Source: Gammaproteobacteria bacterium HGW-Gammaproteobacteria-2 (GTDB lineage Bacteria > Pseudomonadota > Gammaproteobacteria > Xanthomonadales > Xanthomonadaceae). Taken from it: a DNA stretch of 64,000 nucleotides. Both the position numbers and the translations under genes were made by a program. The notes below the pieces were generated by a model. It saw only the letters and a list, made by a program, of their open reading frames with translations, was not told the origin of the DNA and made no database searches. The stretch lies in the NCBI GenBank assembly GCA_002840015.1, contig PGZE01000024.1:1-64000 (forward strand), in the 5' to 3' direction. Positions 1 through 64,000 of the stretch are shown in pieces (the first letter of the stretch is position 1; each line of letters opens with the position of its first letter).

Positions 1-76
1 CTAACGCCGAAACTCAGCCGCGGGCTTGCCGAAGCGAAGCGGAGGCAAGACCGTCGGCTGGAGTGCCTGGTTGGGT
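1..76 (-). other. attC recombination site (cut by window edge)
   Basis: On the minus strand an R''-type core ACCCAAC (76-70) is followed by a long imperfect inverted repeat and ends in GTTAG at 5-1, the start of an R'-type core (GTTRRRY) that runs out of the window. It lies directly downstream of the 83-562 gene, where a cassette's attC belongs. The array therefore continues to the left. Confidence 0.7.
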
Positions 77-82
77 GCTACC

Positions 83-562
83 TTACAACCGAAGCTTTTC
101 ATAGACACCTTCAACCATGCAGTTATCTTCGTCTTCGATGAAAATAAGACTGCCAAACCCACCAGCCTGAATTTTCAGTATCGCTTCCTCGCCCAAGGCG
201 AGACTGAGACAAGCGCTGGTTTTAATGTAGGTCCCCGTGCCGAAAGCCTCATACCAGTCGTCTTCTTCACGGCTTACTGTGACCTTATACGTGCCGGCAG
301 CGATCTTGCTTGCCCCGTAGACAGCTTTTACATCACAGCTTTTTCCTGCATCCAGAAAGATGAGCTTCCCTGAACCGCCGCTTGCACGGAGCACGGAATC
401 TTCGGAGTAGACGTATTCATAGCAATAGCGGGTGACAATGAAAATGTCCTTTCCCGTGACCTTGTAAAGGTTCGAGTCTTTGCGCGTGACATTGACGTCG
501 TAGTTGTCGGCACAAGCGACACCCGACGCGAGCAGCAAAGCAATGGCAGCGGCAATTTTCAT
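83..562 (-). CDS. integron cassette protein, secreted, unknown function
   Basis: A 159-residue protein starting at the ATG at 562; an upstream extension would read through the attC remnant. The first 18 or so residues form a signal peptide (MKIAAAIALLLASGVACA), so export to the periplasm is expected. The mature part is acidic, rich in Tyr and Asp, and contains five cysteines that could form disulfides. No known family was recognised. It is the last complete cassette gene in the window and shares a unit with the 591-977 gene, because the attC between them is reduced to 28 bp. No ribosome binding site stands out; cassette genes often start close to the preceding attC. Confidence 0.6.
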   Translation of the reverse strand: MKIAAAIALLLASGVACADNYDVNVTRKDSNLYKVTGKDIFIVTRYCYEYVYSEDSVLRASGGSGKLIFLDAGKSCDVKAVYGASKIAAGTYKVTVSREEDDWYEAFGTGTYIKTSACLSLALGEEAILKIQAGGFGSLIFIEDEDNCMVEGVYEKLRL

Positions 563-568
563 AGTGGC

Positions 569-596
569 ACCCAACGCCTTGAACGAATTGTTAGGT
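569..596 (-). other. collapsed attC site (28 bp)
   Basis: Minus strand: ACCTAAC (596-590), 14 nt reading AATTCGTTCAAGGC, then GTTGGGT (575-569). The outer cores fit RYYYAAC and GTTRRRY, and AATTCGTTCAAG is the usual sequence next to R'' in attC sites. The inner L' box, extrahelical-base region and terminal loop are missing, so it cannot fold as a normal attC. The stop codon of the 591-977 gene overlaps its R'' core. Confidence 0.6.
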
Positions 597-977
597 GCCA
601 TGCGGCAGTCCGTACCAAACTGCGACCGCAAGAACGCCAAAGCCGAGCAGCAGGCCAATTAGTATGCGGTACCGACTCGCTGATGTATCTACGCCTGACC
701 AATGCGAGAATTTTGTGAAACGAAAAAGTGCAAAGGAAAGTAGGAGCCAAACTAGGAATGACGTCAAAAGCATCGTGCTAACAGCAACAAGTGCTCCTTC
801 TGAGCGGAGCAGGTTTCCGATGATTGCTCCTGCTAGAAAAGTAAGAAGCTCGACGCTTCTTTGCAAATCAGGTCTTGGTGAAAGCGTATGGCCGCACTCT
901 GGGCAAGGCTTTTTAGGGCGCAAGAACATACGAAGGCTTGCTTCGGCATTTACTGAATTGCGACAAGATTCGTTCAT
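591..977 (-). CDS. integron cassette protein, CxxC motif plus two membrane helices
   Basis: A 128-residue protein. Residues 17-36 carry a short metal-binding-type motif (KPCPECGH). Two strongly hydrophobic stretches follow, near residues 63-85 and 105-122, so it is a small inner-membrane protein with a cytoplasmic CxxC knuckle. No family was recognised. The ATG at 977 sits just after the R' core of the neighbouring attC; an internal ATG at 929 is an alternative start. Its stop codon is part of the collapsed attC downstream. Confidence 0.55.
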   Translation of the reverse strand: MNESCRNSVNAEASLRMFLRPKKPCPECGHTLSPRPDLQRSVELLTFLAGAIIGNLLRSEGALVAVSTMLLTSFLVWLLLSFALFRFTKFSHWSGVDTSASRYRILIGLLLGFGVLAVAVWYGLPHGT

Positions 978-980
978 GGC

Positions 981-1109
981 ACCTAACGTTCGAGCTAAGC
1001 GGGCGACGACGGCAGGACGCCAGGCCCGGGCTGGCGAAAATGTACCGCGTACCGCCAGACCGGGCCTGGTGGCCTGCCGTTGGCGCTCCGCTTGAGCGAG
1101 GGGTTAGGC
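981..1109 (-). other. attC site, long form (129 bp)
   Basis: Minus strand: GCCTAAC (1109-1103) to GTTAGGT (987-981), with long imperfect complementary arms between them (GGCAGGCC/CCAGGCCCGG against CCGGGCCTGGCG/CCTGCCG), as expected for a folded single-strand substrate of IntI. Confidence 0.75.
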
Positions 1110-1140
1110 CGCGCTTGGCTGGGGCAGTGTGGCCTGTACT

Positions 1141-1554
1141 TCAGACATGCTTGATCCAGGAGCGGATGAGGGCGATGAATGCTGGTTCCTTGGCCTTGAA
1201 ATCCTGGGTGCTCGTGAATTTTATTGAAGCGCGATCAGGGGCGAGCCATTTGAGCATGCCGGTTGGGTCTTCGACTTTCACGCCTCCTGGCTCAAGGTTT
1301 CGTACCTTTGCACCAAGGTGAAGTATGACCCCGATACCTGCCTTTTCTCTCAGGTTCGTGGTGGCGAAATACTCGTGAGTACGGAAGCTTGGTGCATTCC
1401 ATTTCACGCCTTCCTTGATGCTCGGGTCTGCGTCAAGGATGGCTACCCGTATCAACTGAATCTCAGTCTTCATCGGGTGAGTGAGCGATATCAGCAAAGC
1501 ATCGACGGCTTCAGTAGTGTCTGCTGCTGAGATGTGTCGTGTTTTGGTATTCAT
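1141..1554 (-). CDS. DUF1801 (YdhG-like) cassette protein
   Basis: A 137-residue soluble protein of the DUF1801/YdhG type. The recognisable pieces are the region around WNAPSF (near 52-57), the FATTNLREKAGIGVILHLG strand pair, and the closing segment with W at 133. Family members have been described as iron-chaperone-like or of unknown role; nothing here shows a substrate. It is a one-gene cassette bounded by attC sites at 981-1109 and 1589-1646, and DUF1801 proteins are frequent integron cargo. The ATG at 1554 follows the upstream attC by about 35 nt. Confidence 0.7.
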   Translation of the reverse strand: MNTKTRHISAADTTEAVDALLISLTHPMKTEIQLIRVAILDADPSIKEGVKWNAPSFRTHEYFATTNLREKAGIGVILHLGAKVRNLEPGGVKVEDPTGMLKWLAPDRASIKFTSTQDFKAKEPAFIALIRSWIKHV

Positions 1555-1588
1555 TGGCGCGGGGATGTGGAATACGCGTGATTGCGCG

Positions 1589-1646
1589 GCCTAACGTTTG
1601 AAATCAGCCGCCGCCGTAGGCGGTCGGCTGGATTGAATTGTTAGCC
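1589..1646 (-). other. attC site, short form (58 bp)
   Basis: Minus strand: GGCTAAC (1646-1640), AATTCAATCCAGCCGACC and its complement GGCGGCTGATTTCAAAC, then GTTAGGC (1595-1589). The arms pair as a compact hairpin. Apart from one base in R'' it fits the attC consensus. Confidence 0.8.
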
Positions 1647-1647
1647 A

Positions 1648-2079
1648 TTAATATGAGTTGCGCCTAATTTGAATGTCATAGCAATTCATTTCGGCCTTCA
1701 ACTCCCAGACTCGCTTCCACCGCGTAACAGCGTCTTGAGTTGCGACTACCGCCATATCATTGTTGCCCTGCTGTTTATAACGAAGTGCAGCAGATTCTGC
1801 ACTTCTTGCTTCGTCAACAAGACTATTAAATGAAAGGCTGGCGGCAATTTTTGAGCCACGCCCACTATCTTGATAGCGCAAATCATTGCAGTCAGGTTGG
1901 CGGATATCAGAAACGCGGGGTTTGTATTCAGACACAAGGGCTTGCAATACTTGCGATGGCCTGACGTCGGTTGCATCGGCCTTCCTCTCCGCATTTTTTC
2001 CAATAAACCAGTACGCAGCAATTGTAATAGCTGGTAGACCGACCAAGAGGATCAGTGCGATTTTCAAGAACTTGCGCAT
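1648..2079 (-). CDS. membrane-anchored integron cassette protein
   Basis: A 143-residue protein with a basic N-terminus and one hydrophobic helix (residues 7-27), then a polar, mainly helical domain likely to sit in the periplasm. The two cysteines near residues 64 and 133 could pair. No family was recognised. It is a complete single-gene cassette; its TAA stop begins 2 nt after the R'' core of the downstream attC. Base composition is visibly lower in GC than the core genes to the right, as is common for cassette cargo. Confidence 0.6.
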   Translation of the reverse strand: MRKFLKIALILLVGLPAITIAAYWFIGKNAERKADATDVRPSQVLQALVSEYKPRVSDIRQPDCNDLRYQDSGRGSKIAASLSFNSLVDEARSAESAALRYKQQGNNDMAVVATQDAVTRWKRVWELKAEMNCYDIQIRRNSY

Positions 2080-2090
2080 GGGTTTCCTAT

Positions 2091-2178
2091 GGCTAACGAT
2101 TAAGCTAACAGGCGAGCAAAAGCGCAGCTTTTGCGAGTCCAGTGAGCGAAGCGAACGGTGTTGAGCGCATTGTTAGAC
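2091..2178 (-). other. attC site (88 bp)
   Basis: Minus strand: GTCTAAC (2178-2172), AATGCGCTCAACACC, a hairpin tip around GCAAAAGCTGCGCTTTTGC, then GTTAGCC (2097-2091). The GTCTAACAA start and GC-poor stem tip are typical of attC, although the R' core departs from GTTRRRY by one base. Confidence 0.7.
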
Positions 2179-2200
2179 GGCGCTCAACACCGCGTGGCTG

Positions 2201-2518
2201 TTAGCGAGCTTTTGAAAGCAAAGCCAATCCGGCAACGGTTAATACTCCAATAACGCCCAAGGCTGCGCCTTTGGCAAATCCTGCTTCATGCCCCCTCTGA
2301 TAACCCTTTTCTTCTCCCGCTGTATATCCTTTGAAATCCTCGCTGCGCTCATTTGAGAATATATAATTCTTGAATTCATCCGCTATTTGAGGTTCTTTTG
2401 CAAGCCGCTCTAAGACAGTGCGAGCAGTTTCTATGGCCACTCTATTAAGTTCGGCGAATTCCTTGAGTTTACTTTCGCTTAGTAATATTTCTTCTGCATT
2501 TTTTTGAATATTGCTCAT
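2201..2518 (-). CDS. small C-terminally anchored cassette protein
   Basis: A 105-residue protein. The ATG at 2518 is preferred over one at 2554 because GGAG lies 7 nt upstream. The first two thirds are charged and helical. A Gly-rich stretch (EEKGYQRGHEAGFAKGAA) then runs into a hydrophobic helix (GVIGVLTVAGLALL) near the C-terminus, so the protein is probably anchored in the inner membrane with its N-terminus in the cytoplasm. No family was recognised. It shares one cassette with the upstream zinc-ribbon gene, with only 54 nt between them. Confidence 0.55.
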   Translation of the reverse strand: MSNIQKNAEEILLSESKLKEFAELNRVAIETARTVLERLAKEPQIADEFKNYIFSNERSEDFKGYTAGEEKGYQRGHEAGFAKGAALGVIGVLTVAGLALLSKAR

Positions 2519-2572
2519 TTGTGTCTCCAGGTTTTGTGTTTTGTGTTTTGGCAAGGCCTTGAGTTTTTTGGC

Positions 2573-3019
2573 TTATGCGTAGTTTCTTTTTTCTGTGGTT
2601 CCGCAATTGGTGCACTTCATTACTATTTTCCCGTCAACGACACCATCTCGTATGAAGCTATGCTCGTAATTACCATTTTTTTCATGGCCGCACCTTGTGC
2701 ATGCTAGCACTGACTGGCATTTAGAGTTTACGCCAAGCTTTCTGTACTCTTCGTGAACTTCCTTCTTGTGTACCTCGCCGCAATGAATGCATTTTTGGGC
2801 TCTTGTGCATTTCAACTGGCTGCTATAGTCAAAAGGAGCATCCTTCCAGTCGCATTCATATGCATGTTTTTTTTCAATCACTAGTTCCATACAGTCTGGA
2901 CATGTTTTTTCCAAGTGGCATTTCGGTTTGCCATCTGGCGTGCTGAATGTTCCTGCATGGAAACCGATTCCGCATTTTGCTTTTGTTGCAACTTTTTTAA
3001 TTGAGTCCCAGAGGCCCAT
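2573..3019 (-). CDS. cysteine-rich multi zinc-ribbon cassette protein
   Basis: A 148-residue soluble protein with four CxxC pairs: CPDC (near 40), CIHC (near 77), CTRC (near 108) and CTNC (near 136), plus further Cys and His residues. This suggests two or more zinc ribbons. It is the cassette gene nearest to attI, the position most recently filled and usually best expressed. Function is unknown; nucleic-acid or protein binding is possible but not shown. The start at 3019 has AGGAG 8 nt upstream on the minus strand. Confidence 0.6.
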   Translation of the reverse strand: MGLWDSIKKVATKAKCGIGFHAGTFSTPDGKPKCHLEKTCPDCMELVIEKKHAYECDWKDAPFDYSSQLKCTRAQKCIHCGEVHKKEVHEEYRKLGVNSKCQSVLACTRCGHEKNGNYEHSFIRDGVVDGKIVMKCTNCGTTEKRNYA

Positions 3020-3041
3020 TGATTTCTCCTTTTTGAGTGGC

Positions 3042-3078
3042 GTCTAACGCCAAGTAGCCCCCGAAATCGGGCTGTAGC
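3042..3078 (-). other. attI: attI-type site at the array head
   Basis: The minus-strand core GTTAGAC (3048-3042) fits GTTRRRY and lies between intI and the first cassette gene. Next to it is a short inverted repeat (AGCCC and GGGCT, 3055-3073). Position and core make it the integron attachment site; its outer limits cannot be drawn from sequence alone. Confidence 0.55.
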
Positions 3079-3083
3079 GCCGT

Positions 3084-3112
3084 ATGGTCGTCTTGCGCTT
3101 ACGCCAAGTCAA
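3084..3112 (-). promoter_or_regulatory. candidate cassette promoter (Pc)
   Basis: On the minus strand TTGACT (3112-3107) is followed after 17 nt by GACCAT (3089-3084). The -35 box is near consensus, the -10 box weak. It points into the cassette array from the attI side, where Pc is expected. Confidence 0.3.
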
Positions 3113-3204
3113 GAAAATTCCTACACCAGATCAGGTGCTTGTCCTATACCCACGCCACTTCCCACCGTTGATGATGTGTTGCTACATCCCGACGGAGAGG
3201 GCGT

Positions 3205-4212
3205 ATGAAATATCAGCGCGGATCAGCAGGCATATCCAACGCGCACGGAGAACCGCGACCTGGGCGCTTGATGGACGAGGTTCGCCGATGTTTGCGGGTA
3301 AAGCACTACAGTTTGCGTACCGAGCAGGCTTATACGGGCTGGATACGTCGGTTCATCCTGGCGAGCGGAAAGCGACACCCGAAAGACATGGGTGCGCCGG
3401 AGGTGGAGCGCTTCCTGTCAGCACTTGCGGTGCATGGGCGAGTGGCCGCCAGCACCCAGAATCAGGCGCTGTCGGCTTTGCTGTTTCTCTATCGCGAAGT
3501 GCTGGCCGTGGACTTGCCGTGGCTGGACAACGTGGTGCGGGCGAAACGGCCACAACGGGTGCCATCGGTGCTGTCACGCGAAGAAGTGCATCGCTTGTTG
3601 GCGGCGATGGAGGGCAGGCCGTGGCTACTGGCCAGCCTGTTGTACGGCACCGGGATGCGGTTGATGGAATGCCTGCGTTTGCGAGTGAAGGACGTGGACT
3701 TTGCGCGCAATGAGATCACGGTGCGCGAAGGCAAGGGCGGCAAGGACCGGCACACGGTATTGCCGCGCACGTTGCTGGAGCCGTTGCAGCGTGAAATTGA
3801 GCGGGCACGGCTGATCCACGCCAACGATCTGGCGCAGGGCTTCGGCGCGACATGGCTTCCTTTTGCCTTGGCTCGGAAGTATCCGGGCGCGCCCAGGGAG
3901 TTCGGGTGGCAATACGTGTTCCCTTCCGTGCAGCGTTCGTGCGACCCGCGCGACGGCATCGTGCGCCGGCACCATATCGACGATAGCGTGCTGGCTCGGG
4001 CCATCAAGCGTGCGCGAACGCAAGCGGCCATCGACAAGCCGGTCAGTGCGCACACTTTGCGCCATTCGTTTGCGACGCATTTGTTGGAGGGAGGCTACGA
4101 CATTCGCACGGTACAGGAGCTGCTCGGCCACAAGGATGTGAGCACGACAATGATCTACACCCATGTGCTGAACAAGGGCGGGCGCGGGGTGTTGAGCCCG
4201 CTGGATCGGTGA
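3205..4212 (+). CDS. intI: integron integrase, tyrosine recombinase
   Basis: A 335-residue recombinase that inserts and excises gene cassettes at attI and attC. The N-terminal SAM-like domain (about 22-110) binds DNA. The catalytic domain carries the full RHRHY set: R152 (GTGMRL), H283 and R286 (HTLRH), H309 (LLGHKD) and Y318 (IYTHV). The segment at about 212-244 ([13 protein letters not shown] to WQYVFPS) is the extra domain found only in IntI proteins and needed for folded attC. This separates it from XerC/D. The ATG at 3205 follows GGAGAGG. The gene is divergent from the cassettes, the classic layout. No LexA box was seen upstream. All catalytic residues are present, so it may be active. 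Confidence 0.93.
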
Positions 4213-4542
4213 AGTGTGATCGGCTGTCATACCGCAATGTTGTATTGCGTGTCGCCCACAGGGTGAACTCCCACAACAGCACGCCCCCTGTCGCCTACAG
4301 GGTGGGCTCAAACGCCGCACCTGTGGGAGCGCGCCTTGCGCGCGAAGCTGTCGCAAAAGGGTTCGCCGGCAGGCCGGCTCCCACAACTGCACGGATTGGC
4401 ACCAGCGAGTAACACAGTTGCCCACAAAAGACGCGCACGCTCATTCCGGCGCTCACAGGGTGAACCCCTACAACGCACGCGCCCTGTAACCGCGACACCC
4501 ACACCGCTGCAATATAGAATCAGGCATCTTCCGGAGATCACC
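4213..4542. other. intergenic region with palindromic repeats
   Basis: No gene is seen here. It holds one REP pair (4322-4385) and three copies of a short palindromic motif related to GTCGCCCACAGGGTGGGCT, starting near 4252, 4291 and 4447. The start of the next gene has CCGGAG at 4531-4536. Confidence 0.6.
4322..4385. repeat. REP pair (BIME-like)
   Basis: TGTGGGAGCGCGCCTTGCGC... (4322-4346) and, inverted, ...GGCCGGCTCCCACA (4362-4385). Each arm is itself a GC-rich palindrome. Closely similar pairs occur at 21374-21438 and 52364-52451. No RAYT transposase is in the window. Confidence 0.7.
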
Positions 4543-6060
4543 ATGAGCGATATTTTTCTTGGCAAGGGCGAGCACGATGTTTACCTGTTGAGCCGTTACG
4601 GCAATCGCCACGGCTTGATTGCTGGCGCCACCGGTACCGGCAAGTCGGTATCGCTGATGGTGTTGGCGGAAGGGTTTTCGCGCTTGGGTGTGCCGGTGTT
4701 CATGGCCGATGTGAAGGGCGATATCGCCGGTCTGGCAGTGGCCGGCACGCTGGGCGACAAACTGCAAAAACGCATCGATACGCTGGGCATCAGCGGCTAT
4801 GCCAATGAAGCCAATCCGGTGGTGTTCTGGGATTTGTACGGCAAGCTTGGGCATCCGGTGCGCACCACGGTGTCGGAAATGGGCCCTACCCTGCTGGCGC
4901 GGGTGCTGGAATTGAACGATGTGCAGGAAGGCGTGCTGGAAATCGCGTTCCGCTTCGCCGACGATCAGGGTTTGCTGCTGCTCGACCTCGACGACCTGCG
5001 CGCGCTGTTGAACCACGTGCTTGAAAACGCCAAGGCGATTTCCGGGCAGTACGGCCTGGTCAGCAGCCAGTCGGTATCGGCGATTTTGCGTTCATTGCTG
5101 CGGCTGGAGTCGGACGGCGGCAAACATTTTTTCGGCGAGCCGGCGTTGGCGCTGGAGGACATCATGCGCCAGGACATGAGCGGGCGCGGCATCATCAACC
5201 TGCTCGCCGCCGATCAATTGATCCTCAAGCCACGGCTGTATTCGAGCTTCCTGTTGTGGCTGCTGTCGGAGCTGTTCGAGAACCTGCCCGAGGTGGGCGA
5301 CATGGAGCAGCCCAAGCTGGTGTTTATTTTCGACGAAGCGCATCTGTTGTTCGACGATTGCCCGCCGGCCTTGCGCCAGCGCGTGGAACAGGTGGTGCGG
5401 CTGATCCGCTCCAAGGGCGTGGGCGTGTATTTTTGCTCGCAAAACCCCGACGACGTGCCCGACCAGGTGCTGGGTCAGCTCGGCAATCGTATCCAGCATG
5501 CACTGCGTGCCTTCACCCCGCGCGACCAAAAGGCGGTACGCAGTGCCGCCGAAACCTTTGTCGCCAATCCCAATCTCGATGTGGCGAAGGTGATTTCCGA
5601 ACTCGCGGTCGGTGAAGCGCTGGTTTCGACGCTGCAGGACAAGGGCATCCCGATGCCGGTGCAGCGCACGATGATGGCGCCGCCACGCTGCCGCATGGGC
5701 ACCATCAGCGACGAAGAGCGTGCCAGCGTACGCGCACGCAGCCCGGTTGGTGGCCGTTACGACACCGCGCTCAATCGCGAGTCGGCCTACGAAGTGCTGG
5801 CACAGCGCGCCGTAACAACGCCCGAGGTGACAACGCCTGCTGCGGCGACGCCCCCCGCCAAAAAAGCCAGCGCCCGCGAGCAAGCCGCTGGTGGCGGCAT
5901 CGGCGGTTGGCTCAAGGACATGTTGTTTGGCACCTCACGCCGGCAAGGTGCCATCGAGGCGGTGGCCAAATCGACGATGCGGACCATGGGCAACCAGGTG
6001 GGCCGGCAGATCCTGCGCGGGGTGCTGGGCGGCATCACCGGCACTACGCGCCGACGCTGA
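4543..6060 (+). CDS. YjgR/DUF853 family HerA-type ATPase
   Basis: A 505-residue ATPase of the HerA/VirB4 superfamily (DUF853, E. coli YjgR). The Walker A motif is GATGTGKS (28-35). The adjacent VFMADVKGDIAGLA (about 56-69) is a family hallmark. Walker B is LVFIFDEAHLLF (about 258-269), followed by a QNPDDVPD segment and an arginine-rich sensor region. The C-terminal 60 residues are Ala-rich and basic and may be a tail for nucleic acid or partner contact. Biological role and substrate are unsettled in the family. The start at 4543 is chosen for its CCGGAG site; an in-frame extension to 4336 would translate the REP repeats. A membrane-protein gene follows after 12 nt and may be co-transcribed. 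Confidence 0.85.
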   Translation: MSDIFLGKGEHDVYLLSRYGNRHGLIAGATGTGKSVSLMVLAEGFSRLGVPVFMADVKGDIAGLAVAGTLGDKLQKRIDTLGISGYANEANPVVFWDLYGKLGHPVRTTVSEMGPTLLARVLELNDVQEGVLEIAFRFADDQGLLLLDLDDLRALLNHVLENAKAISGQYGLVSSQSVSAILRSLLRLESDGGKHFFGEPALALEDIMRQDMSGRGIINLLAADQLILKPRLYSSFLLWLLSELFENLPEVGDMEQPKLVFIFDEAHLLFDDCPPALRQRVEQVVRLIRSKGVGVYFCSQNPDDVPDQVLGQLGNRIQHALRAFTPRDQKAVRSAAETFVANPNLDVAKVISELAVGEALVSTLQDKGIPMPVQRTMMAPPRCRMGTISDEERASVRARSPVGGRYDTALNRESAYEVLAQRAVTTPEVTTPAAATPPAKKASAREQAAGGGIGGWLKDMLFGTSRRQGAIEAVAKSTMRTMGNQVGRQILRGVLGGITGTTRRR

Positions 6061-6072
6061 GCGCAGCCAAAT

Positions 6073-7326
6073 ATGACAGCGCGATACACCCCCGATGCAC
6101 CCGCGTTCTGGCTGGTATTGCCACGCATCGCCGGCTACCCCTTCCGCGGCGTGGCGGCGATCATGCTCGGCGCGATGGTGGTGCTGGAGTTTTTGTCGGG
6201 CATGCCGGTTCTGGGCTGGGCCATCGCCCTGTTCGCCAAGGTATTGGCATTCAAATATGTGCTGGAAATCGTGCGCGATACCGCCGATGGCCATCTCGAC
6301 CCGCCCGAGTTCGGCAGTGATATCAACAGTGGCCTGGCGCTCGCGCTGATCCTGGTGCAGCTAATGGCGTTGGCACTGATCATTTTTGCCAGTATCTATC
6401 TGGGCACCGCCATGGCCTGGCTGACGACGCTATTGCTGGCGCTGGCGCTGCCGGCGGTGCTGATGTCGCTGGCCATCGATGGGCAGGTGCTGCCCGCGCT
6501 CAATCCGCTGAATTGGCTTGCGCTTGCGGCGCGTCTGGGCACACCGTATTTTGTGGCTGCCGTGACCAGCGCATTGACCCTGGTGCTTGGCTCACTGGCG
6601 GCGGCAATGCTGACGGCGACGCTGCCGGCGCCTTGGGGCAGCTTGATCGCTGCGGCAAGCTTTTATTGGGCGCTGTTCGCTAGCGCCCATCTGCTGGGCT
6701 ATCTGATTTTTCAGTACCACCAGCGTCTTGGTTTTACCCCTGGCCGCGAGCAGGAAAAGGCCCCCGAGTTGCCGCGCAACCGCGACCAGACCGCGTTGGC
6801 TGCCGCTGAAGCACTGATTGAATCGGGCAATGCCGCCGCAGCGCGCACCTTGCTGGCCGAGCATATCCGCGACCGCGCGGTGGCAGCGGCGCTGCATCAG
6901 CGCTACCGGCAGTTGCTCGATCGCCAGCATCACCGCGACGCGTTGCTGGCGCATGGTCGCAACTGGTTGCATCAATTGCTTGAAGAACGCGACCTGCGCC
7001 AGGCCTGCGCGCTGGCGGCAGACTGCCTTGCGCTGAGCGACGATTTTCAACCGCTACTTGCGGATGATCTGATCGCGGTGTGTACCTTCGCGGCGCAAAA
7101 CGGCAAGTCACAATTGGCCCTTGACGCCTTGCTGTGCCTGCGCGCCGGTTTTCCACGCGATGCGCGGATGGCGCAATGGGCAGTGGATGCCGCCATCATT
7201 TGCGGCGAACGCTTTGGCCGGATCGATGAAGCGCGCGCATTGCTTGCCGGTGCGCTGGATGCCGAGCCATCACCCGCCCTGCGTCAGCAGATCGAACAGG
7301 TGCGAGGGCAATGGGCGGGGATGTAA
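6073..7326 (+). CDS. multi-pass membrane protein with C-terminal helical repeats
   Basis: A 417-residue protein. The first 220 residues contain about five or six hydrophobic helices and resemble the DUF4013-type arrangement of conserved membrane proteins. From about 235 the protein is hydrophilic and alpha-helical, with repeated Ala/Leu-rich units of 33-36 residues that look like TPR motifs. The repeat part probably scaffolds other proteins on the cytoplasmic side. It follows the YjgR-type ATPase by 12 nt, so a joint job is possible but unproved. No strong ribosome binding site is visible. Ends 12 nt before the convergent DUF2207-like gene. Confidence 0.55.
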   Translation: MTARYTPDAPAFWLVLPRIAGYPFRGVAAIMLGAMVVLEFLSGMPVLGWAIALFAKVLAFKYVLEIVRDTADGHLDPPEFGSDINSGLALALILVQLMALALIIFASIYLGTAMAWLTTLLLALALPAVLMSLAIDGQVLPALNPLNWLALAARLGTPYFVAAVTSALTLVLGSLAAAMLTATLPAPWGSLIAAASFYWALFASAHLLGYLIFQYHQRLGFTPGREQEKAPELPRNRDQTALAAAEALIESGNAAAARTLLAEHIRDRAVAAALHQRYRQLLDRQHHRDALLAHGRNWLHQLLEERDLRQACALAADCLALSDDFQPLLADDLIAVCTFAAQNGKSQLALDALLCLRAGFPRDARMAQWAVDAAIICGERFGRIDEARALLAGALDAEPSPALRQQIEQVRGQWAGM

Positions 7327-7338
7327 CGGGACCTGCCT

Positions 7339-8133
7339 TCAGCGGCCCGGCAAGCCAAACATCCCCTGCGGTGGTTTCGCCAGCGTCGCAATCTGCGCGC
7401 TGAGCTGCTGGCCCAGCGTCTGCTCCAGTTCGTGCAGGTCACTGAGCACGTTGGAACCGCTGCCGTGGTACCAACGCACGCGCGAAGCTATGCCGCTCGC
7501 CGTGTCCGCGCCCACAGTTCGGATCAGGCGCTCGCTCCAGGCGGTGCTCGCATCCAGCGCCAGTGCGTAGGCAAATCGCGACCGCCAGACATCGGCATCA
7601 ATGCCAGCCTCAGCCTCGGGCGATACCGCGCTCGCCAGATAATCCGCGAATGCCGCCACCGCGCCTCGCCGCCGCTGCACCTCGCGCGCAGGCAACTGCT
7701 CGGCCAGCATTTCCTCGTAACCCTCGCAGGCGTGCGCCATGCGCCGCGCGTTGTTTTCGGTGAGTTCGAACACCTGTCCACCGCGCGCAAAAAGCCGTTC
7801 GGCCAGTGCGCGCTGGATCGGCGTCAAAGCGTCATCACTGGCATCGGGCTGGCGTTGCAGGCGCCAACGGAACCCGACCACGCGCGCCTCGCGGCCGATC
7901 TGCAGGTAGCCGCGAATCGCCATGTCCACCAGATCTGCGGCGATGCAGCGCGCATCATAGGCCCCGCGAAACAGGTAACGCGCACTGCCCGGTGACAAGC
8001 CGGCCGGCGCTTGGCTTGGGTCGAACGCGGCCACCGGCTCGGTTGGTGCGCGTGTGTCATGCCGCTGCCAGATCTGCCAGCCAATGAACCCGGCAAGCAC
8101 CAGAGCAGCTGCCAGCGAAATCCATAAAACCAT
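7339..8133 (-). CDS. DUF2207-like membrane protein, C-terminal half only
   Basis: A 264-residue protein with one N-terminal helix (residues 3-23) and a cytoplasmic domain. The block from PAGLSPGSARYLFRGAYD through AADLVDMAIRGYLQI (about 43-78), and YALALDASTAW later, match the C-terminal half of DUF2207 membrane proteins. The usual DUF2207 N-terminal extracytoplasmic domain and the second membrane helix are absent, so this is either a short subfamily or a shortened gene. The reading frame is clean throughout. It is divergent from abgT across a 138-nt gap. Confidence 0.55.
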   Translation of the reverse strand: MVLWISLAAALVLAGFIGWQIWQRHDTRAPTEPVAAFDPSQAPAGLSPGSARYLFRGAYDARCIAADLVDMAIRGYLQIGREARVVGFRWRLQRQPDASDDALTPIQRALAERLFARGGQVFELTENNARRMAHACEGYEEMLAEQLPAREVQRRRGAVAAFADYLASAVSPEAEAGIDADVWRSRFAYALALDASTAWSERLIRTVGADTASGIASRVRWYHGSGSNVLSDLHELEQTLGQQLSAQIATLAKPPQGMFGLPGR

Positions 8134-8271
8134 CTCCCCACCCCATCCGTTTCGTGATCTGCAATTGCAGCCATCAACTGCGTTTTGTGTTGCTCAGATT
8201 ACCTGCACACGGGCATTTCGTGCGTCCTCAGGTATATTCGCCGATCGAAACTCTACAACAGGCCATGACGA

Positions 8272-9840
8272 ATGACCGACAATCCAAGCACAAAACACAG
8301 CATTCTCGACCGCTTCTTGAGCGTGGTCGAACGCGGCGGCAATGCCTTGCCACACCCTGCCACCTTGTTCGCATTGCTGGCGCTTGCGGTGATCGTGATC
8401 TCGTGGCTTGCCTCGCTCGCCGACCTGAGCGTGATCCACCCGGCCACCGGTGAGGTAGTGCGCCCCGTCAATCTGCTCAGCATCTCCGGCCTGCACCGGA
8501 TACTGACCGGCGCGGTCACCAACTTCACCAGTTTTGCGCCATTGGGCACGGTGTTGGTGGCATTGATCGGCATCGGTGTGGCCGAGCACAGTGGCCTGAT
8601 CGGTGCGGCCTTGCGCATGCTGGTGCTGTCGGCGCCGCGCTCGCTGCTGACGCCGATCCTGGTGTTCGCCGGGGTGATGTCGAACATGGCCAGCGAAATC
8701 GGCTATGTGCTGCTGGTGCCGCTGGCCGGGCTGACTTTCAAGGCCGCCGGGCGCCACCCAATCCTTGGCATGGCGGCGGCATTCGCTGGCGTGTCTGGCG
8801 GTTACTCAGCCAATTTGCTGATCGGCACCATCGACCCGCTGCTGTCGGGCTTGTCCATGGAAGCAGCGCGTATTGTCGATCCGGCCTACACCGTCAGCCC
8901 GCTGGCCAATTGGTACTTCATGATTGTGTCAACACCGCTGGTTACTGCAATGGGCTGGTTCGTCACCGAGCGTATCGTGGCGCCGCGCTTCCCCGACACC
9001 GCGAGTGTCGATGCCGCTGATGACGCCGACCCACAATCACAACGCCTGAGCCCAGCCGAGCGGCTCGGCATCCGCTACGCATTGATAGCCACCGCAGCGT
9101 TATCGCTGCTGCTGCTGTGGTCGGCATTGCCGCTGGGGTCGATCCCGGGTGCTGGATTCCTGCGAGACGCGGGCACCGGCGATCTGCTCAAATCGCCGTT
9201 TCTCAGCGGCGTGGTTGTCATCATTTTCGCCTACGGCGTGCTGGCCGGCATTGCCTATGGCGTTGGCGCGGGCACCATCCGCAACGACACCGATGTCATC
9301 AACGGCATGGGCGCCAGCATGAGCACACTGGGCGGCTATCTGGTGCTGGTGTTTTTTGCTGCGCAATTCGTGGCGTTCTTCAACTGGACGCAACTGGGCC
9401 TGGTGTTTGCTGTTGAAGGCGCCGACGCGCTCAAAGCCATGGGCATGCCCACCATTCCGCTGTTCATCAGTTTTATCCTGCTGACCGCGACGGTGAACCT
9501 GTTCATGGGCTCGGCTTCGGCCAAGTGGGCGTTGATGGCGCCGGTGTTTGTGCCGATGTTCATGCTGCTGGGTTACTCGCCGGAGATGACCCAGGTTGCG
9601 TACCGCGTAGGCGACAGCGTTACCAATATCATTTCGCCGATGATGAGCTATTTCGCGCTGATCATCGCGTTCTTCCAACGCTATGAACCCAAGGCCGGCA
9701 TCGGCACGCTGGTCGCCACCATGCTGCCGTACTCGCTGGTCTTTGCCATCGGTTGGAGCATCATGTTCGGTCTCTGGATTTGGTTGGGCTTGCCAATCGG
9801 CCCGGATGCGCCGCTGCACTACATTCCTGCCGCCGGATAG
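8272..9840 (+). CDS. abgT: AbgT family transporter
   Basis: A 522-residue inner-membrane transporter of the AbgT family, which moves p-aminobenzoyl-glutamate or, in some members, exports sulfonamides using the proton gradient. Landmarks are the N-terminal [19 protein letters not shown], the hairpin motif [15 protein letters not shown] (about 139-153), [10 protein letters not shown] (about 183-192) and the second hairpin near [13 protein letters not shown] (about 410-422). About eleven hydrophobic segments fit the family's nine helices plus two hairpins. The greB gene starts 9 nt downstream, so both are probably on one transcript. Which substrate it moves cannot be read from sequence. Confidence 0.85.
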
Positions 9841-9848
9841 CTGCCCGG

Positions 9849-10358
9849 ATGTCGCGCTGGCGCCCTGCCACTGCTGCTGCCACCGCGTTGATTACCCGCG
9901 CGGGGCTGGCACGGTTGCGCGCCGAACTCGATGAACTATGGCGGGTGCGCCGGCCGGAAGTGGTCAGCGCACTGGCCGCAGCGGCAGCAGAAGGTGACCG
10001 CTCGGAGAATGCCGAATACAGCTATCGCAAAAAGCAATTGGCTGAAATCGACCGGCGGATACGCTACCTGAGCAAGCGTCTTGACACACTACGCATTGCC
10101 GAAGGCGTACCCGTCGACCCGGGCGCGATCTTCTTTGGCGCCTGCGTTGAGCTTGAAGACTGCAACAGCGGTGAACGGTGCGTCTATCGCATCGTCGGCC
10201 CGGACGAAACCGACGCAAGCAGTGGCGATATCAGCATCGATTCGCCACTGGCGCGCGCACTGCTGAAGCGCCGTGTCGATGACGAGGTGCATGTGGCATT
10301 GCCCAACGGGCCAGCGCATTTCGTGGTGGTGGCGATTCGCTATCCGTTGGCGGCGTAG
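9849..10358 (+). CDS. greB: transcript cleavage factor GreB
   Basis: A 169-residue factor that enters the RNA polymerase secondary channel and stimulates cleavage of backtracked transcripts. The N-terminal coiled coil carries the acidic tip [16 protein letters not shown] (about 50-65), with the Asp and Glu that hold Mg2+. IRYLSKRLD just after is typical of GreB rather than GreA. The C-terminal FKBP-like domain includes VGPDETDA and [10 protein letters not shown]. The ATG at 9849 is chosen because extension upstream would overlap abgT. The window also has greA at 51590-52078, so both paralogues are present. Confidence 0.88.
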
Positions 10359-10390
10359 TGCGTAGTGCTGCGTTGCGACTTGCCGTGCAG

Positions 10391-11206
10391 TTATAAAGCG
10401 CTATTACCCAGCACAAAATCATCGGCATCGAGTTGCGCCGGAAAGCGCGCACGATGTTCCAGCAACGCGCTGCCGCTCAAGGTGGCCGTTGCCACATGCG
10501 GATGCGGACCGATCTCGACCAACTCGATACCGAGCTGATCGAGCACTACGCTGTCACCGCTGTAGGCGATGCCATTGCCATCGCTGCCGACCCGATTCAC
10601 AGCTGCCACACAGGCCAGGTTTTCGATGGCGCGGGCACGCAGCAAGGTGCGCCAGGCGTGACGCCGCGGCGCTGGCCAATTGGCCACAAACAGCAATAGA
10701 TCGTAATCGAAGCGACCCGCCACTTCATGGCCGAAGCGATTGCGATTGAACACCGGGAAGCGCAGGTCGTAGCAGACCAGCGGACAGATTCGCCAACCCA
10801 TGTATTCCACGGTCAGCCGTTCACGGCCAGCGGCGTACCGCTCGTGCTCATTGGCCATGCGAAACAGGTGCCGCTTGTCGTAGTGCGCCAGCTCGCCGCC
10901 CGGTGCCGCCCACAGCAAGCGGTTGTATACGCCATCACCGTCACGGATCTGCACGCTACCGGTGACCGCAGCACCAATCTCGGCGCTGAGTTCACGCAAC
11001 CAGGCAACACTCGGCCCATCCATCGTCTCGGCATCGGCCAGCGCTTCATTGCTGAAGCCGCTGGTGAAGGTTTCCGGCAAGATGACCAGATCGGTATTAC
11101 CGCCTGCGCTGCGCGCCAGATCACCGTACATGGCGCGGTTCGCTTCCGGGTCGTGCCAATGGGTTTCGCCCTGGACCAGGGTGACACGCAGGTCGGGAAG
11201 GCTCAT
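10391..11206 (-). CDS. omega-amidase, carbon-nitrogen hydrolase (YafV-type)
   Basis: A 271-residue nitrilase-superfamily enzyme with the complete catalytic triad: E45 (ILPETF), K111 (YDKRHLF) and C145 (LVCYDLRFP). It fits the Nit2/YafV group, which hydrolyses alpha-ketoglutaramate to 2-oxoglutarate and ammonia, removing the by-product of glutamine transaminases. It lies 25 nt downstream of an aminotransferase of the glutamine/methionine type on the same strand, which supports this job. The ATG at 11206 is the first start in frame after the aminotransferase stop. It is convergent with greB, only 32 nt apart. Confidence 0.85.
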   Translation of the reverse strand: MSLPDLRVTLVQGETHWHDPEANRAMYGDLARSAGGNTDLVILPETFTSGFSNEALADAETMDGPSVAWLRELSAEIGAAVTGSVQIRDGDGVYNRLLWAAPGGELAHYDKRHLFRMANEHERYAAGRERLTVEYMGWRICPLVCYDLRFPVFNRNRFGHEVAGRFDYDLLLFVANWPAPRRHAWRTLLRARAIENLACVAAVNRVGSDGNGIAYSGDSVVLDQLGIELVEIGPHPHVATATLSGSALLEHRARFPAQLDADDFVLGNSAL

Positions 11207-11231
11207 GGGACGGCTCCAGACGGTGTGTTGG

Positions 11232-12377
11232 TCAGATCGCGCACAGAATGGCGGCCGCCTGCGCCAGGGTCTCATCGGATTTGGCAAAGCACAACCGCAC
11301 CACATGGGTACCCGGATGCTGGCGATAGAACGGCGACAACGGTATCGCGGCGATGCCCTTTTCCGCCACCAGCCAGCGGCAAAACGCGACATCATCCAGA
11401 TCGCTGATTGCCGAGTAATCGACCAGTTGAAAATACGAACCGGCCACCGGGCGCAAGCCAAAGCGCGAATCCTTGAGCAACGCCTGAAAGCGATCACGCT
11501 TGGCCTGGTAGAACGCCGGCAACGCCTGGTCGTGCTCGGGATGCTGGCGGATCGCCTCGGCAAATGCCCACTGCGCCGGGTTGAAGGTGCAGAAGGTGAT
11601 GTACTGATGCACCTTGCGAAACTCGGTGCTCAGCGCTGCTGGCGCGATGCAGTAACCAACCTTCCAGCCGGTGCAGTGATAGGTTTTGCCAAAGCTCGAA
11701 ATCACAAAACTGCGCGCCCGCAATGCGGGGTGGCGCAACACGGTGGCGTGTTCGCGGCCATCGAAAATGATGTGTTCGTAGACTTCATCGGACAGCACTG
11801 TGATATCGGTTTCGCGCACGATCCCGGCCAGGGCATCGAGATCAGCCGCGCTGAACGCTGCGCCGGAGGGATTGTGCGGCGAATTGACCATGATCATCCG
11901 CGTGCGCGGCGTTACCGCATCGCGCACACGTTGCCAGTCGACGGAAAAATCGTCGGGGCGCAGCGCAATATGCACTGCCGTGGCACCGGCCAGATCGATC
12001 GCCGGCTCGTAGCAGTCATAGCAGGGGTCGAGCACGATCACTTCTTCACCGGCACGCACCACCGCCTGGATCGCGGCGTAGATCGCCTCGCTGGCGCCGG
12101 ATGTCACTGTGATCTCGTGTTCGGGATCAACAACCACGCCATAGCAGCGCGCGGTCTTTTCCGCGATCGCCTGGCGCAGCGCCGGGATACCGCTCATCGG
12201 CGCGTACTGGTTTTTGCCCTCGCGCGCGGCACGCGCCATGGCATCGACCAGAAACTCGGGCACTGAAAAATCAGGAAAGCCCTGCCCCAGATTGATCGCG
12301 CCGTGTTCCGCGGCAAGTTGCGACATCACTGTGAAAATCGTGGTGCCGACACGTGGCAGTTTGCTGTTCATTGACAT
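11232..12377 (-). CDS. methionine/glutamine aminotransferase (YbdL/KAT type)
   Basis: A 381-residue class I PLP-dependent aminotransferase. The PLP lysine is K231 in SSFGKTYHCTGWKVGY, a form typical of kynurenine/glutamine transaminase K and YbdL. NSPHNPSG (about 165-172) and SDEVYEH (about 196-202) also bind PLP. Members convert 2-oxo-4-methylthiobutanoate to methionine with glutamine or aromatic donors. The omega-amidase gene follows by 25 nt, forming the glutamine transaminase-omega-amidase pair of methionine salvage. Start: ATG at 12377 with ACGGAAA upstream; ATG at 12371 is possible. Confidence 0.85.
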   Translation of the reverse strand: MSMNSKLPRVGTTIFTVMSQLAAEHGAINLGQGFPDFSVPEFLVDAMARAAREGKNQYAPMSGIPALRQAIAEKTARCYGVVVDPEHEITVTSGASEAIYAAIQAVVRAGEEVIVLDPCYDCYEPAIDLAGATAVHIALRPDDFSVDWQRVRDAVTPRTRMIMVNSPHNPSGAAFSAADLDALAGIVRETDITVLSDEVYEHIIFDGREHATVLRHPALRARSFVISSFGKTYHCTGWKVGYCIAPAALSTEFRKVHQYITFCTFNPAQWAFAEAIRQHPEHDQALPAFYQAKRDRFQALLKDSRFGLRPVAGSYFQLVDYSAISDLDDVAFCRWLVAEKGIAAIPLSPFYRQHPGTHVVRLCFAKSDETLAQAAAILCAI

Positions 12378-12425
12378 CAAATTTCCGTACTGGGGGCAAC
12401 GCGTTTGGTGCTTTCCAACGCAGCG

Positions 12426-14456
12426 TCATTGGCAAAGTTTACGGGATGACAGCGACTGCACCGGCAGATCTTCCTGCCAAAGCCCAAGCAATGGTGGCTG
12501 CAACGCGGCGAGAACGCGTATCTGGCTGATATCGTTTGACGCCAGATCACGGCTGAGAACGCCCACTACTGATAACTCGTCGAAGGCAGGTGTCGCCACA
12601 AACTCACAGGTCGGGCAAGCGCCCTGATCGAATTGCTTGAGTTCCATGATCTGCTCCGGGTCGAAGCCCCGCTGCCCGAACAACCAGCGAGGAAAGCCCT
12701 GCGCGTCGTACAAGTAGGCAGCGAATATCTCCTGATTCGAGCCGGCGTCAATCTGTATCGAATAGCCAAAGCCCGGTTTGTCTTCTGAGAACCAATGGCC
12801 ACTGACATCAAGATCGACGCCACTGAAACCAACGCAGCCACCGGCGCCCAGCCGCGTCATCGGCTCCGAGCCGGTCTTGCCATCAAGCGCGAAGCTGAAG
12901 GTGAATGATTCTTCGCCAGTTGGCGTCACCAGCATCTCGCCGACCTTGACGTTGCGCGCGCTGTTGCCATTCCACACCACCCGCAGCAGGTCGCCGCGGA
13001 AGGTCTGGGTGGCATCGGTCGGGCTGGGTGCAGCGCCCTGGCCGAAGTACCAAGTTGGGGTGCCGTCTTCCAGATACGCATACCACACCGCAAACCACTG
13101 ATCGCCGGCGAAATCGAGAAACATCCCGGAACTCGAACCGATACGGCGGCTATCAAAATAATGCCCCGCACGCAGCGCCGGACGTGGGTCGGCCTGGGTG
13201 ATCGCGGCTTTGAGGGTTACCGATTGCGGGCCGAGATTATTTGCCTGCGCCACTGGCGTTACATACCAACGACCGGGTGTCAGTGCATCATCAGCAATCG
13301 TGATCGTCTTCGTTTGCGCATCGCCGGTAACACTGAACGGCGCATCCTGGTAAAACGGCGCCGGGTCGATCGTGGTGCGGTCATCGGCCGCAGACGGTGC
13401 AGGCGCGACATACAAATCAATCAAGCCTGCGCCGCTCGCAGTGAACTCAACCGTACGCGCATTCGGCGGGACATCGAAAAATACCTGATCCATCACTTCA
13501 ATGTCATCCACCGCCAATGACAGCGCACGCTTGTTTACCAAGGCGCGCGGCGCACTCGGGCCGAATTCGCGAGACAGCGTTAGTGGGATCGTCGCCACTA
13601 CCTCGCCAGGAGCCGATTCGACGATCACAAACCCCATGCGTGTCTGCGCCGACTTGAAAGCCGGGTCGTCCCACGCCACGCGTATTGTGATTTCCTCATC
13701 AACACCCACCATGCCAGGCCCGGTCGCCACCAGCCCGTTCACGCCGGAGTCGGTCGGAATCAATGCGACCGACACATCAGCGGTGTCGGTGCCGCCACTG
13801 CTTTGGAAGTTTTGGACGATCCACCAATACGTCAGATTCTCACTACCACCTGGATGCTGAATATCGATCTCGCAACGCTCAATGCTGGTATCACCAAAGG
13901 AGGCGCACAACTGCTCGATACTCGCGGGTTGCGCATCACTGTCAAAATCACTGCCGACATACAAATCCATGTCAGCCGCAGAAACCGACGATAGACTGAC
14001 AACCAGGCGATACGCTGCCGGGGACTCATTTGCACCCGGAGGAACGCTGACAAGCCCAACTACTGAACCGACGCCGATATCAAAGACATCCTCTGCGGTC
14101 GGGTCCTGCTCCAGCTCAATCTGGCTCAAGTCGGGAGCTACCAGCGCGGAACCGATGAAACCCGCCTGCGGGAGTTCGCCTGCACCGCTCACTTGGATAT
14201 CGACAAACCCGGCGTCGGTGTCGGCCAATGCAGCGACCGGCTCAAACGGCTCACCCGTTGACAAATCAATCGCCAGCGATGGCGTGGTCACGACGCTGAC
14301 GGATTCCGCTGTGGCTGGAGGCACAAACTCCGTTCGCAGTGATCGTTCAAGGCGAGGCGGATGATCCGCTGCTGCTGGACGTGCCTGCACGGCAATTGGC
14401 GCGATCACGCACATTGCACAAAGCAGGAGATGTTTGAAACTCATGGTGTTGGGCAT
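12426..14456 (-). CDS. secreted paralogue of the S8 peptidase C-terminal region
   Basis: A 676-residue exported protein without a peptidase domain. A signal peptide (ending near PIAVQA) is followed by an Asp-rich region beginning DTDAGFVDI, two beta-rich PPC-like segments (one around DMDLYVGSDFDSDAQPAS) and a C-terminal domain with YFDSRRIGSSSGMFLDF, WYFGQG, GHWFSEDKPGFGYS and a final Cys-Gln. Nearly its whole mature length matches the C-terminal half of the S8 peptidase encoded just upstream on the same strand, also at DNA level near 13150-13210. It probably arose by partial duplication. Because it kept a signal peptide, it may act outside the cell, but the function is unknown. An alternative start is the ATG at 14444. 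Confidence 0.7.
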   Translation of the reverse strand: MPNTMSFKHLLLCAMCVIAPIAVQARPAAADHPPRLERSLRTEFVPPATAESVSVVTTPSLAIDLSTGEPFEPVAALADTDAGFVDIQVSGAGELPQAGFIGSALVAPDLSQIELEQDPTAEDVFDIGVGSVVGLVSVPPGANESPAAYRLVVSLSSVSAADMDLYVGSDFDSDAQPASIEQLCASFGDTSIERCEIDIQHPGGSENLTYWWIVQNFQSSGGTDTADVSVALIPTDSGVNGLVATGPGMVGVDEEITIRVAWDDPAFKSAQTRMGFVIVESAPGEVVATIPLTLSREFGPSAPRALVNKRALSLAVDDIEVMDQVFFDVPPNARTVEFTASGAGLIDLYVAPAPSAADDRTTIDPAPFYQDAPFSVTGDAQTKTITIADDALTPGRWYVTPVAQANNLGPQSVTLKAAITQADPRPALRAGHYFDSRRIGSSSGMFLDFAGDQWFAVWYAYLEDGTPTWYFGQGAAPSPTDATQTFRGDLLRVVWNGNSARNVKVGEMLVTPTGEESFTFSFALDGKTGSEPMTRLGAGGCVGFSGVDLDVSGHWFSEDKPGFGYSIQIDAGSNQEIFAAYLYDAQGFPRWLFGQRGFDPEQIMELKQFDQGACPTCEFVATPAFDELSVVGVLSRDLASNDISQIRVLAALQPPLLGLWQEDLPVQSLSSRKLCQ

Positions 14457-14552
14457 ACAGGCACCGTTCGGCAGGCGGAAAGTCCGACAAGTGCTCAAAT
14501 CATAGCAACAACACACAACCCGAGCGATGCCGATAACCGAGCTACGGGCCAT

Positions 14553-14580
14553 CGATCAGGCGCCTTGAGGCGCCTGATCG
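14553..14580. terminator. perfect 12-bp hairpin between the two paralogous genes
   Basis: CGATCAGGCGCC and GGCGCCTGATCG enclose a TTGA loop with no mismatch. It lies downstream of the S8 peptidase gene's end (14650) and upstream of the paralogue. There is no T-run on either strand, so a rho-independent role is uncertain. Confidence 0.4.
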
Positions 14581-14649
14581 GCCTGTATCGTGCGCAATTG
14601 TCTGTTTACTCCCCTTCAACAACACCGGGGCGACTTGTTCAGAGCATCA

Positions 14650-15198
14650 TCATTGGCACAGCTTGCGATCAGACAGTGGGATTACCGGCAGATCCTCGGC
14701 CCACAACCCATTCAATGGCGGAGCCAAACTCGCACTGACGCCCATGTCGGTAATGTTGTTCGAAGTGTAGCTGCGGCTCAATGTGCCCACTATCGGCGGC
14801 GCCGGTGTTGCTGCAAATGCACAGGTCGGACAAGCGCCTGCATTGAACTGCCACAAGTTGATCGCCGTGCCAGCATCAAACGGCTGCTTTTGCCCGAACA
14901 GCCAGCGCGGGAAGCCCTGCGCATCGTACAAATAGGCAGCAAATATCTCCTGGTTTGATCCGGCCTCCAACTGCACGCTATAGCCAAAACCGGGTTTGCT
15001 CGACGAGAACCAGTGGCCGCTGACGTCAAGATCGGTGCCGCCAATGTTGAGACAGCCACCGGCGCCCAACCGCGTCATCGGCTCCGAGCCGGTCTTGCCA
15101 TCGACGATGAAGCTGAAATCGAACGCTTCCGGGCCGGTTGGCGTCACCAGCATCTCGCCGACCTTGACGTTGCTCGATGTGTTGCCATTCCACACCAC
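14650..15198 (-). pseudogene. out-of-frame C-terminal domain of the S8 peptidase
   Basis: This frame encodes VVWNGNTSSNVKVGEM onward, about 180 residues ending in DRKLCQ. They are collinear with the last 180 residues of the neighbouring paralogue. In that paralogue the segment is continuous with TPTWYFGQG; here it is in another frame because 43 nt are missing at about 15204. It has no start site of its own and probably is not translated. Confidence 0.7.
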
Positions 15199-18100
15199 CT
15201 GGGCGCGTCACCCTGGCCGAAGTACCAGGTTGGGGTGCCATCTTCCAAGTAGGCGTACCACACCGCGAACCACTGATTGCCGGCGAAATCGAGAAACATC
15301 CCGGAGCTTGAACCGATACGGCGGCTATCGAAATAATGCCCGGAACGCAGCGCCGGGCGCGGGTCGGCCTGAGTGATTGTGGCTTTGAGGGTTACCGATT
15401 GCGGGCCGAGATTGTTTGCCTGACGTCCTACTGGCGTGAGATACCAGCGCCCAGGCGTCAATGCCGAACCACTGATGGTGATCGTCTTGCTGGTCGCACC
15501 ACCCAAGGCACTGAACGGCGCCGCGCTACGCGGCGGTGCCGCGTTGATGGTGGTGCGGTTGTCTGTTGGAGTGGGTGACGGCGCCGCATAAATATCAACG
15601 AACCCGTTGCCACCAACGCTGGTGAAACGGACCTCGCGCGCATTGGGCGGCACATCGAAGAATATCCGTTCCATACTTTCGCCGGGGCCAACTGCGATGG
15701 GCATATCGACACCATTGGCAAGCGCGCGTGCAGCCGACGGCGATGCCCCGCGATCAAGAATGACCGGCACCGCCCCGATAGGGGTGCCACCCGGCGCGAT
15801 ATAAGCGTAGGCCAATCGTTTTTGCCCAACCTTGAAGGTTGGATCATTCCATGCCGCACGCAGGGTGAACGGCGCGAGCCGGTCGATCTGGCCGGGGCCG
15901 GTCACCACCAATCCACCAGCGACCGGATCAAGCGGCAACAAAAAGGCATCGACACGAGCCGAGTCGATCTGTTTGTTGCCGAGGTCATCACGACTTGCTG
16001 CCCAACTTTGCGCCAACCACCAGTAGACCAGATTCTGCGAGCCACCTGGATGTTCAATAAGGACTTCGCAGGTTTCTGCTGCACCGGCTGATGTCGAGGC
16101 ACACAGTTCCTCGTCAGAGCCAGGACCGCCATTGGCATTGCCGTCCTGACCAATGAACAGATCCATGTCATTGGCCGTGGAACTGTTCAGATCGACGAGC
16201 AGACGGTAAGTGCGCGGCGAACCATTCGGACCAGGCGGAACCTGGACCAATCGCCAGATCACACCCGCGTTGAGATCGTCGTATGGGTTGTCGTTGGTGG
16301 GATCTTCAGCCATCACCACGTTGGTGGTCGTCGCTGGCGCCAAAGCCGTGCCGAGAAAGCCCGCATTTGGCATTGCCAACAGACCGTCGGCAGGAATATC
16401 GACAAAACCCGCATCATCGGCAGCCTGCACTGTCACAGCCGCCGGCACATTGCCGATGCTCGCCTTCACCGATAACGGCAGCCGCGCATCTGCAACACTG
16501 TCGGCAGTAACGCGCACCAAGCGCACCGCCCCATGCACCCAGTCGCCAGCTATCGATGCGTCCGTCACAGTAAGACTAACCGTCAACGTCTGGCCAGCCC
16601 CGGCATTCAGGGTGAAGGTTGCCGGCGAGACATCAACCTGCAAACCGCTCGGTGTATCCACCTCAACCCGCCATGTCCCGCCAGCACCATAAGCGACCAC
16701 ACGACGCTTGAGTTGGCAGGTTTCAAAGCAGTTTGGCTCGACCAGCGCTGGCAGGTTGAGCTTGCGTGGGTCGCCATTCGCCAATACCGGATTGGCGCTT
16801 GTGAAGTTCTGGAAATTCGGTGCCGGTGCCGCGATCGGAAAATACAACCCCGCTTTGACTGCCGCGCTCAGATCGACCACACCACTGCCCTGCTGGAACG
16901 GGTTGGCAGGGGTGACGCCATCAAAATCGCGTGCCGATGGCCGTGCGGTGGTCATCAGTGCGCCCACCACCTGCTCGACACGGGCCGGCCCCTTGCTGGA
17001 CAACTGACTACTGCGCGCACCGATGATCAGCGCAGCTGCACCGGCAATATGCGGGGATGACATCGAAGTGCCCGAGAGGTTGGCTACGCCAGTACCCGTT
17101 GCTGTCGCAGCCAGGATACTCACACCCGGCGCGGTCAGGCCAGGCTTCAGCACCGCCTCGATATCCACCGTGTCACCGGGGTTCGGGCCACGGCTGGAGA
17201 AGTCAGCCAGAATATCGGCACGCGAGGGATCGTCCGCCAGCTTGCTTCCGGTCAAGCGCCCCTTCGGACTGCCACCAAGCGCGACCCAGGCACGAAGCGC
17301 GTCGGCATCCACCGACGACAGATGCACAGCGGGCCGCGAATGCGGATCGGAATTGACGCTGGCGCCGTTTTCCGGCTGGTTGAGCAGTACCATCGCGCCG
17401 CCGCCAGCAAGGCGAACATTATTGCTTTTGGCCACGCGCGCGTAAAAACCACGCTCACACAGCACCATTTGGGTGGCAGTAAAACGCGTCGATGTCCACG
17501 ACACCGGCTTGCTGGCACCCGTAGGCACTGCGCCCTCGGCATTGGTGCCCTGCCCGCACAACGGAAAGTCGCTCGGCCGCAGCAGATCGAAAATGCCGGT
17601 ACTGCTTGCAGTGCCGGTGTTTCCTGCACCACGCAGCACGCCGCCGCCCGGCAGTGGGCCAACACCACCAGACAGCTCCAAATCGTTGACGATGGCACGC
17701 GTGTGCGTGGCTGCAGCAGCCGTCAGCACCCACGGAGCATTGGCTGGCGACCCAACGGTTCCCGGATTGGGGCCATCATTGCCAGCAGAAACAACAACGA
17801 CAATGCCTGCGTCGTAGGCTCCCCTGAAAGCTATAGCATCACCATCGGCCCACGGATTTCTGGCGCCACCACCGATGGAGTAATTGATGACATCGACACC
17901 ATCGGCGACGGCGCGATTGATCGCCGCCAGCGTCCATCTGCCATCACAATTGGACTCCATCTCGCAGGCTTTGTAAGTAACCAGATTGGCGCGCGGCGCG
18001 ACGCCAGTGAAAGTAACTGCCACCGCCCCGCTCGGGCCGTCGATAGTGCCCGCCATCGGGTTGCCGACTGCGGTCGAAGCGGTGTGGCTGCCGTGGCCAT

Positions 18101-18866
18101 CCACATCAAGGCCGTTATTGGGCTCGTTGTCGCCGTTGCCGGTAGTGAAGTCGTAGACACCAATCAGCTTGTTGTTGCACGTCGACCCACCGGCACAAAG
18201 GGTGCCGAGAAAGTTTCCGCTACCACGCGGGTTGCTGATCGGCACCCCGCCACTGGTGGCAGCGAACATCGGATGGCTGGCATTGACGCCGGTATCGATG
18301 ACGCCAACGACCACACCCTCGCCACGCGACTGCACGCCCGCCGCGCCACTCCATACGTGATCGGCCTTGATCCAGCGCGGGCCGGCATCGGTCAGCGGCT
18401 TCGACACCCAGTTCGGGATGACGTTGGCAACACCCGGCATCTTCGCCAGCCGCGCCGCCTCATCCGCGCTCAGCTCCAGCGACACGCCGTTGAGGGCTGC
18501 CTCGTAGACGAAACCCGGCCGCAGCGGCCGCCCGAATTCGACCTCGGCGCGGGTCAGGCGCTCACTGCGCATGTCGGCAAGATACGCTGCATAGGCGCGC
18601 GAAGCCGGCGCATTGATGTCGAACCGGTCGGCGCCGGTAACCGCCGGGGTGGTGGCGGCGAGGCTGACGCGGGCATCCTTGCTTGGCTTGCCGCCACGGA
18701 AGCTGGCGATAGCCGGCTCCGCGAACACCACGATCCAGGTGCTGCGGCCCTCGGCATCGGCCAGTGTCGCCGCAGCGCGTGGCGATTTTGCTGGCAGCGC
18801 TTGCCACGGCGACAACGCCAGGCCAGCAGCAATCGCCAATGTCAACAGGTGGTTGGGCTTGATCAT
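15144..18866 (-). CDS. subtilisin-like (S8) secreted serine peptidase, C-terminally frameshifted
   Basis: A 1240-residue exported protease. A signal peptide (about 1-26) is followed by an inhibitor I9-like propeptide (about 40-150) and the S8 catalytic domain with D191 (VIDTGVN), H258 (DGHGSHTAS), oxyanion N363 (SAGNDG) and S601 (GTSMSSPH). A PA domain is inserted at about 430-540. Fibronectin-like and PPC-like beta domains follow from about 690. The last 18 residues (after TPTWYFGQGDAP) are out-of-frame nonsense: relative to the paralogue at 12426-14456, 43 nt are missing, so the final 180-residue domain is lost. The catalytic part is intact. The lost domain may be a secretion or anchoring module, so the protease may be active yet mislocalised. 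Confidence 0.85.
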   Translation of the reverse strand: MIKPNHLLTLAIAAGLALSPWQALPAKSPRAAATLADAEGRSTWIVVFAEPAIASFRGGKPSKDARVSLAATTPAVTGADRFDINAPASRAYAAYLADMRSERLTRAEVEFGRPLRPGFVYEAALNGVSLELSADEAARLAKMPGVANVIPNWVSKPLTDAGPRWIKADHVWSGAAGVQSRGEGVVVGVIDTGVNASHPMFAATSGGVPISNPRGSGNFLGTLCAGGSTCNNKLIGVYDFTTGNGDNEPNNGLDVDGHGSHTASTAVGNPMAGTIDGPSGAVAVTFTGVAPRANLVTYKACEMESNCDGRWTLAAINRAVADGVDVINYSIGGGARNPWADGDAIAFRGAYDAGIVVVVSAGNDGPNPGTVGSPANAPWVLTAAAATHTRAIVNDLELSGGVGPLPGGGVLRGAGNTGTASSTGIFDLLRPSDFPLCGQGTNAEGAVPTGASKPVSWTSTRFTATQMVLCERGFYARVAKSNNVRLAGGGAMVLLNQPENGASVNSDPHSRPAVHLSSVDADALRAWVALGGSPKGRLTGSKLADDPSRADILADFSSRGPNPGDTVDIEAVLKPGLTAPGVSILAATATGTGVANLSGTSMSSPHIAGAAALIIGARSSQLSSKGPARVEQVVGALMTTARPSARDFDGVTPANPFQQGSGVVDLSAAVKAGLYFPIAAPAPNFQNFTSANPVLANGDPRKLNLPALVEPNCFETCQLKRRVVAYGAGGTWRVEVDTPSGLQVDVSPATFTLNAGAGQTLTVSLTVTDASIAGDWVHGAVRLVRVTADSVADARLPLSVKASIGNVPAAVTVQAADDAGFVDIPADGLLAMPNAGFLGTALAPATTTNVVMAEDPTNDNPYDDLNAGVIWRLVQVPPGPNGSPRTYRLLVDLNSSTANDMDLFIGQDGNANGGPGSDEELCASTSAGAAETCEVLIEHPGGSQNLVYWWLAQSWAASRDDLGNKQIDSARVDAFLLPLDPVAGGLVVTGPGQIDRLAPFTLRAAWNDPTFKVGQKRLAYAYIAPGGTPIGAVPVILDRGASPSAARALANGVDMPIAVGPGESMERIFFDVPPNAREVRFTSVGGNGFVDIYAAPSPTPTDNRTTINAAPPRSAAPFSALGGATSKTITISGSALTPGRWYLTPVGRQANNLGPQSVTLKATITQADPRPALRSGHYFDSRRIGSSSGMFLDFAGNQWFAVWYAYLEDGTPTWYFGQGDAPRWCGMATHRATSRSARCW

Positions 18867-19211
18867 GGTCTGTATGTCTCAGGCTGGGGAGATTCGCCAG
18901 GCTACGAAAAGAAAAAACATTCGCACACAGCGGCAACGGCTCTTCATGGTAGCTCAGCCGGAAGCACTTGGGCAGAGTGAGGGTGATGGATGGTTCACAG
19001 GTAATCGAGTCGCCCACTGATGCGCATAACAGTCGTCACCCTGTGGGTGATGCTTTCTTATGGGAGCCCACCCTGTGAGCGACTCGGCCACCGACTGCGC
19101 GAACACGCCATGACCTCCCACACATGACAAATGCTTCAACTCCGCGCAGAATTGCGGGTTATCACTGCGCGGCCGAATGTGGCCGGCATAACGCCATCCA
19201 GGGAGTCCTTC
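18867..19211. other. divergent intergenic region
   Basis: No gene is seen. It separates the S8 peptidase (-) from the M13 peptidase (+) and must hold both promoters, although none is clear. Near 19037-19085 it carries two copies of the CCCACAGGGTG-type palindromic motif in the CACCCTGTGGGTG and AGCCCACCCTGTGAGCGACTC forms. Confidence 0.5.
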
Positions 19212-21314
19212 GTGAATAACCGCTCGCCGATTCGTTCGATTCTCGCCGTTTCCGTCATGTTGGCACTGGCCGCCTGCTCCAAGGCGCCGGAACCGGCCGC
19301 AACCCCTGAGGCACCGGCCAAGCAACCGTTGGTCCTCGATCTGAAAACGCCGCTTAGCCAGTTCCGGGTCGCCGACCTCGACCCGAATACCCCGGCCTGC
19401 ACCGATCTCAACGGCTTCGCCAACAACACCTGGCTGGCAGCCAACCCGGTGCCGTCCGACCGCACCTCGTGGGGCAGCTTTGAGTTGTTGGCCGAGCGCT
19501 CGCTGGAAGTGCAGCGCGCCATTGTTGAACACGCTGCCGCCAACATGCCCGAAGCCGGTTCGATCGAAGCCAAGATTGGTGACCTGTGGGCCACCGGCAT
19601 GGACGAAGCGGCAATCAACGCCGCTGGCATCACTCCGATTCAGCCGCTGCTGGCCGAGGTCGAGGCCATCACCGACAGCGCCAGCCTCGCCGATTACCTG
19701 CGCAAGAGCTATGCCGATGGCAATGGCATGTTGTTCGGCTTCGGCCCGCAGGCCGATTTCAAGAACTCCGACATGAACATGGCCTATGCCACCCAGGGCG
19801 GCCTCGGCCTGCCTGACCGTGGTTATTACCTGGAAGACCGCGCCGATTACGTGAAGGCGCGTGAAGCCTATGTACTGTACATCGCCAATCTCCTCACGCT
19901 GGCCGGCGCCGGCCCGGAGGCCGCGCAACAACAAGCCACCAACATCATGGCGTTCGAAACCCGCCTGGCCAAGGTGTCGTTGTCGAGCGAAGAAATGTCG
20001 CGCGATGTCTCCAAGTTCTACAACCCGGTCACCGTGGCCGATGCCGACAAGCTGACCCCCAACTTCCCGTGGTCGCGTTTTTTTGAATCACAGGGCGTCG
20101 CACAACCGGAATTGTTCTCGCTGGCGCAGCCCGAGTTCCACGCTGAAGTCAGCGCGATGATGAGCGATACTGCGATCGCTACTTGGAAGAGCTATCTGCG
20201 CTTCCATACCGTTGATTCGGCAGCACCATTCCTGGCTGATGCCTTTGCCCAGGAGCGCTTCAATTTCTATAACAAAACCCTGCGCGGTCAGCAGGAGATG
20301 CAGCCGCGCTGGAAGCGGGTGCTCAACACCATCAACGGGCAAATGGGCGAAGCCCTTGGCCAGGCCTACGTTGATGTCACCTTCTCGCCGGAAGCCAAGG
20401 CGCAGGCTCAGCATCTGGTACACAATCTGAGCGAAGCGCTCAAGGCGCGCATCCAGAATCTGGCTTGGATGAGCGACGAAACCAAAACCAAGGCAATCGA
20501 AAAATGGGCCAGCTTCACGCCCAAGATCGGCTACCCGGACAAGTGGCGTGACTGGTCGGGCCTGAACACGGATCGCAGCAGTTACGTTGCCAACCTGCTC
20601 GCCGCCAGCCGTTTCAACTACCAGTTTGAGCTGAGCAAGATTGGCAAGCCGGTCGACAAGACCGAATGGGGCATGAGCCCGCAAACGGTGAATGCGTATT
20701 ACAACCCGCTGGCCAACGAGATCGTGTTCCCGGCAGCCATTCTGCAACCGCCATTCTTCGACCCGAATGCCGATGAGGCACTGAATTACGGCGGTATTGG
20801 CGCGGTGATCGGCCACGAAATGACCCACGGCTATGACGACCAGGGCAGCCGCTTCGATGCCAAGGGTAACTTCAGCAACTGGTGGACCGACGCCGACAGC
20901 AAGGGCTTTGGTGAGCGCACCGGCAAGTTGGTAGACCAGTTCAATCAATACGTCTCGGTAGACGATATTCACGTCAATGGCCGCCTCACCCTGGGCGAAA
21001 ACATCGCCGACCTCGGCGGCCTGTCGGTTGCCTACGACGCCCTGCAAAAGGCGTTGGCGGACAATCCCGAAGCCAATCGCGAGATCGATGGCTACAACCA
21101 GACGCAGCGCTTCTTCCTGAACTGGGCGGTAGTGTGGCGGCGCAACTTCAAGCCCGAAGAACTGAAAGTGCGCCTGACCACCGACCCGCATGCGCCGGCC
21201 AACTTCCGCGCCATCGGTGCACCCTCGAATATCCCGGCATTCGCTGAGGCATTCGAATGCAAGGCCGGTGATCCGATGGTGCGCGACGGCGACAGCCGCG
21301 TGGTGATCTGGTAG
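19212..21314 (+). CDS. M13 family zinc metallopeptidase lipoprotein
   Basis: A 700-residue neprilysin/PepO-type endopeptidase. The GTG at 19212 with GGAG upstream gives a lipoprotein signal (SVMLALAACS), lipidated at the Cys in LAAC, so it is held on an envelope membrane facing the periplasm or exterior. The zinc site is complete: H535, E536 and H539 (IGHEMTHGYDDQG) and E596 (LGENIADLGG). Substrate-binding NAYYNPLANEIVFPAAILQPPFF precedes it. It cleaves small peptides. It is divergent from an S8 protease, suggesting a local protein-scavenging locus, but no shared regulation can be shown. Confidence 0.9.
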   Translation: MNNRSPIRSILAVSVMLALAACSKAPEPAATPEAPAKQPLVLDLKTPLSQFRVADLDPNTPACTDLNGFANNTWLAANPVPSDRTSWGSFELLAERSLEVQRAIVEHAAANMPEAGSIEAKIGDLWATGMDEAAINAAGITPIQPLLAEVEAITDSASLADYLRKSYADGNGMLFGFGPQADFKNSDMNMAYATQGGLGLPDRGYYLEDRADYVKAREAYVLYIANLLTLAGAGPEAAQQQATNIMAFETRLAKVSLSSEEMSRDVSKFYNPVTVADADKLTPNFPWSRFFESQGVAQPELFSLAQPEFHAEVSAMMSDTAIATWKSYLRFHTVDSAAPFLADAFAQERFNFYNKTLRGQQEMQPRWKRVLNTINGQMGEALGQAYVDVTFSPEAKAQAQHLVHNLSEALKARIQNLAWMSDETKTKAIEKWASFTPKIGYPDKWRDWSGLNTDRSSYVANLLAASRFNYQFELSKIGKPVDKTEWGMSPQTVNAYYNPLANEIVFPAAILQPPFFDPNADEALNYGGIGAVIGHEMTHGYDDQGSRFDAKGNFSNWWTDADSKGFGERTGKLVDQFNQYVSVDDIHVNGRLTLGENIADLGGLSVAYDALQKALADNPEANREIDGYNQTQRFFLNWAVVWRRNFKPEELKVRLTTDPHAPANFRAIGAPSNIPAFAEAFECKAGDPMVRDGDSRVVIW

Positions 21315-21373
21315 GAGCGGCGAAGCGTTACGCTCGCCCTCAGGGCGGGCTCCAGGGGCAGATCACCGCATCC

Positions 21374-21438
21374 TGTGGGAGCGGGCCTCGCCCGCGAACG
21401 CTCTGGCGAGAAGCTTCGCGCGCTGGCGCGCTCCCACA
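21374..21438. repeat. REP pair (BIME-like)
   Basis: TGTGGGAGCGGGCCTCGCCC... (21374-21398) and, inverted, ...GCGCGCTCCCACA (21415-21438). Same family and layout as 4322-4385, here between the M13 peptidase and parC. Confidence 0.7.
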
Positions 21439-21509
21439 AACGCAACCCGCATTCGTATTGAGACAGGTAGAATTGCCCCCCTGTCTTCCACGTATCGACT
21501 GCGCAACAC

Positions 21510-23756
21510 ATGACCGACACCGCACGCCCCGCTTTTCACGGCTTTGAGCAGATTCCGCTGCGCGAATACGCCGAACGCGCCTATCTCGACTACTCGATGT
21601 ATGTGGTTCTCGATCGTGCCCTGCCCTTCATCGGCGACGGCCTCAAACCGGTGCAGCGACGCATCATCTACTCGATGAGCGAACTCGGCCTCAACGCCAG
21701 CGCCAAGCCGAAAAAATCGGCGCGTACCGTCGGCGACGTGATCGGCAAGTTCCACCCACACGGCGACAGTGCCTGCTACGAAGCCATGGTGTTGATGGCG
21801 CAGCCATTTTCGTATCGCTATCCGTTGATCGATGGCCAGGGCAACTTCGGCTCGTCCGACGACCCCAAAAGCTTCGCGGCGATGCGGTACACCGAATCCA
21901 AGCTGACCCCGATCGCCGAAGCGTTGCTGGGTGAACTGGCGCACGGCACCGCCGATTGGGTGCCCAACTTCGACGGCACCCTGGAAGAACCCTCGTGGTT
22001 GCCCGCACGTCTGCCGCATTTGCTGCTCAATGGCACCATGGGCATTGCGGTGGGCATGTCCACCGATGTGCCGCCGCACAATCTGCGCGAGGTGGTTAGC
22101 GCCTGCCTGCGCCTGCTCGATGACCCCGAAGCCAGCGTACGCGATCTGTGCGAGCACGTACGCGGCCCGGATTTTCCGAGTGCCGCCGAAATCATCACCC
22201 CGGCCAGGGACCTGCTGGCGATCTACGAAACCGGCAATGGCAGTTATCGCGCGCGCGCCACGTATACCCGCGAGAACGCCAACATCATCATCACCGCGCT
22301 GCCGTATCAGGTCAGCCCGAGCAAGGTGCTGGAGCAGATCGCGCAACAGATGCGGGCCAAGAAGCTGCCGTGGCTGGAAGACCTGCGCGACGAATCCGAC
22401 CACAGCACGCCGGTGCGCCTGGTGCTGGTGCCGCGTTCGAACCGGGTCGATGTCGAGCAGTTGATGGGGCATCTGTTCGCCACCACCGATCTGGAAAAGA
22501 GTTACCGGGTCAACCTCAATGTGATCGGCCTGGATGGCCGGCCGCAGGTGAAGAACCTCAAACTGCTGCTCAGTGAATGGCTGCGTTTTCGCACCGACAC
22601 CGTGCGCCGCCGCCTGAACCATCGGCTGGGCAAGGTCGAGCGCCGCCTGCACCTGCTCGATGGCCTGCTGATCGCGTTTCTCAACCTCGATGAAGTGATT
22701 CGCATCATCCGCAGTGAGGACGAGCCCAAGCCGGTGCTGATGGCGCGCTTCGGGCTGGATGATGTGCAGGCCGAATACATCCTGGAAACCAAGCTCAAGC
22801 AGTTGGCCCGTCTGGAAGAAATGCGTATCCGTGGTGAGCAGGATGAACTGGCGAAGGAGCGCGACAAGCTCCAGTCGATCCTGGCGTCGCCGGCCAAACT
22901 CAAGAAGCTGGTCAAGGACGAGTTGCAGGCGGACGCCAAAAAATTTGGTGACGAGCGCCGCTGCGTGCTGGTGGAGCGCGAGAGCGCGCAGGCGTTGTCC
23001 GACACCGAGTTGGTGCCGAGCGAACCAATCACCATCGTGCTGTCGCAAAAAGGCTGGATTCGCGCCGGCAAGGGCCATGATGTCGATGCCGCCGCGCTCA
23101 GTTACCGCGACGGTGACGCACTGCTGCACGCGGTGCGCGCCCGCACCACCATGCAGGCCGCCTTTCTCGACTCCACCGGCCGCGCCTATTCCACCCCAGC
23201 GCATACGCTGCCCTCGGCACGTGGCAATGGCGAGCCGCTGACCGGCCGCTTCACCCTGCCCTCTGGCGCCACCGTGGTCGGCATCGCCGCGGCCGAAGCC
23301 GATACCCGCTTGCTGCTGTGCAGCGATCATGGTTACGGGTTCATCACCCGTTTCGACAACTTCTGCAGCCGCAACAAGGCCGGCAAAACCCTGCTCAACC
23401 CGGGTACCGCGGGGGTGCTGGCACCAACCGTGGTGACCGATCCCGAACACGATCTGGTGGTGGCGATTACCAGTGCAGGCCATTTGCTGGCGTTCCCGAT
23501 CCGTGAACTGCCCGAGCTCGATCGCGGTAAAGGCAACAAGCTGATCCAGATCCCGCCGGCCAAACTCAAGAGCGGCGACGAATCGGTAATTGCGGTTGCC
23601 AGCGTACGGGACGGCGGCGAACTCACACTGTATTGCGGCCAGCGCAAACACATCCTGCCGTGGCGCGACCTGCAAGCCTATGTTGGCCAGCGTGCCAGCC
23701 GTGGCAACCTGCTGCCGCGCGGCTTTCAGCGGGTGGATCGGGTTGAGGCGAATTGA
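21510..23756 (+). CDS. parC: DNA topoisomerase IV subunit A
   Basis: The 748-residue ParC subunit cuts and rejoins DNA and, with ParE, unlinks daughter chromosomes. The N-terminal breakage domain has the catalytic Y127 (AAMRYTE). The quinolone-resistance region [13 protein letters not shown] has S87 and E91, matching susceptible-type E. coli S80 and E84. A coiled-coil tower (about 400-480) is followed by a C-terminal beta-pinwheel from about 500. The length matches ParC (about 750), not GyrA. ParE is not in this window. Confidence 0.95.
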
Positions 23757-23810
23757 GTTTTCGATCACGGCCAAGACCCAGCCTGCACGGATTTCCTGGC
23801 ACACATCCGT

Positions 23811-23894
23811 GTACTCTCGCCAAGATCGCCAAGCGCACCAAGGAAAGCAACAGACCAATGCGTTTCTTGGCGTTCTTGGCGTCTTGGCGAGGGT
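23811..23894. repeat. GCCAAG-type inverted repeat, gene-less copy
   Basis: TACTCTCGCCAAGATCGCCAAG... to GGAAAGC (23812-23848) faces its inverted form GCGTTTCTTGGCGTTCTTGG... to CGAGGGT (23860-23894), leaving an 11-nt centre. The same repeat flanks a gene remnant at 40748-41026. The rest of 23757-24006 shows no gene. Confidence 0.65.
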
Positions 23895-24006
23895 TGACCT
23901 TCTCTGCTCCCACACTCGCTGATGCGCAGGCATTTTCGCCAGCACCGGCACGCGAGGCATCATCTTGCGTACACTTCGGGGCTGCCACTGACCCGTGTTG
24001 CCCACC

Positions 24007-25119
24007 ATGACCGAGTTCATCCCGCCCGCCACCTGCTTTTTCTCGCTGCCAACGCCGTTCGCGATGAAACGCGGCGGCGCGCTGCACGGTGCGCGGCTGG
24101 CGTACGAGACCTGGGGTGAGCTCAATGCCCATGCCGACAACGCGATCCTGATCCTCACTGGGCTCTCGCCCAGTGCCCATGCCGCCGCCAACGCTGACGA
24201 TCCCAGCGACGGCTGGTGGCAAGCCATGCTCGGGCCGGGCAAGCCGATCGACACCAATCGCTGGTTTGTCATTTGTGCCAATGCGCTGGGCAGTTGCAAG
24301 GGTTCGACCGGGCCGGCATCGCGCAACCCCGATAGTGGCGAGTTGTATCGCCTGGCCTTTCCCGAACTGTCGATCGAAGACGGCGCCAGTGCGGCGCACG
24401 CGCTGGTTACCGGCCTCGGGATTAAACACCTGGCCTGCCTGATCGGCAATTCGATGGGTGGCATGGCGGCACTGGCCTACATCAACCGCTTTCCCAACCA
24501 TGCACGCAACCACATCAACATTTCCGGCAGTGCGCAGGCGTTGCCATTTTCGATTGCGATCCGGTCGTTGCAGCGCGAAGCGATCCGGCTCGATCCGAAC
24601 TGGAACGAAGGCAACTACGACGAAACGAGTTACCCGGAAAACGGCATGCGCATGGCGCGCAAGCTGGGCGTCATCACCTATCGCTCGGCGATGGAGTGGC
24701 ATGGCCGCTTCGGCCGCGTGCGCCTGGACAGCGAAGCGCGCGAGGACGATCCGTTTGGCATGGAGTTTCAGGTCGAGAGTTATCTGGAAGGCCATGCCCG
24801 GCGTTTTGTGCGCCAGTTCGACCCCAACTGCTATCTTTATCTCAGCCGTTCGATGGATTGGTTCGATCTCGGCGAATACGCCGGTGGCAATGTGTTGCGT
24901 GCGCTGGCGGGCCTGCACATCCGGCGCGCATTGGTGATCGGTGCGGAAACCGACATCCTGTTTCCGCTGGAACAACAGGAACAAATCGCCGAAGGACTGG
25001 TCGCAGGTGGTTGCAATGCCGAGTTCGTGGCCCTGCCCTCACCCCAGGGCCATGATGCGTTTCTGGTCGATATTGCACGCTTTGGGCCGGCGGTGGCCGA
25101 TTTTTTGGCTGATATCTGA
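24007..25119 (+). CDS. metX: MetX-family acyltransferase (serine/homoserine O-acyltransferase)
   Basis: A 370-residue alpha/beta-hydrolase of the MetX family. The nucleophile is S149 in IGNSMGGMAA; the acid and base are in GAETDILFP and QGHDAF near the C-terminus. Members acylate homoserine (methionine route) or, in many Xanthomonadales, serine with succinyl-CoA (a cysteine route). Which one applies here cannot be settled by eye. The ATG at 24007 starts the conserved N-terminus; no strong ribosome binding site is visible. A cysteine-dioxygenase-like gene follows by 55 nt on the same strand, which fits a place in sulfur amino-acid metabolism. Confidence 0.82.
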   Translation: MTEFIPPATCFFSLPTPFAMKRGGALHGARLAYETWGELNAHADNAILILTGLSPSAHAAANADDPSDGWWQAMLGPGKPIDTNRWFVICANALGSCKGSTGPASRNPDSGELYRLAFPELSIEDGASAAHALVTGLGIKHLACLIGNSMGGMAALAYINRFPNHARNHINISGSAQALPFSIAIRSLQREAIRLDPNWNEGNYDETSYPENGMRMARKLGVITYRSAMEWHGRFGRVRLDSEAREDDPFGMEFQVESYLEGHARRFVRQFDPNCYLYLSRSMDWFDLGEYAGGNVLRALAGLHIRRALVIGAETDILFPLEQQEQIAEGLVAGGCNAEFVALPSPQGHDAFLVDIARFGPAVADFLADI

Positions 25120-25174
25120 GCGCGTTACAATTAAATGACATTGCAAGCCTTTCTCAAAAATCGAGGTGTCGCCC

Positions 25175-25753
25175 ATGCTGACAATGGAGTTCCCCGGTTA
25201 CCGCAGGCTGATTGAGCGCATTGATGCTGCGGTCAACGCGAGCGAGGATTCCACCATCGCCAACGCGCTGCGCGAAGCCATGTGCGGGCTGATCCGCGAC
25301 CCGGAGGTGCGCTTGCCGGCCTGCGTGCTCGATCCGGTGGCGGGCCACTATGCCCGCCGCGAAATCTATCACAGCGAAGAACATGGCTACAGCGTGATCG
25401 CAATGACCTGGGGGCCGGGCCAGGGCACGCCGATCCACGATCACGCCGGCATGTGGTGCGTGGAAGGGGTGTGGCACGGCCAACTGGAAATCACCCAGTA
25501 TGAGTTTTTGGGTGAAAAGCCTGAAGGCTGCGCGTTCCGCGCCGCAGGCACCATCAATGCTGGTTTCGGCTCTGCCGGCAGCCTGATACCCCCCTACGAA
25601 TACCATGCCATCCGTAATCCCAGCAGCGATGCACCTGCGGTGTCTTTACATGTATACAAGGGCGAGATGCGCAGGTGCTCGGTATTTCAGCCGCTGCAAG
25701 GCGACTTGTATCGACGCGACACCCGCGAACTGGGCTTTGATCGCGCGCATTGA
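25175..25753 (+). CDS. cysteine dioxygenase type I family protein
   Basis: A 192-residue cupin enzyme that would oxidise a thiol such as cysteine to the sulfinate with a mononuclear iron. The iron ligands are H88 and H90 (TPIHDHAG) and H144 (YEYHAIRN). C95 sits five residues after the second-last ligand, the spacing of the cross-linked Cys93 in mammalian CDO; many bacterial homologues have Gly there. Cysteine or 3-mercaptopropionate could be the substrate. The ATG at 25175 has GAGG 8 nt upstream and is preferred to GTG at 25166. It lies behind the MetX-type gene and may balance the cysteine pool. Confidence 0.8.
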   Translation: MLTMEFPGYRRLIERIDAAVNASEDSTIANALREAMCGLIRDPEVRLPACVLDPVAGHYARREIYHSEEHGYSVIAMTWGPGQGTPIHDHAGMWCVEGVWHGQLEITQYEFLGEKPEGCAFRAAGTINAGFGSAGSLIPPYEYHAIRNPSSDAPAVSLHVYKGEMRRCSVFQPLQGDLYRRDTRELGFDRAH

Positions 25754-25800
25754 CAGCATCTCCTACCCATCAGCGCCCGTCGCCGGGTATGGAAGAACCA

Positions 25801-26117
25801 GGGGCGCCAAGAGCGCAAAGGAAAGCACGAAGCCGAGCCAGCAGAAGGGCGGGTAGCGCATGGCGAAACCCGACAGCCGCCCACCCAACGCGGTTATTTG
25901 TGTCTTTGCGCGTCCTTTGCGGACCCGAGTGCTTTTCCCGAGTCCCGGATTCGCAGGCTGCTGAGGCTACGTCTGCCAGCGTTCGCCGCGATGAGTTCTC
26001 CCTCACCGTCATTTCCGTGAAAGCTGGAATGACGAGTGAGCAGGGGCTTGCCACGCCCCAGCCACGCTACGCTATGGGCTCTCCTTTGCGAACTTGGCGT
26101 CCTTTGCGGACCATCTG
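25801..26117. repeat. GCCAAG-type repeat region without intact gene
   Basis: GGCGCCAAGAGCGCAAAGGAAAGC (25803-25826) faces CTCCTTTGCGAACTTGGCGTCC (26081-26102), with a further copy CTTTGCGCGTCCTTTGCGGAC at 25903-25923. A second hairpin family, CGTCATTTCC...GGAATGACG, lies at 26008-26034. No gene was seen in 25754-26180; it looks like degenerate repeat DNA. Confidence 0.5.
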
Positions 26118-26163
26118 CCTTACCCGAGCCCCAAGTTGTTCTGTACAGATTCGCGTACATCGC

Positions 26164-26169
26164 TATAAT
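26164..26169 (+). promoter_or_regulatory. -10 box of tRNA-Leu promoter
   Basis: A perfect TATAAT 12 nt before the tRNA-Leu 5' end. No -35 box at the standard spacing is convincing. Confidence 0.5.
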
Positions 26170-26180
26170 GTCGCCTCGCT

Positions 26181-26267
26181 GCCGGCGTGGCGGAATTGGT
26201 AGACGCGACGGACTCAAAATCCGTTTGTGGTGACACAGTGTGGGTTCGAGTCCCACCGCCGGTACCA
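26181..26267 (+). tRNA. tRNA-Leu (CAA)
   Basis: An 87-nt class II tRNA. The acceptor stem is GCCGGCG/CGCCGGT, the anticodon stem ACGGA/TCCGT holds loop CTCAAAA with anticodon CAA (codon UUG), a long variable arm follows, and the T loop is GTTCGAGTC. The 3' CCA is encoded. Confidence 0.95.
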
Positions 26268-26492
26268 GAGGCACTGCACTATGGCTTACGCCTTCAAAGC
26301 ACGCCATTGTTTCGGGCTGTTACCTTTGCCGGAATGGCACGCCGCCTGGCTTGGCGCGAGGTGCGTGTTGAAGCGCTCAGGGTGAACGGAACCTGTCGCC
26401 TCGGCTGCGGTCAATGACGTGCGACCGATCAGACTTGGCAACCAGGACAAGCGGCAGAGCGCCTGACCACTCACACCCCAACTGGCACCCTC

Positions 26493-27266
26493 ATGACATT
26501 TCTTCGCAGCGTTTTCTTGCTTCTACTGTTTTCACCCGTCGTTTGGGCACAAGTGCCAGTAGCAACAAGCGTCCCGGACGGTTATGAAGCGCCGACACGC
26601 GAAGTTGCGGTCAAGGACCCGTGGGAAAACTACAACCGGGGCATGCACAAGTTCAACCGGGCCGTGGACGATAACTTCGCCAAGCCCATCGCCAAAGGCT
26701 ACAAGAAGATCACGCCGCAACCGATCCGCACCGGAATCAGCAACTTCTTCACCAATCTTTTTCAGCCGTTGAGCGCCGTGCATCTGCTGTTGCAGGGCCG
26801 CCCCGGCGCGGCCGGTGCCGCACTTGGCCGCTTTGCAATCAATGCCACACTGGGTATCGGCGGCCTGTTTGACCCCGCCACCGACGCCGGAATCCCGTTG
26901 CGTCGCGAGGACTTGGGGCAAACCTTTGCCGTTTGGGGCTGGGGTAATTCGCGTTACTTCGAACTGCCGTTTCTGGGGCCAAGCACGCTGCGCGATACTT
27001 TCGGCTTTGCCGGTGATTTTCAAGTATCGCCATTCAACTATGTCGAAAGGCCCGAGCGCTATTACGTATTCGGCCTGTACCTGATCGACTTGCGCGCCGG
27101 CGCACTGGCAGGTGAAAAACTGGTACGTGGTGGTGATGGCGACGATTACACCCTGATTCGCGATGCCTATATGCAAAACCGCGATTTCCAAATCCACGAC
27201 CGCACCGCGCGCGACCAGCTGCCCGACTATCTGCAAGAGGATGACAGCCTGGACGAGGACGAATAA
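26493..27266 (+). CDS. mlaA: MlaA/VacJ outer-membrane phospholipid-removal protein
   Basis: A 257-residue protein that takes misplaced phospholipids from the outer leaflet of the outer membrane and passes them to MlaC. Family hallmarks are DPWENYNRGMHKFNRAVD (about 42-59), FFTNLFQPLSAVHLLLQG, INATLGIGGLFDPAT and FELPFLGPSTLRD. The signal peptide ends at VVWA-QVP and there is no lipobox cysteine, so unlike E. coli MlaA it is probably cleaved by signal peptidase I. The acidic tail ends DEDE. It is the first gene of mlaA-F-E-D-C-B, with mlaF starting 3 nt after its stop, so all six proteins are likely made from one transcript. Confidence 0.9.
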   Translation: MTFLRSVFLLLLFSPVVWAQVPVATSVPDGYEAPTREVAVKDPWENYNRGMHKFNRAVDDNFAKPIAKGYKKITPQPIRTGISNFFTNLFQPLSAVHLLLQGRPGAAGAALGRFAINATLGIGGLFDPATDAGIPLRREDLGQTFAVWGWGNSRYFELPFLGPSTLRDTFGFAGDFQVSPFNYVERPERYYVFGLYLIDLRAGALAGEKLVRGGDGDDYTLIRDAYMQNRDFQIHDRTARDQLPDYLQEDDSLDEDE

Positions 27267-27269
27267 TCC

Positions 27270-28091
27270 ATGCGGTCAACGGACTCGAGCCATGGCGACG
27301 CGCCAATAGCAATCCACGACTGCTCGTTCGATGGTGTTCGCATCGAACGCGGTGGCAACGTCATTCTTGATGACATCAGCTTCGCGCTGCCCAAGGGCTC
27401 GGTTACCGCCATTCTCGGGCCCAGCGGCGCTGGCAAATCGACCTTGCTGCATGCCCTTACCGGCGAACTGCAACCAACCCGCGGCACCATCGAAATCCTG
27501 CAAAAACCCATGCCACGCAGCAATCGCGGGCTGATGGGCATGCGCCGTTGCATTGGTGTGCTATTGCAAGGCAACGGGCTGCTCTCTGACCTCACAGTGG
27601 GCGAAAACATCGCACTACCGCTGCGCGTACACACCAAGCTCAAGGATGTAATCATCCGGCGGGTGGTGGAACTCAAACTCAATGCGGTTGGCCTGCGCTC
27701 GGCGATAGACCTGTATCCGCGCGAGTTGTCCGGCGGCATGGCCCGGCGCGTGGCGCTGGCAAGGGCTCTGGCACTGGACCCGCCAGTGATGCTTTATGAC
27801 GAGCCATTGACCGGTCTCGATCCGATTGCTGTTGGTGTCATCGTTTCATTGATAGGCCGCCTCAACAAGACACTGGGCATCACCAGCATCGTGATTACCC
27901 ACCACATCCACGAATCGTTGTCGATCGCCGATCATGTGCTGGTGGTCGCCAATCGCGGCATCGCTTTTCAGGGTACGCCGGAGCAGTTGAAGGCATCCCG
28001 CGATCCGCTGCTGCAGCAGTTCCTGCGCGGCGAACCCGACGGCCCGATACCCTTCGATACCAAGCGGCAAGCCGTCTTGGCAGGGGCATGA
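27270..28091 (+). CDS. mlaF: Mla phospholipid transport ATPase
   Basis: A 273-residue ABC ATPase that powers the inner-membrane MlaFEDB complex in keeping outer-membrane lipid asymmetry. Walker A is GPSGAGKST (about 51-59), the Q-loop region GVLLQGNGLL, the signature LSGGMARR (about 152-159), and Walker B VMLYDEPLTGLDP, with the switch His in VITHHIHE. It starts 3 nt after mlaA and ends 1 nt before mlaE. Confidence 0.92.
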   Translation: MRSTDSSHGDAPIAIHDCSFDGVRIERGGNVILDDISFALPKGSVTAILGPSGAGKSTLLHALTGELQPTRGTIEILQKPMPRSNRGLMGMRRCIGVLLQGNGLLSDLTVGENIALPLRVHTKLKDVIIRRVVELKLNAVGLRSAIDLYPRELSGGMARRVALARALALDPPVMLYDEPLTGLDPIAVGVIVSLIGRLNKTLGITSIVITHHIHESLSIADHVLVVANRGIAFQGTPEQLKASRDPLLQQFLRGEPDGPIPFDTKRQAVLAGA

Positions 28092-28092
28092 C

Positions 28093-28836
28093 ATGAAAGA
28101 AGCCATCGCCTCAATTGGCAACACCGGCACATTCCTGTTCACCATCTTGTGTGCCAGCCGGCCACGGCGCGACTTTCTCCATGATCTGACCGCGCAGCTT
28201 TATTCTGTCGTGGTGCGCTCACTGCCGATCATCGCCGTGGGTGGCGCATTCGTCGGCATGGTGATGACCTTGCAGGGCTATCGCACGCTGTCCACCTACG
28301 GCGCTACCAACTCGGTCGGCACCCTGCTCGGCCTGTCCTTGTATCGTGAACTCGGCCCCGTGCTAACCGCGCTGCTGTTCATCGGCCGTGCCGGCTCATC
28401 GATGTCGGCCGAGCTGGGCCTGATGCGCGCTACCGACCAAATCGCGTCGTTGTCGTTGATGGCCATCGATCCGGTCGCAAAAACCGTGGTTCCACGATTC
28501 TGGGCAGCGATTATCGGCATGCCACTGCTTTGCGGGTTTTTTTGCAGTTTTGCCATCGTCGCCGGTTACCTGGAAGCGGTCTATGTGCTTGGCCTTGATC
28601 CGGGCTATTTCTGGTCGGCACTCAAATCCAGCGTCGATTTCATGGACGACTTCACCATTGCCTTCGTCAAATGTGGCGTGTTCGGATTGATCGGCGCATT
28701 GATGGCTACCTACACCGGCTTCCACGCCGAGCCAACCATCGAAGGCACTTCCATCGCCACAACCCGCGCCGTGGTCAATGGTTCGCTGTTGATGCTGGTA
28801 TTCAACTTCATTCTCTCCGCAACACTATTCAAGTAA
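28093..28836 (+). CDS. mlaE: Mla transport permease
   Basis: A 247-residue inner-membrane permease of the MlaE/TGD1 family. It has an interfacial N-terminal helix, about five membrane helices, and the conserved ELGPVLTALLFIGRAGSSMSAELG segment (about 94-117). EPTIEG near residue 215 is also typical. It forms the lipid path between the MlaD ring and MlaF. Confidence 0.92.
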   Translation: MKEAIASIGNTGTFLFTILCASRPRRDFLHDLTAQLYSVVVRSLPIIAVGGAFVGMVMTLQGYRTLSTYGATNSVGTLLGLSLYRELGPVLTALLFIGRAGSSMSAELGLMRATDQIASLSLMAIDPVAKTVVPRFWAAIIGMPLLCGFFCSFAIVAGYLEAVYVLGLDPGYFWSALKSSVDFMDDFTIAFVKCGVFGLIGALMATYTGFHAEPTIEGTSIATTRAVVNGSLLMLVFNFILSATLFK

Positions 28837-28846
28837 TGGGCATGCC

Positions 28847-29356
28847 ATGAGCACATCAAAACCTCGAGTCGATCTCGCCGTCGGCGTATTTCTGCTGCTC
28901 GCTTTCATCACGCTGATGGTACTGGCAATCTCATCCACCAACGGTCGCCTGCCCGTCATCGACGACGCCGGATACAAGGTGACAGCGCGCTTCAGCAACA
29001 TCAGCGAGTTGCGGGTACGCGCGCCGGTAAAAATCGGCGGCGTGCGGGTCGGCGAAATTGCTGATATCCAACTTGATCCGCAGACTTTCGAAGCGGTGGT
29101 AACACTGGCGTTGCGCCGCAGTGCCGGCGAGATACCAAGCGACAGCTCCGCTGGCGTGTTCACTGCCGGCCTGCTGGGTGATCGCTACATCGGGATCACA
29201 CCCGGCGGCGACCCCGAACCGCTGTCTGATGGTGATGAAATGCTGCTGACACAATCGGCCGTAGTGCTTGAAGAACTTATTTCCAAGTTCATCTTTGGCA
29301 GTACCGACGACAAGAAATCCGATTCGGATGATGCCTCCAAGGAGACAAGCCCGTGA
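28847..29356 (+). CDS. mlaD: Mla MCE-domain substrate-binding subunit
   Basis: A 169-residue membrane-anchored MCE protein. One helix (about 10-28) is followed by the MCE beta-barrel (about 43-120), with FSNISELRVRAPVKIGGVRVG and the hydrophobic pore loop TAGLLGDRYIGITPGG. The C-terminus is acidic and Ser-rich. Six copies form the ring that receives lipid from MlaC. Its TGA overlaps the GTG start of mlaC, indicating translational coupling. Confidence 0.92.
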   Translation: MSTSKPRVDLAVGVFLLLAFITLMVLAISSTNGRLPVIDDAGYKVTARFSNISELRVRAPVKIGGVRVGEIADIQLDPQTFEAVVTLALRRSAGEIPSDSSAGVFTAGLLGDRYIGITPGGDPEPLSDGDEMLLTQSAVVLEELISKFIFGSTDDKKSDSDDASKETSP

Positions 29357-29982
29357 GACTGATAACCACCGCATTCGCCACCCTGCTGACGCTGTTTGCG
29401 CCGCAGCTGCTTGCTGCGCCACAGGGCACCGCCTCGGATTTGATTGAATCGACTTCCGATCGAATCCTTTCCGAAATCAAGGTACGACGCGACGAGTTCA
29501 AGGCTGACGATACCGAATTGCAGCGTTTCGTTCGTACTGAGATGAACAAAGTCCTGGATCAGGGCTACACCGCGCGACTGGTGCTGGGCTTGCATTCGCG
29601 TACCGCCAGCGCAGAGCAGATCGACGCATTTGGCAAGGCATTGTCGGACAACCTCAATCGCCGCTACGCCAAGGCACTGCTTGAGATCGATGGCAACACC
29701 AAAGTCAAGGTGCTCGGTGAAACCGCACTACGCGGCGGCAAGATCATCAGGGCAAAGACCTCAGTGATCCGATCCTCGGGCGCACCGGTCGCCGTGGATT
29801 ACCTGTTTCGCGATGTCAACAATGAATGGCGCGCGTTTGATCTGATCGTCGAAGGCATTTCCTATGTGCAAACCTTCCGCAGCCAGTTCGACCCGCTGAT
29901 CCGTGAAAAGGGCCTGGACCAGGTCACCGAAGATCTGCGTGAAGGGCGAATCGAAGTCGACACTGAAACAAAGACCCAATGA
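29353..29982 (+). CDS. mlaC: periplasmic phospholipid carrier MlaC
   Basis: A 209-residue periplasmic shuttle (Tgt2/MlaC family) starting at GTG, coupled to mlaD by a 4-nt overlap. The signal peptide ends at LLAAPQG (about residue 20). The body contains DRILSEIK, LDQGYTARLVLG, VDYLFRDVNNEWRAFDLIVEGIS (about 152-174) and FRSQFDPLIRE, the usual MlaC signatures. It ferries phospholipid between MlaA and the MlaFEDB complex. Confidence 0.9.
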   Translation: MRLITTAFATLLTLFAPQLLAAPQGTASDLIESTSDRILSEIKVRRDEFKADDTELQRFVRTEMNKVLDQGYTARLVLGLHSRTASAEQIDAFGKALSDNLNRRYAKALLEIDGNTKVKVLGETALRGGKIIRAKTSVIRSSGAPVAVDYLFRDVNNEWRAFDLIVEGISYVQTFRSQFDPLIREKGLDQVTEDLREGRIEVDTETKTQ

Positions 29983-30266
29983 CCGCCACCATCGCGCTTG
30001 ACGGAAACACCTTGTCCTTGGCCGGCGCAATAACTGGCGCCACTGTCGCCGATCTGCATGCCGAACGGCTGGATCTGAGCGAGGTCACCCGCATTTCGCT
30101 GGAAAACGCCAGCGAAGTGGATACCGTTGGCGTTGCCTTGATCTCGCAATTGGTCGTTCGCACCACGTTTGACGGCAAACGCCCGAGCGTCATCGGCATG
30201 CCAAAGGGGCTGGATGAGCTCTGCCAGGCCTATCGGATTGCACCCGACTTCAGCGACTTCCCCTGA
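29979..30266 (+). CDS. mlaB: STAS-domain Mla subunit MlaB
   Basis: A 95-residue STAS protein, the small regulatory partner of MlaF. The core LDLSEVTRISLENASEVDTVGVALISQLV gives the beta-alpha-beta unit, with the position after the SEVDT turn corresponding to the STAS loop. It begins in a 4-nt overlap with mlaC (ATGA). It closes the operon; tRNA-Arg follows about 100 nt later. Confidence 0.82.
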   Translation: MTATIALDGNTLSLAGAITGATVADLHAERLDLSEVTRISLENASEVDTVGVALISQLVVRTTFDGKRPSVIGMPKGLDELCQAYRIAPDFSDFP

Positions 30267-30371
30267 ACCGCAGTTGGCCGTGGGTAGTGCGGGCCTTGCA
30301 ACCAGACATTGCCTTGGCATCCATTCGCCGGCGTTTCACGCAAGCCCTTTTTATTGCGATAATCCCCTTTT

Positions 30372-30448
30372 GGCCCCGTGGCACAACTGGATAGCGCGCA
30401 CCCCTCCTAAGGGTGAGGTTGTGGGTTCGAACCCCGCCGGGGCCACCA
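30372..30448 (+). tRNA. tRNA-Arg (CCT)
   Basis: A 77-nt tRNA. The acceptor stem is GGCCCCG/CGGGGCC, the anticodon stem ACCC/GGGT holds loop CTCCTAA with anticodon CCT (codon AGG), the T loop is GTTCGAACC, and CCA is encoded. GATAAT about 12 nt upstream is a likely -10 box. Confidence 0.95.
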
Positions 30449-30596
30449 AGCCACCCCACACTGCCGGTGTTTCGGACTGGCCGCGATACCGCTTCCGGCA
30501 GGCTCGTGCGGTTAGTCCATCAACATCAATACTCACATTGCCAATTTCAACACCGCTCTGAGCTGGTATTGCTCAGCGTCGCATTCTGGAGATCCC

Positions 30597-32132
30597 ATGA
30601 CCCATCCTGTCCTCACCGCACTCGGCCTCAATGCCGTCGAATCGGGCACCTATCTTGGCAACGACGAATGGTCCGCCACGACTGATGCCGGCGTCATCGA
30701 GACTTTCAGCCCTGCCAGTGGTGAGCTGCTTGCCAGCGTCAATGCATCCAGCGCCGCCGACTACGCGCAGATCATGGCGCGCGCACAGGCATCCGCCAAG
30801 GCATGGCGGATCACGCCGGCACCGCGCCGTGGCGAAGCCATTCGCCTGTGCGCGCAGGCGCTGCGCGACAACAAGGATGCGCTGGGCTCGCTGGTCGCGC
30901 TGGAAATGGGCAAGATCAAATCCGAGGGTGATGGCGAAGTACAGGAGATGATCGACATCGCTGATTTCGCCGTGGGCCTGTCGCGCCAGCTTTACGGCCT
31001 GACCATGCACTCCGAGCGTGCCGGCCACCGAATGTACGAACAGTGGCATCCGTTGGGCGTCATCGGCGTCATCAGCGCCTTCAATTTCCCGGTTGCGGTA
31101 TGGAGCTGGAACGCATTTCTGGCTGCCGTTTGCGGTGACATCACGATCTGGAAACCGTCGCCGAAAACACCGTTGTGCGCGATTGCCTCGATGAAAATCT
31201 GCAATGCCGCGTTGCGTGAGGCCGGCTTCCCCGATCTGTTCTTTCTGTTCAACGACGCTGGCACCGATCTGGCGCAGGCTTTTGTCGATGATCGCCGCAT
31301 CCCGCTAATCAGCTTTACCGGCTCGTGCGCCGTCGGCGCTCATGTGGGGCATCGCGTCGCGCAGCGTTTTGGCCGCTCGCTGCTGGAACTGGGTGGCAAC
31401 AATGCCGTGATCCTCGATGAAAGTGCCGATCTCAAACTGGCGATCCCGGCAATCGTGTTCGGTGCGGTAGGTACCGCTGGCCAGCGTTGCACCAGCACCC
31501 GCCGTCTGATTGTGCATCGCTCGCTGTTTGATGAGGTCAGCCAGACACTGGCTGCCGCCTACAAGCAACTCGCCGGCCGTATTGGCGATCCACTGCTCGA
31601 AGGTACCTTGATGGGGCCACTGATCGACGAGGATTCGGTGCAACGCTACAAGGCGGCCATCGCCGCCGCCAAGGAAGCGGGCGGTACCGTGCTGGCCGGC
31701 AATGGCACCTTGGTCGATCGCCCCGGGCATTTCGTGCTGCCAACCCTGATCAGTGGTGTCGACAACAGCCACACCGTGATCCAGACCGAAACCTTTGCGC
31801 CGATCCTTTACCTCATCCCGTTCGACACTCTGGACGAAGCCATCGACCTGCAAAACGCGGTTCCGCAAGGTTTGAGCTCGGCAATCTTCACCATGAACCT
31901 GCGCTCGGCCGAGCGCTTCCTCTCGGCGTCCGGCTCCGATTGCGGTATCGCCAACGTCAATATCGGCACCTCCGGCGCCGAGATTGGTGGCGCGTTTGGC
32001 GGCGAAAAGGAAACCGGCGGTGGCCGGGAATCGGGCTCGGATGCGTGGAAGGTGTATATGCGCCGGCAAACCAACACCATCAATTACTCTGAAGCCTTGC
32101 CGTTGGCGCAGGGCATCAAGTTCGACCTGTAA
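30597..32132 (+). CDS. amaB: antiquitin-type (ALDH7) aldehyde dehydrogenase
   Basis: A 511-residue NAD-dependent dehydrogenase of the ALDH7 group, which oxidises L-2-aminoadipate 6-semialdehyde in lysine breakdown. The catalytic Cys is in [13 protein letters not shown] (about 297-309) and the general base Glu in [10 protein letters not shown] (about 263-272). [20 protein letters not shown] and the C-terminal [12 protein letters not shown] are typical of ALDH7. GGAG lies 8 nt before the ATG. No other lysine-catabolism gene is adjacent, so the substrate is inferred from the family. Confidence 0.83.
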
Positions 32133-32161
32133 GCCTGCACCCGCGCACAAGGACCGTCACC

Positions 32162-32431
32162 ATGCGTACCCACACTCTGGCAATCATCAGCCTGATATTC
32201 GGTTTGATATCGTGGCTTGGTTTGCCCATGATCGGCGCTATCGTGGCAGTCATCACCGGCCACTTGGCACGCGCCGAAATCAACCGTTCCCCAGATCAAT
32301 TCGAGGGTGGCGGCATGGCACTGGCCGGCCTGATTCTGGGTTGGTTGAATATCGCCATCAGCCTATTGGCAATTGTGGCGATCTTCCTGTTCTTTGGCGG
32401 CATGGCGTTCTTACTGTCGCTGGCGCACTGA
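32162..32431 (+). CDS. DUF4190 small membrane protein
   Basis: An 89-residue protein with two membrane helices (about 6-30 and 50-85) around a short polar loop containing [10 protein letters not shown] and [13 protein letters not shown], the hallmark of DUF4190. Function is unknown. It lies 29 nt after the aldehyde dehydrogenase and 4 nt before pyrD, so it is within one transcript with both. Confidence 0.75.
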
Positions 32432-32435
32432 AGCC

Positions 32436-33470
32436 GTGTATTCGCTGCTACGGCCAGCATTGTTCTGCCTTGATCCTGAGCGTGCTCACCGGCAGACCAT
32501 GCGTCTGCTGGAGTTGGCCTACCACACCGGCATGTGCCGCCTGCTGTGGCCACAACCCAAACCGCTGGTCACCCGTGCATTCGGGTTGGCGTTTCCCAAT
32601 CCAGTCGGCCTTGCCGCCGGCCTGGACAAGAATGGCGAGCACATCGACGCCTTGTTTGCGCTGGGTTTTGGTTTCATCGAGATCGGCACTGTTACACCGC
32701 GCCCGCAAGCGGGCAATCCGAAGCCGCGTCTGTTCCGCATGCACCGACATGGCGCATTGATCAACCGCATGGGCTTCAACAATGCGGGCGTTGATGCACT
32801 GGTGCGCAATGTCGAGCGCAGCAAGCGACGCGGTATCCTCGGCATCAATATCGGCAAGAACAAGGACACCCCAAACGAAAACGCCGCCGATGATTACTTG
32901 CTGTGCATGCAGCGCGTCTACGGCCTGGCCGACTATCTGGTGGTGAATATTTCCTCGCCCAATACACAGGGCTTGCGTGAGTTGCAAAACGAGGACGCAT
33001 TACGCCAGTTGATCGGCACTCTGCGTGAGCAACAAGAACGCCTTGGCGTGATGCATGGCAAGCGCGTACCGATGTTGATCAAAATTGCACCCGATCTTGA
33101 CGAAGCGCAAATCGACAGCATTGCCCTGGTGTTGAATGAAGCGCATGTCGATGGCGTGATCGCAACCAACACCACCGTAGATCGCGCCATGGTGTTGAGC
33201 GATCCACAGGCACACGAATCGGGTGGAATGTCCGGGCAACCATTGTATGGCCGCTCAACACGGGTGCTGCGCCGCCTGCGCGCGCGCCTGGACGAACACA
33301 TCACCCTGATCGGCGTTGGCGGCGTGATGGGTGCCGCCGATGCCGCCGGCAAAGTGGCCGCAGGTGCTGCACTGATCCAACTCTATTCTGGATTGGTATA
33401 TTCGGGCCCAGCGCTGATCCGCGAAACCGTGGACGCAATTCGCCGCCGCCGAGAGGGTCCGTCGCGATGA
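32436..33470 (+). CDS. pyrD: dihydroorotate dehydrogenase (quinone), class 2
   Basis: A 344-residue FMN enzyme that oxidises dihydroorotate to orotate in pyrimidine synthesis, on the cytoplasmic face of the inner membrane. The GTG at 32436 ([18 protein letters not shown]) gives the usual membrane-binding N-terminus. FMN/substrate motifs are [37 protein letters not shown] with the class 2 catalytic Ser, IATNTT and GVGGV. The stop overlaps the murB start by 4 nt. Confidence 0.93.
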
Positions 33471-34519
33471 GCGGCTACCGGCTGCTCGAAAACGCATCTC
33501 TGGAAGGGCGCAACACATTTCGTGTTGCTGCACGCGCTTCCTTGCTGGCTGACGTCTACCACACCGATGCGCTGAGTGAACTGCTGGCCTACCCGGCCGT
33601 GCAACACGGACCATTGCTGCTGCTGGGCGCTGGCAGCAACATCGTGTTCGTTGATGAAGTGCCGGGCGTGATCCTCAGCCTGGCGATGCACGACATCCGC
33701 ATTCTGGTCGATCACGACCATCACGCCATCGTGCGCGCCGAAGCCGGGGTACTGTGGAACGATCTGGTGCATTGGACACTCGGCCATCGTCTGCTCGGTC
33801 TGGAAAACCTGGTGTTGATACCGGGTACGGTCGGCGCGGCGCCGATCCAGAATATCGGCGCCTATGGCGTGGAGGTTGGTGAGTTCATCGAAGTAGTCGA
33901 AGCTTTTGATAGGCAAACGCTGCGCGCTTGTCGCTTGAACCGCGCCGATTGTGCTTTCGGCTATCGCGACAGCCTGTTCAAGCGCGAGCCGGATCGCTGG
34001 ATCATCACCGCGGTCGAGTTTCATTTGCCACGCCAACGCGAGTTGATGATTGACTACGCCGGTGTACCGGAAGAACTGGCCGCAATGGGTGCCGATGTGC
34101 CGCGTGCAGCGCAGGTAGCCGAAGCCATTGCCCGATTGCGTAGCCGCAAGCTGCCCAACCCGGTGGTACTCGGCAATGCTGGCAGCTTTTTCAAGAACCC
34201 GGTGCTGGCCCTGAATGATGCCGAGGCTTTGGCCGATCAATGGCCGGGGCTGCCGGTGTTCGGCGCCAGTGACGATACCCTGCGCAAAGTGTCGGCTGCC
34301 TGGCTGATCGAGCAATGCGGATTGAGGGGTTATCGTTGCGGTGATGCCGCGGTTTCCGAGCAACACGCGCTGGTGCTGGTCAATCATGGTTGCGCCAGCG
34401 GCCGCCATGTATTGGCACTGGCCCAGCAGGTAGCATTGCGTGTATTTGAACATTTCGGCGTCGCACTTGAACCCGAACCACGCATTGTCGGCGCCACCTG
34501 GCAGCCTGTGACGGCATGA
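33467..34519 (+). CDS. murB: UDP-N-acetylenolpyruvoylglucosamine reductase
   Basis: A 350-residue flavoenzyme that reduces UDP-GlcNAc-enolpyruvate to UDP-MurNAc for peptidoglycan. NTFRVAARA begins the FAD domain; [28 protein letters not shown] and GYRDSLFK are family motifs. The proton donor Ser is in [10 protein letters not shown] (about 237-246). Length and the presence of the extra loop fit type I MurB. It overlaps pyrD and the EamA gene by 4 nt on each side. Confidence 0.94.
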
Positions 34520-35445
34520 GCCCTGGCATTCCTGCCGATCGTGGCGATGAACTGCTTCAAGCAGTATCGATGATGGTGGTCAGTGCTGTACTTTTTGGCG
34601 CGATGGCAATCATCATCCGCCTCGCCTCGCATCAATTGCATCCGTTTCAGATTGCCTTCTTCCGCAACCTGTTCGGCCTGCTGTTCGCCCTGCCCTTGTT
34701 GCTTCGTCACGGCCCCGGCCTGCTGCGTACCAACAAGCTGTCGTTGTATTTCCTGCGCTGCTCGATCGGCATCGTATCGATGCTGGCCGGGTTCTGGGCC
34801 ATCGTCAATCTGCCATTGGCACAGGCCATTTCGCTGTCCTATTCCACGCCGCTGTTTGTCACCATCGGAGCGGTATTGGTGTTGGGTGAAGTGGTGCGCG
34901 CACGACGCTGGACCGCAGTTTTCATCGGTTTCATCGGGGTGATGCTCATCGTTCGTCCGGGCGCAGAAACCTTCACTGGCGGGAGCTTGGTGGCGCTGCT
35001 TGCCGCCGCCATGAGCGCATCAGTGGCGATCAGCATCAAGTTCCTGTCGCGCACCGAAAACCCGGATGCCATCGTGATCTACACCACCGCGATCTGGGTG
35101 CCGCTGTCATTGGTGCCGGCATTGTTTTACTGGCAGATGCCACAGGGCATCACCTGGCTGTGGATCGTATTGGCGGGCCTGTTTGGTACCAGCGGCCACT
35201 ACTTCTGGACGCGCGCGCTGCGCATCGGCGACGCATCGCTGTTGACGCCGATCAGCTTCGTGCAGTTGCCGGTCGTGGTCGTCGGCGGCTACCTCTTGTT
35301 CGGCGAAGTGATTAGTTGGTGGACCGCAATCGGCGCGCTGATCATCTTTGCATCCAACGCCTATATCGCTTATCGCGAAGCAAAATTGGCGCGGCTCACC
35401 ACCACCGACCCGCAAATCGGCACTGAAGCCAGCCTGCCGCGTTGA
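34516..35445 (+). CDS. EamA-family drug/metabolite transporter
   Basis: A 309-residue inner-membrane protein with ten predicted helices in two EamA repeats (about 14-145 and 155-290). Repeat marks are RNLFGLLFALPLL, QAISLSYSTPLFVTIGAVLVLGE and LLTPISFVQLPVVVVGGYLLFGE. The substrate is unknown. It begins in the murB stop codon (ATGA), so it is translated with murB; a link to cell-wall metabolites is conceivable only from position. Confidence 0.85.
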   Translation: MSPGIPADRGDELLQAVSMMVVSAVLFGAMAIIIRLASHQLHPFQIAFFRNLFGLLFALPLLLRHGPGLLRTNKLSLYFLRCSIGIVSMLAGFWAIVNLPLAQAISLSYSTPLFVTIGAVLVLGEVVRARRWTAVFIGFIGVMLIVRPGAETFTGGSLVALLAAAMSASVAISIKFLSRTENPDAIVIYTTAIWVPLSLVPALFYWQMPQGITWLWIVLAGLFGTSGHYFWTRALRIGDASLLTPISFVQLPVVVVGGYLLFGEVISWWTAIGALIIFASNAYIAYREAKLARLTTTDPQIGTEASLPR

Positions 35446-35494
35446 GCCACATCTTCCGAACCAATGCCTGGCGCGGCAACACCCCGGTGCGCGA

Positions 35495-37219
35495 TCAACC
35501 GGTTCGGAATGCGGAAACGGCCTGATCCAGGCTGCCCGCCTGCTGACGCATCTCCTGCGCCGCTGCGGCCGACGCAGCCGCCAGTGCGGCATTGCGCTCG
35601 GTGTTTTCGTCCATGCTCGCAAATCCGCTGTTGATTTGTTCGATGTCCCGTGCCTGCGACTGCGAGCCCTCGGTTATCTCGCTCACCACCATAGCCACTT
35701 CGCGAATCGTGGCGATGACCTCCTGAGTGGTCGCACCGGCCTGATCCACCCGTTTTCGTCCAGCCTCAACGTGCTGCCGCGAATTTTCAATCAACACACG
35801 CACCTCGCGCGATGCGGCCTTGGTGCGCTGCGACAACATGCGTACTTCAGTGGCCACCACGGCAAAACCGCGCCCTTGCTCACCTGCCTGCGCCGCTTCG
35901 ATAGCGGCATTGAGCGACAGTAAATTGGTCTGGAAAGCGATCTCATCGATAACCTGAATGATATCTGCCACCTGGGCAGAAGCTTTTTCGATATCGACCA
36001 TCGTTTGTGCCACCGCCAACACTTCCTCACCACCACGGTACGCCAGATCGGCTGCCTGTTCGGCCAGACGATCCGCGTTGCCGGCGTTATCGGCATTGGC
36101 AGCCACCACTACGGTCAAACGCTGGATCAAGGCAGTGAGCTGATGCAGGCGTTCAGCCTGCGTGTGCGCACGCTGTGACAACTGTTCACCACCTTCAGCC
36201 ACCTCGCCTGAAGCCTCGACGATTGCGCTGGCGCTATCGCGGACACGGTTCACCAACTCGGTCAGCGCCAAGTTCATTGCTGCTAAAGCATGCAGCAATT
36301 GCCCTGTTTCATCGTTGCCACGCGCGTCTATCGTGCTGCTCAAATCGCCATCAGCAACTCGCCGCGCCAATGCCACCGCCATGCCCAAAGGCCGCGTTAC
36401 CCCGCGAGTGATGTAGAACGAACATAACGACCCTGAAATCAGCGCGGCAAGGCCAGCCAGCATCAGCACCCAGCGGGTTCGGTTGTAATCGGCAGAAACC
36501 TGCTTGCCACGCGTTTCAACCTCCGCACGTTGATAGTCGATCAAGTCACCAATACCGTTGAGCAGCCGCTTGTTGGCGGGTGCCGTTTCTCGGTTCATCA
36601 ACGCAATGGCATCTTCAACGCGACCTGCTCGCAGCAAGTCTCCGGTCTGGTTCACTGACGTGATGAAATCTTCGCGTGATTTTTTGATCTTGCCCAGAAT
36701 TGCCTTGCCGCGGGTGCGAAAATAAAGATCTTCCAGTTCGGCGATAACCACGTCGATTTGCCGTTGTTGCGCCGCAATCGCCGAATCCAACTCGGCAATA
36801 TTCTGCGGGTCGGCGTTGATCAAACGCCGCAAATCGTTGGCGCTCACTGACTGTGCACGCGATTCAATCTCGCTGACCCGCAGCATCCGCTGCCATTCAA
36901 TGCCAACGACCTGACTGACTGTTGCATCCATGCCAGCCATACGGCTCAACGCGAGGAACAAGATCACCATCGACCACAACAACACCAGCGCAAACCCCAG
37001 GCCCAGGCGAGCACCAACTTGCCAATGCGCAATGGCGAGCACACCAGCCTTGCTGCGCTGAAGCACTGGAACAAATCTTGTCGATACAGCGCCAAATGTT
37101 GCAGCTGTTTTTTTGGCTGCGTTGAGGATGGTTGTGCGCCACGTTGCAGTGCTTGAACGTTGCTTCATGGCGCGCTCTCGCACCCGATCGCTTAGTGTTT
37201 TGCGCGCTGACTCAGTCAT
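35495..37219 (-). CDS. methyl-accepting chemotaxis protein
   Basis: A 574-residue receptor. After an unusually long 65-residue cytoplasmic N-terminus comes TM1 (about 72-93), a periplasmic four-helix-bundle-type sensor (about 95-250), TM2 (about 252-272), HAMP (about 273-325) and the signalling domain. The hairpin tip is [39 protein letters not shown] (about 433-471). There is no C-terminal NWETF-type pentapeptide. GGGAGG lies 6 nt before the ATG. The ligand is unknown. It is convergent with the EamA gene. Confidence 0.9.
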
Positions 37220-37748
37220 TTACACCCTCCCCGAAGCATCACTATCTGCACACGGCAGGCATTCCAGACCAGAAACAGGGACTTGACGCTGTCTTGCTGC
37301 TCTTTGATACCGGCTGCCACAGGCTGCCACAGGCTGCATTGTGGAAAAAACGGCTGGCCGCTCATACGACTTTGCAAGACAAATCGCAAAAGCGATACAT
37401 ACCACTTCAGCTTTTACGGCCAGCCAAAATGTAACTTGAGTGATTTGCACACACATCAATGCATATTTGCGCCTGAACCATGCCATTCGTCACATGACGC
37501 GTGACGATGGACATTGCACCATGCAAGGCCTGAGCAACGTGTCATGGCAGGCTTGGCGATCCAACCAATGTATTGGTTTAGCCAGTCCTTCATGTTTTCA
37601 CATTGCCCGGTTGCGGGCAGTGCGTGTCTGAGGCACAGGCATCACGCAAGGCTGCAGATTGTCCGTCAATGCTGCGCCGCAACACTGCTTGCGCATTGCA
37701 AACCATTGTTTTTCACTGGCCCAATGGGTCTACAACGGGAGCAAAACC
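37220..37748. other. intergenic region upstream of the TldD/E-MoxR cluster
   Basis: A 529-nt divergent gap with no convincing gene. It contains a short direct repeat of GGCTGCCACA (37312-37337), an inverted pair GGCTGGCCG/CGGCCAGCC near 37350 and 37417, and a perfect small palindrome at 37563-37578. Promoters for both flanking units must lie here but cannot be pinpointed. Confidence 0.5.
37563..37578. promoter_or_regulatory. candidate operator palindrome
   Basis: AACCAAT-GT-ATTGGTT is a perfect 7-bp inverted repeat with a 2-nt centre, 171 nt upstream of the TldD-like reading frame. No known regulator motif was recognised. Confidence 0.3.
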
Positions 37749-37826
37749 ATGGATCGACGTAGTTTTCTGACCGTCACTGGCCTCGGCACGGCCAGCCTGA
37801 TGATCCCCATTTCCGGCCGATTGATT
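37749..37826 (+). pseudogene. orphaned Tat-type signal sequence of the TldD-like gene
   Basis: From ATG 37749 the frame reads MDRRSFLTVTGLGTASLMIP and continues to RLIAA, a twin-arginine-type signal. It then turns to nonsense, because the TldD body continues in a different frame from about 37825. The two pieces belong to one ancestral gene. Confidence 0.6.
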
Positions 37827-39309
37827 GCTGCCTGCTGCGGGCGCCACCTATTGCGATGTCCGCATTGGCCGCTACCTGCGGCAGTTCGTGATCACCCGCG
37901 AGGACAAGGTACAAAACGTGGTCAATACCGAATCCATCGGAACCGGTGTGCGCGTGATCGCCAATGGCACCTGGGGCTTTGCTGCCACTGATGACCTCAG
38001 CCCGAGTGGCGTGCGCAAGGCGGCGCAGCAGGCGGTCGCGGTGGCCAAGGCCAACTCGATCACGCAGACTGCGCCGGTGCAACTGGCACCAACACCCGGT
38101 GTCGGTGAGGTGTCCTGGGCTACACCAATCAAGAAAAACGCGATGGAAGTACCGATCAAGGATAAGGTCGATCTGCTGTTGTCGGTAAACGCGGCAGCCA
38201 TGGCGGCTGGCGCCAACTTCGTCAATTCCATGATGTTCGTGGTCAACGAGCAAAAATATTTCGCCTCCACCGACGGCTCATACATCGATCAGGATGTGCA
38301 TCGGCTGTGGGTTCCGTTCAGCGCAACCGCGATCGACAAGGCCACTGGCAAGTTCCGCAGCCGTGCCGGGCTGTCATCGCCGGTTGGCATGGGCTATGAA
38401 TATCTTGATGCACGCGCCGAGGATCGCATCGAAATGCCCGGCGGCGTGATTGGCTATGGCAATTCCTACAACCTGATGGAAGATGCCGTTGCGGCAGCCA
38501 AGCAGGCACAGGAAAAGCTCAAGGCAACCAGCGTAAAGGCCGGCAAATACGACCTGATGCTTGATCCCGGCCACCTGTGGTTGACCATTCACGAGTCGGT
38601 TGGCCACCCGCTGGAGCTCGACCGTGTACTGGGTTACGAGGCCAACTTTGCCGGCACCAGTTTCGCCACGCTCGACAAGCGCGATGCCGGCTTCCGCTAC
38701 GGCAGCGACAAGGTCACCCTGTTTGCCGACAAAGTGCAGCCGGGCAGCCTCGGCGCGGTCGGTTATGACGATGAAGGCGTCAAGACCCGGCGCTGGGATC
38801 TGGTCAAGGACGGCATCCTGGTCAACTATCAGGCGATCCGCGACCAGGCCCACATCATCGGTGAAAAGGCATCGCATGGCTGTTGTTACGCCGACTCCTG
38901 GTCGAGCGTGCAATTCCAGCGCATGGCCAATGTGTCGCTCGCGCCGGGCAAGGAAAAACTCAGCCCGAACGACATGCTGAAGGATATCGAAAACGGCATT
39001 TTCATCGTCGGCAACGGCTCGTTTTCAATCGATCAGCAACGTTACAACGCCCAATTCGGCGGCCAGCTTTTTTACGAAATCAAGAACGGCAAGATCACCC
39101 AGATGCTGGAGGACGTGGCCTACCAGATGCGCACGCCGGAGTTCTGGAACTCCTGCGTCGCCGTGTGCGACGAGTCCGATTACCGGCTCGGCGGCTCGTT
39201 CTTCGACGGCAAGGGGCAACCGTCCCAGGTTTCGGCCGTGTCGCACGGCGCCAGCACGGCGCGCTTCAACGGCGCCAATGTCATCAACACTGCACGCAGC
39301 CTTGGCTGA
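37825..39309 (+). CDS. TldD-family metalloprotease, 5' end broken
   Basis: A TldD/PmbA-family subunit of about 494 residues from a possible TTG at 37825. It has the zinc motif HESVGHPLE (in LTIHESVGHPLELDR, about 252-266), the TldD variant of HExxxH. AAGATYCDVRIGRYLRQF at the start and the C-terminal DYRLGGSFFDGKG are collinear with family members. Tat signal and body lie in different frames, and roughly 25 residues normally between them are missing, so export is doubtful. TldD works with TldE to cut unfolded or leader peptides. First gene of the cluster; the TldE-like gene follows after 26 nt. Confidence 0.8.
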   Translation: MLPAAGATYCDVRIGRYLRQFVITREDKVQNVVNTESIGTGVRVIANGTWGFAATDDLSPSGVRKAAQQAVAVAKANSITQTAPVQLAPTPGVGEVSWATPIKKNAMEVPIKDKVDLLLSVNAAAMAAGANFVNSMMFVVNEQKYFASTDGSYIDQDVHRLWVPFSATAIDKATGKFRSRAGLSSPVGMGYEYLDARAEDRIEMPGGVIGYGNSYNLMEDAVAAAKQAQEKLKATSVKAGKYDLMLDPGHLWLTIHESVGHPLELDRVLGYEANFAGTSFATLDKRDAGFRYGSDKVTLFADKVQPGSLGAVGYDDEGVKTRRWDLVKDGILVNYQAIRDQAHIIGEKASHGCCYADSWSSVQFQRMANVSLAPGKEKLSPNDMLKDIENGIFIVGNGSFSIDQQRYNAQFGGQLFYEIKNGKITQMLEDVAYQMRTPEFWNSCVAVCDESDYRLGGSFFDGKGQPSQVSAVSHGASTARFNGANVINTARSLG

Positions 39310-39335
39310 TCTGCCCTTTATTTGGAGAACTCACA

Positions 39336-40685
39336 ATGAGCATGTTCACTGAGGCGCAAGCCAAGGCCATCCTGGATAAGGTCATCAAGCTGTCGGTAGC
39401 TGACGAGTGCATCGCGACGCTTAACGGTTCCACTTCCGGCAATGTGCGCTTTGCCCTGAACAACGTGTCCACCAGCGGTGTCGTCAGCAACACCGATCTG
39501 GCGGTACAGGTTGCCTTTGGCAAGCGCGTCGGCACTGCCACCATCAACGCCTTCGACGATGTCTCGCTGGAACGCGTGGTGCGTCGCGCCGAAGAGCTGG
39601 CCAAGCTGGCGCCGGAGAACCCGGAGTTTGTCCCTGCCATCGACAAGCAAACCTACAGCGCAACACCGACGTTTGTGCAGAGCACCGCTGACATCGACCC
39701 CACGTATCGCGCCAAAGTGGCGAGCGATTCGATTGCGCCGTGCAAGGCAGAAAATCTCGTTGCAGCCGGTTTCCTCGAAGATGGTCAGGGCTTTACCGCC
39801 ATTGCCAACAGCAAAGGCAACTTCGGCTACCAGAAAACCACCGATCTGGATTACACCTGTACGGTGCGCACTGAAGACGGCACCGGCTCGGGCTGGGTGG
39901 CGCGCAACCTCGCTGATTCGACGCAGTTCAATGCCAGCAACGAAATCCGTACCGCCATCGCCAAAGCCAAAGGCTCGGCCAACGCCAAGGCGCTGGAACC
40001 TGGCAAATACACGGTTATTCTGGAACCCGCTGCGACCGCAGGACTGCTGCTGTTCATGCTGTTCGGTTTTGATGCTCGCCAAGCCGACGAAGGCCGCAGC
40101 TTTCTATCAAAAAAGGGCGGTGGCAATCGCCTCGGCGCACAGGTTTTCGACTCTCGCATCAACGCCTTTTCCGACCCTTCGCACGCTGGCCTTGCCACCC
40201 TGCCATGGGATGAGGACGGCCTGCCGCGCCAGAAACTGGCCATCATCGAAAACGGCGTGGTCAAACACCTCAACTACTCGCGTTTCTGGGCACAAAAGCA
40301 GGGCAAGCCGGTTGTTGCACAGCCGGGCAACGTGATCATGAGCGGTGGCGACAAATCCACCGAAGAACTGGTCGCATCGACCCGCCGCGGCATCCTGGTC
40401 ACGCGCACCTGGTATATCCGCATGGTTGACCCACAAACCGTATTGCTCACCGGCCTCACCCGCGATGGCACTTTTTACATTGAGGACGGCGAGATCAAGC
40501 ACCCGATCAAGAACTTCCGCTTCAACGAATCGCCGGTCATCATGCTCAACAATGTTGAAGAACTGGGCAAGACCGAGCGGGTCAGCAGTGGTGCAGGTGT
40601 TGGTGGCGGCCCTGGCCTTGCGATGATGGTGCCGGCAATGAAGGTGCGCGACTTTACCTTCACCTCACTGTCGGATGCGGTGTGA
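39336..40685 (+). CDS. TldE/PmbA-like partner subunit
   Basis: A 449-residue TldD/PmbA-family protein lacking the HExxxH zinc motif, the mark of the TldE (PmbA) half of the heterodimer. VQVAFGKRVGTATINAFDD (about 67-85), FGYQKTTDLDYTCTVRTEDGTGSGW and GVGGGPGLAMMVP at the C-terminus are recognisable. The TTTGGAGAA site at 39321-39329 sets the ATG at 39336. No signal peptide is present, in contrast to the ancestral Tat signal of its TldD neighbour. The pair would form a peptidase that trims small or unfolded peptides. Confidence 0.8.
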   Translation: MSMFTEAQAKAILDKVIKLSVADECIATLNGSTSGNVRFALNNVSTSGVVSNTDLAVQVAFGKRVGTATINAFDDVSLERVVRRAEELAKLAPENPEFVPAIDKQTYSATPTFVQSTADIDPTYRAKVASDSIAPCKAENLVAAGFLEDGQGFTAIANSKGNFGYQKTTDLDYTCTVRTEDGTGSGWVARNLADSTQFNASNEIRTAIAKAKGSANAKALEPGKYTVILEPAATAGLLLFMLFGFDARQADEGRSFLSKKGGGNRLGAQVFDSRINAFSDPSHAGLATLPWDEDGLPRQKLAIIENGVVKHLNYSRFWAQKQGKPVVAQPGNVIMSGGDKSTEELVASTRRGILVTRTWYIRMVDPQTVLLTGLTRDGTFYIEDGEIKHPIKNFRFNESPVIMLNNVEELGKTERVSSGAGVGGGPGLAMMVPAMKVRDFTFTSLSDAV

Positions 40686-40747
40686 TTGCAAGCCCATCAA
40701 AGCATTAGTGCTTGCCACCCAGAGGCGGCTTTTGGTCCGCCCCTGGG

Positions 40748-41026
40748 TACTCTCGCCAGGACGCCAAGAGCGCCAAGGAAAGCAAAAGGATGGGCAAGAC
40801 GAAATCGGCAGGCCGGTTGTCGACGCCGCCGTGTCAACCCAGCGGGCGCGGCCCCGGTCTCGGAGACGGTCCACGAGGTGCTGGCACATCAACTGGTTTG
40901 TGCCGTGCCGGCACACGGTTTGAGTATCTACGCAATTAGCGAGGCGATCATGAAGAACAAGATCACTCAAACTGTCAATCGCCTTCACCAAAGATTGATG
41001 GCTTCCTTGGCGCCTTGGCGAGAGCA
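40748..41026. repeat. GCCAAG-type inverted repeats around a gene remnant
   Basis: Left end GTACTCTCGCCAGGACGCCA... to GGAAAGC (40748-40784) and right end GCTTCCTTGGCGCC... to GAGAGCA (41001-41026) are inverted copies. They belong to the repeat family seen at 23811-23894. They enclose 216 nt with traces of coding sequence. Confidence 0.65.
40790..40995 (+). pseudogene. GxxExxY-family gene remnant
   Basis: DEIGRPVVDAAV is read from 40798 to 40833. After a frame change at about 40833, VNPAGAAPVSETVHEVLAHQL (40833-40895) continues. Together they follow the N-terminal half of GxxExxY proteins (EIGxxVVDAAxxVH..LGPG.LExVYExxLAHEL). The C-terminal half is not recognisable. The remnant sits inside the inverted repeat pair. 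Confidence 0.5.
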
Positions 41027-41068
41027 CATGCCTGACAATGGACCTGTTCACATGCCCGGAAACAGCCC

Positions 41069-41779
41069 ATGGATCGCAAGCAATTTCTGAAATTGATGAC
41101 GGGCGCTGCCGGAACTCTGCTGGCAGCGCCGTTTTCCTCAAAACAGGCACGCGCGGCACCAGCGGAATACGACTTCTGGTTTACCCGGCTGATGTACGAA
41201 TCAGGTGATTGGGATGTCGATGAGCGCATGCCATCGAACCTGATCGACGCGCTGCTGCAATACACGCATCTGCGGGTCGATCCGAAGGAGCAGATCATTG
41301 CCCTGGCCGACCCGCGCATGCTGAACGCGCCGATGTGCTACCTGGCCGGTCACAAGCTGGTCGAGTTCAATGCCGATGAACGGCGCAATTTTGAGCGCTA
41401 CGTGCGTAACGGTGGATTTGTTTTTGTCGACGACTGCAACCACGACATTGATGGCCTGTTCGCACGTTCGTTCGAAACCCAGATGGCCGACATATTCGGT
41501 GCCGATGCCTTGCAAAAGCTGCCGAAACGGCATCCGATCTATCGCAGTTTTTTTGCCTTTGATGGCCCGCCGACCACCAGCTTCGAGCTCAATGGCTGGG
41601 GCGATGATCTGGTGCATGATTACCTCAAGGGCATCCATGTCGATGGCCGCCTTGGCGTGCTGTACAGCAACAAAGACTACGGCTGCGAATGGGATTACGA
41701 CTGGCGCAACAAGCGCTGGCTGGCCGAGGACAACACCCGCTTTGCCGTCAATATCGTCATGTATGCGCTGAGCGCATGA
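41069..41779 (+). CDS. DUF4159 protein with Tat-like signal
   Basis: A 236-residue protein. The N-terminus MDRKQFLKLMTGAAGTLLAA resembles a twin-arginine signal (RK variant). The mature part is DUF4159: the YDFWFTRLMYESGDWDVD start, the LADPRML block, and the FERYVRNGGFVFVDDCNHD strand (about 110-128), which resembles a GATase/ThuA-like fold. The role is unknown in the family. It opens the second half of the cluster; moxR follows after 16 nt. Confidence 0.8.
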   Translation: MDRKQFLKLMTGAAGTLLAAPFSSKQARAAPAEYDFWFTRLMYESGDWDVDERMPSNLIDALLQYTHLRVDPKEQIIALADPRMLNAPMCYLAGHKLVEFNADERRNFERYVRNGGFVFVDDCNHDIDGLFARSFETQMADIFGADALQKLPKRHPIYRSFFAFDGPPTTSFELNGWGDDLVHDYLKGIHVDGRLGVLYSNKDYGCEWDYDWRNKRWLAEDNTRFAVNIVMYALSA

Positions 41780-41795
41780 ACCAGGAGTTCGTTGC

Positions 41796-42797
41796 ATGAG
41801 TACACCGCTTACCGAAGCCACCATCAGCGCCGAAATTGGCCGCCTGAGCCAGTTGCGTGCGGCCATCGAGCGTGCGGTTATCGGACAAAGCGAGGTGGTC
41901 GAGCAGCTGTTGATCACGCTGTTGGCTGGTGGTCACTGCCTGCTGGAAGGCGCACCCGGGCTGGGTAAAACTTTGCTTGTTCGTACACTGGGCCAGGCGC
42001 TGGCTCTGGACTTCCATCGCGTGCAGTTCACCCCTGACCTGATGCCCAGCGACATTATCGGCACCGAAATACTGGAAGAAGACCACGGCACCGGCCGTCG
42101 TCATTTCAAGTTTCAACCCGGCCCGGTGTTCACCCATCTGCTGCTCGCCGATGAGCTCAACCGCACCCCGCCAAAAACCCAGGCCGCATTGCTTGAGGCG
42201 ATGCAGGAGCACACCGTCAGCTATGCCGGTGTCACCCATCCCCTGCCGGAACCGTTCTTCGTCCTCGCCACGCAAAACCCGCTGGAACAGGCGGGTACCT
42301 ACCCCTTGCCCGAGGCGCAGCTCGACCGCTTCTTGCTGCATGTCCGCGTGGATTACCCCAACGAAGCGCAGGAGCAAAATATCCTTACCATGACCACCGG
42401 CTCGCACTCGGAGCGGGTGACACCGGTAATGAGCGGTGATGAATTGCTGCATCTGCAACGGCTGGTGCGCGACGTGCCCATCTCCGATGACCTAACGCTC
42501 TGGATCACGCGGCTGGTTCGTGCCAGCCGACCTCAGGACAGCACCCTCGAACCCGTCCGGCAGTGGGTACGCTGGGGTGCCGGGCCGCGCGCCGGGCAGG
42601 CACTGGTGTTGGCGGCCAAGGCGCGTGCGCTGCTGCATGGCCGTCTGGCCGCCACGCGTGAGGATGTAAAGGCTCTTGCCGCACCCGTCATGCGCCATCG
42701 TCTGCTGCTGTCGTTTGTTGCCGAAGCCGAGCGACGCAGTGCCGACGATGTGATCGCGGCACTGCTTGAGGCCGTGCCCTACCCCGATGGCAAATAA
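41796..42797 (+). CDS. MoxR-type AAA+ ATPase
   Basis: A 333-residue AAA+ protein of the MoxR family, chaperone-like ATPases that work with von Willebrand factor A or DUF58 partners. Walker A is EGAPGLGKT (about 51-59), Walker B LLADELNRTPPKTQAALLEAMQE (about 115-137), sensor 1 ATQNPLEQAGTYPLPEAQLDRF (about 161-182). CAGGAG precedes the ATG. Its stop overlaps the DUF58 start by 1 nt. Confidence 0.92.
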   Translation: MSTPLTEATISAEIGRLSQLRAAIERAVIGQSEVVEQLLITLLAGGHCLLEGAPGLGKTLLVRTLGQALALDFHRVQFTPDLMPSDIIGTEILEEDHGTGRRHFKFQPGPVFTHLLLADELNRTPPKTQAALLEAMQEHTVSYAGVTHPLPEPFFVLATQNPLEQAGTYPLPEAQLDRFLLHVRVDYPNEAQEQNILTMTTGSHSERVTPVMSGDELLHLQRLVRDVPISDDLTLWITRLVRASRPQDSTLEPVRQWVRWGAGPRAGQALVLAAKARALLHGRLAATREDVKALAAPVMRHRLLLSFVAEAERRSADDVIAALLEAVPYPDGK

Positions 42798-43732
42798 TGG
42801 CGGTACACGTGCCCGACCATGATGGGCAAGCTGATTTCGACCTGATACCGCCGGTAGTGCGGGCGCGCTTGCGTACCCTGCATTTGCGCATGCGGCGGCC
42901 AACGCACACCCCTGGCATCGGCCTGCAAAGCAGCCGCAATCAAGGGCCGGGGCTGGAGTTTGCCCAGTATCGTGCTTATCAGCCGGGCGATGACCCACGC
43001 AGCGTCGACTGGAAACTGTACGCCCGTTCGGACCGTCACTTTGTGCGCGAGGCCGAGCGCGAAAGCCCGCTCACCGTGTGGTTGCTGATTGACGCCTCGG
43101 CATCAATGGCGCAAAGCGACCCCGACAATCCCGCGTTGACGCGCCTTGCTGCGGCACGCAGCATTGCCGCCTGTGTTCTGGAATTGGCGCTGGCGCAGGG
43201 TGAACGCTTCGGTGTGGTGGCGGTGAATGATCGCGGCATTGATCTGCTGCCCGCAGGCAGCGGCACCCGGCAACGGGATCGCTGCCTGCGGCAACTGCAC
43301 GCATTGCAGGCACAAGGCCAATGGCCGGACGAAACCGCATTGCAACCGCTATGGCAACACCTTGGCGCCAACGCACTGGTGCTGCTGCTTTCGGATGGGT
43401 TTGACGAAGCCGGCGTGGCACTGGCCGAGCGCCTGGCGGCGGCCCGACGTGAATTGCGTTTTATCCAGATACTCAGCGTTGGTGAGCGCGATTTTCCGTT
43501 TCGCGGCGATTTCCGTTTCCGTGACCCGGAAACCGGCGATGAAGTGCTGGGCAATGCCGAGGCCATGCGCGCGGATTATCTCGCCCGCTTCGCCGAGGCG
43601 CGTGCGCAATTGCAATCGCGCCTCACCGCCAGCGGCATCGATTTGGCCACCCTGTTTCTGGATCAGCCGGTCGATACGCCGTTGCAACAGTTGTTTGCAG
43701 ATCGTGCAGCTACCGGTGTAGGTCAGCGATGA
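42797..43732 (+). CDS. DUF58 protein (VWA-like)
   Basis: A 311-residue protein. GPGLEFAQYRAYQPGDDPRSVDWKLYARSDRHFVREAERE (about 50-89) is the DUF58 hallmark. WLLIDASASMA then gives a MIDAS-like DxSxS metal site (about 95-105). The last third contains LLLSDGFDEAG. It is the usual partner of MoxR and is believed to bind client proteins through its VWA-like fold. Its end overlaps the next gene by 4 nt. Confidence 0.88.
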   Translation: MAVHVPDHDGQADFDLIPPVVRARLRTLHLRMRRPTHTPGIGLQSSRNQGPGLEFAQYRAYQPGDDPRSVDWKLYARSDRHFVREAERESPLTVWLLIDASASMAQSDPDNPALTRLAAARSIAACVLELALAQGERFGVVAVNDRGIDLLPAGSGTRQRDRCLRQLHALQAQGQWPDETALQPLWQHLGANALVLLLSDGFDEAGVALAERLAAARRELRFIQILSVGERDFPFRGDFRFRDPETGDEVLGNAEAMRADYLARFAEARAQLQSRLTASGIDLATLFLDQPVDTPLQQLFADRAATGVGQR

Positions 43733-44922
43733 GTATCGGCCTGCTGTTTCCCGCCGCACTGGCTGCACTGGCAGCGCTGGCGCTGCCGCTGCTGATTCAC
43801 CTGACCCGGCGCAGCGAGCGCCAATTGATGGCATTCGCCGCGCTGCGCTGGCTGCGCGCGAAGGAGCGCGCCCGGCGCCGGCTGCGCATCGACGAATGGC
43901 TGTTGCTGGCACTGCGCTTGCTGTTGCTGACAGCGGTGGTGCTGCTGCTGGCGCAACCAATGTGGTTTGGCAAAAGCAGCGACCACGCGTGGGTGGTGGT
44001 GGTGCCCGGTGCCAATCCCGATGCAGTCATCGATGACCCGACATTGCGCGATGCCAGTTGGCATTGGTTGGCACCCGGATTTCCGGCGTTCGACAGCGCA
44101 CAACTGCAAACCGCATCGGCGACCGCCAGCCTGCTGCGCGAACTCGATGCCACACTGGCTGCCAGCCAATCACTCACGGTCATCGTCCCCGAACGATTGC
44201 CCGGTCTGGATGCGCAGCGCATCACGCTGAGCCGCACAGTGGATTGGCGCATCGTCGCTGCGCGACCGGATGTTGGCGAAACCGAACAAGTCACGCCACG
44301 CACGCAAACCGTGGCGATCCGTCATGACCTTGCCCACGCCGAGATCAGTCGTTACTTTGATGCCGCAGCCAAGGCGTGGAATGCAGGCACAGAGGATCAT
44401 GTTGACGCATCCGCCAAACCGTCATTTGTGATTGACACCGCAAGGACGGATGTCGCGCTACCAGCCAACAGCGACTGGCTGCTGTGGCTTTCCAGCGAGG
44501 CGTTGCCACCGGCCAACGAACGCTGGCTTGCCGCCGGTGGCAACGTATTGCGTGCAAGTGATGCGGCGGCAATCGCCGCTGCTGACAGGGTCGAACTCTG
44601 GCGCAGCCAGCAGACCGACACCTGGCTTTCAGCGCAGCGCAGCGGCAAGGGCCGATTACTGATCGTGCATGGCGCGCTCGATCTTGCGCAATTGCCCGAG
44701 TTGCTGAACCCCGAGTTCCCGACGCTGCTGCGCGGTTGGCTGAATCCGCCGGCACCTACAGCAGATCAGGCGATGGCAAAAGACGCCATGCCAACGCAAG
44801 GCATGGCGGCATGGCCGCCTCATGGCGAGCCGCTGCGCGAGGCGATGATCTGGTTGATCGCCGCCCTGTGGCTGCTCGAACGGCTGCTTGCCAGCAACCG
44901 CCGCAAAGCGAGCCGGGCATGA
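43729..44922 (+). CDS. BatA-like N-terminal domain membrane protein
   Basis: A 397-residue protein. The N-terminus is the aerotolerance-regulator BatA domain: helix FPAALAALAALALPLLIHL, then RRSERQLMAFAALRWLR, then a second helix (about 62-83). The large middle part (about 90-355) is periplasmic and VWA-like in layout but lacks an obvious MIDAS. A final helix lies near 373-388. It overlaps both neighbours by 4 nt, so translation of the series is coupled. Confidence 0.8.
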   Translation: MSIGLLFPAALAALAALALPLLIHLTRRSERQLMAFAALRWLRAKERARRRLRIDEWLLLALRLLLLTAVVLLLAQPMWFGKSSDHAWVVVVPGANPDAVIDDPTLRDASWHWLAPGFPAFDSAQLQTASATASLLRELDATLAASQSLTVIVPERLPGLDAQRITLSRTVDWRIVAARPDVGETEQVTPRTQTVAIRHDLAHAEISRYFDAAAKAWNAGTEDHVDASAKPSFVIDTARTDVALPANSDWLLWLSSEALPPANERWLAAGGNVLRASDAAAIAAADRVELWRSQQTDTWLSAQRSGKGRLLIVHGALDLAQLPELLNPEFPTLLRGWLNPPAPTADQAMAKDAMPTQGMAAWPPHGEPLREAMIWLIAALWLLERLLASNRRKASRA

Positions 44923-47060
44923 GCACCCGCGTACAACTCGCAAGCTTGCTGCGCGCCGCGCGCCTGCGCCGGGTACTGATAGTGCTGGCTTACGCGCTGC
45001 CGGCACTGGCCGTTGCTGTGGCTGCCGGCTGGCGCTGCTTGGGCAGCGATGCGGCAGGCGGCATTCTGGCAAGCCTGCTTGGCGTCAGTGCCTTGATCGC
45101 CATCGGCTATGCCAGCCGCCTCGATTTGCCGTGGCTATGCCGGCAACTCGACAGCAAACATCGCACGATGGACGATAGCAGCACACTGTTATTGCAGCAC
45201 CCGGCCAACCTGCCACCGCTTGCGCAACTGCAACGCGCACGCATCGCCACTCGCCTGTGCAACGTGCGCGCTGCCGATCTTTGCCCGGCATGGCCGCGCA
45301 GAACACTGCTGTCGCTCTGGCTGCTCGGCGCCGTTGCCATCGCGGCTGTCGTGCTGTTGCCTGCCAGACCAACAGTGCTGCCAACACCACCCGCGCCGGT
45401 TACCGCAGCCGAGGCAGCGATCATCTTGCCGCGCCTGGTCAAGGCGCAAATCGACGTTACCCCGCCGCCATACACCGGTCTTTCCGCCTATACCAGCGAC
45501 GAGCTCGATACCGAAGTGGTGCAAGGTGCGCGTCTGCGCTGGCGGTTGCGCTTCGAGCCAGAGCCGATGCAGGCAAGCCTGATGTTTATCGATGGCAGCG
45601 CGCTCGAGTTACAGCCCGTGGCAGGCGAATGGCAGGGTGAACGCGAAGTGTCGGCACCCGCTTTGTATCGGCTGGATATCGCCGCCGTGGCAAGCGAATC
45701 CAGTTCGCGGCTGTACCGCATCCAGACCACACCCGACCTGGCACCCAACCTGCGGATGATCGAACCGACCCAGGCGCTGAGCCTGCATCAATCGGGACAA
45801 CGCACCTGGATACTGCGTTTCGAGGCCAGCGACGACTATGGGCTTGGACGCGTTGAAGCGGCAATGACCCACAGCCAGGGCAGTGGCGAAAATGTCCAGT
45901 TCAGTGACAGCGTTTCCACACTGACCGGCACCGGCAGCGCCATTCGTCGTCAATATCGCCATGCCATCGATCTTGATGCATTGGGTTTTGCCGAAGGTGA
46001 TGACCTGATCGTGCGCCTGTCGGTGTACGACAACCGTCAGCCGCAAGCCAATGTCAGCAAGCACCCAAGCCTGATCCTGCGCTGGCCACCACCAGCAAGC
46101 GCTGCCAGCGACGCGCTGGAAGGTATCGTGCAATCGACTTTGCCCGCGTATTTCCGCAGCCAACGGCAGATCATCATCGACACTGAAGCGCTGATCGCCG
46201 AGCGAGCGCAATTGTCGAAAGCAACATTTGTGGATCGCTCCGACGCCATCGGTGTGGACCAACGCATCCTGCGCCTGCGCTATGGCCAGTTTCTCGGTGA
46301 AGAAACCGAAGTGATCGAGCGTCCGCCGCAAGCTGACGACAGCAACGAAACCGCATCCGACCCCGGCCACGGCGACCCGGATCATGATCACGATGCCGAG
46401 CCGGCCCAGTTGGGTGATGACGTTGCCGTGGTGGCGCAATTTGGTCACAGCCACGATCACGCCGAAGCCACCACCCTGTTCGACCCGGCCACCCGTGCCC
46501 TGCTCAAATCAGCACTGGATGCGATGTGGCAATCCGAAGGCATGCTGCGTCAAGGCCAGCCAAGTGACGCTTTGCCGCATGCCTATCGCGCGCTGGCATT
46601 CATCAAACAGGTGCAGCAGGCCAGCCGCATTTATCTGTCGCGTGTCGGATTGGAGTTGCCGCCAATCGACTTTGCCCGGCGGCTTGGCGGCAAACCCTCC
46701 GGCCAGCGCTCACGCGGTGATCCGCTGCGCAACGTCGAGCGTGAGCGCGTAGCCGTGGCTGCGGCGTGGCAGGCACTCGACCAGCCCGGTGACAGCGTCG
46801 ATAACGAACTCGCCGCACTGAGCAACTGGATCATCGCGCAAGACGACCCCGATGGTGCGTTGCTCGATGCCCTCGCAGCAACCGCTACGTTGCGCCGTGA
46901 CCCCACATGCAGCCAATGCCGGTTGCAACTCAAACACGCACTGTGGCCACTACTGCCCACACCACCGGCACAGGCGCAGTTGCGCCCACAGCTTTCCGAT
47001 TCGGCACGCGCCTATCTTGATGCAATCGAACAAGACCATCCTGACGGGGCGCAGCCATGA
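44919..47060 (+). CDS. DUF4175-like membrane protein with His/Asp-rich loop
   Basis: A 713-residue protein with three membrane helices near the N-terminus (about 18-40, 44-62 and 125-145), then a long periplasmic region rich in beta strands resembling DUF4175, with VTPPPYTGL, WILRFEASDDYGLGRVEAAM and later helical segments. Residues about 480-515 hold an Asp/His-rich stretch (GHGDPDHDHDAE ... GHSHDHAEA) that could bind metal. Start at 44919 in the batA stop codon; it overlaps the next gene by 4 nt. Function unknown; context suggests envelope stress or cell-wall work with MoxR. Confidence 0.65.
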   Translation: MSTRVQLASLLRAARLRRVLIVLAYALPALAVAVAAGWRCLGSDAAGGILASLLGVSALIAIGYASRLDLPWLCRQLDSKHRTMDDSSTLLLQHPANLPPLAQLQRARIATRLCNVRAADLCPAWPRRTLLSLWLLGAVAIAAVVLLPARPTVLPTPPAPVTAAEAAIILPRLVKAQIDVTPPPYTGLSAYTSDELDTEVVQGARLRWRLRFEPEPMQASLMFIDGSALELQPVAGEWQGEREVSAPALYRLDIAAVASESSSRLYRIQTTPDLAPNLRMIEPTQALSLHQSGQRTWILRFEASDDYGLGRVEAAMTHSQGSGENVQFSDSVSTLTGTGSAIRRQYRHAIDLDALGFAEGDDLIVRLSVYDNRQPQANVSKHPSLILRWPPPASAASDALEGIVQSTLPAYFRSQRQIIIDTEALIAERAQLSKATFVDRSDAIGVDQRILRLRYGQFLGEETEVIERPPQADDSNETASDPGHGDPDHDHDAEPAQLGDDVAVVAQFGHSHDHAEATTLFDPATRALLKSALDAMWQSEGMLRQGQPSDALPHAYRALAFIKQVQQASRIYLSRVGLELPPIDFARRLGGKPSGQRSRGDPLRNVERERVAVAAAWQALDQPGDSVDNELAALSNWIIAQDDPDGALLDALAATATLRRDPTCSQCRLQLKHALWPLLPTPPAQAQLRPQLSDSARAYLDAIEQDHPDGAQP

Positions 47061-48826
47061 GTGATCTGCCGAGCGTCATCGCAGCCCTTTTGGCAAGCGT
47101 CCTGGTGATCAGCAGCACGCGGCTGATCGCGCAAGCCGTACGCACCCCTGCCGCCGGATTTCGCCAGCCACGCGCATGGCGTGTTGCCGTACTGATCACG
47201 TTACATGCGCTGAGCGCCATGCTGCTGTGGCTGGCCCTGTTTCCGCCGCTGCAACCCCGCCCCGACGCGGAACTTGCCGTATTGACCGCCAGCGCCAATG
47301 CCGACATCCATGCCGCCGAGCCTGCCGTTGCCCTGCCCGAAGCGCCGCAAGGTATTGCTGTCGAGCGAGTGCCCGATCTCGCCACCGCACTGCGTCGCCA
47401 CGGCAACATCCGCAAACTGCATGTCATCGGCAACGGGCTCAGCGCACGCGACCGGGATGCCGCACGCGGCCTTGAGCTGCGTTTCAGCGCGAGCGCCATG
47501 CCGACCGGCCTGATCGAACTGGCAGCGCCACACTGGCCGCGTGCCGGCCAGAACTGGCAATTGCGTGGCCGTGTCAACGGCAGCACCGACACCAAGGCCA
47601 TTTTGCTTGCGCCCGATGACAGTGTCATCGACCGCACTACGATCGATGCGCAGGGTCGATTTGTGCTGAACGCGCAGGCACGCAGCCCCGGCCAGGCCAT
47701 TTTTCAACTACGTCTGCTCGATGCCGACAATCACCTGCGTGAAACTCACGCCGTGCCGGTGGCGACGCGCAGCGGCGACTCATTGCGAGTGGCCTTGCGT
47801 GCCGGCGGTACCAATGCCGAGCTCAAATATCTGCGTCGCTGGATACGCGATGCCGGCCTGCAACTGCACAGCGATCTGCATATCAGCCCGGTGGTGAATC
47901 TGCGCGATCAAGCATCCGACCTCAGCGCCGCCGCCCTCGCCAACATCGATGTGCTGCTCCTTGACGATCGCGCCTGGTATAGCCTTGGCAACGATCAACG
48001 CAGCGTCGTACTGAACGCAGCACATGCCGGCCTTGGTGTGCTGGTGCTGCTCAGTGACGAGCCCGACCGCAACCAGCAACAGCAACTCGCTACACTGGGT
48101 TTTGCCGTCAACACCGCCGATGTGTCGCGCACGGTTCGCTTGCGCCAGCAGCATCCCGCCAGCACGGACAACACGGCACCACAAAAACAACAGGAGTTAT
48201 CGCGGCGCACGCTGCGCGTCGCAGCAGACGCTGCACGCCCCTTGCTGCATGCCGACGACGGCGAAGCGCTGGCGCTATGGCATGCTGCGGGTCGCGGTCG
48301 GGTGGCGCTGTGGTGGCTCACCGACAGCTTCCGTCTGGTGCTGTCCGGCGCCGCCAACGAACACGCCAATCTATGGCGTGATGCGCTGTCAGTGATTGCC
48401 CGGCCAGGCGCAATTCCCGCACCACGATTCACGCCCGACACCGCACACGTCGGAATCCAGACACGTGTTTGCGCCAGCGCCGAGATGCGCGTACTGACAC
48501 CCGATGGGCGCATCGTTGCCTTGCTTGATTCTGGCAACGAGCATGGCCAACGCTGCGCCGGATTCTGGCCGCAATCGGCAGGTTGGCATGTATTGCAATC
48601 ATCCGATCAGGCGTGGCCGTTCTACGTACACGAACCCAATGCCTACACGGCAATGCAAGCATGGCGCGAGCAACTCGACAGCGCACGACTGGCGACGTAT
48701 CCGGCGGCATCACAAGCGCAGCAGGCAAGCGCATCGATCCGCGCATCGCCATTGCCATACGCGCTGGCATGGCTGCTGTCGCTTGCTGCACTCTGGCTGT
48801 TTGAACGCCTGCGCAGCGGTCATTGA
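47057..48826 (+). CDS. GATase-like membrane protein closing the MoxR cluster
   Basis: A 589-residue protein with helices at about 5-27 and 47-66 and one near the C-terminus (about 565-583), enclosing a large extracytoplasmic part. The middle (about 240-340, with NIDVLLLDDRAWYSLGNDQR and HAGLGVLVLLSDEP) has the outline of a class I glutamine-amidotransferase-like fold, but without the catalytic Cys nucleophile, so it is probably a binding fold. No further family was recognised. The ATG overlaps the preceding stop. It is the last gene before convergent recJ. Confidence 0.6.
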   Translation: MSDLPSVIAALLASVLVISSTRLIAQAVRTPAAGFRQPRAWRVAVLITLHALSAMLLWLALFPPLQPRPDAELAVLTASANADIHAAEPAVALPEAPQGIAVERVPDLATALRRHGNIRKLHVIGNGLSARDRDAARGLELRFSASAMPTGLIELAAPHWPRAGQNWQLRGRVNGSTDTKAILLAPDDSVIDRTTIDAQGRFVLNAQARSPGQAIFQLRLLDADNHLRETHAVPVATRSGDSLRVALRAGGTNAELKYLRRWIRDAGLQLHSDLHISPVVNLRDQASDLSAAALANIDVLLLDDRAWYSLGNDQRSVVLNAAHAGLGVLVLLSDEPDRNQQQQLATLGFAVNTADVSRTVRLRQQHPASTDNTAPQKQQELSRRTLRVAADAARPLLHADDGEALALWHAAGRGRVALWWLTDSFRLVLSGAANEHANLWRDALSVIARPGAIPAPRFTPDTAHVGIQTRVCASAEMRVLTPDGRIVALLDSGNEHGQRCAGFWPQSAGWHVLQSSDQAWPFYVHEPNAYTAMQAWREQLDSARLATYPAASQAQQASASIRASPLPYALAWLLSLAALWLFERLRSGH

Positions 48827-48924
48827 TAACCGTCATCGTCCGCTGTGCGATGCAGCCATCGCTTCGGGATCGATGCCGGGCAGCTTCAATGCCGCACCCC
48901 ACCCATTCAAACTCTCATCGTGCG

Positions 48925-50664
48925 TCAGCTGCTTGCACACGCCTGTTCGCAATGCTGGATGATCAACTGCAAAGCCTCGCGGCCTCGGTAACGATTGATG
49001 GCGAGTTGATACACCACCCGTAGCGTGGCTGCTGGTGGTTGCCCGCGCCAGCCACCGAAGTGGATGGCGGTAATTGCCGCGCCGCCCGCTGCAGGCAGCA
49101 ATTCCATGCGCAGGTGGCGCTCGCCGAGCAACTTCCAGTCGAGTACCTCGAACACCCCATCGAACAGCGGCTCGGGAAATCCCTGCCCCCACGGCCCGGC
49201 CATCGCCAGCGCCTGCGCATTGGCGAGCGTGAACTCGTCTGGTTGCAAGTGGCCATCGGTTTCGAGTTGCTGCGCCAGCATGGCGGGCTCCAGCATGTGT
49301 GCCGCGCATTCGGTGAATGCGGCACTGAATGCCGACAGCGCATCGTGCGCCAGACTCAACCCGGCCGCCATCGCATGGCCGCCGAAACGCTCGATCATGC
49401 CCGGATGGCGGGCATCTACCAGCGCCAGCGCATCGCGGATATGAAAACCGGGGATTGAACGCGCGGAGCCGCGCAAGGGCCGGTCGCTGCGCTCGGCCTC
49501 GGGGCTGGCGGGAGCGAATGCGAGCACCGGACGATGCCAACGATCCTTGAGCCGCGAGGCGACCAGACCGACCACGCCCGGATGCCAGCCCGGGTCGAAC
49601 AGGCACAGCGCCGCCGGTAGCGCATCGCCATCGAGCACAATCGCGGCGGCAAGCGATTCGGCCTCATCGACCATCTGCTGTTGCACCACGCGGCGCTCGG
49701 CATTGATCGCATCGAGCTGGGTCGCCAGTTCCCGCGCCTGCGCCGGGTCATCGCTGAGCAGGCAGGCGATGCCGATCGACATGTCCTCAAGTCGCCCGGC
49801 GGCATTCAGTCGCGGCGCCAGGGCAAAGCCGATATCGGCGCTGCTCAGATGTGTACTCTCGCGCCCGGTCACAGCAATCAACGCCTGCACCCCGGCATTG
49901 CCAAGGCCGCGCCGAATCCGCGCCAGCCCGGCAGCAACCAGTATCCGGTTGTTGTGATCCAGCTTGACCATGTCGGCCACGGTGCCGATCGCCACCAGAT
50001 CGAGCAGGCTCGACAGATCGGCGGCGCCACCCGGCGCGCCGCGTTCGCGCAACCGGCGACGCACTTCCAGCAGCAGGTAAAACATCACCCCGACCCCGGC
50101 CAGCGATTTACTGGGGAAAGGATCGCCATCGCAATTGGGATTGACGATGACATCGGCCACCGGTAATTGCGCGCCTGGCAGATGGTGATCGGTAACGATG
50201 ACCTGCCAACCCATTGCCTTGGCGGCAGCAACACCGGCATGGCAGGCGATGCCGCTATCGACGGTCACCACCACGCTGGGCGACATCACCGCAATGTCGC
50301 GTACCAATGCCGGCGACAAGCCGTAACCATGGGTGCTGCGATTGGGCACGAGAAAACGCACCTGCCGCGCACCAAGCAGGCGCAGGCCGCGCACCGCAAC
50401 CGCCGTAGCGGTGGCACCATCGCAATCAAAGTCGCCGGTGATGACGATCACTGCATCGCGCGCGATGGCGGCGATCAGCAGTTCCGCCGCGTCGCCAATA
50501 CCGCCCAGCAATTCGGGCGGGTGCAACTGCGCCAAGCGCAATTGCGCTTGCTGGTGATCGGCGATTCCACGTGCTCCAAATACCCGCCGCAGCAGCGGCG
50601 GAATGTGTTCTGGCCATTCGCCAACATCAGCACTATGGCGACGAACGATCTCGAATGCAGTCAC
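48925..50664 (-). CDS. recJ: single-stranded-DNA exonuclease RecJ
   Basis: A 579-residue 5'-3' ssDNA exonuclease used in recombination and mismatch repair. The DHH-family motifs are GDFDCDGATATA (motif I), VTVDSGIACH (II), VIVTDHHLPG (III, the DHH) and the NPNCDGDPFP region. DHHA1 follows with RFGGHAMAAGLSL. The GTG at 50664 ([11 protein letters not shown]) is chosen because its GTGA overlaps the rpfE stop; earlier in-frame sequence is inside rpfE. It is the last gene of greA-rpfE-recJ. Confidence 0.9.
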   Translation of the reverse strand: MTAFEIVRRHSADVGEWPEHIPPLLRRVFGARGIADHQQAQLRLAQLHPPELLGGIGDAAELLIAAIARDAVIVITGDFDCDGATATAVAVRGLRLLGARQVRFLVPNRSTHGYGLSPALVRDIAVMSPSVVVTVDSGIACHAGVAAAKAMGWQVIVTDHHLPGAQLPVADVIVNPNCDGDPFPSKSLAGVGVMFYLLLEVRRRLRERGAPGGAADLSSLLDLVAIGTVADMVKLDHNNRILVAAGLARIRRGLGNAGVQALIAVTGRESTHLSSADIGFALAPRLNAAGRLEDMSIGIACLLSDDPAQARELATQLDAINAERRVVQQQMVDEAESLAAAIVLDGDALPAALCLFDPGWHPGVVGLVASRLKDRWHRPVLAFAPASPEAERSDRPLRGSARSIPGFHIRDALALVDARHPGMIERFGGHAMAAGLSLAHDALSAFSAAFTECAAHMLEPAMLAQQLETDGHLQPDEFTLANAQALAMAGPWGQGFPEPLFDGVFEVLDWKLLGERHLRMELLPAAGGAAITAIHFGGWRGQPPAATLRVVYQLAINRYRGREALQLIIQHCEQACASS

Positions 50665-51593
50665 GCCGGCCAGCTTTGCGCACGGCGCCAGAAACGCCAG
50701 CGCTGCGAGCCAGTCAACAGCAGGCGGTAGCCATCGGCGAAATCCAGCTCGACCGCGCGCACCTGGCCGGCGCGCAGCGCCGCGCGCAGCGGCAACAGCC
50801 AATCATTGGCCAGTTGTGCCGGATCGCGCAGCGCGCGCAGATCGATCAGTGCCGATTGTGTGCCTGGCACATAGCGTGCGGGTAGCTCGGCAGCACTCAC
50901 GCTGGCTTGTCGGGCAAAGGCGCGCAGTGAAAAATCATTGCTCAGCACCACCTGCTTGTCACAGGCGATCAGATCGGGCAAGCGCCCACCGCCATGAAAC
51001 CACAGGCTGTTGACCGGCATCCGGCCGCTGCGCGTGCGCTCAGCATTGACTGGATGATTGTGCAGAATGATCTGCGCCTCGTTGAGCAAGGCGCGCCAAC
51101 GTCGGGCATCGCTTCCCGGCGGCAACAGATCGTGAATCTCGGCGCCCAATGCGCTATCCGGGTCGGTGAATGCCGGCAGCTGGGCATCACGCGGCAGGCT
51201 CACGTACCAGCGTTCGGGTGACGGCGCCGAGATCGGCCAGCCCAGATCACCGAACAGCGGCTTGAGCGGGCGCAGCAAGGCATCGCTCTCATCCTGGCGC
51301 AAACCCATGTCGCCGCAAGCGAGCAGGCGCACCGCCGTGATGTCGGCGCGCACATTGGCCGGGTCAGCGCGCAACCAATGGCCGTCGCCGGCATCGCCAA
51401 CTTCGACCTGCCGGCTGACCGCTGCCAACGGCCAGCCGCGCGGCAATAATTGCATCTGCCGTTGCAACTGCGCCTGATAGCCCGCGGCCTGCACAGGCAA
51501 TGAATCGGCGCGTGCCAGCAGTTCGGCAACCCCGGTGACGGTGGACAAACCGGCAAGCCGCGCTCGCGCTGGCAGCAGCAGGCGTTGGCTCAA
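50661..51593 (-). CDS. rpfE: RpfE-like protein (phosphoglycerate-mutase-like)
   Basis: A 310-residue protein similar to RpfE of the Xanthomonas rpf region (COG4255, distantly related to cofactor-independent phosphoglycerate mutase). Recognisable blocks are [13 protein letters not shown] (about 72-84), [32 protein letters not shown] (about 172-190) and [13 protein letters not shown]. Its biochemical role is unsettled. The start is TTG at 51593, sharing a TTGA overlap with the greA stop, and its own stop overlaps recJ. The neighbouring recJ is as in Xanthomonas, but the DSF genes rpfB, F, C and G are not in this window. Confidence 0.78.
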
Positions 51594-52078
51594 GTCCGCG
51601 AAGCTCCCTCATACTTCACCGCGATGATGTCGTACTCACGGCGGCCACCGGGGGCCTCAATGGTGACGCTGTCGCCCTCGTTCTTGCCAATCAGCGCACG
51701 CGCCAACGGCGAGGAAATCGACACCCGGCCAATCTTGATGTCGGACTCGAGATCACCCACGATCTGATAAATCACGGTTTCGTCGGTTTCCACGTCGCAT
51801 AGTTCGACCGCAGCACCAAACACCACCCGTGACCCGGCGTCGAGGGTGCTGACATCAATCACCTGCGCATGCGAGAGCACTGACTCCAGTTGCTTGATGC
51901 GGGCTTCGATGAAGCCTTGCTGCTCGCGTGCGGCGTGGTACTCGGCATTTTCCTTGAGATCGCCGTGGGCGCGCGCTTCGGCGATGGCCTCGATCACCCG
52001 TGGCCGGTCGGTGGACTTCAACCGGTCCAGCTCTTCACGCAGGCGCACGGCGCCGGTGTGGGTCAATGGTGATTTCAT
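51590..52078 (-). CDS. greA: transcript cleavage factor GreA
   Basis: A 162-residue factor that rescues backtracked RNA polymerase. The coiled coil carries [27 protein letters not shown] (about 38-64) with the acidic tip. The FKBP-like domain has [26 protein letters not shown] (about 109-134) and EYDIIAVKY at the end. Start at ATG 52078 because AAGGA lies 9 nt upstream; another ATG at 52087 has no proper spacing. First gene of the greA-rpfE-recJ unit. Confidence 0.93.
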
Positions 52079-52504
52079 TTGTTTCATTCCTTGTCATTGA
52101 TGACGGCGCAAAGCCAACGCTACTCGGCCACTACTGTGTGTACGAGGTGCGCTTGGCGTAGGTGAGCGTCGCCGGGATTTCCAGAGTCTTGATCGGATTG
52201 GTGCGGCCCGTCCCATCGACGACGGCGCACGCTGCATTGGCAAGATTGCACCAGATTGCGCCAATTTTCCAGCGCAATCGCCCACAGGGTGGGCTACCAC
52301 AAAGGGATATCCTCCGGATTTCTGTGGAGCAACTGTGTTGCACGCCGGTGCGAGCCAGTACTTCTGTGGGAGCCGGCCTGCCGGCGAACGAACTGGCGAA
52401 AGCGCTTCGCGCGCAGAGCCTGCCCCAGACTTGATCTGGGGCAGGCTCCCACGAAAGCGGTAAACGCTCCCTGTAAGAGCCCACCCTGTGGGCGACTGCC
52501 GCCA
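52079..52504. other. intergenic region with REP elements and a possible gene end
   Basis: It separates carB from greA. From about 52250 down to the TAG at 52133-52131, the minus strand reads a protein-like end (CAVVDGTGRTNPIKTLE...TSYTQ) without a start, perhaps a gene remnant cut by the repeats. CCCACAGGGTGGGC-type motifs lie at about 52268 and 52480. Confidence 0.4.
52364..52451. repeat. REP pair with a nested hairpin
   Basis: TGTGGGAGCCGGCCTGCCGG... (52364-52387) faces an inverted partner ending GGCAGGCTCCCA (to 52450). The partner has an extra hairpin CCTGCCCCAGA-cttga-TCTGGGGCAGG. Third copy of the family at 4322 and 21374. Confidence 0.65.
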
Positions 52505-55708
<3,204 letters not shown>

Positions 55709-55711
55709 GGT

Positions 55712-56143
55712 TTACTCCGGGACTCGGGTAGCATCGCCCGCGACGCGGGACTCGGGACTGGGGACTCGGGACTCGGAAAGCAACTTGCGCCGAAGCGCCT
55801 GATGCAGCCGTTGAAGCATACGGCCCACGCGATCGCACATCGCCAATGCCTCGTCGATTGGTGTCGATGCACCCAAGCCCAATTCGCGCGAAAGCAACAG
55901 CTGCGTCTGCAGTTCTGCGGTTGATCCAAGCGCGACGGCAACAAAACGCGCGTAATCCCTAGTGGACATGCGAGCATTGCCCTCGGCGATATTCGATGGG
56001 ATCGAGACTGCCGAACGCTGGATCTGTGACGTCAAGCCGTAACGCTCATCACGCGGAAATCCCGCAGTGATCTCGTAGACACTTTTTGCCAGTCCCATTG
56101 CCAATTGCCAGACCTCTAACTCGCGAAAGTGCGACGCGCTCAT
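55712..56143 (-). CDS. four-helix bundle protein (S23/IVP type) inserted in carAB
   Basis: A 143-residue protein of the 23S rRNA-intervening-sequence/S23 family. [50 protein letters not shown] (about 29-59) and [20 protein letters not shown] are canonical. Such proteins occur in rRNA intervening sequences, near retroelements and as orphans; their function is not known. Here the gene lies between carA and carB, with an ATGA overlap with carA and 3 nt before carB. Its last 20 residues ([21 protein letters not shown]) are encoded by the left flanking repeat, so the repeat supplied the tail. Confidence 0.88.
55747..55778. repeat. left terminal inverted repeat of the four-helix element
   Basis: 32 nt made of GGGACTCG units (GGGACTCGGGACTGGGGACT, then CGGGACTCGGAA). 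It matches the right repeat (56181-56212) in inverted orientation at 31 of 32 positions. A further GGGACTCGGG lies at 55730-55739. Confidence 0.8.
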
Positions 56144-57333
56144 CGCGCCTCCCCCGAGTCCCCGTGCCCCGCTTTTGCTCTTCCGAGTCCCGAGTCACCA
56201 GTCCCGAGTCCCGATGACCGAATTGCTTCCACAAACCGATCAAACAGCCCCGCCACATCATGCGGGCCGGGGCTGGCTTCCGGGTGCCCCTGGAAGCTGA
56301 AAGCCGGTGCGTCGACCAATTCGATACCTTGCAGCGAGCCGTCAAACAGCGAGCGATGGGTGGCGCGCACGTTGCCGGGCAAGCTGGCCTCATCCACCGC
56401 AAAACCGTGATTCTGGCTGGTGATCATCACCTGCCCGGAATCCAGATCGATCACCGGGTGGTTGGCACCGTGATGGCCGAACTTCATCTTCTCCGTGCGT
56501 GCGCCGGCTGCCAGCGCCAGCAGTTGATGACCAAGGCAGATGCCAAACAGCGGGATGCGCGCCGCGAGCAAGCTGCGAATGGCGGTGATCGCGTAAGCGC
56601 ACGGTTCCGGGTCGCCGGGGCCATTGGACAGGAACACGCCATCAGGACGCATCGCCAATACCGCTTCGGCGCTGGTTTGTGCCGGCACCACACTGATCCG
56701 GCAACCGCGGTCGGCGAGCATACGCAAGATATTGCGCTTGACGCCGAAATCGTAAGCCACCACGTGATATGCGGCTTGTGGCCTGGCGAAGGCGTTGGCG
56801 TCGAGATCGAACGATCCTTCGCTCCAGTTGTACGATTCGGCGGTAGTTACTTCGCGCGCCAAGTCCATGCCCTTGAGGCCGGCAAACTTGCGCGCGGTTT
56901 CGATCGCGTGCTCGGCATCCAGCACATCGCCAGCCACCAGGCACGCGCTCTGCGCGCCGCGATCACGCAGCAGCCGGGTCAGGCGACGGGTATCGATGTC
57001 GGAAATCGCGACCACATCGCGTGCCGCCAGCCATTCAGGCAGCGCAACCTGGCTGCGCCAATTGCTGGGCCGGCGTGGCACGTCGCGCACGATCAGACCC
57101 GATGCCCACACCTGGCTGGCTTCGTCATCATGCTCGGTGCAACCGGTATTGCCGATATGCGGATTGGTCAGGGTCACCAACTGCCGCGCATACGAGGGGT
57201 CGGTGAGGATTTCCTGATAACCGGTGGTTGCGGTGTTGAACACCACCTCACCCACCCGCGCACCGGACGCGCCTGCGGAAACGCCCTCGAAGATGGTGCC
57301 ATCTTCAAGGGCGAGGAATGCGGTTTGCTTCAC
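56140..57333 (-). CDS. carA: carbamoyl-phosphate synthase small subunit
   Basis: The 397-residue glutaminase subunit hydrolyses glutamine and passes ammonia to CarB. Start at GTG 57333 ([12 protein letters not shown]), with AAGGCGAG upstream. The amidotransferase triad is C in FGICLGHQ (about 265-272) with His and Glu in [10 protein letters not shown] (about 350-359). The family normally ends soon after LFDRFVEAI. Here a tail of about 27 residues ([12 protein letters not shown]...GEAR) is encoded by the right inverted repeat of the inserted element. Its stop overlaps the start of the four-helix gene. Confidence 0.94.
56181..56212. repeat. right terminal inverted repeat of the four-helix element
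   Basis: TTCCGAGTCCCGAGTCACCA then GTCCCGAGTCCC, the inverted match of 55747-55778 with a single mismatch at 56197. It lies inside the 3' end of carA. A further CCCCGAGTCCCCG is at 56153-56165. Confidence 0.8.
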
Positions 57334-57498
57334 AGTTACTCGCCTTGCGCTGGGTGAACCCGTGTCGCGGCTGCGACTCATCTCCGGACCCGCGCGGCGG
57401 GCCCGTACCGATGAGGGTTCAGGCGAGCGAGGATTGTAGTCCGTAGCGCCCCGAAAGGGAAATGTTTTACGCGTCTGAAGGCCTTGTGAGGCACCACA

Positions 57499-58215
57499 CT
57501 AACGGGCAAACAACAACGACGCCAGATCGTGGTTGCCAGCGGGCGCCACAGCAAGGCGGCGCGCGGCGTGCAGCGCGCCAAGGGCAAAAACATCACGATT
57601 GCTGGCACGATGCACCAACTCCAGACGCTCGCCGGCAGCCGTCAGCATCACTGTATGTTCGCCAACGATATCGCCGGCGCGGATCGAGCAATAGTGTGGG
57701 TCACTGCCACGGCCTTCAGCGGCGGCCGCACCGAGCGCCAACGCCGTGCCTGAGGGCGCATCGAGCTTGCGGGTGTGGTGTGCCTCGATCACATCGCAAT
57801 CCCAGCCTGGCAACGCTGCCGCTGCCTGCCGTACCAACTCGCTGAGCACCGCGATGCCAATGCTGAAATTGGCCGCCCACAGCACCGCGATGGCATTCGC
57901 GGCATCGGCCAGCAGCGCGTGCTGGCTGTCGTCCAGCCCGGTAGTGCCGCAAACCAGTGCGGCACCGCGTGAACGGCATAACTCGACAATACCGGGCACG
58001 CCGGACGGCAAGCTGAAATCGATTGCCACATCGAATGCCGGTATTTCAGCCAGCGCAGAACTGGCAAACCAGGGCACGTTTTGCGCCGATGGTTGTTGTC
58101 GCGACACCGCCGCAACCACGCACAAATCAGGCGACTCGGCAGCCAGCCGAATCAATGCCTGGCCCATGCGCCCGGATGCCCCGTGAATCAGCAGTCGAAT
58201 CGGCACAGAATTCAT
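57499..58215 (-). CDS. dapB: 4-hydroxy-tetrahydrodipicolinate reductase
   Basis: A 238-residue NAD(P)H enzyme of lysine and diaminopimelate synthesis. The nucleotide fold begins LLIHGASGRMGQAL (about 8-21). VCGTTGL, WAANFSIGIAVL and the catalytic block IEAHHTRKLDAPSGTAL (about 143-159) are complete, including HH and K of the active site. It is shorter than E. coli DapB (273), as is usual in Xanthomonadales. About 165 nt separate its stop from the downstream carA on the same strand. Confidence 0.93.
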   Translation of the reverse strand: MNSVPIRLLIHGASGRMGQALIRLAAESPDLCVVAAVSRQQPSAQNVPWFASSALAEIPAFDVAIDFSLPSGVPGIVELCRSRGAALVCGTTGLDDSQHALLADAANAIAVLWAANFSIGIAVLSELVRQAAAALPGWDCDVIEAHHTRKLDAPSGTALALGAAAAEGRGSDPHYCSIRAGDIVGEHTVMLTAAGERLELVHRASNRDVFALGALHAARRLAVAPAGNHDLASLLFAR

Positions 58216-58378
58216 CGCAATACACTAGCCCGCCCGAGGCCATCATGGCAATGATTGCCGATGCAGGCCCGTCGCCAGGTATTGAGTGCCTGCAACAGGG
58301 TTCTCAGCGCGAACGTCATGCCTGGCGGCCAGATACTCGCGCGGCGTACTCTCGCCACCTGCGCTATGCTGTTCCGTC

Positions 58379-59116
58379 ATGTTTTTGCTATCAAACACCA
58401 GCAAGCGCTACGGCACCACCGTCGCACTTGATGTGGACGGCTTGCGTTTGCCGCGAGGACGCGTGAGTGCGTTGATCGGGCCCAGCGGTGCCGGCAAGTC
58501 GACCATTTTGCGCTTGTTGATTGGGCTGGAATGGCCGGACTCGGGCATGGTGCACTTCAATGACGAGCCTCTGCGCCGCGGGCAGTTGCTCGCGCATCGG
58601 CGCCGTATCGGCTATGTCATTCAGGAAGGCGGGCTGTTTCCGCACCTGAACGCGCTCGGCAATATCGGCCTGTTGGCGCGCACCCTGGGCTGGTCGACCA
58701 CAAGCATCGAGCGCCGCAGCCGTGAACTGGCCGAACTGTGCCAATTGCCGTTCACGGCGCTGGCGCGTTACCCGGCCGAGCTGTCGGGCGGCCAACGCCA
58801 GCGGGTCGGCCTGATCCGGGCGCTGATGCTCGACCCCGAGGTGTTGCTGCTCGATGAACCCCTCGGCGCACTGGACCCGCTGATCCGCTTCGACCTGCAG
58901 ACCGAACTCAAGAGCCTGTTCAACACACTCGGCAAAACCGTGGTGATGGTCACCCATGACATCGCCGAAGCGGCATTTCTCGCCGATGAACTGGTACTGC
59001 TCAATCACGGCCGCTTGGTACAGCAAGGTCCATTGTCGGCAATGCTCGACAACCCGAGCGATCCGTTCGTGCGTCGCTTCCTCACCGCGCAACGCAGCTT
59101 GCAGGTGCCATCGTGA
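58379..59116 (+). CDS. Opu-type ABC transporter ATP-binding protein
   Basis: A 245-residue ABC ATPase. Walker A is GPSGAGKST (about 36-44), signature LSGGQRQRVGLIRAL (about 138-152), Walker B EVLLLDEPLGALDP, switch VTHDIAEA. It is closest in form to the ATPases of osmoprotectant (glycine betaine/choline, OpuCA/ProV) importers but has no CBS domains. It overlaps the fused binding protein-permease gene by 4 nt, making a two-gene transporter. Start at ATG 58379 fits the conserved N-terminus. Confidence 0.85.
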   Translation: MFLLSNTSKRYGTTVALDVDGLRLPRGRVSALIGPSGAGKSTILRLLIGLEWPDSGMVHFNDEPLRRGQLLAHRRRIGYVIQEGGLFPHLNALGNIGLLARTLGWSTTSIERRSRELAELCQLPFTALARYPAELSGGQRQRVGLIRALMLDPEVLLLDEPLGALDPLIRFDLQTELKSLFNTLGKTVVMVTHDIAEAAFLADELVLLNHGRLVQQGPLSAMLDNPSDPFVRRFLTAQRSLQVPS

Positions 59117-60582
59117 AGCGTCTTGCCGCCATCGCCCTGCTGCTTGCCTGCCTCGCCAGCCACGCCGGCGAACCGCTGGCGGTGGGCTCCAAAACCTTCA
59201 CCGAGTCGGTGGTTCTCGGCGAAATCGCCACTCTCGCCGCGCGCGAAGCCGGTTACCCGGTAGAACACCGGCGCAGCCTCGGCGGCACCCGCATCGTCTG
59301 GCGCGCGCTGCTGGAAGGCGAAATCGACGCCTACCCGGAATACACCGGCACCCTTGCCCGGGAAATCCTGCAACTGCCCAACGCTGACCTCGATGGACTG
59401 CGCAGCGCACTCGCCGAACACGGGTTGGCGATAACCGCGCCATTGGGCTTCAACAACACCTATGCGCTGGGCATGCGCGCCGAGCAGGCCGACCGACTCG
59501 GGATCAAGGCCATTTCCGACTTGCGCGGCCATCCCGGGCTGCGCTTTGGTTTCAGCAACGAGTTCATGGATCGCGCCGATGGCTGGCCGGGCCTGCGCGC
59601 GGCTTACGGGCTGAGCGGCACCCAGGGCAACGGCCTTGACCACACCCTCGCCTACCACGGGCTGGCTGACGGCGCGCTCGACGTGATCGACCTGTATCGT
59701 ACCGATGCCGAGATCGCCCGCTATCACTTGCGCGTACTGGTGGACGACCGCCAGTACTTCCCGCGCTACGACGCGGTATTCATCTATCGCGCCGATCTGC
59801 AGCAACGCGCGCCGCACTGGGTGACCGCGCTCAACAAGCTGGCCGGCCAGTTTGATGCCGACACCATGCGCCAGCTCAATGCCCGGGTCAGCATCGATGG
59901 CGTCAGCGAGGCCAAGGCCGCCGCCGACTGGTACGGTGTCGATGCCGAGATCGCGCTGGATCGCACCCAACGCATCGCCCGCCGCAGCGTTGAACATCTG
60001 CGTCTGGTCGGCATCTCGCTGACGCTGGCGTTGCTGACTGCGCTGCCGCTGGGTATCTGGGCCGCGCGCCATCCGCGCTGGCAACAGTGGGTGTTGTCGG
60101 CAACCGGGCTGTTGCAGACCTTGCCGTCGCTGGCGGTATTCGTGTTCATGATTCCGCTGTTTGGCATTGGTGCCAAACCCGCCATTGCTGCCCTGTTTCT
60201 CTACAGTTTGCTGCCGATCGTGCGCAACACCCATGCCGGGATCATCGGCATCGCACCGGAACTGCGCGAAACGGCTGCCGCCATCGGCCTGTCGCGCCGC
60301 GCGCAGCTGTACCGGGTCGAGTTGCCACTGGCCTTGCGCTCGATCCTGGCCGGGATCAAGACCGCTGCGGTAATCAACGTCGGCACCGCAACCCTGGGCG
60401 CCCTGATCGGCGCCGGCGGCTACGGCCAGCCCATCCTCACCGGCATCCGTCTCGACAACATCGGCCTGATCCTGGAAGGCGCGGTTCCGGCCGCCGTATT
60501 GGCGTTGCTGGTGCAAGGCCTGTTCGAACTGATCGAACGCGCGCTCACCCCGCGTGGCTTGCGCCTGCTTGCCCGCGAATGA
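59113..60582 (+). CDS. fused Opu-type substrate-binding protein and permease
   Basis: A 489-residue fusion. Residues 1-18 are a signal sequence. Residues 20-285 are an OpuAC/OsmX-type binding domain (VGSKTFTESVVLGEIATL, YPEYTGT, GFNNTYALGMR, VIDLYRTDAEIA). The permease part (about 295-485) has about five helices and the EAA-type loop LRETAAAIGLSRRAQLYRVELPLA (about 390-413). This would import a quaternary amine such as glycine betaine or choline; the ligand is not proven. With the upstream ATPase it forms a complete importer. In such fusions the binding domain stays tethered in the periplasm. Confidence 0.88.
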   Translation: MKRLAAIALLLACLASHAGEPLAVGSKTFTESVVLGEIATLAAREAGYPVEHRRSLGGTRIVWRALLEGEIDAYPEYTGTLAREILQLPNADLDGLRSALAEHGLAITAPLGFNNTYALGMRAEQADRLGIKAISDLRGHPGLRFGFSNEFMDRADGWPGLRAAYGLSGTQGNGLDHTLAYHGLADGALDVIDLYRTDAEIARYHLRVLVDDRQYFPRYDAVFIYRADLQQRAPHWVTALNKLAGQFDADTMRQLNARVSIDGVSEAKAAADWYGVDAEIALDRTQRIARRSVEHLRLVGISLTLALLTALPLGIWAARHPRWQQWVLSATGLLQTLPSLAVFVFMIPLFGIGAKPAIAALFLYSLLPIVRNTHAGIIGIAPELRETAAAIGLSRRAQLYRVELPLALRSILAGIKTAAVINVGTATLGALIGAGGYGQPILTGIRLDNIGLILEGAVPAAVLALLVQGLFELIERALTPRGLRLLARE

Positions 60583-60613
60583 CACTTTTTTCATCACCCA
60601 AGGAGACAGCAGC

Positions 60614-61369
60614 ATGAAGAATCGACACCGCATACGACTCCCGCAGATCGATTTCAGCAAGGAGTCCGAGAGCGATGTCTATTTCGTTCTGGACAGCGAA
60701 AACGGCAGCGAGAAATTTCGATTCCATGACTACGACCGGATTTTTGCCATCCCCGGCCTTTATGAGCAGATTTTCTACGATCGTTTGAAGTGCGATTCAC
60801 CACGCTTTCTGGCCGATCGCCTCAACGCCGTGATCACCCGTGCCGGCGAGCGCGTCAGCGGCCTGCGCGTACTCGATTTCGGCGCCGGCAACGGCATGAT
60901 GGGCGAAGCCCTCGCCCGTCATGGCGTATCGCGCACAGTGGGGGTGGACATTTCGCAGGTCGCCTGCGATGCACTCGAACGCGATCGCCCGGGTCTTTAC
61001 GATGATTATTACGTCACCGATCTGAGCCGGCCCGAGCCGGCCGTGAAGGAAGAACTGCAACGCTGGAAGTTCAGTTGCCTGACCACCGTCGCCGCACTGG
61101 GTTACAACGACATCCCCGAATCGGCACTGCGCGAAGCATTCAACCTGGTCGAAGATGGTGGCTGGATCGTGTTCAACGTCAAGGAGACGTTTCTCGGAAA
61201 ATCCGATGGCGACGATTTTTCCGGATTGGTCAAACGCCTGCTGGCCGGCGAATCCCTGCACCTGCATCATCTGGAACGCTACCAGCACCGCATCTCGGTG
61301 GAGGGCAAACCGCTGTACTACTACGCAGCCATCGGCCGCAAGATGGCGCCATGGCCGGAAGCTGACTGA
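60614..61369 (+). CDS. class I SAM-dependent methyltransferase
   Basis: A 251-residue soluble enzyme. The SAM-binding motif I is LRVLDFGAGNGMMGEAL (about 84-100). VGVDIS follows at motif II, and FSCLTTVAALGYNDIP lies in the motif IV region. The N-terminal 75 residues include an unusual YFVLDSENGSEKFRFHDYDRIFAIPGLYEQIFYDRLKC lead. The substrate is unknown. AGGAG 8 nt upstream sets the ATG at 60614. It lies 31 nt after the Opu fusion gene and may be co-transcribed, which could point to a methylated osmolyte, but that is only positional. Confidence 0.8.
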   Translation: MKNRHRIRLPQIDFSKESESDVYFVLDSENGSEKFRFHDYDRIFAIPGLYEQIFYDRLKCDSPRFLADRLNAVITRAGERVSGLRVLDFGAGNGMMGEALARHGVSRTVGVDISQVACDALERDRPGLYDDYYVTDLSRPEPAVKEELQRWKFSCLTTVAALGYNDIPESALREAFNLVEDGGWIVFNVKETFLGKSDGDDFSGLVKRLLAGESLHLHHLERYQHRISVEGKPLYYYAAIGRKMAPWPEAD

Positions 61370-61375
61370 AGCCAA

Positions 61376-61876
61376 TCAGGCGCTGCAGACTTGCGCAAGC
61401 AACGGGCTGGTTGCCGGTTCCGCCGGCAGCCAGCCACGGCCATGGCCCGCACCGCGCAGGTGTTCGAGCCACTTCGACAGAAACGTATTCATCTGCAGGC
61501 GGTGCGCAAACACGGTATGCGCCGGTGGATGGGTGCCCAGCACATCCTGCCAGCGTTGGCCGACATAGCAGTGCGTCACTTCGGCCTGGCACGCATCCAG
61601 ATACACCCGCACATAAGCCGACGGCTCGGGCACACCGGTCGCCGGGTCGGCGAAAGCGTAGCTCATGCGCAATTCCAGCATATATCGATGCCGCGCCAGC
61701 ACATCCACATGCAGATCCAGGCCATCGCCCACCTGCGAGCACCAGCGGCCTTCATCGAGCGCGGCCAGATCGACCACCTGCTGGATGCGCCGGAAATTCT
61801 CGGCGTACAGCGCCATCAGCCACGCAAAGCGGCTGGCGTGCGGCGTTCTGGTGTCGGTGGTGCGTAACTGGATCAT
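61376..61876 (-). CDS. DUF1249 family protein
   Basis: A 166-residue protein of DUF1249 (YqiB-like). FAWLMALYAENFRRIQQVV (about 18-36), YMLELRMSYAFADP and YLDACQAEVTHCYVG (about 92-106) are typical, as is the C-terminal NTFLSKWLEHL. Function is unknown in the family. It converges with the methyltransferase gene, 6 nt apart. Confidence 0.82.
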   Translation of the reverse strand: MIQLRTTDTRTPHASRFAWLMALYAENFRRIQQVVDLAALDEGRWCSQVGDGLDLHVDVLARHRYMLELRMSYAFADPATGVPEPSAYVRVYLDACQAEVTHCYVGQRWQDVLGTHPPAHTVFAHRLQMNTFLSKWLEHLRGAGHGRGWLPAEPATSPLLAQVCSA

Positions 61877-61944
61877 GGCCCGATCCTAGCACGGGGTTTC
61901 GAGCATCTTCTGCGATTACCCACACCGATGCGCAACCTACCAAT

Positions 61945-62766
61945 TCAAAGCAATTTGCGTTCGATCCCCAGCACGGTCAGGATTTTGCTGGCGATTTCCT
62001 CGATCGAGGTGTGGGTGGTGCTGAGCGAAGGCAGGCGCTCGGCGCGGAACAGCGATTCGGCAGCACGGACTTCACGCTGGCATTGCTCCAGCTTCGCGTA
62101 CGTGGAATCAGGCCGCCGTTCCTGACGAATCTGCTGCAGCCGCAGCGGGTCGATGGTCAACGCAAACAGTTTGTTGCGGTACGGGCGCAGGCTCGGCGGC
62201 AATTCCAGCCGGTGCAGGTCGTCGTCGGTCAGCGGGTAATTGGCGGCACGGATGCCAAAGTGCAACGCCAGATACAGGCAGGTCGGGGTTTTCCCTGAAC
62301 GCGAAACGCCGACCAGAATCAGGTCGGCCTCGTCATAGCGGGTGTTGGCGCCGTCATCGTGGCTGAGTGCGTAATTGGTGGCATTGATCCGCGCTTCGTA
62401 TGCCGCCTGGTTGACCATGCCGTGGGCCTGGCCGACGCGTGGCTGGCCGGCAACCCCAAACTCGCGTTCGAGCACGGCGATGAACGGCGTGAAGGCATCG
62501 ATCAGCAGCGCACCACTTTCGCCAAGAATGGCATTGAGCCGGCCATCGATCACGGTGCTGATGATGATCGAGCGCACCCCGGCACGCTCACCGGCCTGGC
62601 GCGCCTGGCTGGCCACGTCCAGCGCTTTTTCCTCGCTGTCGACGAAGGCGATGCGCCGGGTCTGGAATTCAGCACCGGCAAACTGGGTCAGCAAGCTGTG
62701 GCCTATGGTTTCGGCGGTGATGCCGGTGCCATCGGATACGTAGAAAACGGGGCGGCATTGTTTCAT
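61945..62766 (-). CDS. ppsR: PEP synthetase regulatory protein (kinase/pyrophosphorylase)
   Basis: A 273-residue DUF299 enzyme that switches PEP synthase off by ADP-dependent phosphorylation of a Thr and on again by phosphate-dependent removal. The P-loop is [11 protein letters not shown] (about 150-160), with [15 protein letters not shown] at the N-terminus and [10 protein letters not shown] after the P-loop. The ATG at 62766 is the canonical start (MKQCRPVFY); an extension upstream is not family-like. It is divergent from ppsA, its target. Confidence 0.93.
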
Positions 62767-63036
62767 TGGCGTTTCTTTGGCCCTTTGCTGCGGGGATTTT
62801 CGTTCAGCATGGGATAACTGGCTATGTGCGAGCGCACCGGGCGCACGTTTTGATCGGGCTCGCAAGCTTGTTTGAACCTGCGTTGCACCGCATCATATGC
62901 GTTTTACGGATGCGGATCGCTGCCCGGATTGCCTTGGGCACCCGCATTCACCATGCAAGCGCCTGATTTGGCAAGTTATCAAGGCTCCACAGCCTGCCGT
63001 TTCGGGCAACCCCTGCCAAGTGCCTGGAGACCGGTT

Positions 63037-64000
63037 TTGACTGCGAACATCCTGTGGCTGAACGAACTGCGGCTGTCTGACCTTGCTGATGTCGGTGGCA
63101 AGAATGCCTCGCTGGGCGAAATGATCGGCCATCTCGATGCTCTGGGCGTATCGGTTCCCGGCGGCTTTGCCACCACCGCGCACGCCTTTCGCGAGTTCAT
63201 CGCGCACAACACTCTGTATCAGCGCATTTTCGACCGCCTGGCTTCATTGGATGTCGAGGACGTAGGCGCGCTCACCGCCGCTGGCAGTGAAATCCGCCAA
63301 TGGGTGATCGATGCGCCGCTGCACGCCGCACTGGACGCCGACATCCGCAGCGCCTACGCGCGGCTGTGTGCGGAAAATGGCGGTGAGGTGTCGGTTGCAG
63401 TGCGCTCGTCGGCCACCGCCGAAGACCTGCCCGATGCCTCGTTCGCCGGCCAGCAAGAAACCTTCCTCAACGTGGTCGGTGTCGATGACGTGGTGCATCG
63501 GGTCAAGGAAGTATTCGCCTCGCTGTACAACGATCGCGCCATCGCCTATCGCGTACACCACGGCTTCAAGCACGAGGATGTGTTCCTCTCCGCTGGCGTG
63601 CAGTTGATGGTGCGCTCGGATGTCGGGGCCTCGGGCGTGTTGTTCACGCTCGACACCGAATCGGGTTTCCGCGACGTGGTGTTCATCACCGCCAGCTATG
63701 GCCTCGGTGAAAACGTGGTGCAGGGCGCGGTCAATCCCGACGAGTTCTACGTGTACAAGCCCACACTGCGCGCCGGCAAACCGGCGGTGCTGCGCCGGCA
63801 ACTGGGTTCCAAGGCCATCCGCATGGTCTACTCCGATGCGCCCGGCGAGCGCGTGCGCAATGAAGACACCCCGGCCGCACTGCGTCAGCGGTTTTCGATC
63901 GACGACCACGATGTGCAGGAACTGGCGCGCCAGGCGCTGACCATCGAGGATCACTACGGCCGGCCGATGGACATCGAGTGGGCCAAGGACGGCATCAGCG
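63037..64000 (+). CDS. ppsA: phosphoenolpyruvate synthase (5' part, runs off the window)
   Basis: The first 321 residues of PpsA, which makes PEP from pyruvate and ATP for gluconeogenesis. [15 protein letters not shown] (about 16-30), [27 protein letters not shown] (about 117-143), [17 protein letters not shown] and [18 protein letters not shown] form the ATP-grasp-like N-terminal domain. The phosphohistidine and catalytic domains lie beyond the edge. No ATG fits before the conserved start, so TTG at 63037, with TGGAG 8 nt upstream, is the likely initiation codon. The gap to ppsR is 270 nt. Confidence 0.93.

Follow-up and report, generated by a model that had tools for sequence, protein, structure and literature searches.

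An internally deleted GxxExxY unit between inverted tandem-unit arms, a candidate derivative of a small nuclease-encoding mobile cassette

What kind of element leaves pieces of a small gene between two inverted repeats, inside a cluster of protein-coding genes? The question is raised by about 280 intergenic bases (40747-41033) in the 64,000-nucleotide stretch of DNA from Gammaproteobacteria bacterium HGW-Gammaproteobacteria-2 that was analysed here (contig PGZE01000024.1, positions 1 to 64,000; hereafter, the window). The original prediction, made from the sequence alone, saw at this place a decayed GxxExxY gene inside an inverted-repeat pair, one of a family of non-autonomous elements, inserted in a TldD/E-MoxR cluster. 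The location is as predicted: the unit lies between a TldD/E-type gene (PmbA_TldD_3rd, E=1.2e-43) on one side and, on the other, a DUF4159 gene, after which comes a MoxR-type AAA gene. The best reading of the evidence assembled below is that this internally deleted GxxExxY (TIGR04256/PF13366) unit is a dead derivative of a small mobile cassette in which a nuclease gene was formerly present.

Inverted-repeat detection and the alignment of copies placed the left arm at 40747-40775 (plus strand; iterated units ctcgccag-gacgccaag-agcgcca) and the inverted right arm at 40999-41027 (minus strand); the arms are 29 nt each, 79% complementary, and separated by 223 nt. Alignment to L011, a gene-bearing copy in the same genome, identified between them remnants of the gene start (40776-40882, plus strand, with an ATG at 40790) and of the gene end (40936-40998, plus strand; AIMKNKITQTVNRL). 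Identity to L011 is 77% across the 141 nt of left arm and gene start (E=9e-25) and 75% across the 108 nt of gene end and right arm (E=1e-17, in a small search space). The peptides on which the original prediction was built, EIGRPVVDAAV and SETVHEVLAHQL, are both present, in two forward frames, the former being followed by ETVHEVL in another frame. The middle of the gene is missing from the window copy: 225 nt of L011, within which the predicted catalytic residues fall, have no counterpart and are replaced by 53 unaligned nt (40883-40935, plus strand). The right arm has one iterated unit fewer than that of L011. It is the DNA alignment that bears out the decayed gene; a profile search of the two window ORFs, which had been expected to detect the remnant, gave no NCBIfam match at E up to 1.

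Within the window, a 17-nt arm motif (up to three mismatches) is confined to this element and to a second copy at 23812-23894 (plus strand), and the reversed motif has no match. The second copy, originally noted at 23811 as lacking a gene, is indeed a shorter family member, with both arms, no gene remnant, and the right outer flank of the family. The outer GGCTC-type repeat that many other copies possess is not visible at the 40747-41033 unit; a short hairpin (CCCAGAGGCGG ... CCGCCCCTGGG) occupies 40718-40747, running into the left arm, where other copies have the outer repeat.

L011, on contig C93, is the only PF13366 gene found in the window genome and is flanked by the same arms as the window copy. 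Its 5' part matches TIGR04256 with 51.7 bits (cut-off 35; E=9.8e-14), and PF13366 is matched in two pieces, with 49.0 and 48.6 bits (cut-off 22). The reading frame is broken, the two halves being found separately, with stops in the second one. L011 sits in a larger unit with degenerate outer ends, discerned by eye, in which it is the sole candidate gene seen. When the 279 bases at 40748-41026 were used as the query against the genome, 24 places matched at E<=0.001, and 19 stretches were taken around such places, in addition to the two window places. At least 16 arm pairs were read, in 14 of the 19 stretches and at both window places; L024 and L026 have one arm only, and L027-L029, without an arm of this motif, are members of the CGCAAAG family described below. 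The number of units per arm differs among copies, and unequal amounts of the gene start and end are kept, which looks like the outcome of several internal deletions rather than one. Same-arm copies without an intact gene outnumber the gene in this genome, so that, as in MITE-type families, there are multicopy gene-less copies sharing the repeats of a gene-bearing parent. The genome search and copy alignment thus support the predicted multi-copy family of non-autonomous derivatives.

The flanks of 14 copies were searched and compared in three congeners (G001-G003). For 12 of the 14, the element is missing between the same flanks in at least one congener; at several of these 12 sites, the congener has other DNA, of about 10 to 180 nt, and not an exact empty site. 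Part of the right arm of L018 is still covered in its alignment to G002, L022 yielded no unique flank in the congener comparison, and L015, L019, L023 and L025 are each shared with one congener at the same position. No clean empty site was found for the window copy, the comparison originally proposed: two congeners have unrelated intergenic DNA at this place, and in the third, a contig break intervenes. Intergenic regions of the congeners (L050, L051 and others) hold other short repeats, for example, of the CCCTCACCCCAACCCCTCTCCC type, where the window genome has its own elements.

The same comparison bears on where the mobile unit ends. In gene orientation, the DNA absent from congeners continues past both arms in the 12 copies: for 28-204 bp on the upstream side, with seven copies at 124-153 bp, and for 40-138 bp on the downstream side. 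The cleanest copy in all three congeners, L017, has ends of the GGCTCCTC type that resemble the outer repeat, and its target site is probably duplicated (TTCAT exact; 6/8 at 8 bp, ACGTTCAT/ATATTCAT; alignment overlaps of 5, 6 and 9 nt). This imperfect duplication was seen in 1 of the 14 copies. The outer repeat itself (GGCTCnTCnGCAnnnGTGTGGGT, three mismatches allowed) was found at 27 places in four genomes, and the reversed pattern at 4. Eighteen of the 27 places were read, the remaining nine all being 3-mismatch matches; GCCAAG-type arms lie near 15 of the 18 (10 by motif scan, 5 by eye), at a distance of 127-131 bp from the outer repeat at four of these 15. In the bases read, arms are absent from L270 (1 mismatch) and L285 (3 mismatches), and L290 (C67:858-880) has the coordinates of the arm-bearing copy L023, with the locus cut at the contig end. 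Because L270 lacks arms in the bases read, the outer repeat may also occur alone. No transposase was seen between outer repeats at the 18 of 27 places read, by reading of draft assemblies. The absent DNA past the arms, together with the outer GGCTC-type repeats on many copies, indicates that the arms are internal to a larger unit in this family, and the arms were rejected as the ends of the mobile unit for copies with comparable flanks. Of the terminal inverted repeats initially proposed, the inverted pair stands, but in most copies its terminal position does not.

PF13366 genes were detected in 9 of 60 genomes of relatives and in 32 of 200 genomes of a phylum sample. For each gene, an inverted-repeat score was computed between its two flanks, with a threshold of 14. 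The order and phylum samples comprise 40 loci, of which 37 could be scored; 33 of these reach the threshold, compared with 17 of 111 mispaired flanks, a null that is raised because many loci share motifs. In a sample from a contig collection (52 loci, 50 scorable), 41 of 50 reach the threshold, compared with 15 of 350 control windows displaced on these contigs. The titles in this collection name Proteobacteria, Bacteroidetes, Chloroflexi, Acidobacteria, Planctomycetota, Spirochaetes and others; the scan used a tight alignment, which biases this sample toward proteins with GFLENVY-like motifs. Not every locus is independent, because three are duplicated between the samples (L030=L101, L031=L085, L032=L094) and many form syntenic groups. 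Intact genes without a detectable arm pair, named at the outset as evidence that would refute the prediction, are a minority, 9 of 50 (L091, L098, L109, L120, L123, L126, L131, L134 and L135), L134 and L135 being partial matches.

The expectation that intact GxxExxY genes are regularly flanked by arms therefore holds for inverted arms in general but not for the particular arm sequences of the window, which are lineage-specific. The arms read CTCGCCAAGACGCCAAG in the window genome; the corresponding sequences elsewhere are CCACAGATGAACACAGAT (Wenzhouxiangella), ACCGCAGAGTACGCAGAG (family f36 of the same phylum) and AGACATAAGAACAAAAGAACA (Bacteroides). Their common trait is an iterated architecture: when periods of 6-11 bp were compared, the best self-match was at 8, 9 or 10 bp in 65 of 69 arms. 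Three genes of genome G043 have three different arms, which indicates that arms go with the gene and not with the host. Similarity between arms is positively correlated with identity between proteins (rho 0.30, permutation p 0.001; 2261 non-syntenic of 2346 pairs), a modest correlation to which shared descent contributes. In a Bacteroides locus (L124:2850-3500), read by eye, a gene seems to be interrupted within its 5' end by the unit, and the similar sequence (PMHT) found on either side gives the impression that the gene start was formed anew downstream.

Several units lie at junctions of biosynthetic operons. By DNA synteny, the carA-carB junction holds a GxxExxY unit in congener G003, in Thioalkalivibrio, in Thiohalomonas and in two Salinisphaera; Pfam searches confirmed carA for G003 and both genes for Thioalkalivibrio. 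Twelve aligned loci of one family occupy the trpD-trpC junction (Pfam-tested in L056), and a junction of the pyrB-pyrC type (OTCace beside a dihydroorotase-like amidohydrolase) is occupied in the Pfam-tested L055, with L062 and L065 similar in DNA. In the alignment of the 12 trpD-trpC loci, both arms are conserved blocks of intergenic DNA, and among the 10 loci with usable arms, the identity of left and right arms within a locus is 0.86, versus 0.70 for arms between species. An ATG at position 1456 of L056 overlaps the trpD stop (ATGA, if that ATG is used), and the frame continues through the arm. The unit gives the impression of vertical maintenance at carA-carB and trpD-trpC, something not required of a purely selfish transposon.

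The protein encoded by intact units was modelled from 34 aligned sequences (pLDDT 91, pTM 0.84). Its best structural match, and the sole chain at Z >=8 in VIA-align, is the Cas4-family SSO0001 (Z 9.4, rmsd 3.6, 100 aligned); Foldseek likewise placed SSO0001 first (4ic1, E=2.1e-4), among 4 matches at E<=0.001. Lambda-type exonucleases are weaker structural matches. D68, E78, K80, Q92 and Y96 are invariant in all 34 aligned proteins, and these D...ExK and QxxxY residues are presumably the motifs of a Cas4/RecB-like PD-(D/E)XK nuclease. The GxxExxY protein accordingly models as a Cas4-like PD-(D/E)XK nuclease, and the invariance of the predicted catalytic residues suggests that nuclease activity has been kept. 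A weak Pfam match to Phage_endo_I (E 0.0097) and the lack of T7 endonuclease I among the best 50 VIA-align rows are uninformative either way. A role in anti-phage defence was considered and rejected, the one intact GxxExxY protein examined for it, from G003, having no PADLOC match at E<=1.

A unit with a comparable layout, encoding an unrelated protein, lies elsewhere in the window. An S23/four-helix-bundle ORF (TIGR02436, E=4.9e-33; family match at 55811-56125) occupies 55740-56219 on the minus strand, at the carA-carB junction, between inverted arms of GGGACTC units; the window genome has this unit at the junction, and not a GxxExxY unit. The carA frame of the window continues through the arm of the S23 unit and stops in an overlap with the start of the ORF. 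In congener G002, an S23 unit with GGGACCC units is found at carA-carB. Among S23 loci, 26 of 33 score at least 14, compared with 5 of 132 shifted windows, and the arm period is 7 in 25 of 26 arms. A single layout, with a different period in each case, is thus common to two unrelated proteins, whose units are found at the same junction in sister genomes.

Dispersed repeats of a further type, the CGCAAAG family, are present in these genomes. Two matches to its arm motif, with 3 and 1 mismatches, lie at 25906-26109 of the window on the minus strand, and four genomes each had 37 to 60 matches to a query containing CGCAAAG-family arms, a few of these matches flanking genes. The CGCAAAG elements L028, L029, L229, L233 and L236 have GGGACTC-type repeats on one or both sides, as if nested in arms that resemble those of the other class. 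Twelve copies of this family were queried in G002 and G003; few comparisons were interpretable, and the search for empty sites was mostly uninformative because other short repeats sit there in the congeners. One copy, L239, is absent from both congeners, with a hairpin repeat at its place.

We favor the interpretation that the window copy is the dead derivative of a widespread class of mobile cassettes driven by a self-encoded nuclease, and assign to it a probability of about 0.56. Since intact relatives with the same layout are present in many bacteria, the class of mobile elements is probably widespread, and it seems not to have been described. A complete cassette would comprise a single PD-(D/E)XK nuclease ORF (GxxExxY, about 125 aa) flanked by a pair of inverted arms, with some three tandem units per arm at a spacing of 8-10 bp. 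The nuclease may bind its own arms and cut or process DNA at the unit or at its target, and either transposition or break repair (intronless homing) would then copy the unit into intergenic sites and operon junctions. The window copy and similar derivatives could have been mobilized in trans before the source gene decayed; in the window genus, what spread would have been somewhat larger, in many cases bounded by outer terminal repeats of the GGCTC type. The cassette interpretation is supported by the co-occurrence of gene and arms in distant bacteria, the lineage-specific arms, the polymorphism among congeners, the gene-less copies and the conserved predicted catalytic residues. Against it stand the inserted DNA that runs past the arms, the target duplication in 1 of 14 copies, the other DNA found in congeners at several sites, the apparent vertical maintenance at carA-carB and trpD-trpC, and the 9 of 50 genes without a detectable arm pair.

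A broader proposal, in which we place somewhat less than even confidence, is that there are two widespread classes of autonomous cassettes, each with one ORF between inverted tandem-unit arms: the GxxExxY nuclease with a period of 8-10 bp and the S23 four-helix bundle with a period of 7 bp. Each protein would read its own arms by their period, and both classes would invade junctions of core biosynthetic operons, where they would be rivals for shared sites (in this genus, carA-carB). Many dispersed repeats of the CGCAAAG and CACAGATGAA types would be their gene-less progeny.

The evidence on element ends can also be read in another way. The dispersed copies could be ordinary MITEs moved by an unrelated (DDE) transposase through the outer GGCTC-type repeats, the GxxExxY unit being a captured passenger and the window copy its fragment. 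The inserted DNA past the arms fits this scenario, as do the occurrence of GGCTCnTCnGCAnnnGTGTGGGT at 27 places (versus 4 for the reversed-pattern control) with arms near most of the places read (15 of 18), the armless outer repeat of L270, and the ends of L017, which resemble the outer repeat and have a likely duplication of 5-8 bp. We nevertheless consider it less likely, given that no transposase was seen between outer repeats in the bases read, while the GxxExxY gene of L011 does lie in such a unit, and that the window copy has no visible outer repeat. At trpD-trpC and carA-carB of other lineages, the arms abut the neighboring genes and leave no room for outer repeats, and the recurrence of the arm architecture around GxxExxY genes in other phyla would remain unexplained.

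The operon junctions suggest another alternative: GxxExxY would be a host-adapted operonic gene, and the arms operators, bound for autoregulation or for control of the neighboring genes and hence conserved. Conservation at trpD-trpC (12 loci) and carA-carB (five loci in four genera), the possible ATGA overlap of trpD and the ORF at L056:1456, and the passage of the window carA frame through an S23-unit arm all fit. The downstream arm, however, is preserved as well as the upstream one, many dispersed copies have arms without a gene, and the gene is sparsely distributed (32 of 200 genomes in the phylum sample) and polymorphic among congeners, all of which makes this account improbable. Least plausible of all, and assigned a very small probability, is an RNA-level role, with the arms forming a stem as in 23S rRNA intervening sequences, from which RNase III would cut the unit out of transcripts. 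The layout does resemble that of S23-bearing intervening sequences as given in passages of PMC4990558, and a related S23 unit lies within the window. Arm mismatches, counted on the gene strand in 72 loci (including three duplicates), are symmetrical, with 75 G-U compatible changes versus 77 opposite transitions, and 190 transversions; this symmetry and the absence of an Rfam match at 40500-41300 (E<=1) disfavor the RNA stem.

No description of the association between GxxExxY genes and arms was found in the open-access literature, with most subscription papers outside this scope, and the arm strings tried occur in no open-access paper; in the portion of PMC8934634 consulted, the GxxExxY/PF13366 family terms are mentioned in passing. 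If the cassette interpretation is right, it gives a role to two families whose annotation goes no further than 'GxxExxY protein' or 'four helix bundle protein', and accounts for a type of dispersed repeat common in the genomes studied. Arm recognition would become directly testable through the period rule (8-10 bp versus 7 bp), and the operon-junction sites would be a natural system in which a tiny nuclease gene spreads without harm to essential operons.

Several known systems share parts of this picture. MITEs and other internal-deletion derivatives of bacterial insertion sequences are short gene-less copies that share their ends, inverted repeats, with a gene-bearing parent. The family in the window genome resembles them in its gene-less copies, its inverted repeats, and the likely target duplication of one copy, but the gene between the repeats is no known transposase, and the gene-flanking arms consist of tandem units and often lie inside outer repeats. 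REP/REPIN sequences, linked to the RAYT transposase (HUH/Y1), are short dispersed palindromes associated with a single small protein that processes DNA; the GxxExxY family likewise combines short dispersed palindromic repeats with one small protein, which, however, is a predicted PD-(D/E)XK and not an HUH/Y1 enzyme, and its gene is located between the arms. Free-standing homing endonucleases, with intronless homing, place a small nuclease gene at the same conserved-gene junction across hosts, as does the GxxExxY gene at carA-carB in four genera; unlike these, GxxExxY units have paired inverted arms and dispersed non-autonomous copies, and their target cleavage is putative.

The closest described relative found is the S23-bearing intervening sequence of 23S rRNA genes, for example, in Coxiella, where, according to passages of PMC4990558, a small ORF lies between inverted repeats that form a 28-bp stem. 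The same passages term these sequences selfish and give transposition as one hypothesis for their origin. The GxxExxY unit shares with them the arrangement of one small ORF between inverted repeats. It differs in encoding a predicted PD-(D/E)XK nuclease and not a four-helix bundle, in the placement of the window copy between two protein genes and not in an rRNA gene, and in arms built of 8-10 bp tandem units, which are complementary but show no RNA-pairing signature in their mismatches (75 versus 77).
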